In this document: piece by piece, positions 1-64,000 of the stretch
Numbering within the stretch: the first letter of the stretch is position 1
Layout of the letters: each line of letters opens with the position of its first letter
Assembly: GCF_009914335.1 (NCBI RefSeq)
Contig: NZ_CP043925.1
Coordinates: 248,001 to 312,000, forward strand
Direction of reading: 5' to 3'
DNA length: 64,000 bases
Source: Proteus columbae
GTDB lineage: Bacteria; Pseudomonadota; Gammaproteobacteria; Enterobacterales; Enterobacteriaceae
The notes under the pieces: model-generated
Seen by the model: only the letters and a program-made list of their open reading frames with translations
What the model was told of the DNA's origin: nothing
Database searches by the model: none
Program-made: the position numbers and the translations under genes

Positions 1-283
1 AGTGACTAACCTTGCTCGTACATTACGTTTCCTGCAAGAAGAGAACGTTTGGATTGTCGGCACAGCAGGCGAAGCAGATCATACTTTATATCAAAGCAAA
101 CTCACTGGCCCAATGGCATTAGTGATGGGCGCTGAAGGTGAAGGTATGCGTCGTTTAACTCGAGAGCATTGTGATGAGCTGATTAGTATCCCAATGGCGG
201 GTACGGTGTCTTCACTCAACGTTTCTGTGGCAACCGGCGTTTGCTTATTTGAAGCGATGCGCCAGCGTATTATCGTGAAATAA
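1..283 (+). CDS. rlmB: 23S rRNA Gm2251 2'-O-methyltransferase RlmB, C-terminal part
   Basis: The reading frame is already open at the left edge, so only the last ~93 codons are present; the GTG at 2 is not a real start. RlmB is a SPOUT-class methyltransferase that methylates G2251 in the peptidyl-transferase loop of 23S rRNA. The fragment carries the SPOUT knot hallmarks: an [12 protein letters not shown] stretch (SAM-binding loop) at about residues 38-49 and [22 protein letters not shown] near the end (motif 3, with the conserved SLNVSVA). E. coli also has rlmB just upstream of rpsF. Identification is strong from these motifs and context. Confidence 0.93.
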
Positions 284-397
284 TTGCGTGAAATAATCGC
301 TGATTTTATTTTATTCTCTATACTCCCTTGAGTTTTATTGACCGCGGGGGTATAGTTACGCGTCAATTTTTTCAGTCACAACTTAAACAAGTTCCTT

Positions 398-858
<461 letters not shown>

Positions 859-866
859 TTAGTGCT

Positions 867-1419
<553 letters not shown>

Positions 1420-1459
1420 TAGGTATATAGTCCATTAATGACTTGTAGAGGATAAGGTA

Positions 1460-1909
1460 ATGCAAATTATTCTGCTTGATAAAGTAGCGAATCTGGGTAG
1501 CCTGGGTGATCAGGTTAACGTAAAATCGGGCTATGCTCGTAACTATTTAATCCCACAGGGTAAAGCTGTTTCTGCGACTAAGAAAAACATCGAGTTTTTC
1601 GAAGCGCGTCGTGCTGAGTTAGAAGCTAAATTAGCTGAAACTTTAGCAGCAGCTGAAGCTCGTGCAGCGAAGATCAATGCACTGGGTTCTGTCACTATCA
1701 GCTCTAAAGCGGGTGACGAAGGTAAACTGTTTGGTTCAATCGGTACTCGTGACATCGCTGATGCAGTAACTGCAGCTGGCGTTGAAATGTGTAAGAGCGA
1801 AGTTCGCCTGCCAAATGGCGTTCTGCGTACTACTGGTGACCACGAAGTTCACTTCCAAGTTCACAGTGACGTATTCGCTGAACTGAATGTTATCATTGTT
1901 GCTGAATAA
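1460..1909 (+). CDS. rplI: 50S ribosomal protein L9
   Basis: L9 is an elongated two-domain protein at the base of the L1 stalk that helps suppress frameshifting. The N-terminal domain [30 protein letters not shown] (residues 1-30) is canonical, followed by the long connecting helix and the C-terminal RNA-binding domain with the [18 protein letters not shown] motif. Length 149 equals E. coli L9. Last gene of the operon; a strong hairpin and T run follow at 1941. Confidence 0.98.
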
Positions 1910-1940
1910 TCTCTGATTAAACAGTTAATGTTGATAAAGA

Positions 1941-1969
1941 AAAACGCCAGCTAAGCTGGCGTTTTTTTT
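1941..1969 (+). terminator. Intrinsic terminator after rplI
   Basis: ACGCCAGC (1944-1951), a 3-base loop, GCTGGCGT (1955-1962) and eight T. Ends the rpsF operon; the flanking A run lets it also serve the convergent ytfB. Confidence 0.9.
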
Positions 1970-1992
1970 GGGATAAATAAATGCTTTTTTTA

Positions 1993-2655
1993 CTATGGTG
2001 TACGGTAATAACTTCCATCACTCAAACGAGTGTAAGTGATAACAGTACCGGCGCTATTTGTCACTTCTAGCATACTGACATCACCTTGTGGATTACGCTG
2101 TAAACGAATAGCTTGCCCTGAGCGTAATTGGCTTAATGATTTCTGTTGGTCTTCTGACTTCGCCATAGAAAATGCATCATTGACAGGAAGTTGATTGTCT
2201 CTAAAAAGCTGCGCTAAGGTTTGTCCCTCTTTAATGGTATAAGTCTGCCATGTTTGCGCTGGTGTTGATTGAGTGTCTTGTTGCGGTGTTGTTTGAGCAA
2301 TATTTCCCTCATGATCATTTGTCGTTGGAGCCTCAATTGATGGAGAAATTCCAGGTTCGGCATTTGAGTTATTTTGTGCTTGAGGGATCGGTGTTTGATA
2401 CGCCGGATCATTGGTAGATGATGCTATTGGCACCGGAAGATCATTCGTTGATGATGACGGTTGAGGTGGCTCACTAGTGTTTTCACTTGTCGGCCAAAAA
2501 AACACGACCAATAAAGCAATAGCAATAACCAGTATTGCTCGACGATGTAAGCCAGGGAATTTGCCCATATTCACCTCATTATTGATCTGTGAATCAGTAT
2601 TATGAATTGCTGTAACATCTTTTTTATTCCTTGTAGCCATACTAGCACGAACCAT
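1993..2655 (-). CDS. ytfB: OapA/YtfB-family inner-membrane protein
   Basis: YtfB is a single-pass membrane protein with a periplasmic C-terminal OapA domain, a LysM-like fold linked to septal localisation and glycan binding in E. coli. Here a transmembrane helix (AILVIAIALLVVFFWP, about residues 40-55) follows a cytoplasmic stretch, then a low-complexity Pro/Ser/Thr/Gln linker to about residue 135, then the OapA domain with TYTIKEGQTLAQLFRDNQLP. The linker is poorly conserved. Met6 and Met30 are alternative starts. The gene faces rplI as in E. coli. Confidence 0.85.
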   Translation of the reverse strand: MVRASMATRNKKDVTAIHNTDSQINNEVNMGKFPGLHRRAILVIAIALLVVFFWPTSENTSEPPQPSSSTNDLPVPIASSTNDPAYQTPIPQAQNNSNAEPGISPSIEAPTTNDHEGNIAQTTPQQDTQSTPAQTWQTYTIKEGQTLAQLFRDNQLPVNDAFSMAKSEDQQKSLSQLRSGQAIRLQRNPQGDVSMLEVTNSAGTVITYTRLSDGSYYRTP

Positions 2656-2708
2656 GATCCTAACCTGCTCCCTGAATTCTTTTCAGAATTATCTATTCGC
2701 TCTAACCG

Positions 2709-4400
2709 TTAATGTTCTTTATTCCCTTGATGGTTAACTAAAAACAGTTTCATACGTTGATACACATTTTTATCAGTTTCTATGGTTAAAGCCTGCGTTA
2801 ATTCACCATAAAGATCATGAGGCAATAATGTGTCAGACCATGTTGAAAGAACATTCAGCGCCATATTTCTATCACGCAATGTTGGACTGCGTAATTGCCT
2901 TTTGATAAGTGACCAGCCGATACCAGGAAAACCACCAAGATCTTGCATAATATATTCAACGGCATGATGAGACTGATATTCAGAGTCGGTAGTTATTAAT
3001 GGATCATCTATGCTATCTAATGCTGTTAATTCAATTTGTTGTTCTGCAAGTTTAACTACTCTTTCTATTTTGTGAGAAGCATCTGTTTGCATTAATTGGT
3101 GCCACCAATCCGCATTGGGATTGTCTTTTTGTAGTGAAAAGAGTAATTCCCAAATATCAAGGCGAAGAGATTTAGCGACAAGGCTTGCTTGGTAATTTTT
3201 TGAGCGAGAAGGATTTTGTAATGCTTCGATAATGAGTGTCGACCATTCTGGTTTTTGAATAATATTTTGCGAAGCAGAGATAATTTGTTGTTGGCATTGA
3301 TCGTTCCAGCCGAGAGACTCGAGTAATAACCAATCTTCACCACTATTTTGTACAAAGTCAGCGATTTCACAGACACAATAAAGGAGCTTTAATTCTTTTG
3401 GTGGCAAAGTATCGACTTGTGAAATAAAAGCATTACACGCTTGGGTGCCCTCTACATAATCATAGATATCTTTTGCAGGGCCTCCATTAAGCAGTGCGCG
3501 TAAAAGATCACTACAACCAAGTAGTAACTCATTATCTAAAGGATGTGTGTTTAACATCTCTAATAATGCCCCTTTTGTGACACAGTCATAGGCTACATAT
3601 TCTGTCATCACATTATTTTTATACCCTTCAGTCAGCAGCCAATAGCGATTATTAACAGACAGTGTTGAAGGCAGATGTTCGATAAATTGAATACGTCCCC
3701 AGCCTTTAGTTCGTTGACCTAGGGAATATAAAAAAGGCTCAAATTCTTCACAGGAGAGGCGCTGTTTCAGCGATCGAATAGCATAAAGTGTAAATTCAGG
3801 GTGAAGGGCAAACAATAAAAGTAAACGTTGAGAAGGACTATCGCTAAACGTGCCTAATAGCCCTAATACGATTTTGATCGGATTTTTATCAGGGCTTGAC
3901 TTCAAGATCCACAAGATGAATTGAAAATAGACCTCATGATTAATCAATGTTTCATCTTGTTCTATTTTCTTTATCAGATGAGGAAGATAGGTAATAGGCG
4001 CGAGTTTATCTTGGTAGGCCATTGAATAAAAAGAATCGACATGCTCTTTATCAGGCAAAAAAACGACATGTTTTATTGCATGATAGAGCGACAAGGCAAA
4101 TTCTTCACATGCTTTTTGAGAAGGCTGTCGTTCAATCGCTCGACCTATTCGTTGGTGCAAAATAATACCTTCACGAGCGCCAGCTGACCAACTAAAAGGT
4201 ATTGAATTGTCAGGTTTTACTTTTAGATGCGCGTCTGACAATAGATTTAATTCATCAGGTAATGGTGTATCACCTATTTCATAAGGTTTTAATTGTGAAA
4301 AAATTGAAGGGGCAGAAGACGAGCAAACGTTAGGAAAGTCTACTGTGAGATCGATAGACAGAGGTGACTTACTGAAAAGCTTATCGCGCCAATTAGTCAT
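2709..4400 (-). CDS. Uncharacterised 563-residue helical protein
   Basis: I do not recognise a family. The frame is long and continuous, starts MTNWRDKLFSKSPLSIDLTV and ends with several charged residues. There is no signal peptide, no transmembrane segment and no catalytic motif I can name. The body is rich in Leu/Ala/Glu amphipathic helices with periodic short loops, suggesting an alpha-solenoid (HEAT-like) repeat fold; the last 150 residues contain paired segments such as GWSLIKRQLRSPTLRDRNMALNVLSTW that look like a HEAT pair. It lies 53 bases downstream of ytfB's start on the same strand and diverges from the Zur operon. Probably cytosolic; function unknown. Confidence 0.7.
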   Translation of the reverse strand: MTNWRDKLFSKSPLSIDLTVDFPNVCSSSAPSIFSQLKPYEIGDTPLPDELNLLSDAHLKVKPDNSIPFSWSAGAREGIILHQRIGRAIERQPSQKACEEFALSLYHAIKHVVFLPDKEHVDSFYSMAYQDKLAPITYLPHLIKKIEQDETLINHEVYFQFILWILKSSPDKNPIKIVLGLLGTFSDSPSQRLLLLFALHPEFTLYAIRSLKQRLSCEEFEPFLYSLGQRTKGWGRIQFIEHLPSTLSVNNRYWLLTEGYKNNVMTEYVAYDCVTKGALLEMLNTHPLDNELLLGCSDLLRALLNGGPAKDIYDYVEGTQACNAFISQVDTLPPKELKLLYCVCEIADFVQNSGEDWLLLESLGWNDQCQQQIISASQNIIQKPEWSTLIIEALQNPSRSKNYQASLVAKSLRLDIWELLFSLQKDNPNADWWHQLMQTDASHKIERVVKLAEQQIELTALDSIDDPLITTDSEYQSHHAVEYIMQDLGGFPGIGWSLIKRQLRSPTLRDRNMALNVLSTWSDTLLPHDLYGELTQALTIETDKNVYQRMKLFLVNHQGNKEH

Positions 4401-4594
4401 AATAGATCCTATTTGTTTTGCCGTCTTAGTATAACTTTAGCGGAAAATAGGAAAGCTGGACAAAAAAAGCCAGAAAATCCACTTATATCACTTAAAAAAT
4501 CCCTACTCGAAACATACCTCCCTTCTTGAGATAAAAAACAAATCAAAAAAAACTGGTCAATAAAATTAAAAAGCGGTACATTAGCGCAATTCTA

Positions 4595-4617
4595 GATTTG
4601 TTATATTATAACATTAC
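4595..4617 (+). promoter_or_regulatory. Zur box upstream of rpmE2
   Basis: A 23-bp near-palindrome centred on TGTTATATTATAACA (4599-4613), matching the enterobacterial Zur consensus (GAAATGTTATAWTATAACATTTC) at about 20 of 23 positions. It ends 18 bases before the rpmE2 start codon, where bound Zur-Zn would block transcription. Three genes of classic Zur regulons follow. Confidence 0.9.
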
Positions 4618-4635
4618 AAATAAATGGGGTTTATT

Positions 4636-4884
4636 ATGAAACTAGGTATCCACCCTCAATATCGAACAGTGATTTTCCATGACACTAGTGCAGATGCTTA
4701 TTTTAAAGTGGGTTCAACCATCCAAACGGAAAAGACAATAGAGTATGAGGGGCAAACATACCCTTATGTGACGTTAGATGTCTCCTCTCAATCACACCCA
4801 TTTTATACCGGTAAGCAGAAGGCACATTCTCAAGAAGGTAATGTGGCACGCTTTAATAAACGTTTTGGTCAATTTATTAAGTAA
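4636..4884 (+). CDS. rpmE2: Zinc-independent 50S ribosomal protein L31, type B
   Basis: The 82-residue protein ([20 protein letters not shown]...) is the C-minus paralogue of L31 (YkgM). It lacks the CXXC zinc ribbon of the housekeeping L31 and replaces it when zinc is scarce, releasing zinc from ribosomes. [13 protein letters not shown] and RFNKRFGQF are diagnostic. I chose the ATG at 4636 over the in-frame one at 4624: it has AATGGGG upstream and gives the standard N-terminus. First gene of the Zur-controlled operon with rpmJ2 and zinT. Confidence 0.95.
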
Positions 4885-4894
4885 GGAAGAAAAA

Positions 4895-5020
4895 ATGCAG
4901 GTATTAAGTTCATTGAAAAGCGCTAAACAACGCCATCCAGATTGTAAAGTGGTGCGTCGCCGTGGTCGCCTTTATGTAATTTGTAAGTCAAATCCACGTT
5001 TTAAAGCTGTTCAGGGGTAA
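4895..5020 (+). CDS. rpmJ2: Zinc-independent 50S ribosomal protein L36, type B
   Basis: A 41-residue protein ([20 protein letters not shown]...) homologous to E. coli YkgO. It retains the [20 protein letters not shown] core but has only two cysteines (17 and 30), so it lacks the full CCCH zinc-binding set of housekeeping L36. Start at 4895, 10 bases after the rpmE2 stop, with GTAAGGAAG as ribosome binding site. Compared with E. coli YkgO it stops right after AVQG and lacks the basic RKKKR-type tail. Confidence 0.93.
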
Positions 5021-5024
5021 GATC

Positions 5025-5672
5025 ATGCAAAAACCAATTCTTTCTTGTGTTTTGATTATGGGATTATTGGGTAGTGCAATGTCGGTTTTAGCACATGGTC
5101 ACCATCATGAAAAAGTACAAACACAAGCACAGCGAGATGCAGCGAATGGGATTTTCGAGGACAAGGATGTTCTCGATCGTAAACTCAGCGATTGGGAAGG
5201 GGTATGGCAATCTGTAGAGCCTTATCTTCGCAGTGGCGAACTCGATGTTGTTTTACAGAAAAAAGCAGAGACGAAAAAAGATAAAACTGTTGAAGAGTAT
5301 CGTGCCTACTACACACAAGGCTACAAAACAGACGTGGATATGATTGGTATTGAAAATAATATCATTGAATTTCATCAAGGTGAGAAAGTAGAGAGTTGCG
5401 AATATCACTATGATGGTTATCGTATTTTACATTATGAGTCTGGTAAAAAAGGGGTTCGTTATTTATTTAGATGTGACGATCCTACAAGCCAAGCACCTAA
5501 ATTTATTCAATTTAGCGACCATATTATTGCACCAGAGAAAGCAGGGCATTTCCATTTATATATGGGCAATACATCGCAAGATGAATTACTTAAAGAGTTG
5601 AGTAATTGGCCAACTTACTATCCTTATTCTATGAAGGCAGATGATATTGTTCATGAAATGCTTTATCACTGA
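5025..5672 (+). CDS. zinT: Periplasmic metal-binding protein ZinT
   Basis: ZinT (YodA) is a periplasmic lipocalin-like zinc chaperone that feeds the ZnuABC importer. The 215-residue product has a Sec signal peptide (about residues 1-23, ending SVLA) and then a His-rich start, HGHHHE. It has the LSDWEGVWQSVEPYL helix, the CEYHYDGYRIL strand and the GHFHLYMGN metal-site motif. It starts 4 bases after rpmJ2, so it is cotranscribed with the two alternative ribosomal proteins under Zur. Single-operon packaging differs from E. coli, where these genes are at separate loci. Confidence 0.95.
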   Translation: MQKPILSCVLIMGLLGSAMSVLAHGHHHEKVQTQAQRDAANGIFEDKDVLDRKLSDWEGVWQSVEPYLRSGELDVVLQKKAETKKDKTVEEYRAYYTQGYKTDVDMIGIENNIIEFHQGEKVESCEYHYDGYRILHYESGKKGVRYLFRCDDPTSQAPKFIQFSDHIIAPEKAGHFHLYMGNTSQDELLKELSNWPTYYPYSMKADDIVHEMLYH

Positions 5673-5706
5673 TAACTAATTGATAAAAATATTGGGCTAA
5701 CACCTT

Positions 5707-5737
5707 ATACCCTTGGTTATTACCGAGGGTATTTTTT
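5707..5737 (+). terminator. Intrinsic terminator of the Zur operon
   Basis: ATACCCTTGG (5707-5716) pairs with CCGAGGGTAT (5723-5732) around a 6-base loop, followed by six T. Confidence 0.9.
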
Positions 5738-5814
5738 CTTAACAATAATGATAAAAAAGGAAAAAGCAGTAGCATCCATGCTGACTTACTTTTATAGGTT
5801 GGGTTAACAATTAT

Positions 5815-7263
5815 TTATAACCCTTGGCAGAGGTATTTCATTTCCATATAGTCTTCAATACCGTGTTCAGAGCCTTCACGACCTAAACCTGATTGTTTAA
5901 TTCCTCCAAATGGCGCAACTTCATTAGAAATTAAACCCGTATTAATGCCCACCATGCCGTATTCTAAATTTTCAGCAACACGCCAAATACGCTGTGGATT
6001 TTCACTATAAAAATAAGCCGCTAAACCATAAATGGTGTTATTGGCTAAATGCACCACTTCATCTTCATTTTCAAAGATAACTAAAGGTGCCACAGGGCCA
6101 AAGATCTCTTCTTCAAGAATATGACTATCTGCGGGAACATTACCTACAACAGTAGGTTGGAAGAAATTTTCACCCGCTTTATCACTTTCGCCACCACAAA
6201 GTAGTGTCGCACCACGTTTTAGCGTATCAGCCAGTAAAGATTGTGATTTTTCAACTGCTTTGCGATTAATAAGAGGCCCAATAGTGACACCTTCTGCAAA
6301 ACCGTTACCCACTTTGAGTTTTTTAACAGCAGCAACAAAGCGTTCACTAAATTGCTGATAAACGTCTTTATGAATATAGAATCGGTTAGCGCAAACACAG
6401 GTTTGTCCTGCATTACGGAATTTAGCACCCATTGCCCCTTCAACAGCTTTATCTATATCAGCGTCGTTAAAAACAATAAACGGCGCATTGCCGCCCAATT
6501 CTAAAGAGACTTTTTTTACGCTATCAGAACATTGGCGCATTAATAAACGTCCAACACCTGTCGAACCCGTAAAACTTAATTTACGAATGCGATTATCAGA
6601 GGTAAAGACTTCGCCAATTTTAATGGCATCACCTGTAACAATATTAATAACACCCGCAGGAATACCTGCTTGAGTTGCTAATTCCGCTAAAGCCAATGCG
6701 GTATAAGGTGTTTCATTGGCAGGTTTAATCACCATGGTGCAACCTGCGGCTAATGCTGGTGCGGCTTTTCGGGTGATCATAGCTGCTGGGAAGTTCCAAG
6801 GCGTAATGGCAGCACAAACACCGATACCTTGTTTAATTACCATCAAACGTTTATCAGCAGAAGGTGAGGGAATAATTTCACCGTTGGTTCTTTTGCCCTG
6901 CTCTGCAAACCACTCAATAAAAGAAGCCGCATAAGTAATTTCACCCTCTGCTTCAGCAACAGGTTTACCCTGCTCAAAGGTCATTAGTTCAGCTAATTTT
7001 CTTTTATTTTCAGTGATTAATCTAAACCAGTTTTGCAATAACGCTCCGCGCTGATGTGCTGTAAGTGCGCGCCATTTTGGTAAGGCTTTTTGTGCAGCAT
7101 CAACAGCCATTATTGCTTCTTGAGTTGCCATATTGGGTACAGTACCGAGTAAAGTACCCGTGGCAGGATCAATAACATCAACGGTTTCATTATTTTTAGC
7201 ATTACACCAAAGACCATCAATATAGCCTTGTTCACGGAAATAGGGATTTGTCGTTATCTTCAC
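5815..7263 (-). CDS. gabD: NADP-dependent succinate-semialdehyde dehydrogenase
   Basis: GabD oxidises succinate semialdehyde to succinate in the GABA shunt and related amine breakdown. The 482-residue product is full length for the ALDH superfamily. It has the PWNFP signature (residues 155-159), the FTGST cofactor motif (231-235), the LELGG general-base motif (Glu255) and the GQTCVCANRF nucleophile loop with Cys289 and Cys291. The residue-pair spacing and overall sequence match GabD rather than other ALDHs. No gabT or gabP lies nearby, so it stands alone here, divergent from fklB. Confidence 0.93.
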   Translation of the reverse strand: MKITTNPYFREQGYIDGLWCNAKNNETVDVIDPATGTLLGTVPNMATQEAIMAVDAAQKALPKWRALTAHQRGALLQNWFRLITENKRKLAELMTFEQGKPVAEAEGEITYAASFIEWFAEQGKRTNGEIIPSPSADKRLMVIKQGIGVCAAITPWNFPAAMITRKAAPALAAGCTMVIKPANETPYTALALAELATQAGIPAGVINIVTGDAIKIGEVFTSDNRIRKLSFTGSTGVGRLLMRQCSDSVKKVSLELGGNAPFIVFNDADIDKAVEGAMGAKFRNAGQTCVCANRFYIHKDVYQQFSERFVAAVKKLKVGNGFAEGVTIGPLINRKAVEKSQSLLADTLKRGATLLCGGESDKAGENFFQPTVVGNVPADSHILEEEIFGPVAPLVIFENEDEVVHLANNTIYGLAAYFYSENPQRIWRVAENLEYGMVGINTGLISNEVAPFGGIKQSGLGREGSEHGIEDYMEMKYLCQGL

Positions 7264-7521
7264 TTAATACCTCTCTGAACACATTATATTGATATTTATA
7301 AGGCTAGGTAGTTCTATGCCTGTTTATAATTATATGCCTGTGTTGCGATGTTGTGAAAATAAGTATGACAAATGCCAATAAAAAAACGTCAAAACACGGT
7401 GGATAAGGTCAATTGCTTACGTTTTTAAGGAATAATCCCCATTACTCAAGACTGAAGGTTTACGCTGTACCTTACCACTGTTATTCTTGGGTTTAACTTT
7501 CATAAAAAACAGGTATTTTTC

Positions 7522-8142
7522 ATGTCAAAACCATCATTTGATTCTATTGAATCACAGGCAAGTTACGGTATTGGTCTGCAAGTCGGTCAACAACTGACTG
7601 AGTCAGGTCTTCAAGGATTAGAGCCCGCAGCACTGTTAGCTGGCTTGACCGATGCATTAGAAGGTAATGCGCCTTCTGTACCTGTTGAAACATTACACAA
7701 TGCCTTACGTACTATGCACGAGCGTGCTGAAGCTGTTCGTCAAGAACGCCAAGCAGAGCTGGCTGATGCTGGTAAAGTTTTCTTAGAAGAAAATGTGAAA
7801 AATGAAGGCGTTCAGGTTACAGAATCAGGTTTACAGTACAAAGTCCTGACAGCGGGTGAAGGTGCAATCCCTGCGCGTACTGATCATGTTCGTGTTCACT
7901 ACACGGGGCGTTTAATTGATGGTACTGTGTTTGATAGCTCAGTTCAACGTGGCCAACCTGCTGAATTTCCAGTAAATGGCGTTATCGCAGGCTGGATTGA
8001 AGCATTAACATTAATGCCAGTAGGCTCAAAATGGGAATTATATATTCCTTACCAATTAGCTTATGGCGAACGTGGTGCGGGTGCGGCTATTCCTCCATTC
8101 GCGACATTAGTATTTGAAGTAGAATTATTAGAAATTTTATAA
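7522..8142 (+). CDS. fklB: FKBP-type peptidyl-prolyl isomerase FklB (FKBP22)
   Basis: FklB is a cytosolic dimeric prolyl isomerase. Residues 1-95 form the helical dimerisation arm ([21 protein letters not shown]), and residues 115-206 the FKBP domain with [16 protein letters not shown] and the [16 protein letters not shown] end. Catalytic-pocket residues (Tyr, Phe-Asp, Trp, Tyr-Gly) are in place. Length 206 equals E. coli FklB. Own promoter region and terminator. Confidence 0.95.
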
Positions 8143-8170
8143 TTTCTTATTCTGCGGTAAATCAGAGTAA

Positions 8171-8199
8171 AAAATAGCTGGTTTTTGCCAGCTATTTTT
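8171..8199 (+). terminator. Intrinsic terminator after fklB
   Basis: AAAATAGCTGG (8171-8181) and CCAGCTATTTT (8188-8198) form an 11-bp stem ending in a T run. Confidence 0.88.
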
Positions 8200-8281
8200 G
8201 TCTCTATACTAAAATAAAGAGATAGTAGGGTAATTAATTTTTATAAGGGGCGTTATCTGCTTATAAAAATAAGAGAGGTGC

Positions 8282-9025
8282 ATGATGTTAGAACAAGTCA
8301 GCAAATTAGCCCGCCAAGCAGGTATGGCGATAATGCAAATCTACCAGCAATCAGAGCCTATCCAAGTACAGGAAAAAAGTGATAATTCACCTGTCACAGA
8401 GGCTGATTTGGCCGCTCACCAAATTATCAAACAAGGACTTGCTTCTATTGCCCCTGATATACCTCAATTATCTGAAGAAGATCCCCCTGAATGGGACGTT
8501 CGCCGTTATTGGGATCGCTATTGGTTGATTGATCCTCTAGATGGAACTAAAGAATTTATTAGCAAAAATGGTGAGTTTACGGTGAATATCGCCTTAATTG
8601 AAAAAGGTATTCCTGTTTTAGGCGTTGTTTATGCACCGGTTCAAAATGTGTTATATGCGGCTGCCAATAAACAAGCATGGAAAGAAATGTGTGGTCGGAA
8701 ATTACCTATTCATGCTAGCCGTGCTGAACCTCCAGTGATTGTGATTAGTCGTTCTCATCAAGATGATGAATTAAAAGAGTATTTATCTCAACTTGGTGAA
8801 CATCAAACGGTTGCCGTTGGCTCTTCTTTAAAATTTTGCCTTGTGGCGGAAGGTAAAGCGCAACTTTATCCTCGTTTTGGACCAACACATACATGGGATA
8901 CTGCCGCAGGTCATGCTATTGCGATTGCAGCTGGTGCGCATGTCACCGATTGGAAAGGGATCACGTTAGATTATTCCCCTAAAGAATCGCTGATAAACCC
9001 AGGATTTAGAGTTTCTATTTTTTAA
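8282..9025 (+). CDS. cysQ: 3'(2'),5'-bisphosphate nucleotidase CysQ
   Basis: CysQ hydrolyses PAP (3'-phosphoadenosine 5'-phosphate) to AMP, removing an inhibitory by-product of sulfate assimilation. The 247-residue product belongs to the inositol-monophosphatase family: [16 protein letters not shown] near residue 40, a SEEDPPEW metal-site motif at about 65, the [10 protein letters not shown] signature at about 88-97, and [10 protein letters not shown] at about 205. ATG codons at 8282 and 8285 are both possible starts; AGAGAGGTG precedes them. Confidence 0.94.
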
Positions 9026-9043
9026 ATAGACCAGATGAAGTTG

Positions 9044-9066
9044 GAGCCCTTGATGTGAAAGGGCTC
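9044..9066. repeat. Inverted repeat between cysQ and ytfJ
   Basis: GAGCCCTT (9044-9051) and AAGGGCTC (9059-9066). It lies between convergent genes and may act as a two-way terminator, but there is no T run on either side. Confidence 0.4.
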
Positions 9067-9078
9067 TGACATGGTAAA

Positions 9079-9645
9079 CTATTCTTTAATTAAATCGTTG
9101 ATAAGGTTGATTGCCGTCGTAATCTCTGCACCGCTTAATACACCTTCTTTGACGAAACGAACCTTACCTTGCTTATCTAAAACAACAATAGCTGAACTCT
9201 CTTTTTCTAATCCCCAGCCTTTTAATGCTATGCCATCAGCATCAACAATAAACTGTGACCAAGGAAATTCTTTTTTACTGTCTTCAACACTACTACGAAC
9301 AAATGGACCTGTGCCAAAGACTGCATCATCAGTATTAATAATCGTTGTAGTTTGATAACTGGTATGTGGGAATTTAGCCAGTTTTACGGCTTCAATAAAT
9401 GGTGCATTCATCTCCTTAGCCTTGCTACGTCCTGCTATATGCTGAACAGTACGTACTTTTCCACTGAGCAGACCACTATTCCAATTTTGGTAGCTAAACT
9501 TATCTTTGGTTGTGTCATAAAGTAGCTCACCTTTGTCATTGATTGTGACAGCAGGAAGTACTGTATTTTCAGTGATGTTATGTGCAAACGCCCATGTGGA
9601 TGTGCTGAGTAAAAGAGCAGCTAAGGTTATTTTGTGCATAGCCAT
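9079..9645 (-). CDS. ytfJ: YtfJ-family periplasmic protein
   Basis: A 188-residue exported protein with a clear signal peptide (MHKITLAALLLSTSTWAFA, cut near residue 21). The mature part has the YtfJ-family thioredoxin-like fold: VRTVQHIAGRSKAKEMN near residue 63, then DDAVFGTGPFVRSSVEDSKKEFPW and FVKEGVLS near the end. The redox CXXC of thioredoxins is absent, as in the family. Function is unknown. Same neighbourhood as E. coli (cysQ, ytfJ, ytfK, ytfL). Confidence 0.9.
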   Translation of the reverse strand: MAMHKITLAALLLSTSTWAFAHNITENTVLPAVTINDKGELLYDTTKDKFSYQNWNSGLLSGKVRTVQHIAGRSKAKEMNAPFIEAVKLAKFPHTSYQTTTIINTDDAVFGTGPFVRSSVEDSKKEFPWSQFIVDADGIALKGWGLEKESSAIVVLDKQGKVRFVKEGVLSGAEITTAINLINDLIKE

Positions 9646-9922
9646 TGTCCTATTATTGAAATCGACGTTAGATTCTATCTAAGCATAGAAGCTAGTGAAG
9701 AATAATACCTCATCACTGATACATTTATTTAACATTGAGTGGGTAAAATAACGCACACACTATCTTTATTTATATTTTTTACTGTCAATAAATGTAAAAA
9801 CAGATAAGAAAATCAAATAAGTTGAACCTAGTACTTATAATTAGGTCTTTAAATTTGATATATAAAGATAAGTCTTTATGACTTATTTAACTCAACAACG
9901 AGCATGGGAGACTAACTGAAAG

Positions 9923-10129
9923 ATGAAAATCTTCAATCGCTATAACCCTGAAAAAATTGCTCTCTACGTTAAGACATTATTTCGTGGACGGTTTTACATC
10001 AAAGGAATGGGTGCATTTGAATTCGATTATGGCAAAATACTACTGCCTAAAATAAAAGATAAGCTACATTTTAATGTGATGAGTGAAGTGAACCAGCAGG
10101 TGGTTTTACTGAAAGCAGAACTGGGCTAA
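9923..10129 (+). CDS. ytfK: DUF1107 protein YtfK
   Basis: A 68-residue protein starting [20 protein letters not shown] with the [20 protein letters not shown] core of DUF1107. In E. coli YtfK stimulates SpoT-dependent (p)ppGpp accumulation during phosphate or fatty-acid starvation; the role here is inferred by orthology. It has its own ~270-base AT-rich upstream region and a strong terminator, so it is probably monocistronic. Confidence 0.92.
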
Positions 10130-10143
10130 CTTTTATCTGATAG

Positions 10144-10188
10144 ATAACTGAGTCTTTCTCGTGAAAACTTTCGATAAGACTCAGTTAT
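10144..10188. terminator. Bidirectional terminator between ytfK and paeA
   Basis: A 13-bp perfect stem, ATAACTGAGTCTT (10144-10156) with AAGACTCAGTTAT (10176-10188), between convergent genes. Confidence 0.75.
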
Positions 10189-10208
10189 TAATTTCAATTT
10201 GTTACTAG

Positions 10209-11588
10209 TTAACTTGTCGTTTTATTTTCATCTACTTTTATATCGACTTCGGTTGTTGTCTGTACAACAGGAACGTGTTCTTGCAAAACAGGTTTAACCG
10301 GTGGAATATCATCAACTTTAGTTACGAGTAATTGATCTATTTTGTAATTATCAATATCGACAACTTCAAATTTATACCCTGAGAACTTCACATAATCAGT
10401 ACGTTTTGGAATTTTACGTAAACGGTACATCATAAAGCCCGCAATGGTTTCGTAGTTACTTGAATCGGGGAAATCATCAATATCAAGAACGCGCATTACA
10501 TCATCAATTGGCGTACCGCCTTCAACTAGCCATGAGTGCTCATCACGGCTAACAATTTGTTCTTCTTGCCCTGGTCCAATTAAATCCCCCATCAAGGTTG
10601 TCATTACATCGTTTAACGTAATCACACCCATCACCATCGCGTATTCATTAAGGATGATGGCAAAGTCTTCACCAGATGTTTTAAAGCTTTCCAACATATC
10701 TGAAAGCGTTAATGTATCAGGAATAATCAGCGCTTTACGGATATGAACACCTTCATTGAGGTTTAAGCTTTGTCCGTTAATAACGCGATTAAGAAGCTCT
10801 TTAGAATCAACATAACCAATAATATGGTCGATATCGCCTTCACAAACCAAGAATTTAGAGTGAGGCTGTGTGGCAATTTTTTCTTTGATATCACTTTCTG
10901 TTTCTTCACGATCAAAATAGACCACATCTTCTCGTGGTGTCATGGCCGAAGGGACAGTGCGTGACTCTAACTCAAAGACGTTTTCAATCAGTTCATGTTC
11001 TTGTTTACGTAAAACACCGGCAACAGCGCCTGCTTCAACAATGGCAAAAATATCATCAGAAGTAATATCTTCATTTCTCACCATCGGGATTTTAAATAAT
11101 TTGAAGATAAGATCAGCCATACCATTGAATAACCAAACCAGAGGGCGAAAGAAGGCAAGGCAGAAACGCATTGGGTTCACAATTCTTAATGCGATAGCTT
11201 CTGGTTTTATCATACCAATGCGTTTTGGCGTTAAGTCAGCCAGTAAAATAAACATTGATGTGACAATAATAAAAGAGCAAATCGATCCTAATTGTTGTGA
11301 GAGTTCTTCATCAAAAAATTGTAGGAAAAAGCTTTTTAATGAAGGCGAAAATGCAGATTCACCAACAATACCCGCTAAGATAGCGACAGCGTTTAATCCA
11401 ATTTGCACGACGGTAAAAAACATGCCCGGCATTTCTTGCATTTTTAATACACGAGCAGCGTTGATATTGCCCTCATCAACAAGTTGTTTGAGCTTAATTC
11501 GACGAGAAGCAGCAAGAGAGATTTCAGACAGCGAAAAAAAGGCGCTGATAGCACAGAGCAAAAGCACAATGAGTAAACTATTAAGCAT
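10209..11588 (-). CDS. paeA: Polyamine exporter PaeA (YtfL), CNNM/CorC family
   Basis: An inner-membrane protein of the UPF0053/CNNM group; in E. coli it exports cadaverine and putrescine. Residues 1-140 hold the DUF21 membrane domain (LLIVLLLCAISAFFSLSEISLAASRRIKLK), followed by paired CBS domains (VPSAMTPREDVVYFD onward) and a C-terminal CorC/HlyC domain (GFMMYRLRKIPKRTDYVKFSG). I chose the ATG at 11588, giving 459 residues and matching the E. coli MLNS start, over an upstream one at 11609. Confidence 0.92.
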   Translation of the reverse strand: MLNSLLIVLLLCAISAFFSLSEISLAASRRIKLKQLVDEGNINAARVLKMQEMPGMFFTVVQIGLNAVAILAGIVGESAFSPSLKSFFLQFFDEELSQQLGSICSFIIVTSMFILLADLTPKRIGMIKPEAIALRIVNPMRFCLAFFRPLVWLFNGMADLIFKLFKIPMVRNEDITSDDIFAIVEAGAVAGVLRKQEHELIENVFELESRTVPSAMTPREDVVYFDREETESDIKEKIATQPHSKFLVCEGDIDHIIGYVDSKELLNRVINGQSLNLNEGVHIRKALIIPDTLTLSDMLESFKTSGEDFAIILNEYAMVMGVITLNDVMTTLMGDLIGPGQEEQIVSRDEHSWLVEGGTPIDDVMRVLDIDDFPDSSNYETIAGFMMYRLRKIPKRTDYVKFSGYKFEVVDIDNYKIDQLLVTKVDDIPPVKPVLQEHVPVVQTTTEVDIKVDENKTTS

Positions 11589-11738
11589 ATAAGGCTCACA
11601 CCACCCCAAGTATTTAGTCCAAAGGGTAATACTAGAGTGTTAAAAATAGAAGATAAATCAATATATTGTGATGAAATTATTCACAAAGAAAGATAAGAGG
11701 GCGCAATTATATCATCGCCCTGCTATTTTCTGCTAGTT

Positions 11739-12365
11739 TTACTTTTCAGGAGGATAACAGATACCTATCCCACCTAATCCACAATAACCTTGTGGGTTTT
11801 TATAGAGATATTGTTGGTGATAATCTTCAGCAAAATAAAAAGGGCCCGCTGGCTGAATTTCTGTGGTGATTACTTCAGTAGCACCTTGAGTATTCATAGC
11901 TTGTTGATAGTGTTTTTTGGACTCAATAGCTTGCGCATATTGATCTGCATTAACTGTGTAAATTGCCGAGCGATATTGGCTGCCAATATCGTTACCTTGA
12001 CGCATACCTTGTGATGGATTGTGATTTTCCCAAAAAAGAGCCAAAAGTTGTGAATAGCTAATCACTGAGGGATCAAAAACCACTCTCACGACTTCACTAT
12101 GACCTGTTAATCCTTGGCAAACTTGTTGATAGGTTGGGTTTTCTGTTACACCACCGCTATAACCCGCACTTGTTGAGTAAACGCCCTGTTGTTGCCAAAA
12201 CAGACGTTCAACCCCCCAAAAACAGCCCATCGCAAAATAAGCGATACTCATCTTTTCAGGAATGTCATTAATAGAATGCCCATTTACTGCATGATTAGCA
12301 GATATTTCTAATGGTATCGAAGTACCCCTTAAGGCATTCTCTGGTTGGTAAGCTTTATGTTGCAA
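11739..12365 (-). CDS. msrA: Peptide methionine-(S)-S-oxide reductase MsrA
   Basis: MsrA repairs the S epimer of methionine sulfoxide in proteins using thioredoxin. The 208-residue product has the catalytic [11 protein letters not shown] motif with Cys48, then TSAGYSGG and the [12 protein letters not shown] segment, and resolving cysteines near the end ([13 protein letters not shown]). Length and N-terminal extension match the enterobacterial type. It diverges from tamA, as in E. coli. Confidence 0.96.
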
Positions 12366-12503
12366 GGTAGACTCCAGTTTTTATATTTGTAAACGCTTTA
12401 CTATGGTAAAGGCTTAATATTGTTATAAACTAAATCTACAATAAAGCTTAAAACAGTTTGTCGTCAATTCATCACATGGATTAAATTATATTGAGGAGAA
12501 AAC

Positions 12504-14246
12504 GTGCCGAGATACTCCGTTATCTACGTTCTCTGTCTGTCTTTTATCGCACCTGTTGCCTATGGGGCAAATTTGCGTTTAAAAGTAGAAGGTTTAGAAG
12601 GGCAACTCGAAAAAAATGTGCGAGTCCAGCTATCAAACATTACAACAGAAGAAGTTGCACCTGACGGGCGTTTTCGTGCGCGTGTTGAAAAGGCAATTCA
12701 AGAAGGACTTCGCCCATTAGGCTATTATCAGCCTACGGTGACATTCTCTTATCAAGAAAATACACCGCCAGCACGTTCGATATTAACGGCAAAAGTAGAG
12801 CCGGGTATTCCTATTTTACTCAAAGGTGTGGATATTGTTCTTGAAGGTGGCGCTAAAACCGATGAGCAATATGCTAAGGTCATTAAAGAGAATACCCCGC
12901 CACTTGATAGCGTGTTAAATCATGGTGATTATGAAAAGCTCAAAGGTTCGCTAACTGGGCTTGCTGTTCGCCGTGGCTACTTTGATGCTGAAATGGAAAA
13001 AAGCCAGCTTGGTGTTTCTTTAGATAATCACGCCTCTTATTGGGATTTTGTCTTTAATAGTGGTGAACGTTACCGTTTTGGTAAGGTGAATTATACTGGC
13101 TCTCAAATTCGTGAAGACTATCTACAAAATATTGTTCCTTTTAAAGAAGGGCAATATTACTCCTCAGAAGAGCTTGCTGAATTTAATCGACGTTTAGCGG
13201 CAACAGGTTGGTTTAACTCAGCACTTGTGACGCCTGATATCGCAAAAGCACGCAGTGAACATTCTTATTTGCTACCTATGGATGCGGTTGTCACTCCTCG
13301 CTCTCGTAACTACGTTGAATTAGGGGGCGGTTATGCAACTGATGTAGGGCCTAGGTTGAATATGCAGTGGAATAAACCTTGGATGAATTCTCGTGGTCAT
13401 AGCCTGACGTCAGATCTTAGTATTTCTCAACCCGAACAATCTATTGGTGCAAAATACAAAATCCCATTAAAAATTAATCCATTAGAGCAATATTATGCGG
13501 TAGACGGTGGTTTTAAGAGAACAGACTATAATGACACGCGTTCTGATACTACAACGCTGAATCTTTCTCGAAATTGGGATATGTCTACAGGTTGGCAATA
13601 TAGCGTAAATACCCGCTGGAGCCTTAGCCACTTTACTCAAGGGCAAGACACTTATACCACCATGTTGTTATATCCAGGGGTTAATGCGAGTCGGGTTCGT
13701 CAACGCGGTGGCATGATGCCTTATTGGGGAGATAGCCAACGTTACTCTATAAATTACTCAAATAAAATTTGGGGTTCTGATGTTGAGTTCTTAGCTTTTA
13801 ATGCTCAACAAGTGTGGATACGCACGCCTTGGGAAGGACATCGTTTTGTTGTCAGAGGTAATTTTGGTTGGATTGAAACCAATGCTTTTGGGCAAGTGCC
13901 ACCTGAACTTCGTTTCTTTGCGGGTGGTGATAGAAGTGTTCGTGGTTTTAAATACCAAAGCATTTCACCTGAAGATAGCAAAGGTAACTTAACGGGTGCC
14001 TCAAGAATGTTAGTTGGTTCAGCCGAATACCAATATAACGTGACAGGAAACTGGTGGGGTGCAGTCTTTATTGATAGCGGTGAAGCAGTCAATGATTTTA
14101 CTCGAAGTGATTTTAAAACAGGTGCAGGTGCAGGTGTACGTTGGGCATCACCTGTTGGTCCAGTTAAATTTGATTTAGCATTACCTGTTAGTGATGTAGA
14201 TAAACGTAGACTCCAGTTTTATATCGGGTTAGGAGCAGAGTTATGA
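12504..14246 (+). CDS. tamA: Autotransporter assembly factor TamA
   Basis: TamA is an Omp85-family outer-membrane protein that, with TamB, helps insert autotransporters and move phospholipids to the outer membrane. The 580-residue product has a signal peptide (cut after VAYG, about residue 21), three POTRA domains to about residue 265, and a C-terminal 16-strand barrel. The barrel contains the lid/RGF-type motif [17 protein letters not shown]. It ends FYIGLGAEL. The start is GTG at 12504, preceded by TTGAGGAGAA. Its last 4 bases overlap tamB (ATGA). Confidence 0.95.
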
Positions 14247-17200
14247 AGAAGTGGTTGAAATGGATTGCACTTACCCTCCTTATCCTTATTTTGCTTACTT
14301 TCGGTACTGTAGCTTGGGTTTTAGGAACTCAATCTGGTTTACATTTTGCCATTAACAGCGCAGCGCGTTGGGTTCCCGGCTTAGCCATTAAAGAGGTTAA
14401 CGGAGGCTGGCAAGATCTACGTTTAACCGGTGTTGAATATCAAATGCCTGGTGTTGACGTTAATGTGGGTGAATTGTCATTAGGATTACGTTTAGCGTGC
14501 CTGACTGATAAACAAGTTTGTGTCGATACATTAGGCACACGAGATGTTGTTGTTAATATTGATACTAGCGCTTTCCCTCCTTCTGAAGAAACGCCACCTT
14601 CAGAGCCTTTAACTGAGCTTAATGCACCATTACCTATCTATTTAAATTCACTTTCATTGGAAAATACGCATGTGAAGATTGACGATATGGCGATCTCACT
14701 TGGTGAATTTAAAACAGGCGCACAGTGGGAAGGTCGTCAAGTTACATTAAATCCAACACTCATTAATGATTTGCTGGTGGCATTACCAAAGACACCAGAA
14801 GAAGGAAGTGTTGAAGCAACGGCTCAAGATGTAAAAGAAGTTGCTATGGCAAAACCTCAAGCTGAACCCACAACACCAGAAGAAAAAGAACAGGCATTAG
14901 CCGACACAATTAAAGCGATTTTTGCTAAACCTCTGTTAGCTGATTTACCCGAAATTATTATTCCTGTTGATGTGAATGTTGAAGGTATTGAAGGTAAGCA
15001 GTTACAAATAACAGGGGATACACCTGTTACGATTAACCAATTATCTTTTGAAGCCAATACGAAAGGTAAGCAAGTTAATCTCACTAAATTAACTGTTGAT
15101 GCACCAGAAGGTGAAGTTAGTTTAAATGGGGGAATTACCCTAGATAAACAATGGCCTGTTAATTTAGATGTGAATGCGACTATTCGTGATGTTGCAGGGC
15201 TTGAAGATTTTAAAGATCAAAAAGCGACGCTTTCTTTGCAAGGCGCATTACTTGAAGAGCTTAAATTAGCACTCTCTTTAACAGGAACGGTTACAGCAAC
15301 TTTAGACGCTCAAGCTGAACTGGCAAAACCACACCTTCCATTAAAATTAACCTTAGAGAGTCAAAAAGTCCGCTGGCCGTTAACGGGGGATGTGCAGTAT
15401 CAACTCAATGATACTCGGTTGCGTTTAAATGGTCAGACAGATAACTACGATCTTTCATTACGCTCAGATATTGAAGGTCAGGAGATCCCACCTGCGAAAT
15501 TAATGCTGGATGCAAAAGGTAATGAAGAAAAAATTGAATTAACACGTCTGCGTTTAGCTGCATTACAAGGCCATGCGGATATCACGGGGGTTGCCGATTG
15601 GAGTAAAGCAATTAGCTGGAATGCGTTATTAACCATTTCAGGTATTAATACCGTTAAACAATATCCAGATATGCCCGCGAAATTAGATGGGCGCATTGCT
15701 ACAACGGGCAGTTTGTATGGTGGTAGTTGGCAATTACGTGTTCCTGAAATCACCTTAGATGGTAATTTCAAAAATAATTTGATTAAGGCGAGAGGGAACG
15801 CGTATGGCAACGATTCTGGTCAATGGAATATCCCGCAACTAAAGCTCATTCTAGGTAAAAATAATCTCGATATTGAAGGACATTTAGGTGACAAGTGGGC
15901 ATTAGATGCCAATATCAATGCTCCCGGTTTAAATGGTTTAGTACCAGGATTAGCTGGTGTGATTAAGGGCAAAGTGAATATTCGAGGTGATATTAATACA
16001 CCTAAGATTATTGCTGATATCAATGCTCATGGTATTAAATGGCAAGATCAAGTTAGTGTTGAATCCATCACTATTAAAGGTGATGTTCAATCGGACAAAG
16101 AAATTGGCGGTAAGCTAGCGATTACTGCTCGTCAGTTAAAACAAGCCGATTTAGTTATTCGTAATTTAACGCTGGATGCAGCTGGTACAGAAAAACAGCA
16201 TAAACTGACGTTAAAAATGGAGGGGGAGCCTGTTTCTGGTGGACTGACATTAGCAGGTTCATTTGATAAAGAAAAACAGCAATGGAAAGGAACGCTGAAT
16301 AATACAGCATTTGATACTCCTGTAGGGGAGTGGCGTTTAAATAAAGCTATTGCATTGAATTTATTGGCTGAGAAGCAAGAAGTCACCATTGGCGCTCATT
16401 GTTGGATAAATCCAAATGCACAAGTTTGTGTGCCAAAAGCGATAACGGTTGGCGAAAGTGGCAGTGCCGCTATCACGCTGACGCATTTTGATTTAGCGAT
16501 GATCAAACCTTTCTTACCGCCTGAAACGTCAGTTAGAGGTGTATTTACGGGTGATGCAACTGCGACGTGGAATTCAAAAGGCGGATTACCGAAAGCATCT
16601 GTAAACCTTAAAGGGCAAGGTGTTGGCGTAAAACAGAATATTGATGGAACTGTTTTACCGATTGATTTTGATACAATTACTTTAAATGCTGGCGTAAATA
16701 ATGGCAAAGCTACATTGCAATGGCTGATTAGTATTGCAGGCAATGGTGACTTCAAAGGTAATGTGCATGTTGCTGATCTTGAGAAAAAACGCCAACTGTC
16801 TGGTACGGTTGATATTAATAATCTGACATTAGATTTAATCAAACCGTTCTTAGGGAAAGGTGAAATAGCTCAAGGAAGCGTGGGTGCTCAATTACGTTTA
16901 GGGGGAAATGCGCAATCACCACTGCTATTTGGTCAATTCGGTATTAATCAATTAAAAGTGGTTGGACACTGGATCCCATTTGATATCACCAAAGGAAATG
17001 TTGATATTAGCTTTAATGGTGCAACCTCTGACTTAAGTGGCAGAATCGAAACGCCAGAAGGTTATTTAAATCTTACGGGTAATGCAGATTGGCGTAAATT
17101 AGATGAATGGCGCGCTGTTGTGGCTGCAAATGGTAATAAGTTACGAGTGGCACTACCGCCAATGGTGCGTATCGATGTCAATCCTGATTTGGTGTTTGAA

Positions 17201-18067
17201 GCAAGCCCGCATTTACTGAAATTAGACGGTCGCATTGATATTCCTTGGGCGCGTATTGTGGTGCAAGATTTACCAGAATCTGCGGTATCAGCGTCTTCTG
17301 ATGAAGTGATGCTGGATAAAAACTTGCAACCTATTGCGCCAAAAGAGACATCCATTCCAATTCAAAGCAATTTAGCGATTAATATTGGCAATGATGTGAC
17401 ACTGGACGCATTTGGGCTTAAAGCAAGATTGACGGGCATGCTGAAAGTCAATCAGAATAAACAAGGGCTTGGTTTAAATGGTCAAATTGATATTCCTAAA
17501 GGGGAATTCAAAGCCTATGGACAAGACTTACAAGTGCGTAAAGGACAAATCTTGTTCTCTGGGCCTGTTGATCAGCCTTACTTAAATATTGAAGCGATCC
17601 GTAATCCTGAAAATACAGCAAATAATGTTATTGCGGGTGTACGAGTGACGGGGCTTGCAGATAAGCCGAAAGTCGAAATTTTCTCTGAGCCTGCATTTAC
17701 TCAGCAAGAAGCGTTATCTTACTTGTTAAGAGGGGAAGGATTAGATAAAAGTGGTGATGCAGACTCATCACAAATGACGGCAATGCTGATAGGATTAGGT
17801 GTTGGTCAAAGTGGTCAGCTTGTAGGGCGTATTGGTGAAACCTTCGGTGTTTCAGATTTAGCATTGGATACGCAAGGTGTGGGTGATAGCTCACAAGTTG
17901 TGGTCAGTGGCAAGATAACCAACGATCTACAAGTAAAATATGGAGTGGGTATATTTGATTCGCTAGCGACGTTAACTTTACGTTATCGCTTGATGCCCAG
18001 GTTGTATTTACAAGCAGTGTCTGGTATGAATCAGGCAATAGATCTGCTTTATCAATTTGAGTTTTAA
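14243..18067 (+). CDS. tamB: Translocation and assembly module protein TamB
   Basis: TamB is an AsmA-like bridge spanning the periplasm from its inner-membrane anchor to TamA. The 1274-residue product has an N-terminal signal anchor ([22 protein letters not shown], residues 6-27), a very long repetitive beta-rich region expected to form a lipid-carrying groove, and a C-terminal DUF490 domain from about residue 950. The DUF490 domain has [34 protein letters not shown] and [10 protein letters not shown], and the protein ends in the usual YQFEF. E. coli TamB is 1259 residues. Overlaps tamA by 4 bases. Confidence 0.96.
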
Positions 18068-18072
18068 ATTAT

Positions 18073-18420
18073 ATGCGAATTATTGTTTATGGTAGTTTAC
18101 GGCAAAACCAAGGTAATCATCACTGGATGACCTATGCGCAGCTATTAGGCGAGCATAAATTAGTGGGATATAAACTTTATGATTTAGGGTTTTATCCTGC
18201 TGTGGTTGAAGGTGATGGCGAAATAGAGTGCGAAGTTTATCGGATAACGCCCTCTATTTTGACAGAGCTTGATGAATTGAAAAAGAACGATCAAGATTAC
18301 AAGCGCCAACTGATTTCAACGCCTTATGGCAGTGCTTGGATCTATCTTTATCAAAAACCTGTTGATGGTTTACGTGAAATAAAAAGCGGTGACTGGCTAA
18401 AACGTCACGAAGAAGAGTAA
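18073..18420 (+). CDS. ytfP: Gamma-glutamylcyclotransferase-family protein YtfP
   Basis: A 115-residue protein of the GGCT/AIG2 fold: MRIIVYGSLRQNQGNHHWM at the start is the YGSLR substrate-binding motif. GFYPAVVEGDG, the catalytic-type Glu of the family in the ECEVYRI strand, and LDELKKND follow. Physiological substrate is unknown for the bacterial YtfP type. Five bases after tamB, so third gene of tamA-tamB-ytfP; a strong terminator follows. Confidence 0.92.
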   Translation: MRIIVYGSLRQNQGNHHWMTYAQLLGEHKLVGYKLYDLGFYPAVVEGDGEIECEVYRITPSILTELDELKKNDQDYKRQLISTPYGSAWIYLYQKPVDGLREIKSGDWLKRHEEE

Positions 18421-18454
18421 TTGGTCAGATCCACCTTTTACTGAAAGATGTCTG

Positions 18455-18488
18455 AAAACGGCTCGATAGTGATATCGAGCCGTTTTTA
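18455..18488 (+). terminator. Intrinsic terminator of tamA-tamB-ytfP
   Basis: AAAACGGCTCGATA (18455-18468) pairs with TATCGAGCCGTTTT (18473-18486), followed by T. A very stable 14-bp stem that isolates the following cassette. Confidence 0.92.
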
Positions 18489-18643
18489 TTGATGGAATAG
18501 GCAGTGTTTTTTTAATTAAATAATATTTTTAATTATATTTATTTTATAAAAACCATTCGTGATAATTACTTTCAAAAATTGAAATTAAAATAGATACTTT
18601 GTTTTTTATCTATATGAATATGAATTTTATTAATGGTGTGGCT

Positions 18644-18682
18644 AATTGACAATAAAAATAATTTAATGTTAAAACGTCAATT
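18644..18682 (+). promoter_or_regulatory. Candidate promoter with flanking inverted repeat upstream of the orphan cassette
   Basis: In the 336-base AT-rich gap after ytfP (18421-18756) a perfect TTGACA lies at 18646-18651, with a weak -10-like TTAAAA at 18669-18674 (17-base spacer). AATTGAC (18644-18650) recurs inverted as GTCAATT (18676-18682), so the arms cover the -35 box and the likely start site, as an operator would. The rest of the gap holds only the ytfP terminator. Pattern seen; function inferred. Confidence 0.35.
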
Positions 18683-18756
18683 GAGTTTGGAGCAAAATAA
18701 TGAAGGGTATTTCTATGGTATACGAATAATTAATCAAAATTTAATAAGGTAATTTT

Positions 18757-19026
18757 ATGAATGAATCAAATGAGATTTATTGCCTTTATAAAACCCCTCC
18801 CAAAGAAGTAAAGCAAAATCAAAATATAGAAAATCATCACTTTACTGATATGATTTTACAAACAAAAGTAACTGCAAAAGATGCACTTGATAAATTGGCT
18901 TATCTTGCGGGCATTAAAAATGCACCCTCTGATGATAAATATTCAAAATTGAATACATCTAATCTGTATTCACTTCTAGAAAGCGCAAATTTATTAGGTT
19001 ATGACATCGAAATAGTCAATGTTTAA
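18757..19026 (+). CDS. 89-residue orphan protein, first gene of cupin-MFS cassette
   Basis: I do not recognise this protein. It starts MNESNEIYCLYKTPPKEVKQ after an AATAAGGTAA ribosome binding site. The first ~35 residues look disordered and polar (many Asn, Gln, Lys, His); residues 38-89 look helical (TAKDALDKLAYLAGI, NTSNLYSLLESANLLGYDIE) and end in Val-Asn-Val. One cysteine (position 9); no signal peptide or membrane segment. A perfect 12-bp hairpin separates it from the cupin gene, so it may be expressed more strongly than the downstream genes. It could be a small carrier, a regulator, or a precursor peptide; none can be shown. Confidence 0.6.
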   Translation: MNESNEIYCLYKTPPKEVKQNQNIENHHFTDMILQTKVTAKDALDKLAYLAGIKNAPSDDKYSKLNTSNLYSLLESANLLGYDIEIVNV

Positions 19027-19030
19027 TAAA

Positions 19031-19058
19031 AATAAAGCAGCCAGAAGGCTGCTTTATT
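19031..19058 (+). terminator. 12-bp hairpin inside the cassette, possible partial terminator or RNA stabiliser
   Basis: AATAAAGCAGCC (19031-19042), loop AGAA, GGCTGCTTTATT (19047-19058); perfect pairing, starting 4 bases after the stop codon of the 89-residue gene. The trailing T tract is short, so read-through into the cupin gene is likely. TTAAGGA, the next gene's ribosome binding site, follows. Confidence 0.6.
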
Positions 19059-19075
19059 AACTTAAGGAAAAAATA

Positions 19076-20368
19076 ATGAATAAGGATATTATTGAGCTAA
19101 ATAAAAATATTAACATAGTAGGATTACATTGGGTTTCTCGGTGGCGAGTTAATAATGGAAAAAAGGATTCTTATGTTATTCCTTTCGCGACAACTTATCC
19201 GATTAATATTATTTATCATGGTGAAAATGAATTTAAATATGGACAATATGGTATTCATCTAGGGCAACAAGATACATTAACTTTTTTAGGTGATAAAAAT
19301 AAAAAAATACTCGCTAAGTTTATCGATTGTCGTAAAAATTCACCAACTTTCAAATCAAGATTAAGTTTTTATATTACTCCCTCATCGGCAAGAACGTTGA
19401 TTATTCCTCCTGGTGTTGCTCATACTTTTCATCACTTAGAAAATATATTTACTTTAAATAATTACACTTTATTTTTACCTACGATAGATAAATTAGCCAG
19501 TAAAGCACTGATGTGGTCACCAAATAATGATGTTATTAATCTTCCTGAAGATATTGATATTGACGATATTGATGGTTATGAACCTATGACAGAGGAAGCC
19601 TCTGATCTGGTCTACCATCGAATAGCAGATATACAACATGGGATATTGAGCCAACATGCTTTTTTGCATTCAGAAACACGAAAAATTCGTTTAGATGATG
19701 GCGATGAAGTTAATTTAAGATTCAGAGAAAAAATAACAGAAAATCAGAAACGGCAATTACCTATATCAACAATTTTAGGTGTGGCGTTTCGTGACATACC
19801 TACCATGCAAACAGGCAAAGAGAGTGGCATCGTTCCGTTAACACGAAAATCGCCTATGTATCTTGTTGAACATGGTAATGAAGATTACAACTTTGACTCT
19901 TATGGCTTACACCTAGGGCAAGAAGACCATTTAACTTTTTTAGGGGATGCTTCTAGTGAGATAACATTAAAACTTGTCGACATGCGAGAAGGCTCCGCCA
20001 CTCTATTTTGTGAAGATGAAATAACGTTCAAGCCTTTACCTAATATGGAATTAGTGATCCCCTGTGGGGTAGCTCATGCGTTGTTTAATATGGCTAATAT
20101 TATTACAGTTAATCGGCCTGTTATATATTTAGATGAAGAAAAAGAGTATATTCCGGGGCATGATGTTATCGACTGGGAAATTGCTAATAAAAATTATCAA
20201 GCATATTGCACTAATAAAATAGAGGCTGACTTAGGTTATTATCAATTTATTGTCTCTAAACAAAAAGAGATAATTAAACAGAAACCTACCCATCATACAC
20301 CAAAATCAATTATTATATATGGCAAGAATAATAAACCGATTAAAGTCTTAATTAAAGAAAAGGTTTAG
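19076..20368 (+). CDS. Tandem RmlC-like double-cupin protein
   Basis: The 430-residue product contains two copies of a sugar-epimerase-like cupin. Repeat 1 has YGIHLGQQDTLTFLGD (His61), FIDCRKNSPTF (Asp84, Arg86) and IIPPGVAHTFHH (His116). Repeat 2 has YGLHLGQEDHLTFLGD (His279), LVDMREGSATL (Asp302, Arg304) and VIPCGVAHALFN (His334). These align with the GLHFQ, VDLRKSSPTF and IPEGFAHGF elements of dTDP-4-dehydrorhamnose 3,5-epimerase (RmlC), including its catalytic-base histidine. An internal duplication in one chain is unusual, since RmlC is normally a homodimer of single domains. The C-terminal 60 residues are basic and unmatched. Cytosolic. It may act on a nucleotide sugar or a small polar metabolite; no other sugar gene is adjacent. 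Confidence 0.72.
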   Translation: MNKDIIELNKNINIVGLHWVSRWRVNNGKKDSYVIPFATTYPINIIYHGENEFKYGQYGIHLGQQDTLTFLGDKNKKILAKFIDCRKNSPTFKSRLSFYITPSSARTLIIPPGVAHTFHHLENIFTLNNYTLFLPTIDKLASKALMWSPNNDVINLPEDIDIDDIDGYEPMTEEASDLVYHRIADIQHGILSQHAFLHSETRKIRLDDGDEVNLRFREKITENQKRQLPISTILGVAFRDIPTMQTGKESGIVPLTRKSPMYLVEHGNEDYNFDSYGLHLGQEDHLTFLGDASSEITLKLVDMREGSATLFCEDEITFKPLPNMELVIPCGVAHALFNMANIITVNRPVIYLDEEKEYIPGHDVIDWEIANKNYQAYCTNKIEADLGYYQFIVSKQKEIIKQKPTHHTPKSIIIYGKNNKPIKVLIKEKV

Positions 20369-20376
20369 TTATTATT

Positions 20377-21579
20377 ATGCGTATTATCTTTTTTTATATG
20401 CTTTTTTTTGTTTTAACAGCTGATGGATTAATGGTATTTCTTACACCCGTTATTGTTTATCAGTTAACAACAAGTATTGAATATTCAGGATTAACATACG
20501 CATTATGGTGGCTACCTCGACTTTTTTTAATACCACTTATTGGTAAATATATTGATGGTCTAGGTATTCGGCCTATCGCTGTTGTTTCTGATGCTTGTAA
20601 AATAGTAGGGTGTTTATTTTTATTACTTACTCATTTTACATCTGATTTGATGATAGCGATAAGTTTTGGTTTGATTGGTAGTTTAATTTCTATTGGAAAT
20701 TCACAAACATTGATTTCTTATGAAAAAATTATTGCGTTGATAAGTCATCATAAAGAGCATCATATTAATCTAATGTCTAGAATGGATTTCTTAGGTATGG
20801 TCATTGGACCATTATTGGGGATTGTTCTTATTGATTTTGGCTACAAGTATTTACTTGTTATACCGTGTCTATTCTATTTTATTAATGCTATTTTCTTTTT
20901 ATTCTTTTATGCAAGAAAAGAGATTAACACTGAAAATATAAATAACTCGGAAGAGAAAATCTTTTTTACTAAAAAATTTATTTATATTTTTTCCTCACCC
21001 ATACTGTTATTTTCTGTTTTTATTGCTATTGGTAATAATATGTTTGATGGTTTAATTGAATCCAGTGGAACGGCGTTAATTGTTCAGGTTATGAATTTAC
21101 CGATTAAATACTATGGTTTTATTGATATTGTTGCGGGTATCTTCGGTGTATTAGGAACATATTTATATAGTTATTTAAATCAGTACACAAGTAGAGTTTG
21201 GTTAACTATTATTTCAATTGCTACTATTACTATAAGTTCTTCTTTGCTTGTATTTTTTCAAAGCTCAATAATTATATTTATTATTTGCTATGCGGTTTCA
21301 ATTATTGGAAAAGTCTTTTCAGGTAATGTATTGAGAATATTAAGAATGGAAATTATTCCCATAAATCAGCTCGCTAGCATTTCATCACTGATTATTTTAT
21401 TAAATCAGATGATATTACCCATTGTTGGGGGGCTTTTATTTTTCTCTACAGGGGAGGTCACCACTATTTATACACTGATGGTTATTGCTATAGGAATAAC
21501 ATTGATAAGTGGTGGATTGCTTGTAATACGCTTAAAAAAGAGACGTCGTTATCATAAAAAAAGCCCTTCAATAAAATGA
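20377..21579 (+). CDS. MFS transporter, last gene of the cassette
   Basis: A 400-residue membrane protein with about 12 hydrophobic segments, beginning at MRIIFFYMLFFVLTADGLMV. The loop between helices 2 and 3 (GKYIDGLGIRPIAVVSD) matches the MFS GxxxDRxGRR region, with a weakened basic cluster. Helix 5 has the MVIGPLLGIVLIDFG-like motif seen in drug/metabolite exporters. Overall architecture resembles the MFS_3/EntS exporter group. It starts 8 bases after the cupin stop, so both are probably co-translated. Likely exports (or imports) whatever the cupin protein handles; the substrate is unknown. Confidence 0.8.
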   Translation: MRIIFFYMLFFVLTADGLMVFLTPVIVYQLTTSIEYSGLTYALWWLPRLFLIPLIGKYIDGLGIRPIAVVSDACKIVGCLFLLLTHFTSDLMIAISFGLIGSLISIGNSQTLISYEKIIALISHHKEHHINLMSRMDFLGMVIGPLLGIVLIDFGYKYLLVIPCLFYFINAIFFLFFYARKEINTENINNSEEKIFFTKKFIYIFSSPILLFSVFIAIGNNMFDGLIESSGTALIVQVMNLPIKYYGFIDIVAGIFGVLGTYLYSYLNQYTSRVWLTIISIATITISSSLLVFFQSSIIIFIICYAVSIIGKVFSGNVLRILRMEIIPINQLASISSLIILLNQMILPIVGGLLFFSTGEVTTIYTLMVIAIGITLISGGLLVIRLKKRRRYHKKSPSIK

Positions 21580-21590
21580 AGAGCTTATTT
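21561..21590 (-). terminator. Terminator for ppa (and the cassette)
   Basis: AAGCCCTTCA (21561-21570) pairs with TGAAGAGCTT (21577-21586) with one mismatch. On the minus strand the stem is followed by seven T, so it terminates ppa; on the plus strand it overlaps the end of the MFS gene and is weaker. Confidence 0.65.
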
Positions 21591-21642
21591 ATCAGTAAAT
21601 TATTAAGTCATAATTCACTTAGTTATTCTGAGTGGGTCAGAA

Positions 21643-22170
21643 TTATTTTTTAGCGCGTTCGAAAGAAGACAGAATTTCAGCTTTAGCTGCTTCTACGCCT
21701 TCCCAACCGTCAACTTTAACCCATTTGCCCGCTTCTAAATCTTTGTAGTGTTCAAAGAAATGTTTGATCTGTGCTTTTAAAAGCTCTGGCAGATCAGTCA
21801 CATCTTTAATGTGATCGTATTCTTTGCTCAGTTTAGTGTGAGGAACTGCAACCAGTTTCGCATCTTCACCTGATTCGTCAGTCATTTTCAGTACGCCAAC
21901 AGGACGGCAACGAATAACTGAACCTGGTTGTAATGGATATGGAGTTGGAACCAGAACGTCTACTGGGTCACCATCTAAAGATAACGTGTTGTTGATGTAA
22001 CCGTAGTTGCATGGGTAGAACATTGCAGTTGACATAAAACGGTCAACGAACAGTGCGCCACTTTCTTTATCAACTTCGTATTTGATAGGATCAGCGTTTG
22101 CTGGGATTTCAATAACAACATAGATATCTTCTGGTAGTTCTTTACCAGCAGGAACATGATTCAGGCTCAT
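21643..22170 (-). CDS. ppa: Inorganic pyrophosphatase
   Basis: Family I soluble pyrophosphatase, a hexamer that hydrolyses PPi and pulls biosynthetic reactions forward. The 175-residue product ([20 protein letters not shown]...) has [14 protein letters not shown], the FYPCNYGYI substrate loop and the signature DGDPVDVLV with its three metal-binding aspartates, plus [10 protein letters not shown] near the end. Length matches E. coli Ppa (176). Confidence 0.98.
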
Positions 22171-22313
22171 AAAAAATTTCCTATAAAAAAATTAATTTTA
22201 CGTGGGCTTTAGTATAGCGAAAAGTTTTTAACAATACCCGTTTTTTGCCGAACATGTTGCGTTCTGACGTAAAAATAAGCAGCAAATAAAAGGAAGAGCT
22301 ATTTTCAAAGATG

Positions 22314-22343
22314 AAAAAACCGGACGAATAAGAAGTCCGGTTT
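22314..22343 (-). terminator. Intrinsic terminator of fbp
   Basis: AAACCGGAC (22317-22325) and GTCCGGTTT (22335-22343) with a T run on the minus strand. Confidence 0.88.
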
Positions 22344-22369
22344 ATCTATGTTAGTGCTAAACGAATGGA

Positions 22370-23377
22370 TTATTCTTCGTCTGGATATTGCGCCATAAAG
22401 CTTTCAGCTTGTTCAACCATCGATTTAGTCCCTACAAAGAAAGGCATACGTTGGTGAAGTTCTTTTGGTTCGATATCAAGAATACGCTCTTTACCGTTAC
22501 TTGCTTTACCGCCAGCTTGTTCGGCTAAGAACGCCATTGGATTGCATTCATAGAGTAAACGTAATTTACCAGTAGGGTGGCTTGCAGTACTTGGGTAAAT
22601 ATAAATACCGCCCTTCAGTAAGTTGCGGTGGAAATCAGCAACTAAAGAGCCAATATAACGTGTGGTATAAGGGCGATTTGTTGCTGCGTCTTGTTCTTGG
22701 CAATACTTAATGTATTTTTTTACACCTAATGGGAATTTGATGTAGTTACCTTCGTTGATTGAGTACATGTTTCCTGTTGGTGGGAAATGTACGCTTTCAT
22801 GAGATAAACAGAATACACCTAAAGATGGATCGTAAGTAAAGGCATGAACACCACAACCTGTTGTATAAACTAACATGGTTGATGAGCCATAAACGACATA
22901 GCCCGCGGCTACTTGGCGATGACCTGGTTGTAAGAAGTCATCTAAAGTGACAGATTGGCCAATAGGCGTAATACGGTGGTAAATAGAGAAAATTGTTCCG
23001 ACGGAAACGTTTACATCAATATTCGACGAACCGTCTAAAGGATCCATTAGTACAACATACTTAGCATTTTCAGCACGATCACCTTCAAAGATAACAATAT
23101 CATCTTCTTCTTCTGATCCGATACCCGCAACTTCACCACGCGCTTTTAATGCAGCTTTTAGTTTCTCATTCGCGTAAAGATCCAGTTTCATCTGGGCTTC
23201 ACCTTGAACATTAGAAACACCGTTAGTACCAAGAATATCGACTAACCCTGCTTTGTTAATATCACGGTGGATAATTTTAGCCCCAAGCTTAATCGCCGAA
23301 AGTAATGCAGTAAGTTCGCCAGTTGCATGGGGAAAATCTTGTTGTTTCTCGACGATAAATTCGCCTAATGTTTTCAT
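22370..23377 (-). CDS. fbp: Class I fructose-1,6-bisphosphatase
   Basis: Fbp dephosphorylates fructose-1,6-bisphosphate, the committed step of gluconeogenesis. The 335-residue product has the metal-site motifs [11 protein letters not shown] (about residue 85-95) and [15 protein letters not shown] (about 110-124), and the sugar-binding [20 protein letters not shown] segment followed by [20 protein letters not shown]. Length and sequence are those of the enterobacterial enzyme. It lies between ppa and mpl as in E. coli, but without the ytfQRT/yjfF sugar transporter. Confidence 0.97.
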
Positions 23378-23541
23378 GACGCAGGTCCTGAATGTGAGTG
23401 GGTAAAGTAAAAAAGGAGGAAAATCTCCTTGGTGGTGGCAAGTTTAGCCAAAGAATCGCACGATTCAAAGGTTAATCCGTTTCTTATCTGCTTTTTGATC
23501 GTTAGAATAGTGACCAACTTCATGCTATTGGACAGAAATTC

Positions 23542-24921
23542 ATGCACATTCATATTCTTGGTATTTGTGGCACCTTTATGGGAAGTCTTGCCATTTTAGC
23601 TAGAGCGAAGGGACATAAAGTCACAGGCTCAGATGCTAATGTCTATCCACCCATGAGTACTTTATTAGAAAATCAGGGAATCGAACTGATTGAGGGATAT
23701 GACCCAAAACAATTAGAACCTGCCCCTGACATGGTGATTATTGGTAATGCGATGACACGAGGAAATCCTTGTGTTGAAGCTGTACTTGAAAAAGGTTTAC
23801 CTTATACCTCAGGCCCTCAGTGGTTACATGATTATATTTTACCTGAACGTTGGGTGTTAGCCGTTGCTGGAACCCACGGTAAAACCACAACAGCAGGTAT
23901 GCTAGCTTGGGTTTTAGAAGACTGTGGTTATAAACCTGGTTTTTTAATTGGTGGTGTACCGGGTAATTTCCAAGTATCTGCACAGTTAGGCGAAAGCCCT
24001 TTCTTTGTGATTGAAGCTGATGAATATGATAGTGCTTTCTTTGATAAACGCTCTAAATTTGTTCATTATTCTCCACGCACACTGATTTTAAATAATCTTG
24101 AATTCGATCATGCCGATATTTTTGATGATTTGGCGGCAATTCAAAAACAATTCCATCATTTAGTTCGTATCGTCCCAGGCACAGGAAAAATCATCATGCC
24201 TGATAGCGATATGAATCTAAAACAGACCATTGGTATGGGATGCTGGAGTGAACAAGAATTCACAGGTGAAACAGGAGATTGGCAAGCTAAAAAACTCAGT
24301 AATGACAGTAGTCATTTTGAGGTATTTCACAAAGGTGAGCGAGTTGGTGAAGTGTGTTGGGGACTTTCTGGTGAACATAACATGCAAAATGGCTTAATGG
24401 CGATTGTTGCAGCGCATCATGTTGGTGTTTTACCTGCTGATGCTTGTGAAGCGTTAGATAAGTTTATTAATGCGCGTCGTCGCTTAGAGCTACGTGGTGA
24501 GGTTAACCAAATAAGTGTTTATGATGACTTTGCACATCATCCCACAGCGATTCTGGCAACGCTTGAAGCGTTACGCAGTAAAGTCGGTGGAACTGCTCGT
24601 ATTATTGCGGTGTTAGAGCCTCGTTCAAATACCATGAAAATGGGAATTAGCAAGGATGATATCGCACCTGCATTAGGTCGTGCTGATGAAGTCTTTTTAT
24701 TCCAGCCACCTAATATTCAGTGGTTAGTGAGTGACATTGCAGAGCATTGTGTACAACCTGCTCGTTGGAGTACGGATCTTGATACATTAGTCGATATGAT
24801 TGCGAAAGAAGCTCAAGCGGGCGATCATATTTTGATTATGAGTAATGGCGGTTTTGGTGGTATTCACGAAAAACTGCTCGCAAAATTAGCACAGCCTAAA
24901 GATCTTGATAGCCAGTATTAA
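23542..24921 (+). CDS. mpl: UDP-MurNAc tripeptide ligase Mpl
   Basis: Mpl is the murein peptide ligase: it joins recycled L-Ala-gamma-D-Glu-meso-DAP to UDP-MurNAc. The 459-residue product is a Mur ligase: an N-terminal Rossmann domain (HILGICGTFMGSLAILARAKGHKVTGSD), the ATP-binding loop VAGTHGKTTTAGML at about residue 110, the ADEYDSAFFDKR motif that is characteristic of Mpl/MurC, and a C-terminal domain with YDDFAHHPTAI and NGGFGGIHEKLL. Divergent from fbp. Confidence 0.97.
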   Translation: MHIHILGICGTFMGSLAILARAKGHKVTGSDANVYPPMSTLLENQGIELIEGYDPKQLEPAPDMVIIGNAMTRGNPCVEAVLEKGLPYTSGPQWLHDYILPERWVLAVAGTHGKTTTAGMLAWVLEDCGYKPGFLIGGVPGNFQVSAQLGESPFFVIEADEYDSAFFDKRSKFVHYSPRTLILNNLEFDHADIFDDLAAIQKQFHHLVRIVPGTGKIIMPDSDMNLKQTIGMGCWSEQEFTGETGDWQAKKLSNDSSHFEVFHKGERVGEVCWGLSGEHNMQNGLMAIVAAHHVGVLPADACEALDKFINARRRLELRGEVNQISVYDDFAHHPTAILATLEALRSKVGGTARIIAVLEPRSNTMKMGISKDDIAPALGRADEVFLFQPPNIQWLVSDIAEHCVQPARWSTDLDTLVDMIAKEAQAGDHILIMSNGGFGGIHEKLLAKLAQPKDLDSQY

Positions 24922-24926
24922 AAATA

Positions 24927-24962
24927 AATAAGCCACTGAAAATTCAGTGGCTTATTTTTTGA
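24927..24962. terminator. Bidirectional terminator between mpl and argR
   Basis: A 14-bp perfect stem, AATAAGCCACTGAA (24927-24940) with TTCAGTGGCTTATT (24943-24956), and T runs on both strands. Confidence 0.88.
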
Positions 24963-24979
24963 AGCTGTAGAAAGGCTAA

Positions 24980-25453
<474 letters not shown>

Positions 25454-25498
25454 TCACCTTTAGTGAGTTATCAATAACCTGTGCATTATGCAGAGAAG

Positions 25499-25512
25499 TG
25501 AATTTTTATGCA
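25499..25512 (-). promoter_or_regulatory. Candidate ARG box upstream of argR
   Basis: TGAATTTTTATGCA fits the 14-bp core TGAATWWWWATTCA with one mismatch, ~50 bases before the argR start; a second, shorter palindrome TGCATTATGCA lies 8 bases nearer the gene. Consistent with ArgR autoregulation. Confidence 0.55.
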
Positions 25513-25897
25513 ACAAAAGACGAAGAAAGGCGCGTGATAGCCTCCTCAAAATTGTAAAGTAGAATGTACTGCGAAAAAATTTTATTTACGGCGCATGAAT
25601 GTGATAATTTAAGGAAAGTAAAACATTTGTTAAATAAATGATAAGTTTAAATGATTATCATAAGGATGATGGTGTACTTAACACTTTGTCATGTTTATTG
25701 AAATTATTTATCAAAAGAGTGTCCACTATCTCATTAACAGATAAGCAATTTGTTTAGAATAACCAAAGTATTATTTTTCACTGTAAATGCCTTATTATGC
25801 AATATTGCTGTTAAATAATTGTTTTTTACAAGGTGAATTGCGTAATAGTGAATATCTCTAAGGCGTTCCACTATCTTGTAAACTAAGGAGTATCAGA
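25513..25897 (+). promoter_or_regulatory. AT-rich argR-mdh intergenic region
   Basis: The 447-base gap between argR and mdh contains no gene I can see. It is very AT-rich. GTTAAATAA at 25629-25637 resembles the ArcA half-box GTTAATTAA, and ATGATTATCAT at 25650-25660 is a perfect small palindrome. ArcA represses mdh in E. coli, so an ArcA site is plausible but unproven. A good AAGGAG ribosome binding site is at 25886-25891. Confidence 0.35.
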
Positions 25898-26836
25898 ATG
25901 AAAGTAGCAGTTCTCGGTGCAGCAGGTGGTATTGGTCAGGCACTGGCACTTCTTCTTAAAAACCAGCTTCCTGCTGGTAGTGAACTCTCTTTATATGATA
26001 TCGCTCCCGTCACGCCGGGTGTCGCAGCTGACTTAAGCCATATCCCGACTCAAGTTACTATAAAAGGTTTTGCGGGTGAAGATCCTTCCCCTGCACTAAA
26101 AGGCGCTGATGTTGTTCTGATTTCTGCGGGTGTTGCCCGTAAGCCAGGCATGGATCGTTCAGATCTTTTCAATGTTAACGCGGGTATTGTGCGTAACTTA
26201 ATTGAAAAGGTTGCACAAAACTGCCCTAAAGCACTTATCGGTATCATTACTAATCCAGTGAATACAACGGTTGCTATTGCCGCTGAAGTACTCAAAAAAG
26301 CAGGCGTTTATGATAAAAAACGTCTCTTCGGAATTACTACACTCGACATTATTCGCGCCAATACCTTTGTCGCTGAACTAAAAGGTAAAGATCCACAAAA
26401 AACCAATGTTCCTGTAATCGGCGGACACTCTGGTGTGACTATCCTTCCTCTATTATCCCAAGTTGATGGCGTTTCATTTACTGATGATGAAATTGCTGCA
26501 CTGACTAAACGCATTCAAAATGCAGGTACTGAGGTAGTAGAAGCAAAAGCCGGTGGCGGATCAGCTACATTATCAATGGGCCAAGCAGCGGCTCGTTTTG
26601 GTCTTTCATTAATTCGCGCTCTAAATGGCGAGAAAAATGTTATTGAATGTACCTATACAGAAGGTGACGGAGAATATGCCCGTTTCTTTGCACAACCTAT
26701 TCTTTTAGGTAAAAACGGTGTAGAGGAATATTTATCTATTGGTAAATTAAGTGATTTTGAAAAGCAATCTCTTAATGGCATGTTAGATGTATTGAAAAAA
26801 GATATAATTCTTGGTGAAGAATTTATTAATAAATAA
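25898..26836 (+). CDS. mdh: Malate dehydrogenase
   Basis: NAD-dependent malate dehydrogenase of the TCA cycle. The 312-residue product starts with the Rossmann motif [16 protein letters not shown]. It has the substrate arginines Arg81 and Arg87 ([13 protein letters not shown]), Asp150/Arg153 in [11 protein letters not shown], and the catalytic His177 in [12 protein letters not shown]. Length equals E. coli Mdh. A strong terminator follows. Confidence 0.98.
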
Positions 26837-26879
26837 AGAAATACTTTTTTTGCTATAAAAATAATGCAAATTTAAATAA

Positions 26880-26911
26880 AAACCGCTGATACTATATCAG
26901 CGGTTTTTTTT
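26880..26911 (+). terminator. Intrinsic terminator after mdh
   Basis: AAACCGCTGATA (26880-26891) pairs with TATCAGCGGTTT (26895-26906), then a run of T. Confidence 0.9.
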
Positions 26912-26938
26912 ATTAATTATAATGTCTGTAATTATTAG

Positions 26939-27205
26939 TTAATTATTAGTTTTGGTACGAATCTTTCGCTCAAGTAATTCTCCTGTTTCAGGATGAAAAT
27001 AACGACTAGGCCAAATTTCAGAGGGGGAGACACCAAGATAATCAGCAATGATTTTTTCTCCTTTAGGCCAAGGGCGTGATAGCGCATTAGCGAGTGTTGA
27101 AGAGCTTAACCCTGCTTGGCGAGAGATGGCAGCAAGTGTTGTTCCTCGTTTTCTAAGTGCGGCAATAATATCGGCAGGATGCCAATCAGATTTCCTTGAA
27201 ATCAT
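26939..27205 (-). CDS. sfsB: Ner-like DNA-binding regulator (SfsB/Nlp)
   Basis: An 88-residue protein homologous to phage Mu Ner and the E. coli Nlp/SfsB protein: DWHPADIIAALRKRGTTLAAISRQAGLSSSTLANALSRPWPKGE is a lambda-repressor-type helix-turn-helix, followed by IADYLGVSPSEIWPSRY. E. coli Nlp, implicated in maltose-gene activation, also sits close to ispB. Divergent from two Mu-transposase-like DNA-binding proteins, so it may regulate the shared ~190-base AT-rich region 27206-27391. Confidence 0.88.
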   Translation of the reverse strand: MISRKSDWHPADIIAALRKRGTTLAAISRQAGLSSSTLANALSRPWPKGEKIIADYLGVSPSEIWPSRYFHPETGELLERKIRTKTNN

Positions 27206-27391
27206 TTTTAATCCTTTTTCTATAAAATTAATTGCTGTGTTAGTGGTATAAATAACAGTTTATTAGAAATGTCCTAAAGCATTTAAACTGATTATTTAGA
27301 AAATAAAATAACATTATTTTTCTAAAAAGATTTCTGATTTTTTTCTTAATAATTTCTTTTTTGAAGTTGATAACAATTTTAGAGAAACATA

Positions 27392-27742
27392 ATGAAAAAA
27401 GAGTGGTATACGGCAAAGGAATTGACGGGTATAGGTGGATTACCTAAATCACCACAAGGTATAAATTCAAAAGCAAGACGCGAATCTTGGCAAAAACAGA
27501 ATGTAAAAAATAAGCAAGGTAATGGTGTTGAATATCATTATTCTTGTTTACCAGAAGAAACTTTAATTGCTCTAGAACTTTATGAGCCATTAGCACATTA
27601 CAAATTAAATAAAAAAGAGGAGCCACTCGTTATCTGGGTGAAAGCATTCCAACAACTAAATGATGGTGAACAAAAAACCTTAACAGAGCTGATATTGCGG
27701 GATGGTATTAGAAGTTTTTTAGAAAAAGTCGTCAATGATTAA
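27392..27742 (+). CDS. Mu-transposase N-terminal-type DNA-binding protein, copy 1
   Basis: The 116-residue product opens MKKEWYTAKELTGIGGLPKSPQGI and continues with ARRESW and GNGVEYHYSCLPEE. These align with the winged-helix domain at the N-terminus of phage Mu transposase A (the part that binds the internal activation sequence) and of the Mu repressor. The rest is a helical tail (VIWVKAFQQLNDGEQKTLTELIL). No DDE catalytic domain follows, so this cannot transpose. A paralogue lies immediately downstream. Probably a domesticated DNA-binding regulator; targets unknown. Confidence 0.75.
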   Translation: MKKEWYTAKELTGIGGLPKSPQGINSKARRESWQKQNVKNKQGNGVEYHYSCLPEETLIALELYEPLAHYKLNKKEEPLVIWVKAFQQLNDGEQKTLTELILRDGIRSFLEKVVND

Positions 27743-27824
27743 GCGATTTTAAAGAATCTATTATTGCGTTATCCGCAACAGATATCTATCTGACTAACCT
27801 CTTAGTTGAATGTGAGATGAGATC

Positions 27825-28241
27825 ATGAAAAAAGAATGGTATACAGCGAAAGAATTAGTGGGGCTTGCGGGGTTACCTAACTCACCGCAGGGAGTTAACT
27901 TGATGGCGCGTCGTGAAGGATGGGAAAACCGTCGTAAACGTGGCGTGCAGGGAAAAGCTGTTGAGTATTCTGTAAAAAGTCTGCCTGATGAGGTGATCAG
28001 TGTGCTCGCTGCACATGAACCTCCGGCTGAGTATTTATCGAAACGTCAGGATGCCTTTTTGATTTGGGTTGAAGCCTATTATCAACTGACTAAATCAGAA
28101 CGAGAGAAAATTGTAAAATTTGTGCTCCGTGAAGGATTAGCAAAGCTCATTAGTTATATTGATGCAGATAATCAAGATGCTATTGAACGAGAAAACGAAG
28201 AAGTTCTCAATAAATTAAAAAGCCCACCAGAGTCGACGTAG
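27825..28241 (+). CDS. Mu-transposase N-terminal-type DNA-binding protein, copy 2
   Basis: A 138-residue paralogue of the preceding gene: MKKEWYTAKELVGLAGLPNSPQGV, ARREGWENRRKRGVQGKAVEY and VKSLPDEVISVLAAH reproduce the Mu transposase/repressor winged helix more faithfully than copy 1. The tail matches copy 1 (FLIWVEAYYQLTKSEREKIVKFVLREGL) and adds an acidic end. It starts 82 bases after copy 1, with no terminator between. It is less AT-rich than copy 1, hinting at different ages or constraint. Function inferred only as DNA binding. Confidence 0.78.
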   Translation: MKKEWYTAKELVGLAGLPNSPQGVNLMARREGWENRRKRGVQGKAVEYSVKSLPDEVISVLAAHEPPAEYLSKRQDAFLIWVEAYYQLTKSEREKIVKFVLREGLAKLISYIDADNQDAIERENEEVLNKLKSPPEST

Positions 28242-28257
28242 TTGCTCTAGCGGGCTT
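28220..28257 (-). terminator. Terminator of ispB, overlapping the end of the Mu-like gene
   Basis: AAGCCC (28220-28225) and GGGCTT (28252-28257) with inner AGAG/CTCT pairing; five T follow on the minus strand. Confidence 0.6.
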
Positions 28258-28290
28258 CTTTACATAACTAATAGGGATTATATATCAAAG

Positions 28291-29262
28291 TTATGATTGA
28301 CGTTGTACAGCGACGTGAGCAAGCCCAATAAGCGCATCTTTATACGGTGAGTCAGGTATAATTGATAAAGCTTCAATCGCTTTGTCTGCTTCTTCTTCTG
28401 CTTTTTGGCGGGTATATTCCAAAGAGCCACACTGTTTCATAGTATTTAAAACAGTATCCAATAAATGGCGGCCATTACCTTGTTCAATGGCTTGGCGAAT
28501 TAATTGGGATTCTTCTTCATTGCCGTTATGCATAGCATGAAGTAATGGCAACGTTGGTTTACCTTCATCAAGATCATCACCAGTGTTTTTACCCAACTGG
28601 TTGTTATCTGCATCATAATCAAGTAAATCGTCAATGAGCTGGAAAGCAGTCCCAAGATAACGACCATAATCTTGGAATGCTTTTTCTTGCTCAGGCGTCG
28701 CACCTGAAAGGATCGCTGATGCATGAGAAGCAGCTTCAAAGAGACGAGCTGTTTTGCTGTAGATAACTTGCATATAGTCATCTTCAGAAATGTCGGGATC
28801 GTTACAATTCATTAATTGTAAAACTTCACCTTCAGCGATCACATTGGTGGCGCTAGACATTAATTTTAATACACGCATCGAATCAAGATCCGTCATCATC
28901 TGAAAGGATCGTGTATAAATAAAGTCGCCAACAAGTACACTGGCAGCATTTCCAAAGACAGCATTTGCCGTTTGTTTTCCTCTGCGCATATCAGATTCAT
29001 CAACAACATCATCATGTAACAACGTTGCAGTATGAATAAATTCGATAAGTGCTGCGACCGAGATATGTTTGTCACCTTGATAGTCCAATGCTCGTCCAGT
29101 GAGCACTGCGATCATTGGTCGGATCCTTTTACCACCACCACTAATGATGTAGTAACCAAGTTGGTTTATCAAAGAAACATCTGAATTAAGCTGGTAAAGG
29201 ATTGCCTCATTTACCGCAGTCATATCAGCGGATGTTAGTTTTATAATAGATTCTAAATTCAT
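28291..29262 (-). CDS. ispB: Octaprenyl diphosphate synthase
   Basis: IspB makes the C40 side chain of ubiquinone and menaquinone. The product has both aspartate-rich motifs of trans-prenyltransferases: LLHDDVVDESDMRRG (about residue 82) and LIDDLLDYDADN (about 208), plus GGGKRIRPM for IPP binding. I chose the ATG at 29262 (MNLESIIKLTSADM, 323 residues), which matches the E. coli start, rather than one 8 codons upstream. Divergent from rplU, as in E. coli. Confidence 0.97.
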   Translation of the reverse strand: MNLESIIKLTSADMTAVNEAILYQLNSDVSLINQLGYYIISGGGKRIRPMIAVLTGRALDYQGDKHISVAALIEFIHTATLLHDDVVDESDMRRGKQTANAVFGNAASVLVGDFIYTRSFQMMTDLDSMRVLKLMSSATNVIAEGEVLQLMNCNDPDISEDDYMQVIYSKTARLFEAASHASAILSGATPEQEKAFQDYGRYLGTAFQLIDDLLDYDADNNQLGKNTGDDLDEGKPTLPLLHAMHNGNEEESQLIRQAIEQGNGRHLLDTVLNTMKQCGSLEYTRQKAEEEADKAIEALSIIPDSPYKDALIGLAHVAVQRQS

Positions 29263-29525
29263 GTTTTTTCGACTTTGGCTCGCCAATGAGCGCGTTATTA
29301 TTAATAAAAAATGATCATGCCATAGATTTTACTCTCTTATAATTTAGATTGTACTTTAAAAATGGCTGAAATAAATATCGTGTAAAAAACTCTTTTTTTT
29401 AACGCTAGTTTGCGATCTGTACTTGTCATCGGCACTAAATTTGCGTAGAATTCGCGCCCTATGTGAATATTTTAATTGTGCACTCAAATTATACATATTG
29501 GGAGTGTGCGGAAAGCGGAGTTTAT

Positions 29526-29834
29526 ATGTACGCGGTTTTCCAAAGTGGTGGTAAACAACACCGAGTCAGCGAAGGTCAAACTATTCGTTTAGAGAAGCTG
29601 GAAGTAGCTACTGGCGAAACAATCGAGTTTGATACTGTAATGATGGTCGCTAATGGCGATGACATTCAAATTGGCGCTCCAATCCTTGCGGGCGTTAAAG
29701 TTAAAGCGGAAGTGGTTGCTCACGGTCGCGGCGATAAAGTTAAGATTGTTAAGTTCCGTCGTCGTAAACACAGCCGTAAACAACAGGGCCACCGTCAGTG
29801 GTTTACTGATGTTAAAATCACTGGTATCGCTTAA
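29526..29834 (+). CDS. rplU: 50S ribosomal protein L21
   Basis: L21 binds 23S rRNA near the L20 site. Starting at 29526 gives [18 protein letters not shown], the universal L21 N-terminus, and 102 residues; an in-frame ATG at 29463 is rejected. The C-terminal [19 protein letters not shown] basic stretch is diagnostic. GAAAGCGGAG is the ribosome binding site. Cotranscribed with rpmA and possibly obgE. Confidence 0.97.
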
Positions 29835-29841
29835 GGTTTAG

Positions 29842-30111
<270 letters not shown>

Positions 30112-30137
30112 TTACTGGTCCTTTAAGCACCGAGTCA

Positions 30138-30168
30138 AAAGCCCTGCAAATCTGTTGCGGGGCTTTTT
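30138..30168 (+). terminator. Terminator or attenuator between rpmA and obgE
   Basis: AAAGCCCTGCAA (30138-30149) pairs with TTGCGGGGCTTT (30155-30166), one G-T pair, followed by T. It reduces transcription from rplU-rpmA into obgE. Confidence 0.85.
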
Positions 30169-30196
30169 ATATTTAAAAAAGGCCATCTCTGGGTAA

Positions 30197-31414
<1,218 letters not shown>

Positions 31415-31440
31415 TCATTATTTTCATCGTGATAAAATAA

Positions 31441-31466
31441 AAACGCCTGATTAATCAGGCGTTTTT
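31441..31466. terminator. Bidirectional terminator between obgE and dacB
   Basis: AAACGCCTGAT followed by ATCAGGCGTTT and five T; perfect stem between convergent genes. Confidence 0.9.
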
Positions 31467-31499
31467 CATATACATTAACTACATTTACTGAGTGTAAAT

Positions 31500-32942
31500 C
31501 TAGCGGTTGTTGTACATATCTTTATACAGATTAGTTTCAAAACGCACTAAATAAGCACGTCCAGCATTGCGATTCTGTGTAGGAGGTGAATACGCCGAAA
31601 CGTATTGTACAAACGCAACTTTTTGCCCATTTGCCGTGGTCATAAAGCCCGCTAGATTATAAACCCCTTTTAATGATCCCGTTTTGGCAGAAACCTTGCC
31701 ATCCACACCCGCTTCATGAAAACCGCCTCGATATTGTAATGTACCGTCATGTCCTGCAAGGGGAAGCATAGTGATAAAGTTTAATTCACTTTCATGTAGT
31801 CCAATATATTGAAGGATTTGCATCATGGTTGCAGGTGAAATGAGGTTATGGCGAGAAAGACCAGAGCCATCAACTATAACGGTATTTGCTAAATCAATTC
31901 CGGCTTTTTGTTTTAAAATAGCGCGGGTTGCTTCTGCGCCAGAGCGCCAAGTACCTGCAACGCCATAATACTCTCGACCAATAGTTCTAAATACGGTATC
32001 TGCAATCATATTGTCAGACTCTTTTAGCATGGTCGTCAGTAAGCTATGTAACGGTTTTGATTGTGTCTGTGCCAGTACAGTAACAGGCGCTTTTAATTGA
32101 GATCGACGTTTGATATATCCATCAAGTTCAATATTGGCGCGTTGTAACTCTTCTTTTAAAATTGTACCCGCCCAATGAGCACCATCTTGAATAGAAAACA
32201 TTAAAGGTACTGCATCGTCACGTTTAGGAATACAACCTGTGATTACATAGGTATTTAAGTCACGAACTGTGACATCTAATTCACAAAAACGGGTACGAGT
32301 TGATCCTTTCTCATAGGTTTCAACTTCACTTAAAACAGTGACAGGATAGAAAGAAGCTTTACGTATTGTGGCAATATCACCTTCTTTTTTGCCACTTTGC
32401 AGTAAGACGGAAAAGCAGTTCTTATCAACAATTGCAGCACTAGGAGGGGCACTAAAGCATTGTGTCAGATCATTCCAAACCCAACCTGGGGCTTTGTCGT
32501 GGCTTGAAAAAGCAGAAGTATCAATAAGCAAATCACCATGCACTTTTGTAACACCTGATTGCTTTAATATGGCAACCATTGCTCTTAATTGCTGACGGGT
32601 TAATGTAGGATCGCCAGTAAAACGAAAGATCAAATCACCATGAAGCTGATTGTCTTTTATCTTGCCTTCTGTTTCCATTGTTGTGGTGAATTGATAATTT
32701 CCACCTAATTGAAGTAATGCAGTAAGTGCAGTCACCACTTTCTGAGTACTTGCTGGAAGTGCTAATTGCTCGGCATGATAGTTAAGATTAGGAGAAGCAG
32801 CGCCAACGGGTTGAGTTATTAAACCTACTTGTGTTCCTTCAGGAAGAAGGGATGTGTAGTTTTCAACAGGTATTGCTTGGGTTGAAAAACTAATGATACT
32901 TAATGTGTAAAGTATCCGTCGAAATGTTGATAGTAAGTGCAT
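31500..32942 (-). CDS. dacB: D-alanyl-D-alanine carboxypeptidase/endopeptidase PBP4
   Basis: PBP4 is a periplasmic penicillin-binding protein that cleaves terminal D-Ala and cross-links in peptidoglycan. The 480-residue product has a signal peptide ending near residue 23. It has the catalytic SXXK motif (LPASTQKVV, Ser65 and Lys68), KESDNMIAD (SXN motif) and SAKTGSLKG (KTG motif). The ~190-residue insertion between SXXK and SXN is typical of the DacB (class C type 4) group. Convergent with obgE, divergent from greA. Confidence 0.95.
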   Translation of the reverse strand: MHLLSTFRRILYTLSIISFSTQAIPVENYTSLLPEGTQVGLITQPVGAASPNLNYHAEQLALPASTQKVVTALTALLQLGGNYQFTTTMETEGKIKDNQLHGDLIFRFTGDPTLTRQQLRAMVAILKQSGVTKVHGDLLIDTSAFSSHDKAPGWVWNDLTQCFSAPPSAAIVDKNCFSVLLQSGKKEGDIATIRKASFYPVTVLSEVETYEKGSTRTRFCELDVTVRDLNTYVITGCIPKRDDAVPLMFSIQDGAHWAGTILKEELQRANIELDGYIKRRSQLKAPVTVLAQTQSKPLHSLLTTMLKESDNMIADTVFRTIGREYYGVAGTWRSGAEATRAILKQKAGIDLANTVIVDGSGLSRHNLISPATMMQILQYIGLHESELNFITMLPLAGHDGTLQYRGGFHEAGVDGKVSAKTGSLKGVYNLAGFMTTANGQKVAFVQYVSAYSPPTQNRNAGRAYLVRFETNLYKDMYNNR

Positions 32943-33214
32943 AATTTCTCTATCCGTGACTATAGCGTGTAACGTTACAGTATTGATTGCCAGAGGCTAA
33001 TACTAAAGGGCAATGAGGGCAAAAGTAAACGGTAACAAGCAGGATTAGCTCATTATCGGAAAAAGTCCGTTTATCTCTTTATAAAGAGAGATAAGGCGTG
33101 AAGCAATGCGTCTGTTGTGTTAGATTTAGTTTTAAGTATGGGAGGTTTAGTTTACGTCCCAATAGCATGAGTTGGGAATATAATAGCGTCCCCTCATTTA
33201 CCGAATATATGTAG

Positions 33215-33251
33215 AGACAGGCCCAATTTAAGGCTGCCTGTGTCTTTTTTT
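33215..33251 (+). terminator. Terminator-like hairpin in the greA leader (GraL-like)
   Basis: AGACAGGC (33215-33222) can pair with GCCTG-TGTCT (33236-33245) with a bulge, followed by seven T, ~100 bases before greA. E. coli greA has a similar leader terminator that releases the small RNA GraL. This 409-base dacB-greA gap holds no other gene that I can see. Confidence 0.6.
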
Positions 33252-33351
33252 GTCTTGAGAAGAGTAAATAGATCCTTTTCTCTGTGTTGTTAGTATAAAA
33301 AATCAGGATGATACCTATTTTTTATTAGGAATAGTATTGAGGTATTAACAC

Positions 33352-33828
33352 ATGAATCAGATCCCTATGACAGTTCTAGGTGCAGAAAAATTACGCGAAG
33401 AGCTGGAATATTTAAAAGGTGTTCGTCGTCCCGAGATTATTGCTGCTATCGCTGAAGCTCGTGAACATGGAGACTTAAAAGAAAACGCGGAATATCATGC
33501 TGCAAGAGAGCAACAAGGTTTCTGTGAAGGACGCATACAAGAAATTGAAGCAAAATTATCAAATGCTCAAGTCATTGATATTACAAAGATGAATAACAAT
33601 GGTCGTATTATTTTTGGTTCAACAGTGACACTATTAAATGTTGAGACTGAAGAAGAGCAAACTTACCGCATTGTGGGTGATGATGAAGCGAACATTAAAG
33701 AAAACTTAATCTCTGTTAACTCACCGATTGCGCGTGGGTTAATTGGTAAAGAGTTAGATGATGTCGTGGTTATCACAACACCTGGTGGACAAGTCGAGTA
33801 TGAAATTTTAAACGTAGAATATATTTAA
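33352..33828 (+). CDS. greA: Transcript-cleavage factor GreA
   Basis: GreA rescues backtracked RNA polymerase by inserting its coiled coil into the secondary channel. The 158-residue product begins [22 protein letters not shown]. It has the coiled-coil tip [21 protein letters not shown] with the Asp-Glu pair that holds Mg2+, and a C-terminal FKBP-like domain ([22 protein letters not shown]). Confidence 0.98.
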
Positions 33829-33880
33829 TTTGTAATTTACGTTTCTATAGAAAACTAGACTGTTATCCTGTGGTAATATA

Positions 33881-33905
33881 AAAAAGGCCTTAAAAGGCCT
33901 TTTTT
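33881..33905. terminator. Bidirectional terminator between greA and yhbY
   Basis: AAAAAGGCC (33881-33889) and GGCCTTTTT (33897-33905). Confidence 0.85.
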
Positions 33906-33948
33906 GCCATAGAGTTACTTATGGCATTTTTATATAAAGATACAAGTT

Positions 33949-34245
33949 TTATTTCGGTAAAATGATCTTACGTGCTTCTGAAGGACGATAAAGAACAAGA
34001 ATTTTTCCGATAACTTGTACATTCTGTGCACCGCTTTCGCGTACAATCGCTGCTACGATCAAGTTTTTAACATCTCGATCTTCGCCTGCGATTTTGACTT
34101 TGATAAGCTCATGGTGTGCCAGAGCGAGTTCAATTTCTGCAAGAACGCCTTCAGTCAGCCCGTTGTTACCAATCATAACGACTGGATTCAGGTGATGAGC
34201 GAGCCCTTTCAGGTGTTGAATTTGTTTTTTGTTAAGAGTCATCAT
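33949..34245 (-). CDS. yhbY: CRM-domain ribosome assembly protein YhbY
   Basis: A small CRM (CRS1-YhbY) RNA-binding protein associated with pre-50S particles. The 97/98-residue product (MTLNKKQIQHLKGLAHHLNPVVMIGNNGLTEGVLAEIE) has the GNNGLT loop (the GXXG motif of the fold) and the KVKIAGEDR strand. Adjacent ATG codons at 34245 and 34242 are both possible. Divergent from rlmE. Confidence 0.95.
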   Translation of the reverse strand: MMTLNKKQIQHLKGLAHHLNPVVMIGNNGLTEGVLAEIELALAHHELIKVKIAGEDRDVKNLIVAAIVRESGAQNVQVIGKILVLYRPSEARKIILPK

Positions 34246-34387
34246 TAATTTTTGCTTTGTTGGGATTGAAAACGATCTATTCTAACGCCATCTCTCACTT
34301 ATCACCATAAAATGTCGTTAAGACGAGGTTAAATGAGTGAAAGAGTAAAAATTTTGATAGCTAAGTGTATGATAGTTGGAAAACGCA

Positions 34388-35017
34388 ATGGCCAATAAGA
34401 AACGTTCGGCAAGCTCTAGCCGCTGGTTACAAGAACATTTTAGTGATAAATATGTTCAGCAAGCAAAGAAAAAAGGGTTTCGCTCTCGTGCTTGGTTTAA
34501 ACTGGAAGAAATTCAGCAAAGCGACAATATCTTTAAACCAGGTATGACCGTTGTCGATTTAGGAGCAGCCCCAGGTGGGTGGTCTCAATATGTTGTACAG
34601 CAGTTAGGAAACAAAGGTCGAATTATCGCATGTGACCTTTTACCTATGGATCCTATTGTTGGAGTCGATTTCCTTCAAGGCGATTTTCGTGATGAACTTG
34701 TGTTGAAGGCGTTGCTTGATAGAGTAGGTGAAAACAAAGTCCAGGTTGTCATGTCTGACATGGCTCCAAACATGAGCGGTACACCCGCGGTCGATATCCC
34801 TCGATCCATGTATTTAGTAGAGTTAGCGCTTGATATGTGTCGTGATGTACTGGCTCCCGGGGGAAGTTTTATTGTCAAAGTGTTTCAGGGAGAAGGCTTT
34901 GATGAATACCTGGGGCAAATACGCTCCCTGTTTACGAAAGTGAAAGTTCGTAAACCAGACGCTTCGCGGTCTCGTTCTCGTGAGGTATATATTGTAGCCA
35001 CAGGGCGTAAACTTTAG
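34388..35017 (+). CDS. rlmE: 23S rRNA U2552 2'-O-methyltransferase RlmE (FtsJ)
   Basis: RlmE methylates U2552 in the A loop at a late stage of 50S assembly. I chose the ATG at 34388 ([18 protein letters not shown]), giving 209 residues as in E. coli. [14 protein letters not shown] is the SAM-binding motif, [12 protein letters not shown] holds the catalytic Asp, and [13 protein letters not shown] the catalytic Lys of the KDKE tetrad. Followed by ftsH after 47 bases, in the conserved heat-shock operon order. Confidence 0.97.
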
Positions 35018-35064
35018 TACCCTAAAGCTATTTGTTAACACAGTTGTAATATGAGGTTAATCCC

Positions 35065-37011
35065 TTGAGTGACATGGCGAAAAACCTGATCCTCTGGCTA
35101 GTTATTGCAGTCGTTTTGATGTCATTATTCCAGAGCTTCGGACCCAGCGATTCGAATAGTCGTAAGGTGGATTACTCTACCTTTATCAATGAGTTAACTA
35201 ATAACCAATTACGCGAGGTCAGCATAAGTGGTTATGATATTAATGTAACTAAAACAGATAACTCAAAGTACAGCACGTATATGCCTATGCGTGATGATAA
35301 CCTGCTGACCACTTTAATGAACCGTAATGTAAAAGTAACGGGCGAACCACTTGAAGGCCAAAGCCTTCTGACTCAAATTTTTGTGTCTTGGTTCCCAATG
35401 CTATTACTGATTGGTCTTTGGATTTTCTTTATGCGCCAAATGCAAGGTGGTGGCGGTAAAGGTGCGATGTCTTTCGGTAAAAGCAAGGCGCGCATGTTGA
35501 CAGAAGACCAAATCAAAACAACCTTTGCTGATGTAGCGGGTTGTGATGAAGCGAAAGAAGAAGTAAGCGAATTAGTTGAGTATTTACGTGATCCAGGTCG
35601 TTTCCAGAAGTTAGGGGGTAAAATCCCTAAAGGTATTCTGATGGTAGGACCTCCAGGTACAGGTAAAACATTATTAGCAAAAGCCATCGCGGGTGAAGCT
35701 AAAGTCCCATTCTTTACCATTTCAGGTTCTGATTTCGTTGAAATGTTCGTGGGTGTGGGTGCTTCTCGTGTTCGTGATATGTTTGAACAAGCTAAAAAAG
35801 CAGCACCTTGTATCATCTTTATCGATGAAATCGATGCGGTTGGTCGTCAACGTGGTGCTGGTTTAGGCGGTGGTCATGATGAACGTGAACAAACACTGAA
35901 CCAAATGCTAGTTGAAATGGATGGTTTCGAAGGTAATGAAGGAATTATCGTTATCGCGGCAACTAACCGTCCAGATGTGTTAGACCCAGCATTACTTCGC
36001 CCAGGTCGTTTTGACCGTCAAGTGGTTGTTGGTTTACCTGATGTGCGTGGACGTGAGCAAATACTTAAAGTCCATATGCGTCGCGTACCTTTATCACCAG
36101 ATGTTGATCCAGCAATTTTAGCGCGTGGTACTCCAGGTTTCTCTGGTGCTGACTTAGCTAACTTAGTTAACGAAGCGGCTTTATTTGCTGCTCGTGGTAA
36201 TAAACGTGTTGTCTCAATGGTCGAGTTTGAGAAAGCGAAAGATAAGATAATGATGGGCGCAGAGCGCCGTTCAATGGTGATGACTGAAGAACAAAAAGCA
36301 TCAACCGCTTATCATGAAGCTGGTCACGCAATTATTGGTCGTTTAGTACCTGAACATGATCCTGTGCATAAAGTGACGATTATTCCTCGTGGACGTGCAT
36401 TAGGTGTGACTTTCTTCTTACCTGAAGGCGACCAAATTAGTGCGAGCCGTCAGAAGTTAGAGAGCCAAATTTCAACACTTTACGGTGGCCGTTTAGCTGA
36501 AGAAATTATCTATGGTGTAGAGCATGTTTCTACGGGTGCTTCTAATGACATCAAAGTTGCAACCAATATTGCACGTAACATGGTGACACAGTGGGGCTTC
36601 TCTGAAAAATTAGGGCCATTGCTGTACGCAGAAGAAGAAGGTGAAGTGTTCTTAGGTCGTTCTGTTGCTAAAGCGCAACATATGTCTGATGAAACAGCTC
36701 GTACAATTGACGAAGAAATTAAAGCTATCGTTGATCGTAACTATGTTCGTGCTCGTCAGATCTTAATGGACAACCTTGATATTCTGCACTCAATGAAAGA
36801 TGCACTGATGACTTATGAAACTATCGATGCGCCTCAAATTGATGATTTAATGAATCGTCGTGATGTTCGTCCACCTGCGGGTTGGGAAGGCAATAATGGC
36901 AATAGTGGTGCAACGACTACTGCTCAGCCAGCACAAACGAATGTAGCGAGTGAGCCAAAAGACAAGCCTGAGTCAGAAAGTGATACACCTTCTGATAACA
37001 ATACTCATTAA
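35065..37011 (+). CDS. ftsH: ATP-dependent zinc metalloprotease FtsH
   Basis: FtsH is a hexameric membrane AAA+ protease that degrades LpxC, sigma-32 and orphan membrane proteins. The 648-residue product has two transmembrane segments (about 7-23 and 103-122) around a periplasmic domain, the Walker A motif GPPGTGKT (195-202), Walker [15 protein letters not shown] arginines and the zinc site HEAGH (about 417). The TTG at 35065 is well placed after ATGAGG; an ATG three codons on (MAKNLILW) is the alternative. The C-terminal tail is low-complexity and diverges from E. coli. Confidence 0.97.
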
Positions 37012-37050
37012 TCCTTATCGGGTTACGCATATTGAGTAAGCTATAAATAC

Positions 37051-37077
37051 AAACCCCAGGCTTCTGGGGTTTTTTTA
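37051..37077 (+). terminator. Intrinsic terminator after ftsH
   Basis: AAACCCCAG and CTGGGGTTT around a short loop, then seven T. It lies only 20 bases before folP, which therefore needs read-through or its own promoter. Confidence 0.88.
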
Positions 37078-37093
37078 TGAAGGTATCAATGAA

Positions 37094-37936
37094 ATGAAAT
37101 TAATGGCTAGAGGAACAGAACTTAACTTATCAACACCTCAAGTTATGGGGATTTTGAATGTCACTCCAGACTCTTTCTCTGATGGAGGCACTCATAATTC
37201 ACTTAATGATGCAGTTGATCATGCAGCAAAATTAATCGCCGAAGGGGCTTCTATCATCGATATTGGTGGCGAGTCTACCAGACCTGGTGCAAGTGACGTC
37301 TCTATTGATGAAGAGTTACAGCGTGTTGTTCCTGTTGTTGAGGCTATTCGTCAGCGTTTTGATGTTTGGATCTCCGTTGATACATCTAAAGCTCAAGTTA
37401 TTACTGAATCAGCAAATGTAGGTGCTTCAATTATCAATGATATTCGCTCCTTACAAGAGCCGGGAGCACTTGAAGCAGCCGCTAAAACAGGTTTGCCAGT
37501 GTGTATTATGCATATGCAGGGTGACCCTAAAACCATGCAACAGTCACCACATTATGAGAATGTGATGATGGATGTTGAGCGTTTTTTACAAGAAAATATT
37601 CAACGCTGTGTTGATGCTGGGATCGAAAAAAATCAAATTATTCTTGATCCAGGATTCGGCTTTGGTAAAAATTTAGCGCATAATTACCAATTATTAGCAC
37701 ACCTAAGTGAACTTCATCACTTTGGTTTACCCATACTTGCCGGAATGTCACGCAAATCAATGGTTGGACAACTATTGAATGTACCACCACAAGAGCGTGT
37801 TGCTGGTAGCGTGGCATGCGCAGTTATTGCAGCGATGCAAGGCGCACAAATTATTCGTGTACACGATGTTAAAGAGACGGTTGATGCGATGAAAATCGTA
37901 CAAGCGACTCTTTCTGCAAAGGAAAATAATGAATGA
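37094..37936 (+). CDS. folP: Dihydropteroate synthase
   Basis: FolP condenses p-aminobenzoate with dihydropterin pyrophosphate in folate synthesis and is the sulfonamide target. The 280-residue TIM-barrel protein has [14 protein letters not shown] (loop 1), [11 protein letters not shown] (loop 2), IINDIRSL, and the DPGFGFGKN pterin-binding motif near residue 185. Its stop overlaps the glmM start by 4 bases (ATGA). Confidence 0.97.
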
Positions 37937-39270
37937 GCGAACGTAAATACTTTGGAACAGATGGTATCCGTGGAAAAGTAGGTGACAGTCCAATTACACC
38001 TGATTTTGTATTAAAGCTGGGTTGGGCTGCGGGCAAAGTATTAGCACGTCATGGCTCTCGTAAAATCATTATTGGTAAAGATACACGTATCTCAGGCTAT
38101 ATGCTGGAATCTGCATTAGAAGCTGGTTTAGCAGCGGCAGGTTTATCCGCCTCATTTACAGGGCCCATGCCAACACCTGCTGTTGCTTATTTAACGCGTA
38201 CATTCCGTGCTGAAGCTGGGATTGTTATTTCAGCCTCTCATAACCCTTATTACGATAACGGGATCAAATTCTTCTCTATTGATGGTACAAAATTACCAGA
38301 TGAAGTAGAAGAAGCCATTGAAGCTGAAATGGAAAAGCCAATTACCTGTGTTGAATCAGCAGAGCTTGGTCGTGCAAATCGTATCGTGGATGCGGCAGGT
38401 CGTTATATTGAATTCTGTAAAGGGACTTTCCCAAATGAAAACAATCTTAATGGTCTAAAAGTGGTTGTCGATTGTGCTCATGGTGCAACATACCATATTG
38501 CACCAAACGTATTTCGTGAATTAGGTGCTGAAGTGATCACTATTGGCTGTGATCCAACGGGTATCAATATCAACGAAGAGTGTGGCGCAACAGATGTTCG
38601 TATGTTGCAAAAACGCGTATTAGAAGAAGGCGCTGATGTTGGTTTAGCTTTTGATGGTGACGGCGACCGTATCATCATGGTTGACCATCAAGGCCTAAAA
38701 GTTGATGGTGACCAAATTCTCTACATTATTGCAAGAGAAGCGTTACGCCAAGGTCAATTACGCGGTGGTGCAGTTGGGACTCTAATGAGCAATATGGGAT
38801 TAGAGATTGCACTTAAACAACTGGGTATTCCTTTTGTAAGAGCAAAAGTGGGCGACCGCTATGTGCTTGAAAAATTACAAGAGAAAGGCTGGCGTTTAGG
38901 TGCTGAAAACTCGGGCCACATTATTTTATTAGATAAAACGACTACAGGTGATGGTATTGTTGCAGGTTTACAAGTTTTAAGTGCAATGGTGCGTAACCAT
39001 ATGAGTCTGCATGATCTATGTAGTGGCATGAAACTATTACCACAAATTTTAGTGAATGTTCGCTTTACCGGTAGCCACGATCCGCTACAAACACCTGAAG
39101 TTCAGAAAGTCGCTAAAGCGGTTGAAGAAGAACTGGCTGGTAAAGGTCGTGTATTGCTGCGTAAATCAGGAACAGAACCTTTAATTCGTGTCATGGTTGA
39201 AGGTGAAAATGAAGAGCAAGTCACTGCGATGGCAAATCGTATTGCTGACGCTGTGAAGCACGTTGGTTAA
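37933..39270 (+). CDS. glmM: Phosphoglucosamine mutase GlmM
   Basis: GlmM converts glucosamine-6-phosphate to glucosamine-1-phosphate for UDP-GlcNAc. The 445-residue product has the active phosphoserine loop [16 protein letters not shown] (Ser102), the Mg2+ site DGDGDR (near residue 240), the GAENSGHII sugar loop and the phosphate-binding [14 protein letters not shown] at the C-terminus. Confidence 0.98.
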
Positions 39271-39435
39271 TTGATGCTTTTTTCTTCAATCAATCACTTT
39301 GTAGAAAAATAACCTTGCTTGTCAGTTCAGCTTTGGTTAGTATTCACACCCGCTTAGTAAGGTCTTGAACTAAAGCGGGTGAAGCAATCGAAGGTTATCG
39401 TTAAGACGATAAGTTCCATAGAAAAGGTAACGCAA

Positions 39436-39780
39436 ATGTATACGGCACTCATTGTTATTCTTATCATTGTAGCAACAGGGCTAGTTGGTCTGATCCTGTT
39501 ACAGCAGGGTAAAGGTGCTGATATGGGCGCTTCTTTTGGTGCAGGTGCTTCCGGTACAGTATTTGGTTCAAGCGGTTCAGCTAACTTTATGACCCGTATG
39601 ACCGCTGTTTTAGCGACAGCTTTTATTGTACTTGCCCTTATTTTAGGTAATCTAAGTGCCAATAAAACTGTGCGTGAAGACAGCAAATGGATGTCTATCG
39701 AGCAGACTACAGAAGAAGCTAAAAAAGCTGAGCAATTAGCAGCGCCTGTAGCGCCAGCAAATACAGATATTCCGCAGTAA
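39436..39780 (+). CDS. secG: Protein-export membrane protein SecG
   Basis: SecG is a SecYEG translocon subunit with two transmembrane helices. The 114-residue product starts MYTALIVILIIVATGLVGLI (helix 1), has the conserved LLQQGKGADMGASFGAGASGTVFGS loop, then helix 2 (TAVLATAFIVLALILG) and a polar tail. I chose the ATG at 39436, with AAAGGTAA upstream, over an in-frame upstream start at 39379. As in E. coli, a leucine and an initiator tRNA gene follow. Confidence 0.96.
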   Translation: MYTALIVILIIVATGLVGLILLQQGKGADMGASFGAGASGTVFGSSGSANFMTRMTAVLATAFIVLALILGNLSANKTVREDSKWMSIEQTTEEAKKAEQLAAPVAPANTDIPQ

Positions 39781-39838
39781 ACTAAGTAAAGATTTAAATG
39801 AGATTGTTAATTTTTACGCAGTAACAGTCTCATTAAGT

Positions 39839-39928
39839 GCCGAGGTGGTGAAATTGGTATACACGCTACCTTGAGGTGGTAGTGCCTATAAAACGGGCGT
39901 ACGGGTTCAAGTCCCGTTCTCGGCACCA
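39839..39928 (+). tRNA. leuU: tRNA-Leu (GAG anticodon)
   Basis: A 90-nt class II tRNA: acceptor GCCGAGG pairs with TCTCGGC, discriminator A, encoded CCA. The anticodon loop reads CTTGAGGT with GAG in the middle, the variable arm is long, and the T loop is GGTTCAAGTCC. Three bases longer than the E. coli leuU counterpart in the variable arm. Confidence 0.97.
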
Positions 39929-39988
39929 TTATTCCAGATAGCTTGCGTTTTGCTTGTTATCAGCGTAAAATTTGCCACGTTTTTCGAA

Positions 39989-40065
<77 letters not shown>

Positions 40066-40186
40066 CTTCTAACAATACAGCACTTTTCTCATTAATCATC
40101 TTGTTGAACCGATTATGATCCTGAGTGGAATGTGCCGTAAGAAGAGGTTATTCTCGAATGGCAAGTTACAGGGTCCAGTTGCATAA

Positions 40187-42249
<2,063 letters not shown>

Positions 42250-42271
42250 CAACTGAGCAGGAAGGAACAGA

Positions 42272-45028
42272 ATGACAGATGAAACAGTAAAATCACTGGC
42301 AGAAGAGATTCAGACACCGGTTGAACGTTTGGTACAGCAGTTTGCTGATGCCGGTATTAAGAAGACCGTCTCTGATTCTGTCTCCCAAAAAGAGAAAGAA
42401 ACCTTACTGGCTTGGTTGAATCGTGATAAAGACGTATCAACCAACCAACCAGAAAAATTAACGTTACAACGCAAAGTGCGTAGTACGTTAAGTGTTCCTG
42501 GTACAGGTGGCAAAAGTAAATCAGTAGCCATCGAAGTCCGCAAAAAACGCACTTATGTGAACCGTGACGCCATTGAAAAAGCGCAAGCGGATGAGCAAGC
42601 TCAGCGTGAAGCGGAAGAAAAGGCGCATCGCGAAGCCGAAGAAAAAGCACAGCGCGAAGCACAAGAGAAAGCACAGCGCGAAGCTGAAGAAAAAGCAAAA
42701 CGTGAAGCTGAAAAGGCAAAGAAAGACGCCGAAGAAAAAGCGAAACGTGAAGCTGAAGAAGCAAAACGTGAAGCAGCGGAATTAGCTAAGCGCGAAGCAG
42801 CGGAAAAAGATAAAGTGAAACAAAACGATAAACCAAAAGCTGATAAAGCAGCAGATCAGGAAAAAGCACGTCGCAATGCTGAACAGGCTGAACTGAAGCG
42901 TAAAACGGAAGAAACACAGCGCCGTAAAGCGGAAGAAGAAGCACGAGTTGCAGCAGAAAAAGCACGTCGTTTAGCTGAAGAAAATGCTGAAAAATGGACT
43001 GCTGAACCTAAAGCGCCAGAAACTGAAGGCTCAGACTATCATGTAACAACATCACGTTATGCTCGTGATGCAGAAGATGAAAGTGATGCTGAGGTTGAAG
43101 GTGGCCGCGGTCGTGGTCGCAACGCTAAGGCTCCTCGTCCTAAGAAAAACAACCGCCATTCTGAAAAAGCAGATCGTGAAGAAGCACGTGCTGCTGGCCG
43201 TACTAACAAGAAAGGTAAACGTAAAGGTAGCTCATTACAGCAAGGCTTCAATAAGCCAGCTGCTGTTGTAAACCGTGATGTTATCATCGGTGAGACTATT
43301 TCTGTTGCCGAACTTGCTAACAAAATGGCAGTAAAAGGATCTGAAGTTATCAAAACTATGATGAAAATGGGTGCTATGGCGACCATTAATCAGGTTTTAG
43401 ACCAAGAAACTGCACAGCTTGTTGCTGAAGAAATGGGTCATAAAGTTATCTTACGTCGTGAAAACGAGTTAGAAGAACAAGTCATGAGCGATCGTGATAC
43501 TGGCGAAGAAAGCGCAGTATCTCGTGCACCAGTTGTAACTATCATGGGTCACGTTGACCACGGTAAAACATCATTACTGGACTACATTCGTTCAACGAAA
43601 GTAGCATCAGGCGAAGCGGGTGGTATCACCCAGCATATCGGTGCTTACCACGTTAAGACTGACAAAGGTGAAATCACCTTCCTAGATACTCCAGGTCACG
43701 CCGCGTTTACTTCAATGCGTGCTCGTGGTGCTCAGGTAACGGATATCGTTGTTCTGGTTGTTGCGGCAGATGATGGTGTAATGCCACAAACTATCGAAGC
43801 AATCCAACACGCAAAAGCTGCAAACGTACCCGTTGTTGTTGCAGTGAACAAAATTGATAAACACGAAGCTGATCCAGATCGCGTTAAAACTGAACTGTCT
43901 CAATATGGCATCTTGCCAGAAGAGTGGGGCGGCGAAACTCAGTTTATGCACGTATCTGCAAAACAAGGTTTAGGTATTGACGAACTGCTGGATGCTATTC
44001 TTTTACAAGCTGAAGTTCTTGAACTGAAAGCAGTTAAAGAAGGTATGGCAAGCGGGGTTGTTATCGAATCTTACCTTGATAAAGGCCGTGGCCCAGTTGC
44101 AACTATTCTTGTCCGTGAAGGTACACTGAATAAGGGTGACATCGTTCTGTGTGGTTTCGAATACGGTCGTATTCGTGCGATGCGTAACGAATTAGGTCAA
44201 GACGTTCAATCTGCTGGTCCATCAATGCCAGTTGAGATCTTAGGTCTGTCTAACGTTCCTTCTGCGGGTGATGAAGCAACGGTTGTTCGTGACGAGAAGA
44301 AAGCGCGTGAAGTTGCATTATACCGTCAAGGTAAATTCCGCGATGTTAAACTGGCTCGTCAGCAGAAATCTAAACTGGAAAACATGTTCGCTAACATGGA
44401 AGAAGGTAAAACTTCTGAACTGAACATCGTTCTGAAAACAGACGTTCAAGGTACTTGTGAAGCGATTACTGATGCCTTGGTTAAACTGTCTACTAATGAA
44501 GTTAAACTGAAAATCATCGGTTCAGGCGTAGGTGGTATCACCGAAACTGACGCAACATTAGCAGCGGCTTCTAACGCAATCATTCTTGGCTTTAACGTTC
44601 GTGCTGATGCATCTGCTCGCCGTATCATTGAACAAGAAAGCGTTGATTTACGTTACTACTCCGTTATCTATAGCCTGATTGACGAAATCAAACTGGCAAT
44701 GAGCGGTATGTTGGCACCTGAATATAAACAAGAAATCATGGGTCTTGCAGAAGTCCGTGATGTGTTTAAATCACCTAAATTTGGCGCGATTGCGGGCTGT
44801 ATGGTGGTTGAAGGTAACATCAAACGTAATAACCCAATTCGTGTTCTACGTGATAACGTGGTTATCTATGAAGGCGAGCTGGAGTCACTGCGTCGCTTTA
44901 AAGATGACGTCAACGAAGTACGTAACGGCATGGAATGTGGTATCGGTGTGAAAAACTACAACGATGTTCGTGTTGGCGACATGATTGAAGTCTTCCAAGT
45001 TATCGAAATCAAACGTTCTATTGATTAA
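42272..45028 (+). CDS. infB: Translation initiation factor IF-2
   Basis: IF-2 is the GTPase that delivers initiator fMet-tRNA to the 30S subunit. The 918-residue protein has an N-terminal IF2-N domain (1-50), a very long Glu/Lys/Ala/Arg-rich helix (about 100-235), a second IF2-N domain ([20 protein letters not shown]), and the G domain with [13 protein letters not shown] (G1), DTPGHAAF (G3) and NKIDK (G4), then C1 and C2 domains. E. coli makes shorter IF2 forms from internal starts; a GTG here may do the same. Confidence 0.98.
42815..42817 (+). promoter_or_regulatory. Candidate internal start codon for a short IF-2 form
   Basis: A GTG (codon 182 of infB) begins [19 protein letters not shown], which aligns with the start of E. 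coli IF2-2 (also a GTG) ahead of the shared EKARR...AELKRK segment. Only a weak purine stretch, CGGAAAAA, precedes it. Confidence 0.4.
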
Positions 45029-45048
45029 TTTAGTCCGTCTTGTTTTAA

Positions 45049-45074
45049 AAGGGAGCTCAAGGGCTCCCTTCTTA
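45049..45074 (+). terminator. Hairpin after infB
   Basis: AAGGGAGC (45049-45056) pairs with GCTCCCTT (45063-45070); T-rich but interrupted tail. The 302-base infB-rbfA gap holds this hairpin and an AT-rich stretch that may carry an rbfA promoter; I see no gene. Confidence 0.65.
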
Positions 45075-45330
45075 TTCCTTTCTTTGCTGTATTCTCCTTT
45101 TATTTCCTCTCCATTTTTCAACATAACCGAAATAGATTGCCTTTCAGTAATTTATGAAAGTGAAATAACAGGGTAAAATAGCACCAAAGAAACATTTTAT
45201 TTCTAAAGAAAGAAATCAGAGAAAGCGGTTGTTAAATATCACTTCATGTATACTCTTTAGATATCATTGATTTTAGATTTGAATTAACAATGACAATCAG
45301 GGCGATACCCTATTGTCAGGGAGAGATAAA

Positions 45331-45732
45331 ATGGCAAGAGATTTTAGCCGTAGTCAGCGTGTTTCTCAGGAAATGCAAAAAGAAATCGCCATCATTTTAC
45401 AACGTGAAGTCAAAGATCCACGTATTGGAATGGCAACGGTTTCTGGCGTTGAAATTTCTCGTGATTTGGCTTATGCCAAAGTATTTGTCACCTTTTTAAA
45501 CTTATCAGGTGGTGAAAAAAGCGAAGAAGAGATGGTTGCAGAGGGTTTAACTGCACTTAATGAAGCCGCTGGTTTTATTCGTTCTTTATTAGGTAAAGCG
45601 ATGCGTTTACGTATTGTGCCTGAACTGACATTTGCTTATGACAACTCATTAGTTGAAGGTATGCGTATGTCTAACTTAGTTTCTAACGTCGTTAAAAGCG
45701 ATGAAGAGCGTCGTCATAAAGAGGATAAATAA
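45331..45732 (+). CDS. rbfA: Ribosome-binding factor RbfA
   Basis: RbfA is a KH-fold protein needed for 16S 5'-end maturation and cold adaptation. I chose the ATG at 45331 ([20 protein letters not shown], 133 residues) behind CAGGGAGAG; an upstream in-frame start at 45313 lacks this. [20 protein letters not shown] and the [11 protein letters not shown] region are family hallmarks. Its stop overlaps the truB ATG by one base. Confidence 0.97.
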
Positions 45733-46685
45733 TGGGGCGTCGTCGTAAGGGGCGTGAGATTAACGGCGTATTGCTACTCGATAAACCCCAAGATATTTCC
45801 TCTAACGATGCACTCCAAAAAGTCCGCCGTATGTTTAATGCCAGTAAGGCTGGACATACAGGGGCATTGGATCCTTTAGCAACAGGTATGCTCCCTATTT
45901 GTTTAGGTGAAGCAACAAAATTTTCACAGTTTCTATTGGATTCTGATAAGCGTTATCGTGTTATTGCACGTTTAGGGCAACGAACAGATACCTCCGATGC
46001 ACATGGTGAGGTTATTCAAGAGCGCCCAGTACAATTTACACAGCAGGCTTTAGATGATGCCTTAGAGAGTTTTCGCGGCGAAACATTGCAAATCCCTTCA
46101 ATGTACTCCGCTTTAAAACATCAAGGTAAACCGCTTTACGAATACGCTCGACAAGGTATTGAGGTTGAGCGTGAAGCAAGACCCATCACGGTTTATGAAC
46201 TTCAGTTTATTCGCTGGGAAGGTGATGAGCTAGAGCTAGAAATTCATTGTTCTAAAGGTACTTACATTCGAACAATTATTGATGATCTTGGTGAGAAATT
46301 ACAATGTGGTGCTCACGTTATTTTCTTACGTCGATTAGAAGTCGCAGATTATCCTAAAGAGCGAATGGTCACATTAGAGCAATTAAGAGCGATGATAGAT
46401 AATGCACAAGCAGCTCAAGAAGATCCTTTCTTAGCACTTGATGCACTGTTATTACCTATGGATACCGCTGTTGCACATTTTCCTGTTGTGAATTTGACCA
46501 CGATTATTGCGGGTTATCTCAAGCTGGGGCAGCCTGTTCGTGTTAATCATGACATTAATGAAGGCGAATGGGTAAGAGTAACTGAAGGCGATGAAAAAAA
46601 ATTCATTGGCCTTGCTATCATTAAAGATGGCCTCGTTGCTCCGAAAAGAGTGGTTGTAGACTATAGCGCACAAGATAACACTTAA
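45732..46685 (+). CDS. truB: tRNA pseudouridine-55 synthase TruB
   Basis: TruB makes pseudouridine 55 in the T loop of tRNAs and acts as a tRNA chaperone. The 317-residue product has [15 protein letters not shown] with the catalytic Asp47, the [20 protein letters not shown] strand, and the [15 protein letters not shown] motif. A C-terminal PUA domain follows residue ~250. Translationally coupled to rbfA. Confidence 0.97.
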
Positions 46686-46808
46686 TAGCAATCTTGCGCT
46701 AAAAGTGTTTGAAGCGTAGAATAATGCGGCTATCTGTTTAGGTGGCTGAGTTGGATAGCTGAATTAGAGATTGGCTATCTGAAAATTTTACTTAATTTGG
46801 AGTTTATT

Positions 46809-47078
46809 ATGTCTCTAAGTACTGAAGCGAAAGCACAAATCGTTGCTGAATTTGGTCGTGATGCTAACGATACTGGCTCAAGCGAAGTTCAGATTGCACT
46901 GCTGACTGCAGAAATCAACCACCTGCAAGGTCACTTTTCAGAGCACAAAAAAGATCACCACAGCCGTCGTGGTCTGCTGCGTAAAGTTTCCAGCCGTCGT
47001 AATCTGCTGGACTACCTGAAACGTAAAGATGTTGCTCGTTACTCTGCACTGATTGAACGTTTAGGTCTGCGTCGCTAA
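46809..47078 (+). CDS. rpsO: 30S ribosomal protein S15
   Basis: S15 nucleates the central domain of the 30S and represses its own mRNA through a leader pseudoknot. The ATG at 46809 gives [21 protein letters not shown] and 89 residues; the ORF's upstream ATG at 46797 is less likely. [21 protein letters not shown] and [21 protein letters not shown] are canonical. Confidence 0.98.
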
Positions 47079-47096
47079 TCAAGCGAGTTTCAGTGG

Positions 47097-47120
47097 AAAG
47101 GGGCCTGTTGGCCCCTTTTC
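47097..47120 (+). terminator. Intrinsic terminator after rpsO
   Basis: AAAGGGGCC (47097-47105), TGTT-type loop, GGCCCCTTT (47110-47118) and a T run. Partial read-through to pnp is known in E. coli. Confidence 0.9.
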
Positions 47121-47200
47121 TACTAAAAAGTGCTATTTTTAATATTAGTCGTTATGTTTTAATGTGGTGATTGTTATTTAGTCTCTCTAGTTACGACAAT

Positions 47201-47260
47201 TCGCGCGGCTAATGAAAGTATTTATCATTAAATGGTTAATATTTTCATTAGTCGCGAGGG
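47201..47260 (+). promoter_or_regulatory. pnp leader hairpin, probable RNase III site
   Basis: CGCGGCTAATGAAA (47204-47217) pairs with TTTCATTAGTCGCG (47243-47256), a ~14-bp stem with an AT-rich upper part, in the 250-base rpsO-pnp gap. E. coli pnp has a similar long leader stem that RNase III cuts, after which PNPase represses its own translation. Structure seen; RNase III role inferred by position. Confidence 0.7.
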
Positions 47261-47328
47261 GACGTAGCGGAGAAAAGATCATTCATCGTCGCTAAACATC
47301 TGGCGACAATAAGATAAAGGATATTATT

Positions 47329-49458
47329 TTGCTGAATCCTACAGTTCGTAAATTTCAATACGGTCAACATACTGTTTCGTTAGAAACAGGCATGATGGCT
47401 CGTCAAGCAACAGCCGCTGTTATGGTTGACATGGACGGCACTGCTGTTTTTGTCACCGTTGTTGCAAAGAAAAAAGTTAAAGCTGGACAAGATTTCTTCC
47501 CATTAACTGTTAACTACCAAGAGCGTTCATACGCTGCTGGTCGTATCCCTGGTAGCTTCTTCCGTCGTGAAGGTCGTCCTGGTGAAGGCGAAACGTTGAT
47601 TGCACGTTTAATTGACCGCCCTTTACGCCCATTATTCCCAGAAGGTTTCTTAAACGAAATTCAAATCGTTGCTACCGTTGTTTCAGTTAACCCACAAGTT
47701 AACCCAGATATCGTTGCAATGATTGGTGCTTCTGCGGTATTAGCGCTGTCAGGTGTTCCGTTTAATGGTCCTATCGGTGGTGCGCGTGTTGGTTTTATCG
47801 ATGGACAATATGTTCTAAACCCAACTGTTGATGAGCTGAAAGTTAGCAAATTAGACTTAGTGGTTGCAGGTACTGCGGGTGCGGTACTGATGGTAGAATC
47901 AGAAGCTGATTTATTATCAGAAGAAGAAATGTTAGGTGCAGTAGTATTTGGTCATGATCAACAACAAGTTGTGATCGAAAACATCAATGCATTAGTTGCA
48001 GAAGTGGGTAAAGAGAAATGGGATTGGGCGCCAGAAGCCATCAACCAAACTTTACATGACCGTATTGCACAATTAGCACAAGCTCGTATTGGGGATGCTT
48101 ACCGTATCACTGAGAAACAAGAGCGTTATGAACAAATCGAAGCTATCCGTGATGAAGTTATTGCGACGTTAGTAGCTGAAGATGAAACTTTAGATGAAGC
48201 TGAAATCAGCGAAATCTTCTCTGGTCTTGAGAAAAACATCGTTCGTGCTCGCGTATTAGCTGGCGAACCACGTATTGATGGCCGTGAAAAAGACATGGTA
48301 CGTGCATTAGACATTCGCACTGGCTTATTACCACGTACTCACGGTTCAGCACTGTTTACTCGTGGTGAAACTCAGGCTCTGGTAACTGCAACATTAGGTA
48401 CTGCGCGTGATGCTCAAACTATTGATGACATCATGGGTGAGCACACTGATACATTCTTACTGCACTATAACTTCCCTCCATACTCTGTTGGTGAAACAGG
48501 CATGATGGGTTCACCAAAACGTCGCGAAATCGGTCATGGCCGTTTAGCAAAACGTGGTGTGTTAGCAGTAATGCCAACAATTGAAGAATTCCCATATACC
48601 GTTCGTGTGGTTTCTGAAATCACTGAATCAAATGGTTCATCTTCAATGGCATCTGTTTGTGGTGCTTCTTTAGCACTGATGGATGCAGGTGTACCAATTA
48701 AAGAATCTGTTGCAGGTATTGCAATGGGTCTAGTAAAAGAAGGCGACAACTTTGTTGTTCTTTCCGATATTCTGGGTGATGAAGACCATTTAGGCGATAT
48801 GGACTTTAAAGTTGCGGGTAGCCGTAACGGTGTCAGCGCATTACAGATGGATATCAAAATCGAAGGTATCACTCGTGAAATCATGCAAGTTGCATTAAAC
48901 CAAGCGAAAAGCGCACGTCTACACATTTTAGGCGTAATGGAAGATGCAATTAGCCAGCCTCGTGCTGATATTTCTGAATTCGCACCGCGCATTCACACTA
49001 TCAAAATTAATCCAGACAAGATCAAAGACGTTATCGGTAAAGGCGGTTCTGTTATCCGTGCATTAACGGAAGAAACTGGCACAACTATCGAAATCGAAGA
49101 TGATGGTACAGTGAAGATTGCTGCAACAAGTGGCGATCAAGCAAAACAAGCTATCGCTCGTATCGAAGAAATTACTGCTGAAGTTGAAGTGGGTCGTATC
49201 TACAACGGTAAAGTAACTCGTATTGTAGATTTCGGTGCATTCGTTGCTATCGGTGGCGGCAAAGAAGGTCTGGTTCATATTTCTCAAATCGCAGACAAAC
49301 GCGTTGAGAAAGTGAGTGACTACTTGGAAATGGGTCAAGAAGTTCCAGTTAAAGTACTGGAAATTGACCGTCAAGGCCGTATTCGCTTAAGCATGAAAGA
49401 AGCTCAAGCTAATCAGCAGGAAGCAACAGAAACTTCTTCTGAAGATTCTGCGAATTAA
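47329..49458 (+). CDS. pnp: Polynucleotide phosphorylase
   Basis: PNPase is a trimeric 3'-5' phosphorolytic exoribonuclease and degradosome component. The 709-residue protein has two RNase PH domains ([39 protein letters not shown]) and a helical linker. A KH domain ([20 protein letters not shown], about residue 563) and an S1 domain ([20 protein letters not shown], about 622) follow. Start is TTG at 47329, behind AAAGGATA, as in E. coli. Confidence 0.98.
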
Positions 49459-49468
49459 TGATATTCTA

Positions 49469-49498
49469 CTACCGATATCTAGACATAAGTATCGGTAG
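49469..49498 (+). repeat. Hairpin after pnp
   Basis: CTACCGATA (49469-49477) pairs with TATCGGTAG (49490-49498). No T run, so more likely an RNA-stability or processing element than an intrinsic terminator. Confidence 0.55.
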
Positions 49499-49570
49499 AG
49501 ACTTATTATGATTGACAAGTAGGACGTCTGGAACGCTTTTTGTTGAAAGGTCTGACTTTGGGAGTGAGAA

Positions 49571-50458
49571 ATGAAAACATTTCTGCGCAGTTGTTCTATT
49601 GCTGTTTTCATCTTTATTTCCGGATGCAGCACTAGTCCAGAGTGGCGTCAGAATGCGATTTTTGCCACACCATTGCAGCCTTCTTTACAACAAGAAGTGA
49701 TATTGGCTCGTATAGAACAAATCTTAGCGAGCCGCTCATTAACTGAAGATGAATACGCACAGCTTTTATATGAGCGTGGTGTGCTGTATGATAGTCTCGG
49801 TTTACGAGCTTTAGCGCGCAATGATTTTTCAATGGCGCTATCAATACGACCAGATATGCTAGAAATTTTTAATTTTCTAGGTATCTATTTTACGCAGGCA
49901 GCGAATTACGATGCTGCTTATGAAGCGTTTGATTCTGTTTTAGAGCTTGATCCAACTTACAATAATGCGCGTTTTAATCGTGGTATCGCTTCGTACTACG
50001 GTGGCCGATTGAAATTGGCGCAGGATGATCTGCAGGCGTTTTATCAGGTCGATCCAAATGATCCCATTCGTTCGCTTTGGTTATATCTTGTAGAAAAAGA
50101 GATAAACACTGATTTGGCTAAACAACAGCTAAAACAGCGATACCAGCAGGCGGATAAAACGGGGCAATGGGGATGGAATATAGTTGAGTTTTATTTAGGC
50201 GATATTAATGAGAAAACATTAATGTTGAAACTAAATGAGGCTTCAACCGATAACACTTCGCTCGCTGAGCATCTTAGTGAAACTAACTTCTATTTAGGTA
50301 AGTATTACCTAAGTCTGGGGGACATGGATAGCGCAGAAGCGTTATTCAAGCTGACGGTTGCCAACAACGCACATAACTTTGTTGAGCACCGCTACGCATT
50401 GTTGGAATTAGCACTGTTAGGCCAACAAGAAGACCTAGCGGAATCGGACCAGCAATAG
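49571..50458 (+). CDS. nlpI: Lipoprotein NlpI
   Basis: NlpI is an outer-membrane TPR lipoprotein that adapts the Prc protease to degrade MepS and scaffolds murein hydrolases. The 295-residue product has a lipoprotein signal (lipobox FISGC, lipid-modified Cys19) and TPR-type helices (about residues 60-165, including [21 protein letters not shown] and [15 protein letters not shown]). Same position between pnp and deaD as in E. coli. Confidence 0.95.
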
Positions 50459-50559
50459 CTGACGAACATTTCTCTGATCAGTTTGAAAGCCATCATCTAC
50501 ATAGGATGAGGGCTTGTTTGTTCGTTTAATAATATAATTTGAGCCAGTTCACATTTTAG

Positions 50560-50628
50560 ATGATAAAGACCGACAAACCATGCGGTATGTTATGTCAACT
50601 GGCTGCCATAATGAATGAGGCACAGTGA
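50560..50628 (+). CDS. yrbN: Small YrbN-like leader peptide upstream of deaD
   Basis: A 22-codon frame [22 protein letters not shown] ends one base before the deaD ATG, inside whose ribosome binding site it lies. E. coli has a 26-residue peptide YrbN in exactly this place, translationally coupled to deaD, with a similar C..LAAI..EA core as I recall it. The Shine-Dalgarno is weak, so coordinates and expression are uncertain. Confidence 0.45.
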
Positions 50629-50629
50629 C

Positions 50630-52528
50630 ATGACTACTGAAACCGATATGACTTTTGCTGATCTAGGTTTATCAGCACCTATTTTGACTGCACTGAATGA
50701 CTTAGGCTACGAGAAGCCTTCTCCAATTCAGCAACAATGTATTCCTTTCCTTTTAAACGGCAATGATGTTTTAGGTATGGCACAGACAGGTAGTGGTAAA
50801 ACTGCCGCATTTAGCCTGCCTTTATTACACAATCTTGATGAATCATTAAAAGCACCACAAATTTTAGTTTTAGCACCTACTCGTGAACTTGCGGTTCAGG
50901 TTGCTGAAGCAATTGAAGATTTTTCTAAACACTTACCAAAAGTAAATGTTGTTGCACTGTATGGTGGTCAGCGTTACGACGTGCAATTACGCGCGTTACG
51001 TCAAGGTCCACAAGTTGTTGTGGGTACACCAGGTCGTTTATTAGACCATTTAAACCGTGGCACATTAGATTTATCTAAACTGAAGGGCTTAGTATTAGAT
51101 GAAGCTGATGAAATGTTACGTATGGGCTTTATTGAAGATGTTGAAAACATTTTAAGTAAGATCCCAGCAGAACACCAAACTGCACTGTTCTCTGCAACAA
51201 TGCCAGAAGCAATTCGTCGTATTACACGTCGCTTTATGAATGATCCTAAAGAAGTGCGCATTCAAAGTAGCGTAACGACACGTCCAGACATTAGCCAAAG
51301 CTATTGGATGACATTCGGCGCACGTAAAAATGAAGCGTTAATTCGTTTCTTAGAAGCTGAAGATTTTGATGCGGCAATTATTTTCGTTCGTACTAAAAAC
51401 GCAACATTAGAAGTTGCTGAAGCTTTAGAGCGTAACGGCTATAACAGCGCAGCGTTAAATGGTGATATGAACCAATCACTGCGTGAGCAAACATTAGAGC
51501 GTCTGAAAAATGGTCGTTTAGATATTTTAATTGCAACTGACGTTGCTGCTCGTGGTCTTGACGTTGACCGTATCAGCCTTGTTGTGAACTATGATATCCC
51601 AATGGATTCAGAATCTTATGTTCACCGTATTGGTCGTACTGGTCGTGCGGGTCGTGCTGGCCGTGCAATTTTATTCGTTGATAACCGTGAGCGTCGTTTA
51701 CTGCGCAATATCGAACGTACAATGAAGATGACTATTCCTGAAGTAGAACTGCCAAATGCAGAGCTTATCAGCCAACGTCGTCAGGAAAAATTTGCACAGC
51801 AAATCGCACAACAATTAGAAACTAGCAACCTTGACCAATATCGCGCTCTGTTACCAAAACTTGCTCCACAAGGTGAAGAAGCGCTGGATATGGAAACACT
51901 GGCTGCGGTATTACTGAAAATGGCTCAAGGTGAGCGTGCGCTTATCCTGCCACCAGATCCAGTTCGTCGCCCTCGTCGCGAATTTAACGATCGTGACGAT
52001 CGTCGTGGTGATGATCGCCGTCGCGGTGATAACGATCGCGAGCGTTCTCCTCGTCGTGAACGTCGTGATGCTGGCGAAATGGATTTATACCGTATCGAAG
52101 TGGGTCGTGATGATGGTGTTGAAGTGCGTCATATCGTTGGTGCGATTGCTAACGAAGGCGATATCAGCAGCCGTTACATTGGTAATATCAAACTGTATGG
52201 TTCTCACTCAACCATCGAATTACCAAAAGGTATGCCGACAGATTTATTAAGCCATTTCACACGTACGCGTATTATGAACAAACCACTGAATATGCAATTA
52301 GTGGGTGATGCTCAATCTCAGCCTTTCCGTGAGCGTCGTAATAACAGCCGTCGTGATGGTCAGCCACAAGGTGGTCGTCGTTTTAACAATGGTGATCAAC
52401 CACAACGTCGTGGTAATAACGACCGTGGTGGTGAGCGTAGCAACGATCGTGGTGGCGAGCGCGGTAACTTCCGCAGTCGTAACAACGAAGGTACACCACG
52501 CCGCCGTAGCAGCTCTCATAACCAATAA
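50630..52528 (+). CDS. deaD: DEAD-box RNA helicase DeaD (CsdA)
   Basis: DeaD unwinds structured RNA in ribosome assembly and cold-shock mRNA decay. I chose the ATG at 50630 ([19 protein letters not shown], 632 residues), behind ATGAGG. Motifs: [11 protein letters not shown] (I), PTRELA (Ia), DEADEM (II), SATMP (III), [11 protein letters not shown] (VI). A C-terminal RNA-binding domain ([22 protein letters not shown]) follows, and then an Arg/Gly/Asn-rich low-complexity tail of about 70 residues. Confidence 0.97.
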
Positions 52529-52576
52529 GAATTGGTAATTAACTTAATTTTTAATTGGGTTGATGACAAAAAAATA

Positions 52577-52609
52577 AAACCAGTCAATGAAAGTTGGCTG
52601 GTTTTTTTT
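52577..52609 (+). terminator. Intrinsic terminator after deaD
   Basis: AAACCAGTCAA (52577-52587) pairs with TTGGCTGGTTT (52594-52604), followed by T. Confidence 0.88.
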
Positions 52610-52725
52610 ATCATTTGATTAGTAATATAAAATTTATTACGACACATTTCTGTCAATATAAATAATAGGAAAGCTTATTCAAGTAAATCGCTTAGATTTA
52701 CGTGCAGATTTTAATTTATAATAAA

Positions 52726-53442
52726 TTAGCTTAAGCCAATCGCTTCTTTTAATGGCTTTAAATATCGACGGCTGACAGGAATTTGGCTGTTATTGTGTAA
52801 TATCAATTCTGCTTGCCCATTATCGCCAAAAACAATCTCATTAACATAATCCATATTCACTAAATATTGGCGATGACAACGGACCAGTTGTGTTCGTGTT
52901 TCTAATGTGCGTAGTGTTAATTCTGTAAAGCCTTCTTGACCTTGATTATTGGTTACATAAACCCCACTGAGCCTTGATGTTGCAAATACCGCTTCATCAA
53001 TGGGCATTAACCAAATACGGCTATGACCTGTACAAGGTATACATTTTAAACGTTCTTCAGGGGGAGTTAAGAGATCAATATTCTGCTTATTACCTTGGCG
53101 TAAACGGTTTAATGTTTTTGTTAGGCGCTCTTGCTCTAAAGGTTTGAGTAGATAATCAAAGGCGTGCTCTTCAAAGGCTTGGATCGCATACTCTTCAAAT
53201 GCGGTTAAAAAGACGATATACGGGCGATGTTCAGGATCAAGCATTGTGACCATTTCAAGCCCTGTAATGCGCGGCATTTGAATATCAAGAAAGACAACAT
53301 CGGGCTTTTTACGGTGTATCTCTCCTATGGCTTCAATTGCATTACTGCATTCACCAACAATATGAATATCCTTTTCGACTTCAAGTAAACAACGTAAATT
53401 TTCACGAGCCAACGGCTCATCGTCAACGATTAATATATTCAT
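52726..53442 (-). CDS. btsR: LytTR response regulator BtsR (YehT)
   Basis: BtsR is the response regulator of the BtsS-BtsR pyruvate-sensing system, which in E. coli activates the pyruvate/H+ symporter btsT. The 238-residue product has a receiver domain with [12 protein letters not shown] (acidic pocket), [17 protein letters not shown] (phospho-accepting Asp54) and FDYLLKP, and a C-terminal LytTR DNA-binding domain ([28 protein letters not shown]). Two bases downstream of btsS, so one operon. Confidence 0.93.
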
Positions 53443-53444
53443 TG

Positions 53445-55148
53445 TTATGCAACGTTATCCATGCTTTTTTCTAGAGGTAAGCAAATTTTCACCTTTGTAT
53501 ATTCATCAGCTTGGCATTCCACTAAAACACCATAAAGTTCGCCATAGCGTAATTTTAATCGCTTATCCACCAGCCTCATTCCTAAGCCTAATTCATGAGA
53601 AGGGCATTGGGGTTGATAAAGCCCCGCATTATCACAGATTTCAATAATAATTAAATGGTGCTCTTGGTGTGCTCTAATTGTAATCTTTCCTGTATCTAAT
53701 AACTGTGACGTTCCATGTTTAATTGCATTTTCGACCATTGGTTGAAGCGAAAAAGCAGGCAAACGGGCATTAGCTAGGCTTTCAGGAATTTGAATATCAA
53801 TCTGTAATCGTTCCTGAAAACGGGCTTTTTCGATTTGCAAATATGCATTCACATGTTCAATTTCATCACTTAATGTCACAACTGCTTCAGGCCTTTTTAA
53901 ATTTTTACGAAAGAAAGCAGAGAGAAATTGCACTAATTGCTTTGCTTGTTCGCTATCACGTCGAATAACTGCTTGTAGTGTATTTAATGCATTAAAAAGA
54001 AAGTGGGGATTCACTTGCGCATGGAGAAGTTTAATCTCTGATTCTAAAAGAGATTGCTTATTTCGCTCATATTGTCCAGCCAGAATTTGTGCAGATAATA
54101 GACTTGCAATCCCTTCACCTAGGGTTCGGTTAATAGAACTAAATAGGCGATTTTTAGCTTCATAAAGTTTTATTGTGCCAATGACTTGGTTATTTTCGCC
54201 TCTCAATGGAATAACTAAGGTTGAGCCAAGTTTGCAATGGGGTGAAAGCGTGCAACGGTAAGGTGTTTCATTACCATCTGCATAAACAACTTCATTATTA
54301 TTGATGGCTTGCTTGGATTGTTCTGATGAAATAGGTGTACCCGGTAAATGATGATCAGCGCCAATACCAATAAAGGCGAGGAGTTTTTCTCTATCTGTAA
54401 TCGCAACGGCACTGACTCTTAGTTCTTGATAAATGACTTTTGCCACTCGAGTGCTATTATCTTGATTAAACCCTTTACGCAAAATACCTTCGGTGCAAAC
54501 GGCAATTTTTAATGCTTGAGCTGAAAATGCACTGGTATATTTTTCAAATATTGCCCGTCTATCTTGTAATATTCGAATAAACATCGCAGCACCAACGGTA
54601 TTTGCGACAATCATTGGGGCAGCAATATCTTTCACTAAGGCAAGCGCTTCATTAAATGGGCGAGCTAATAATAAGATAATGCTCATCTGTATTATTTCGG
54701 CAAAGAAAGTCACGGCTGCTGCGGTCCATGGATTAAATATGCGGTGCATTTGCCCGCGTTTGACGTAATAACGGTGAACTAATCCGCCAATTAATCCCTC
54801 GACAATGGTAGACACCATACAGCTAAATGCGGTCATACCGCCCAGAGAATAACGGTGTAAGCCTCCCGTAAAACCGACAAGGAAGCCGACATAAGGGCCG
54901 CCTAGTAATCCGCCTAATACCGAACCAATGGCGCGCGTATTGGCAATAGAATCATTAATATGTAGCCCAAAATAGGTGCCCATAATGCAGAAAATAGAGA
55001 AAATGACGTAGCACATCAACTTATGCGGAAGCTTTATCGTGACCTGTAGAAGTGGCGTAAATAAAGGTGTTTTGCTTAAAAACCAAGCAATGATTAAATA
55101 AACGCACATTTGCTGTAATAACAGCAAAATAAGATCAAATTCGTACAT
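53445..55148 (-). CDS. btsS: Sensor histidine kinase BtsS (YehU)
   Basis: A 567-residue membrane kinase of the LytS family. The N-terminus holds about six transmembrane segments of the 5TM-5TMR_LYT type ([30 protein letters not shown] is the characteristic stretch). A GAF-like domain lies around 220-360, and then the kinase core with [17 protein letters not shown] (phospho-His of the His_kinase family) and an ATPase domain ([20 protein letters not shown]). It sits next to an export operon here, while E. coli btsS has different neighbours. Confidence 0.92.
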
Positions 55149-55382
55149 AAGTATTGAGTACCGTTCTCTTTTCTATCTGATAAATATAAAAATACCAGAT
55201 AAAACAGGGCTATTAATGAGGCGATAAAGTTTGATATAAGAATAACTTAATCGCACTTTCAAAGAAAATATTCCTTTGCGTCAGTGATCTGGCGCACAAA
55301 ATTCTTAAAGAAATTCTGAGTTATTGTGTAATATAACTCCGTCAGTGAGTGTTCTACTTCACTATTAAGGTCTAATCGTTAT

Positions 55383-56354
55383 ATGAAAAAAAGAGCCATC
55401 TATCTTATTTTATTAATGCTAATACTAATTGCATTAGCCATACTTTTCCGCGCGCATAATCAATATTTATTACTGCAAGGCGAAGTGGATGCACCGGAAG
55501 TGATTGTCGCCTCTAAAGCCAAAGGTCGTGTGATTGAGCGCTATATAGAGCGAGGTGATGATGTAAAAGCGGGGCAATTGATGATCACATTAGAAAGCCC
55601 TGAACTCAACGCACAAGTCGCCGCACTTGAAGCCGCTAAAGCACAAGCACAAGCTCAATTAGATTTGTCATTGCATGGCACAAGAGAAGAGAGTATTCGT
55701 AACCTAGAAGCCGTGTTATCTCAAGCAAAAGTGGAAGCTGCAAATTCAACAAGAGATTATCAGCGTATCAGTGCTGTGGCGAATAAAGGCTATGTATCAG
55801 CGACAGAACTTGATAATGCACGCCGTAGCCGTGATGTTGCTTCACAACGTGTAAGAGCCGCTCAAGCTGAGCTTGATGAAGCCCAAAATGGTGATCGTAT
55901 TGAATTACGCCACAAATATACGGCAGCGGTGCAACAAGCAGAACAACAATTAATTGAGCTGAAAATTCAGCAAGATGACTTACAAGTGAAAGCTCCGGTT
56001 GATGGTGAAGTTGGTCCTATTCCTGCGGAAATTGGTGAGCTTTTTAACGCGAATAGCCCACTTGCTACACTGATCCGAATTCCTGATGCCTATTTTGTTT
56101 ATAACCTCCGCGAAGATATCTTAGCGGATATTCGTAAAGGTGATCGCATTACTATCACGGTTCCCGCATTAGGCAATAAAGAAGTAGAAGCTGAAATTCG
56201 CTATATCGCCCCAATGGGCGACTACGCAACAAAAAGAGCAACAAGAGCAACAGGTGATTTCGATTTAAAAACATTTGAAATCCGACTGTATCCTGTTACG
56301 CCAATTGAAGGGCTACGTCCTGGTATGAGCGCATTATGGCGCTGGGATAAATAA
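55383..56354 (+). CDS. HlyD-family periplasmic adaptor
   Basis: A 323-residue membrane-fusion protein: signal anchor (AIYLILLMLILIALAILFRA, residues 4-23), lipoyl half-motif (GRVIERYIERGDDVKAGQLMITLESPEL), a long coiled-coil hairpin (about 75-190, ALEAAKAQAQAQLDLSL onward), second lipoyl half (KAPVDGEVGPIPAEIGELFN), and a beta-barrel domain. Resembles YhiI/YbhG-type adaptors that link an ABC-2 exporter to TolC. First gene of a three-gene operon with two ABC-2 permeases. Confidence 0.88.
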   Translation: MKKRAIYLILLMLILIALAILFRAHNQYLLLQGEVDAPEVIVASKAKGRVIERYIERGDDVKAGQLMITLESPELNAQVAALEAAKAQAQAQLDLSLHGTREESIRNLEAVLSQAKVEAANSTRDYQRISAVANKGYVSATELDNARRSRDVASQRVRAAQAELDEAQNGDRIELRHKYTAAVQQAEQQLIELKIQQDDLQVKAPVDGEVGPIPAEIGELFNANSPLATLIRIPDAYFVYNLREDILADIRKGDRITITVPALGNKEVEAEIRYIAPMGDYATKRATRATGDFDLKTFEIRLYPVTPIEGLRPGMSALWRWDK

Positions 56355-56363
56355 GGGCGAATA

Positions 56364-57509
56364 ATGAGAGTAAAGGCAGCTTGGCGTGGCTTTAGTAGCG
56401 CATTTTCACGAGAAACTCATATGGCAGTTCGTAGCCCCGTTTTTCACTGGCTAAGCTGGCTGTTTCCATTGATGTTGTTTACGTTAATTAGTGCTAACTT
56501 TTCTGAAGGCACATTGCTGAACTTGCCTGTTTCCGTGATCAATAATGACAATAGTCCATTATCAAGAACCCTGATTAGAGACCTAAATGCAGGCTCTCAT
56601 GCGCAATTAAATACGCTAGATGGTAATCCACGCACTGCAATGGAGCGATTAGGTAGCGCAAAAGATTATGCGATATTGACCATTCCTCGACACTTTGAAA
56701 GTAAGGTATTAGCAGGAAAACAACCCACCACACGGATGTATTACAACGGGTTGTATTATGCTGCTGGGAGTTATGCAATACAGGATTTTAGTGGGCTTCT
56801 TGCAGAGCTTAATGCGCAATATCGCACTGTGTTAGCGCAAGAGATGAATAAACCTGTTCCTCCCTTGGCAAAAGTGACGCTCTCTTATGACAGTTTATTT
56901 AATGCCAGTGGCAGCTATATTTATTATCAGCAATTTGCCGCTACGATCCATATGCTCCAGCTATTTGTCGTGACCTGTACGATTTATTCGTTGTCGCGCG
57001 GTAATATGCTATTGAATATTAAGCCCTTCACATTTGCACTTATTGGAAAACTTACGCCTTACACACTGTTTTTCTTAACCTTATTAATTGTTGAATTAGC
57101 GGCATTAGTGCATTTTTCGGGGGCGAAAGTGAACGGTAATCCGCTATATATGGTATTAGTGGGGTTCTTCTATATCATTGCGGCTCAAAGTGTGGGATTG
57201 CTGCTCTTTGCGTTTACCAATAGTGCGATAACGGCATACAGTATGATAGGTATGTTGGTGAGTATTGCCTTGGCATTTTCAGGCATGGCTGTACCTGAAC
57301 TTTCGATGATCTTACCTGCGCGGATTATTTCTAATTTAGAGCCATTAACGCACGCCTTAAATGCGATGTTTGATATTTTCTTAAGAGAAGTATCACTACA
57401 AGGCATTTTATATGTGTGTTCACTTTTGCTGATTTATCCTTTTGCTATCGCCTTCTTAGTTCGTAAACGTATTTTTAAACGATTGGAATTACAGGTAGGT
57501 GTTGCATGA
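56364..57509 (+). CDS. ABC-2-type permease, first of a pair
   Basis: A 381-residue inner-membrane protein: one N-terminal helix (SWLFPLMLFTLISANF), a ~150-residue periplasmic domain (LPVSVINNDNSPLSRTLIRDL...), then five helices ending near the C-terminus, with the conserved FSGMAVP and LNAMFDIFL elements. This is the ABC-2 membrane fold of YhhJ/YbhS-type exporters. Overlaps the next permease by 4 bases (ATGA). No ATP-binding domain in the protein. Confidence 0.87.
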   Translation: MRVKAAWRGFSSAFSRETHMAVRSPVFHWLSWLFPLMLFTLISANFSEGTLLNLPVSVINNDNSPLSRTLIRDLNAGSHAQLNTLDGNPRTAMERLGSAKDYAILTIPRHFESKVLAGKQPTTRMYYNGLYYAAGSYAIQDFSGLLAELNAQYRTVLAQEMNKPVPPLAKVTLSYDSLFNASGSYIYYQQFAATIHMLQLFVVTCTIYSLSRGNMLLNIKPFTFALIGKLTPYTLFFLTLLIVELAALVHFSGAKVNGNPLYMVLVGFFYIIAAQSVGLLLFAFTNSAITAYSMIGMLVSIALAFSGMAVPELSMILPARIISNLEPLTHALNAMFDIFLREVSLQGILYVCSLLLIYPFAIAFLVRKRIFKRLELQVGVA

Positions 57510-58672
57510 TGCAAATGTATTTCCAAACCTTTAAGCGTGTTCTATTGGGTATGTTAGAAAAACCCATGTGGATGTTACTTATTGTTTCTCTATGCATTAT
57601 GAGTTTGGTTTATGCCAAGCCTGTACTGTGGGATCTTCCTGTGGCAGTGATTAATCAAGATCATAGCCCAGCAAGTTATTCACTTGTTCGGTCATTAAAC
57701 TCGACACCTAAATTAAGCATTAAGAACTACGATAATTTAGATGAAGCTCGTCACGATATGATTATGCGAGAGTTATTTGCCATTATTATTGTTCCAACCG
57801 ATTTTGAGAAAAAACTCCTCAATGGTAAAGATGTTACTGTGCCTGTATTTGGTGATGCGACAAACCGTCTGGCTAGCGGGCAAATTCAACAAGAGTTGAT
57901 GTTGGCTTATCAGCAGTTATTAGATGCTTACAATGGACGTATTTTGAGAAATGCAGGCTTTAGTGTTGAACAATCAAAAATCCTATTAAAGCCTATTCAG
58001 GGTGAAACCATTGCGATGTATAACCCTGGGGTAAGTTTTGCTGCGATTATTTTCCCTGGCTTATTAGTGATGCTATTACAGCACTCACTTTTAATAGCTT
58101 GTGTCCGCGTCAGTATCGCGGTGAGAAGTACCCCGAAAGGAAAGCCACCTTTAGCGGTTTATCTAGGGGCATTATCTGCACTTATTCCGATTTGGTTATT
58201 TTTATCTGCGGTATTCTTTTCATTGTGGCCGTGGGTATTGGGTTACCGCCAAGAAGCGCCGCTTTACCAGATTTGGATGCTGACTTTCCCATTCTTATTG
58301 GCGGTCTTAGGGTTAGGTAAGTTAATTACAGAATGCTTACGCAGTGTTGAGATGATTTATCTGACACTAGCCTTTGTGACAACGCCGGTATTCTATATTT
58401 CTGGCACGATCTGGCCACTACAAGCAATGCCTGACTGGGTCTTTGCCATTTCATCCGCATTACCTTCTACATGGGCAGTAAACGCCATGGCGGGAATTAA
58501 CCAAATGGGTCTGTCATTCCAAAGTATATTGGGTGATATCGTGATGATGCTCGTTTTAGGCGTGATTTATACGGTATTAGGTGTGCTGGTGGGTATGCTA
58601 CGTAATGGTGAGTTAAGACATATTACGCATCAGTTTAAGCATTGGTTACATCATCGTGGAGAGTCAAAATAA
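57506..58672 (+). CDS. ABC-2-type permease, second of a pair
   Basis: A 388-residue paralogue of the preceding permease with the same layout: helix 1 (MWMLLIVSLCIMSLVYA), periplasmic LPVAVINQDHSPASYSLVRSL domain, and a C-terminal bundle of five helices with FYISGTIWPLQAMPDWVFAISSALPSTWAVNAM. The two likely form a heterodimer. Their ATPase is not encoded here or within this window, so it must be supplied elsewhere or the system is atypical. A terminator follows the stop directly. Confidence 0.87.
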   Translation: MMQMYFQTFKRVLLGMLEKPMWMLLIVSLCIMSLVYAKPVLWDLPVAVINQDHSPASYSLVRSLNSTPKLSIKNYDNLDEARHDMIMRELFAIIIVPTDFEKKLLNGKDVTVPVFGDATNRLASGQIQQELMLAYQQLLDAYNGRILRNAGFSVEQSKILLKPIQGETIAMYNPGVSFAAIIFPGLLVMLLQHSLLIACVRVSIAVRSTPKGKPPLAVYLGALSALIPIWLFLSAVFFSLWPWVLGYRQEAPLYQIWMLTFPFLLAVLGLGKLITECLRSVEMIYLTLAFVTTPVFYISGTIWPLQAMPDWVFAISSALPSTWAVNAMAGINQMGLSFQSILGDIVMMLVLGVIYTVLGVLVGMLRNGELRHITHQFKHWLHHRGESK

Positions 58673-58693
58673 AGAGCCCTTAAGGGCTTTTTA
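58673..58693. terminator. Bidirectional terminator downstream of the permeases
   Basis: AGCCCTTAAGGGCT (58675-58688) is a perfect palindrome followed by T on the plus strand, and by a shorter T run on the minus strand. The IS element inserted 10 bases further on. Confidence 0.8.
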
Positions 58694-58700
58694 TTTATCA

Positions 58701-58703
58701 ATA
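58701..58703. repeat. Target-site duplication ATA, left copy
   Basis: ATA abuts the left inverted repeat; the same ATA follows the right one at 59998-60000. Three bases is usual for the IS3 family. Confidence 0.75.
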
Positions 58704-58728
58704 TGACCCGTCCTGAATAAGGTTGACA
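58704..58728 (+). repeat. IS3-family left inverted repeat
   Basis: Begins TGAC and ends GGTTGACA; matches the right end at 20 of 25 positions, mismatching at positions 5, 6 and 14-16. Confidence 0.9.
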
Positions 58729-58756
58729 CTTTTCCAATCTGAAATTGGAGAGTGTA

Positions 58757-59164
58757 ATGAAACCAATCACTAAACGAACTCAACGCGATTATTCTCTCGC
58801 TTTTAAATTACAGCTTGTTGACCAAGTTGAAAAAGGCGAAATAACCTATAAACAAGCCCAAGATCGCTATGGTATACAAGGATGCTCTACTGTTTTAGTT
58901 TGGCTTCGTAAGCATGGTAGGTTAGATTGGTCAAACGGTACCCCTGATACTTTTTATAGAGGTTCAGCTATGACCCAATCTTCTGAACAACAAACGCCGG
59001 AACAACGCATTAAGATCCTTGAAAAGGAACTTGAAGAGGCTCGGCTTAAATCCGATTTCTTCGAAGCAGTGGTTAAAGTCATGGATAGAGACTTTGGAGT
59101 TCGTTTGTCAAAAAAGCGCAAAGCCGAGTTATTAAAGAAAAAACGGTTAAAAACCTCACCGTAA
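58757..59164 (+). CDS. IS3-family transposase OrfA
   Basis: A 135-residue DNA-binding protein: MKPITKRTQRDYSLAFKLQL leads into a helix-turn-helix (EITYKQAQDRYGIQGCSTVLVWLRKHG), then a leucine-zipper-like coiled coil (EQRIKILEKELEEARLKSDFFEAVVKVM). I chose the ATG at 58757, behind TTGGAGAG. The A6 run at 59138-59143 (AAAGAAAAAACGG), followed by overlap with an open -1 frame, is the likely place for programmed frameshifting to OrfAB. Confidence 0.93.
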   Translation: MKPITKRTQRDYSLAFKLQLVDQVEKGEITYKQAQDRYGIQGCSTVLVWLRKHGRLDWSNGTPDTFYRGSAMTQSSEQQTPEQRIKILEKELEEARLKSDFFEAVVKVMDRDFGVRLSKKRKAELLKKKRLKTSP

Positions 59165-59181
59165 CAATTGCTTGCCGTTTT

Positions 59182-59967
59182 ATGCAGATCAGCCGACAGG
59201 CTTATTACAAGAGACTGGATAGAACTGAGGAACGAAAGAAAGCCGATTCGGCCATCATTGATGCTGTTAAATCTGAACGAGTCTTACAACCTCGACTGGG
59301 TGGGCGTAAATTACATTTTATTTTAAAGCAAAAACAGATGGTTATTGGTCGTGATCGGCTATTTTCTTTATTGAAGGAACATCAGTTACTGGTGCCTAAT
59401 AAACGGGCTTATCATCGAACAACCTTAAGCCATCATCGTTTTTATCGGCATCCAAATTTAATTAAGTCAGGGTTTATCCCCACACAACCAGAACAGCTTT
59501 GGGTAGCAGATATTACCTATTTATCGACGCATGAAGGTGATACTTATTTAAGTTTAATTACGGATGCGTATTCACGAAAAATCGTGGGATATCATTTAGA
59601 TAACAATATGAAAACAAGTTCAGTGAAGAAATCGTTGGTTCAGGCGTTAAAAAAACGGACTTCGACAACTTCGTTAATCCATCATTCAGATCGAGGGATA
59701 CAGTATTGTTCTTCGGAATATCAGGAGATACATAAAGAGCATAATATTCAATGTTCTATGACTGATGGGTATGATTGTTATCAAAATGCCTTAGCAGAAC
59801 GAATTAATGGAATATTAAAAATGGAGTATCTACTGATAAAACCGAGTAATCTGGAACAAGCAAGAAAATTAGTAGAAGAATCAATCCAACTCTATAATGA
59901 AAAACGGCCACACTTATCGTTAAACTATAAAACGCCCGATGAAGTACATCGAGCGTTTTATGCCTGA
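59182..59967 (+). CDS. IS3-family transposase OrfB (DDE catalytic part)
   Basis: The 261-residue product is the integrase-fold part: an HTH_21-like start (ISRQAYYKRLDR), then the DDE core with Asp110 (LWVADITYL), Asp170 (LIHHSDRGIQYCS) and Glu206 (NALAERINGILKMEY), with 35 residues between the last two as expected. The ATG at 59182 may not be used: the frame is open upstream through VKNLTVTIACRF and is probably reached by -1 frameshifting from OrfA. Complete, no internal stop. Confidence 0.94.
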   Translation: MQISRQAYYKRLDRTEERKKADSAIIDAVKSERVLQPRLGGRKLHFILKQKQMVIGRDRLFSLLKEHQLLVPNKRAYHRTTLSHHRFYRHPNLIKSGFIPTQPEQLWVADITYLSTHEGDTYLSLITDAYSRKIVGYHLDNNMKTSSVKKSLVQALKKRTSTTSLIHHSDRGIQYCSSEYQEIHKEHNIQCSMTDGYDCYQNALAERINGILKMEYLLIKPSNLEQARKLVEESIQLYNEKRPHLSLNYKTPDEVHRAFYA

Positions 59968-59972
59968 AAAGT

Positions 59973-59997
59973 TGTCAACCTATATCAGGACTAGTCA
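59973..59997 (-). repeat. IS3-family right inverted repeat
   Basis: Reverse complement begins TGAC and ends GGTTGACA; matches the left end at 20 of 25 positions. ATA follows at 59998-60000. Confidence 0.9.
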
Positions 59998-60190
59998 ATA
60001 TTGTAGATCTTATCTTTACTAATAATATTCACTATGTGGTGGCAACACTCCATTGATAATTTTCTTGGTTCCCATTTTGAAATATCTATTAATGAAAGAC
60101 CGTGGTAACTCTAAGGAATAATACCGCTTACACCGCATCCATAATGATTTAATTTATCTATAAACATTTTTTTAAGTGTATCATATATCT

Positions 60191-61069
60191 TTACTCCACC
60201 AATTCTAATCCTGCCAACTTACGCCAATAACCATTACAGTCATGATGATGAATCGTTGTAAGAGGTTGTTGGCCTTGCTCATTTTGACGAAATTGTTGCA
60301 AGGTATCAAAAATAGCGTCAGATTCAGGTGAAAGGCGAATAATATCCACTAAACCTGCCATTGAAGCTTGATCGTTACCCAAGTTATAACAATAACCACT
60401 TTGTGTTTGAATGCCATTAAGCACAAATACTTGCTGATTTTCTTGTGATAATACTTCACGACCTTGAGGGTATTTTTGACAACAGGTTTCACAATCATCT
60501 TTAGAGCGATTTTCAGAACGCGCAGTAAAACAACGTGCTGAATAAGCGAGAGGAAGATGCCCATAAGCCAATACTTCAACTTCAAACTTATTGCGAATGC
60601 CTAATTTTTCACATTGATTTAAAAGATTATTTAACCACTCGCGAGAAAGCTCAACAGGCATACACCAACGCATCATGCCTTGTTTATGCAACAAACGTAG
60701 TGCATAAGCGTTGTAGCAGTTAAGCCCGTGGCCTGCAACAAAAGGAAGATTGCGCTCGAAAAGCATATTAATCACGCCAAAATCATGTGCTTCAACTAAA
60801 AACTCACCGTTATCAACCAGCTTAGCAATTTCTTTCAATTCAGAAGGTGCTTGTAATAACGCTAAGGTAGAAAGAACCACTTGTTTGCCACTTTTAGCGA
60901 CCTCTTTGGCGAGGTTTATCCAATCTTGAGGTTTGGTTTCTCGGCGTTTACTGCAAACTGTTTCGCCTAAATAAATAATATCAGCGTCGCATTGTTTTGC
61001 TTTTTCGTAGAACGCTTCAAGTGTCTCTTTTTGCCAATAATAAAGTACAGATCCTAATGCATATTTCAT
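60191..61069 (-). CDS. ubiV: O2-independent ubiquinone biosynthesis protein UbiV
   Basis: UbiV (YhbV) is a U32-peptidase-family protein that with UbiU forms a complex carrying 4Fe-4S clusters for anaerobic hydroxylation steps in ubiquinone synthesis. I chose the ATG at 61069 (MKYALGSVLYYWQKETLEAFY, 292 residues). Cluster cysteines are seen in SARCFTARSENRSKDDCETCC and CYNLG near residue 235. Thirteen bases after ubiU, so one operon. Confidence 0.95.
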   Translation of the reverse strand: MKYALGSVLYYWQKETLEAFYEKAKQCDADIIYLGETVCSKRRETKPQDWINLAKEVAKSGKQVVLSTLALLQAPSELKEIAKLVDNGEFLVEAHDFGVINMLFERNLPFVAGHGLNCYNAYALRLLHKQGMMRWCMPVELSREWLNNLLNQCEKLGIRNKFEVEVLAYGHLPLAYSARCFTARSENRSKDDCETCCQKYPQGREVLSQENQQVFVLNGIQTQSGYCYNLGNDQASMAGLVDIIRLSPESDAIFDTLQQFRQNEQGQQPLTTIHHHDCNGYWRKLAGLELVE

Positions 61070-61082
61070 TTTCGTATCCTTA

Positions 61083-62084
61083 TTATTGCCATTTACGGTG
61101 ATAAGCACCCAGTGTTGTTTGTGTTCCTTCTGAAATCTTTCCTAGCGCGTTCATCCAACGTGGATTAGTACTAAAACCTTGAGGATCTTTCTTACATTGA
61201 TCAATGGCTGCACGCCAAACTCTCGCCACTTCTGTTACATAGGCAGGGCTACGTTGACGACCTTCAATTTTAACTGACGCAATATTCATCGCCATTAATT
61301 CAGGTAAGAGTGAAAGAGTATTGAGGCTCGTCGGCTCTTCTAATGCGTGATAACAGTGATCATCAACAAAATAGCGACCTTTACACAGTGTTGGGTAGCC
61401 TGCATTTTCATCAGGTGAATAGCGGTCTATCAAGACATCATTAAGGCGAGATTCCATCCCTTGTGGTGTTTGTTGCCAACGTACAAAACGTGCAGGAGAG
61501 CAAGCACCTACCGTATTTGGCGATTCACCTGTTAAATAAGAAGAGAGATAGCATCTACCTTCAGCCATAATACATAAACTGCCAAAGGCAAAAACTTCTA
61601 AAGGTACAGGGCTAGTTTGTGCTAATTGTTTGACTTGATGAATAGATAGAACACGAGGAAGAACAATACGAGCCACATCGAAGTTACGTTGATAAAACTC
61701 AATAGCTTGTGTATTGGTTGCTGAGGCTTGTACTGAAACATGACGTTCAATATGAGGATAACGCTCTGCAGCGTACTCTAACATGGCGATATCCGCCAAT
61801 ATAAGAGCATCAGCCCCTAAAGATGCCGCCATATCAACGGCTTTTTGCCAGCGTTCAAATCCATCAGGGTGAGCAAAGGTGTTTATTGCAATATGCAATT
61901 TTCGCTGGTGGCGATGAACATAATTAACCGCTTCTTGTAACTTCTTTTCTGTGAAATTTAAACCAGCAAAATGTCTTGCATTAGTATCATCTTTTAAGCC
62001 GATATAAACGGCATCCGCACCATTATCTATGGCCGCTTTTAAGGCAGGTAAATTACCCGCTGGGCACAGCAATTCCATCTTCAC
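61083..62084 (-). CDS. ubiU: O2-independent ubiquinone biosynthesis protein UbiU
   Basis: UbiU (YhbU), a U32-family TIM-barrel-like protein and partner of UbiV. The 333-residue product has MELLCPAGNLPALKAAIDNGADAVYIG at the start. The family signature FGSLCIMAEGRCYLSSYLTGE, ACSPARFVRW and LCKGRYF hold the cysteines of its 4Fe-4S cluster. ASVKIEGRQRSPAYV near the end is the U32 core. ATG codons at 62084 and 62078 are possible starts; E. coli uses the second. Confidence 0.96.
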   Translation of the reverse strand: MKMELLCPAGNLPALKAAIDNGADAVYIGLKDDTNARHFAGLNFTEKKLQEAVNYVHRHQRKLHIAINTFAHPDGFERWQKAVDMAASLGADALILADIAMLEYAAERYPHIERHVSVQASATNTQAIEFYQRNFDVARIVLPRVLSIHQVKQLAQTSPVPLEVFAFGSLCIMAEGRCYLSSYLTGESPNTVGACSPARFVRWQQTPQGMESRLNDVLIDRYSPDENAGYPTLCKGRYFVDDHCYHALEEPTSLNTLSLLPELMAMNIASVKIEGRQRSPAYVTEVARVWRAAIDQCKKDPQGFSTNPRWMNALGKISEGTQTTLGAYHRKWQ

Positions 62085-62142
62085 TTCCCTTTAGAAATTA
62101 AGAATGATCAGGAATTGTAATAAGCAGGATAAAAAAAGGTTT

Positions 62143-62156
62143 TGATTTAGGGCAGA
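62143..62156 (-). promoter_or_regulatory. Candidate FNR-like half-site in the ubiU-ubiT intergenic region
   Basis: TTGATTTAGGGCAG contains a perfect FNR half-site TTGAT, but the second half is poor. Located about 60 bases upstream of ubiU. Anaerobic FNR control of ubiUV is known in E. coli, which makes it plausible. Confidence 0.3.
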
Positions 62157-62294
62157 GAACTTCGTTTTTTGCTTAAGTAAAATCAAAGAACACAAAATGT
62201 GAGCAACGGATTAACCGAATATTGATATAGGATCGCAGAATATCTGTCTATATCTGGCACAATAGCCCGTAATTTTATTTATAGGAGTCCGAAC

Positions 62295-62828
62295 GTGTTT
62301 AACAAAATTCGTACCCATTTGGTTAAAGAGGGACCTCGTTTTTTACGTTACCCTTTACAAGTTACCCCATTTGCTCTGCAACGCGATATTTTAGAACAGT
62401 TTTTAAGCTGGCAATTTCGTGAATCGTTAGCGGAAGGCGATTTACACTTTCTAGAAAATAAATGGCTAAAAGTTGAGATAAGAGACTTACATTTACAGTG
62501 GTTTATCAGTGTTTGTGATGATAAATTAGTGGTCAGTCGCTTAGAAAAAGAAGATGTCAGCTTTAGTGGAAATGCAAATGATCTTATTTTAATTGCTGCG
62601 CGCAAAGAAGATCCTGACACCTTATTTTTCCAACGCCGTCTACAAATTGAGGGTGATACAGAACTCGGGTTATATGTTAAGAACCTGATGGACGCAATTG
62701 AATTAGACTCAATGCCATCTGTGTTGCGTTTTGGTTTATTACAACTGGCTGAGTTTGTAAAAAGTGGGCTTCAAGAAGAAACCGAAGACACTCTACACAG
62801 CCATGAACTGAGCTCAACTTCATGCTAA
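62295..62828 (+). CDS. ubiT: O2-independent ubiquinone biosynthesis accessory factor UbiT
   Basis: UbiT (YhbT) is an SCP2 lipid-binding-domain protein required with UbiUV for anaerobic ubiquinone synthesis, binding hydrophobic intermediates. The 177-residue product (GTG start at 62295, behind TAGGAGTCCG) has the SCP2 fold with DLHLQWFISVCDDKLVVSR, LILIAARKEDPDTLFFQRRL and GDTELGLYVKNLMDAIEL. Divergent from ubiUV, overlapping yhbS by 7 bases. Confidence 0.95.
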   Translation: MFNKIRTHLVKEGPRFLRYPLQVTPFALQRDILEQFLSWQFRESLAEGDLHFLENKWLKVEIRDLHLQWFISVCDDKLVVSRLEKEDVSFSGNANDLILIAARKEDPDTLFFQRRLQIEGDTELGLYVKNLMDAIELDSMPSVLRFGLLQLAEFVKSGLQEETEDTLHSHELSSTSC

Positions 62829-63325
62829 TACGTGTTGAAATTCCCGTTGATATTCCAGCTATTGATAACCTTTTACGTCAAGCGTTTCCTACAGGTGCAG
62901 AAGCTGATTTAGTGGGACATTTACGAGAAGAGGGACTGCTGACATTAGGTATGGTCGCAGTCGATGATGAAGGCCACGTTATGGGTTACATTGGCTTTAC
63001 ACCAGTTGATGTTGATGGTGTCGATTGCCAATGGGTAGGGCTTGCGCCTCTTGCTGTTGCACCTGATTTCCAGCGCCAAGGTATTGGACGCCAACTGATT
63101 AATGAAGGATTAGATAGCCTAAATGAATTTGGTTATGGCGCTGTGGTGGTATTAGGTGAGCCAGAGTACTATCAAAAGTCAGGCTTTATTCCTGCAAAAT
63201 CACAAGGGTTACATTGCAAATGGCCTGACACCGAAGAGGCATTTCAGTTCTATGCTCTCGATAATGGTAATGTTGAAAATATTCATGGTTTAGTGAATTT
63301 CTCGCCATTATTTGATGAGGTTTAA
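62822..63325 (+). CDS. yhbS: GNAT-family N-acetyltransferase YhbS
   Basis: A 167-residue GNAT acetyltransferase: LGLAPLAVAPDFQRQGIGRQLI-like segment (here VGLAPLAVAPDFQRQ, GIGRQLI) is motif A, which binds acetyl-CoA. VVVLGEPEYYQKSGFIPA follows as motif B. Substrate is unknown; E. coli YhbS has the same place after ubiT. It overlaps the ubiT stop, so the two are coupled. Confidence 0.92.
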   Translation: MLIRVEIPVDIPAIDNLLRQAFPTGAEADLVGHLREEGLLTLGMVAVDDEGHVMGYIGFTPVDVDGVDCQWVGLAPLAVAPDFQRQGIGRQLINEGLDSLNEFGYGAVVVLGEPEYYQKSGFIPAKSQGLHCKWPDTEEAFQFYALDNGNVENIHGLVNFSPLFDEV

Positions 63326-63338
63326 TCGAACAGATTGT

Positions 63339-63626
63339 CTATCGTGTTAAATACAACGCAATGTCTGAAGGCTGGTCTTTGATCAGCTTTTCTTTTTGCG
63401 TTTTCTTCAATTGTTTTAATTGGTATTCAAGTTGAGAAGCACGTTGCCGAGAGCCTATTTGGCAATGAAACTCTAATAATAAAGGTCCTTTTCCTTTCAG
63501 TGCTTTAGCGCCGGTTCCATTCTGGTGTTGAGTAAAGCGTCGCTCAACGTTTGTCGTTATCCCTGTATAAAGATAGCCAAGACGATTTCTGACAATATAG
63601 AGTGACCACACTGTATCAGCCATCAC
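63339..63626 (-). CDS. yhbQ: GIY-YIG nuclease-domain protein YhbQ
   Basis: A 95-residue stand-alone GIY-YIG domain of the UPF0213 family: [24 protein letters not shown] gives the variant Y-I-V and Y-T-G core and the catalytic arginine, followed by [17 protein letters not shown]. coli YhbQ shows DNA/RNA nuclease activity in vitro. Convergent with yhbS. Confidence 0.93.
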
Positions 63627-63843
63627 TTTTTCCTTTTCGTGCTACTTTTTCTTTTGATAAATAATATTTCTCAATTTTTGAATTGAGTAATTTATCGCTT
63701 TATCAAAATGAAATCTATTAGATATATCAATATGTTGTGAAATATTTGTGACAGAAAGCTTTGTTATTTATAAAATAACATTCAATTTTTTTGAAAATGA
63801 ACAGCAATTATTGCTAATTTTAAAGTTAAATTAAAGCGCATAG

Positions 63844-63859
63844 TATGATCCATATCACA
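63844..63859 (+). promoter_or_regulatory. Candidate CRP site before the right-edge gene
   Basis: TATGATCCATATCACA matches TGTGAN6TCACA at 9 of the 10 fixed positions, 52 bases before the ATG at 63911. The 284-base gap from yhbQ (63627-63910) is otherwise AT-rich with no gene visible. Confidence 0.55.
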
Positions 63860-63910
63860 GAGACACACTCCGCGATACCTAACAAAATTAGAATTTAATT
63901 GGAGTTTATT

Positions 63911-64000
63911 ATGAAAAAATCTACATTAATCGCTGCAACATTAGCTTTAAGTGCTATTTCATTCGGTTCAATCGCATCTGATAGCGTATCAAAAAGCCCT
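63911..64000 (+). CDS. Secreted protein, N-terminal part only
   Basis: The last 90 bases encode MKKSTLIAATLALSAISFGS and IASDSVSKSP, a signal peptide followed by a few mature residues, cut by the window edge. TTGGAGTTTATT is its ribosome binding site. The signal and mature start resemble the small DUF1471 (YhcN/BhsA) stress proteins, but 30 residues cannot settle the family. Confidence 0.6.
   Translation, partial: MKKSTLIAATLALSAISFGSIASDSVSKSP

Follow-up and report, generated by a model that had tools for sequence, protein, structure and literature searches.

Between ytfP and ppa of Proteus columbae (assembly GCF_009914335.1, contig NZ_CP043925.1), three genes, here called A (89 aa), B (430 aa) and C (400 aa), follow one another on the + strand as a cassette spanning 18757-21579. 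All positions refer to the window, i.e. the whole 64,000-nt stretch of DNA analysed (positions 248,001-312,000 of the contig, forward strand). The intergenic gaps measure 49 bases (A-B) and 8 bases (B-C), and the GC content of the cassette is 30.6 %, versus 40.0 % across the window; the flanking genes ytfP and ppa have 39.4 % and 41.3 %, respectively. The codirectional, A/T-rich trio reported in this slot by the initial annotation, with these same gaps, was thereby recovered in coordinates and composition, and its statement on E. coli K-12 also held, as chpS-chpB lies between ytfP and ppa there. No Rfam element was found at gathering scores in 18400-21700. The features considered were as follows.

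18455-18489, + strand: hairpin following ytfP, resembling a terminator, with a 14-bp stem, a 4-base loop and a T run, read from the sequence
18646-18675, + strand: putative promoter (TTGACA at 18646-18651, 17 nt, TTAAAA at 18669-18674)
18662-18675, + strand: block TTTAATGTTAAAAC within the putative promoter, conserved in aligned Proteus upstream regions
18757-19026, + strand: gene A (ORF), 89-aa small protein, proposed precursor or scaffold
19031-19058, + strand: hairpin in the A-B gap with a 12-bp stem and a 4-base loop, proposed to act as an attenuator or stabiliser
19076-20368, + strand: gene B, 430-aa tandem RmlC-like bicupin (PF00908), proposed modifying enzyme
20377-21579, + strand: gene C, 400-aa MFS transporter (PF07690), proposed exporter of the product
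21561-21586, no strand assigned: hairpin where C ends, ahead of ppa; a consensus scan lists it as terminator-like on the - strand

The terminator previously proposed to separate the cassette from ytfP is borne out by the 14-bp stem with its T run, and comparable hairpins were observed 3' of ytfP in six Proteus intergenic stretches compared. This hairpin was absent from the list of the consensus terminator scan, probably because the stem absorbs the Ts. The stretch at 21561-21586 persists before ppa in some Proteus genomes devoid of the cassette.

A promoter at the TTGACA site is plausible from the alignment of eight Proteus upstream regions, in which the hexamer was retained in seven and the block TTTAATGTTAAAAC was exact in five and similar in others. 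Its -10 match (TTAAAA) is weak, and the putative promoter is missing from the consensus scan list. AATTGAC and GTCAATT arms, 25 bases apart, flank the hexamer; since the right arm is not conserved among the eight regions, this inverted repeat is probably incidental. We therefore kept the TTGACA from the earlier proposal of a promoter-like element in an inverted repeat, and found no support for a conserved operator formed by the repeat.

A and B (or a remnant) share one and the same set of 9 of the 20 Proteus genomes. Among the 11 cassette-less genomes, two carry C remnants of 25-34 residues (tblastn) and a third (L064) retains the end of C, recognised by eye. As three of the 11 retain such a scrap, the cassette has been lost there. 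The persistence of these remnants also ruled out a fresh, strain-specific insertion, and gives no support to reading the slot as evidence that the insertion is recent.

B scored 45.1 bits with PF00908 over two stretches, above the Pfam family cut-off of 27, and its halves are 33 % identical across 126 columns. The PDB chains matching B at E <= 0.001 were RmlC-type epimerases, and His48, His61, His116, His266, His279 and His334 were invariant among 22 aligned B sequences. With the equivalog TIGR01221, B reached 33 bits versus a cut-off of 155.75. His279, in domain 2, aligns with the RGLH histidine of six RmlC-like rows, which we take to be catalytic in RmlC, and His61, in domain 1, aligns with His279. 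The Arg preceding the RGLH histidine and the Lys of KLVR are presumably substrate contacts of RmlC; in domain 2 of B, on which this comparison rests as domain 1 is not reliably alignable there, a Tyr occupies the Arg position and the Lys lies opposite a gap. Like RmlC (PF00908, TIGR01221), B has a cupin fold, and each of its halves contains related D-x-R and P-x-G-x-AH stretches; unlike RmlC, it is tandem-domained and partnered with A, and sugar-nucleotide genes are absent from the three-gene unit. Judged by these alignments, B has a diverged RmlC fold and is no ordinary RmlC. The epimerase motifs first noticed in the double cupin are indeed present and reflect the fold; in the alignable half, two presumed RmlC substrate contacts are not retained.

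The window's A gave zero matches in Pfam, NCBIfam, PADLOC or PHROGs. Sequence search yielded 59 relatives, and the A profile matched a wide set of mostly actinobacterial proteins of ~110 aa, also including some Enterobacterales rows, with an hhalign probability of 99.9 %. The best-conserved stretch of A corresponds to residues 41-70 (KDALDKLAYLAGIKNAPSDDKYSKLNTSNL). Two structure models were all-helical and of low confidence (mean pLDDT 62.7 and 66.4), the second having no PDB fold match at E <= 0.001. The C-terminal helix weakly resembles Frankia_peptide (22 of 61 members, best E 2.5e-4), with a best score of 21.7 bits (member P0206) versus a cut-off of 48, and a single member (the A of locus L035) matched the Nif11 leader (E 0.0012, 19 versus 32.3 bits). 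Compared with RiPP leader-like precursors (Nif11, NHLP and Frankia_peptide), A scores under the cut-offs of the families, and no variable core can be recognised in it. Two points count against a precursor reading, i.e. that the internal block, rather than a variable core, is the most conserved part, and that A terminates a few residues past the Frankia_peptide-like stretch, whereas Frankia_peptide precursors continue further.

In public records, many A proteins carry the name XRE regulator, whereas B is listed as a dTDP-4-dehydrorhamnose 3,5-epimerase family protein. Taken at face value, these names would make A an XRE-type repressor of a sugar-modifying/transport operon, in which B would be a sugar epimerase and C a sugar transporter, and such a role agrees with weak matches in the A family to HTH_37 (7 of 61 members, best E 0.033), to MLTR_LBD, the ligand domain of a regulator (11 of 61 members, best E 0.0043), and to the transcriptional regulator family PHROG 1373 (E 0.034). 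However, HTH_37 reached 13.6 bits on the A of locus L030 versus a cut-off of 27, and the window's A was unmatched. The 10 actinobacterial A proteins carry an acidic net charge of -6 to -15, although those of Pedobacter (+2, +3), Serratia (+1) and one Pseudomonas (0) differ. Moreover, the inverted repeat at the promoter lacks conservation in the aligned Proteus relatives, a hairpin behind a repressor gene serves no obvious purpose, and B lacks the two presumed RmlC substrate contacts. From the Pfam, NCBIfam and PHROGs results, charge and promoter conservation, we judged the XRE name of A poorly supported and the repressor reading improbable.

The hairpin at 19031-19058 had a z of -5.26 versus dinucleotide shuffles, and its stem pairs were maintained via two-sided changes in Enterobacterales. 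Among 31 A-B gaps, z was <= -2 in 23, Pedobacter and Arthrobacter included, whereas the hairpin was weak in four and one gap was too short for folding. The hairpin originally described behind the small gene is thus found in most relatives as well. Because it splits A from B in most loci, A is probably produced in excess over B, and the arrangement is compatible with the suggested layout, in which a peptide or carrier is synthesised at higher levels than the enzyme and exporter serving it.

The A-B pairing crosses phyla. The 31 loci belong to Pseudomonadota, Actinomycetota and Bacteroidota, and in 30 of them an A protein lies upstream of B, with gaps of 14-581 nt; in the remaining locus (L023), the contig begins inside B. 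Twenty-six of the 30 A proteins were found by tblastn with Enterobacterales A queries (E <= 0.01) and four (L035, L039, L041 and L042) were assigned by position and motif, the assignments of L035 and L042 being weak (26 % and 29 % identity to Streptomyces A, respectively). Using an A profile that includes some of their own A proteins, we obtained exactly one A match (E <= 0.01) per genome in 25 genomes picked for having B. A and full-length B coincide in 4 of 249 Streptomycetaceae genomes, three of which were known beforehand from the locus search. Remote Streptomyces plasmid clusters, where small genes stand beside RmlC-like cupins, were left uncounted because an hhalign comparison of A with the small proteins of these clusters showed no relation (probability 0.2 %). 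Beyond A, B and the MFS gene, we found no gene family common to the loci; no other shared biosynthetic gene and no peptidase common to the A-B loci were seen.

C belongs to the MFS family PF07690 (63.5 bits versus a cut-off of 33.4) and remains below the cut-offs of named exporter subfamilies (TIGR00900, 35.2 versus 319.6 bits; Tap efflux, 15.5 versus 625). A relative of C, in some cases frame-broken, lies downstream of B in all 16 gammaproteobacterial loci, and an MFS gene is located 3' of B in 26 of the 31 loci; no MFS match was detected beside B in the other five (two Pedobacter, Chitinophagales, Erythrobacter and Methylocystis). The three-gene unit, whose co-occurrence elsewhere had been left for verification, thus recurs in other bacteria. 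In actinobacteria, the MFS genes next to B derive from different MFS lineages, which suggests that the C-type MFS works in export. The Streptacidiphilus MFS is 52 % identical to the Pseudonocardiales one and 26 % identical to that of Streptomyces locus L028, whereas the Streptacidiphilus B is placed within the Streptomyces clade (support 99/96). Given these discordant affinities, the proposed exporter has been exchanged in Streptacidiphilus while the A-B pair was retained.

A patchy distribution, an AT-rich composition and a slot shared with chpSB speak for a defence, self-immunity or toxin-antitoxin-like module that occupies the chpSB slot of E. coli by chance. We consider this very improbable and rejected a defence system, as PADLOC gave no match; in addition, no confirmed relative was found among the viral contigs and phage records searched, on which grounds phage cargo was rejected too, and the recurrent neighbour is an MFS gene. 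In complete genomes of E. coli, A-B had no blastn match.

That A accompanies B everywhere examined, and is conserved without a variable core, could instead mean that A serves B as a small partner or regulatory subunit, in which case B would act on a free small molecule (e.g. as an isomerase) to be exported by C. Bacilysin synthesis, where a bicupin isomerase occurs together with an MFS exporter, offers a precedent. Yet B alone would then have to make the product, since the loci share no further biosynthetic gene, and the recurrent hairpin should yield an excess of A, which is unexpected for a stoichiometric subunit. We regard this role of A as rather unlikely.

Our preferred reading, held with about even confidence, is that A-B-C forms a self-contained, horizontally spread biosynthesis-and-export cassette, in which A is a RiPP-like substrate or scaffold modified by B, and C acts in export. 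A small orphan gene next to a putative modifying enzyme, a trait of RiPP clusters, was found in 30 of the 31 loci. Under this reading, A would be a small protein of ribosomal origin, a RiPP-like precursor present in surplus. B would bind and modify A, with the conserved L-A-G-I-K segment or its immediate surroundings as the likeliest target, either through acid-base chemistry (epimerisation or isomerisation) or by acting as a metal cupin. A housekeeping protease may then free the modified part of A, and C would pump the freed small product out. More tentatively, and with somewhat less than even confidence, the system may represent a ribosomal-peptide pathway of a new class, where a diverged RmlC-fold bicupin modifies the internal conserved L-A-G-I-K of A, a dedicated scaffold, and an MFS protein exports the product, the three-gene unit being spread over Pseudomonadota and Actinomycetota, and Bacteroidota having A and B only.

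Several described clusters share part of this organisation. In the Os1348 cluster of Pseudomonas sp. Os17, an 85-aa orphan protein comes first, like A, and both efflux genes and putative modifying enzymes lie close by; these three enzymes, among them a GNAT acetyltransferase and a HEXXH-motif protein, differ from B (PMC7726476). In the crocagin cluster, a ribosomal precursor is acted on by non-canonical proteins that bind peptides, and the figure legend for the cluster mentions MFS genes; the text of the paper contains neither the word cupin nor epimerase (PMC10070186). In biphenomycin-like clusters, a cupin-like hydroxylase acts on the RiPP precursor and an MFS gene is present; that cupin is JmjC-related and stands beside MNIO, arginase and radical SAM proteins, whereas B is an RmlC-like bicupin (PMC12257519). 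In agreement with the initial annotation, which had put the system forward as its best candidate for an undescribed one, our search of open-licence PMC papers yielded no description of an A-B-C system or of such a pathway.

To our knowledge, the RmlC-type fold is known only from sugar-nucleotide and small-molecule chemistry. Taxa recorded with relatives of A and B include Proteus mirabilis, Providencia, Dickeya, Photorhabdus and Streptomyces, so that a product could be searched for at once via two-gene expression in E. coli. If our reading is true, an RmlC-type fold would have been redirected to a protein substrate made by the ribosome, as part of a self-contained pathway of very small size, which public annotation would have masked as an XRE regulator, a dTDP-4-dehydrorhamnose 3,5-epimerase family protein and an MFS transporter.

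The cassette lies between ytfP and ppa and consists of three codirectional genes, read as open reading frames in the window, with gaps of 49 bases between A and B and 8 bases between B and C:

Gene A, 18757-19026, + strand, small protein of 89 aa
Gene B, 19076-20368, + strand, tandem RmlC-like cupin of 430 aa
Gene C, 20377-21579, + strand, MFS transporter of 400 aa

Its GC content is 30.6 % versus 40.0 % for the window. A 14-bp hairpin followed by a T run was read 3' of ytfP, and in E. coli K-12 the ytfP-ppa slot is occupied by chpS-chpB. The initial annotation had described these physical features (i.e. genes, gaps, composition, hairpin after ytfP and slot) correctly.

The firmest fact on the cassette is that the A-B pair spans three phyla. 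One scan of species genomes with the B profile returned 31 loci, i.e. 16 gammaproteobacterial, 10 actinobacterial, 3 Bacteroidota and 2 alphaproteobacterial as counted from record titles, and A was located upstream of B in 30 of them, with gaps of 14-581 nt; in the exception, L023, the contig starts within B. Twenty-six of the 30 A proteins were recovered by tblastn using Enterobacterales A queries (E ≤ 0.01), and the remaining four were assigned by position and motif; their identity to Streptomyces A is 70 % (L039), 42 % (L041) and, weakly, 29 % (L042) and 26 % (L035). Exactly one A match per genome was obtained at E ≤ 0.01 in 25 genomes chosen for holding B (25 of the 31 loci), with an A profile built partly from those same A proteins. 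Among 249 Streptomycetaceae genomes, A was present in four and full-length B in the same four, three of which already belonged to the 31-locus scan; two more genomes held remote B relatives only. B is rare. At E ≤ 1e-15, it was detected in 1 of 398 sampled Pseudomonadota genomes, that of the window itself. An order sample of 295 genomes gave 111 matches at E ≤ 0.001, 110 of them scoring ≤ 33 bits, as expected from single-domain RmlC proteins. In actinobacterial loci, a TPR_5-containing small protein was a repeated neighbour of the cassette (L030, L032, L036, L038 and L039); upstream of A, a LysR-type regulator gene was identified with Pfam in three Streptomyces loci (L028, L031 and L032), and reading frames similar by eye were seen in L030 and L033.

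Searches of Pfam, NCBIfam, PADLOC and PHROGs returned nothing for protein A. Non-gammaproteobacterial A proteins are mostly longer (86-135 aa) and have mainly the C-terminal half in common with Proteus A; an hhalign-type profile-profile comparison of the Enterobacterales A set with the wide A set, which includes some Enterobacterales rows, gave a probability of 99.9 %. Across 61 aligned A proteins (L035 left out), three features are invariant: a Tyr towards the N-terminal end, the Ile-Lys of the L-A-G-I-K segment and a Gly towards the C-terminal end. Conservation of A is highest at its centre (residues 51-60 in Proteus). Public records label A as an XRE regulator and B as an epimerase family protein. 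An HTH fold would be compatible with the low-quality models of A, which are too poor to decide on it, but XRE family matches remain under cut-offs, and the A proteins of actinobacteria are acidic, unlike some from other groups. Moreover, the inverted repeat that the initial annotation noted around a promoter-like TTGACA is indeed present in the window but lacks conservation in related species.

Pfam PF00908 matched B with 45.1 bits over two RmlC-like stretches, the two halves being 33 % identical to each other, and RmlC-type epimerases account for the PDB chains matching B at E ≤ 0.001. An alignment of 22 sequences showed six invariant histidines, three in each half. When domain 2 was aligned with six RmlC-like proteins from the fetched loci, the RGLH histidine was kept, Tyr replaced the Arg preceding it and the Lys of KLVR fell in a gap; we take these three RmlC residues to be catalytic or substrate-contacting. 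His61 of domain 1 pairs with His279 of domain 2, the rest of the domain 1 RGLH/KLVR stretch not being reliably alignable. The closest named relative of B is from Proteus cibi (97 % identity).

The cassette spreads horizontally, as indicated by its AT-richness, its flanks, the B tree and plasmid copies. Enterobacterales cassettes are AT-rich relative to their own flanks (e.g. GC 41.4 % versus 62.6 % in Chimaeribacter), and these flanks vary by genus outside Proteus, although a few flanking families (e.g. a LysR regulator family) repeat in scattered loci. In the B tree, Providencia groups with Serratia and Pantoea (100/96), apart from Proteus, which forms a single clade (100/99). B occurs on plasmids of Chimaeribacter and Pantoea, with A, B and C all seen in the latter; two 4-Mb Proteus mirabilis records with B in the plasmid collection (NZ_OL790811.1 and NZ_OL790812.1) are of a size suggesting chromosomes. 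Within Proteus the cassette is old. Of 20 genomes, the same nine hold A and B (or a B remnant), always directly after ytfP (9/9). Among the 11 cassette-less genomes, two (L063 and L065) retain a C remnant of 25-34 residues detected by tblastn, and in a third (L064) the end of C is recognisable by eye; in five (L057, L061, L062, L072 and L073) the position after ytfP is taken instead by a 419-aa opposite-strand gene, a sulfatase by Pfam PF00884 in the one copy tested (L057). In one Proteus genome, G014 (L009/L071), A is truncated and B has lost a large internal part; L043, the named locus from Proteus faecis, has the same appearance. Other broken copies were a split A reading frame (L003/L069), a split B (L025) and an internal stop in B (L037).

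The literature search returned no description of an RmlC-like bicupin paired with an A-type protein. The nearest analogues are the Os1348 precursor cluster (PMC7726476), crocagin (PMC10070186) and biphenomycin-like clusters (PMC12257519), none of which, in the portions of these sources consulted, uses an RmlC-like bicupin. In L080 (Streptomyces sp. NBC_00012 plasmid), L081 (NBC_01351 plasmid) and L087/L089, small proteins of ~90 aa cluster with two RmlC-like cupins that are distant relatives of B; MFS genes were seen in L080 and L081. The ~90-aa proteins of these clusters have an L-G-K-I motif in common, with no demonstrable homology to A, and the clusters are possibly a parallel system. On a Leptolyngbya boryana plasmid (L082, 5535-6645), a single RmlC-like protein is immediately preceded by an 88-aa protein whose middle is rich in Gly and whose C-terminal helix resembles that of A by eye.

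The A-B gaps (window plus 30 loci, long gaps restricted to their first 150 nt) were folded. The hairpin had z ≤ -2 in 23 of the 31; three gaps lay between -1.8 and -2, four gave weak hairpins, and one gap of 14 nt was left unfolded. Among 14 Enterobacterales gaps, stem position 7 (pairs numbered outward from the loop, rows L020 and L022 offset by one) is A-T in seven and G-C in seven, further positions vary on both sides, and T-rich tails follow several A-B gap stems. This hairpin, in contrast to the short B-C gap in the window, leads us to infer that A would be produced in larger amounts than B and C.

C is an MFS transporter (PF07690, 63.5 bits) that falls below every NCBIfam cut-off. An MFS gene follows B in 16/16 gammaproteobacterial and 10/10 actinobacterial loci (with one intervening opposite-strand gene in L036), and no MFS match adjoins B in the three Bacteroidota and two alphaproteobacterial loci. 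A blastp comparison of gammaproteobacterial C with the actinobacterial MFS proteins tested was negative at E ≤ 0.01, although the B proteins of those loci are ~40 % identical to that of the window. The Streptacidiphilus MFS protein shares 52 % identity with its Pseudonocardiales counterpart and 26 % with the one from Streptomyces L028, whereas Streptacidiphilus B sits within the Streptomyces clade (99/96); the exporter has thus been swapped with A-B retained. Such a swap fits a product that has to leave the cell, uptake being another possibility.

No additional gene shared by the loci was seen, so A and B should specify the product, aided by housekeeping functions. A is therefore preferred as a ribosomal substrate of B, the rival roles being a partner subunit of B and an XRE regulator. 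Counting against a substrate are the lack of a variable core, the central position of the most conserved region, the five loci without MFS, and the fact that no protease was seen travelling with A; a conserved core has a precedent in PQQ-type cofactors. In the favoured reading, the product of A and B would leave the cell through C.
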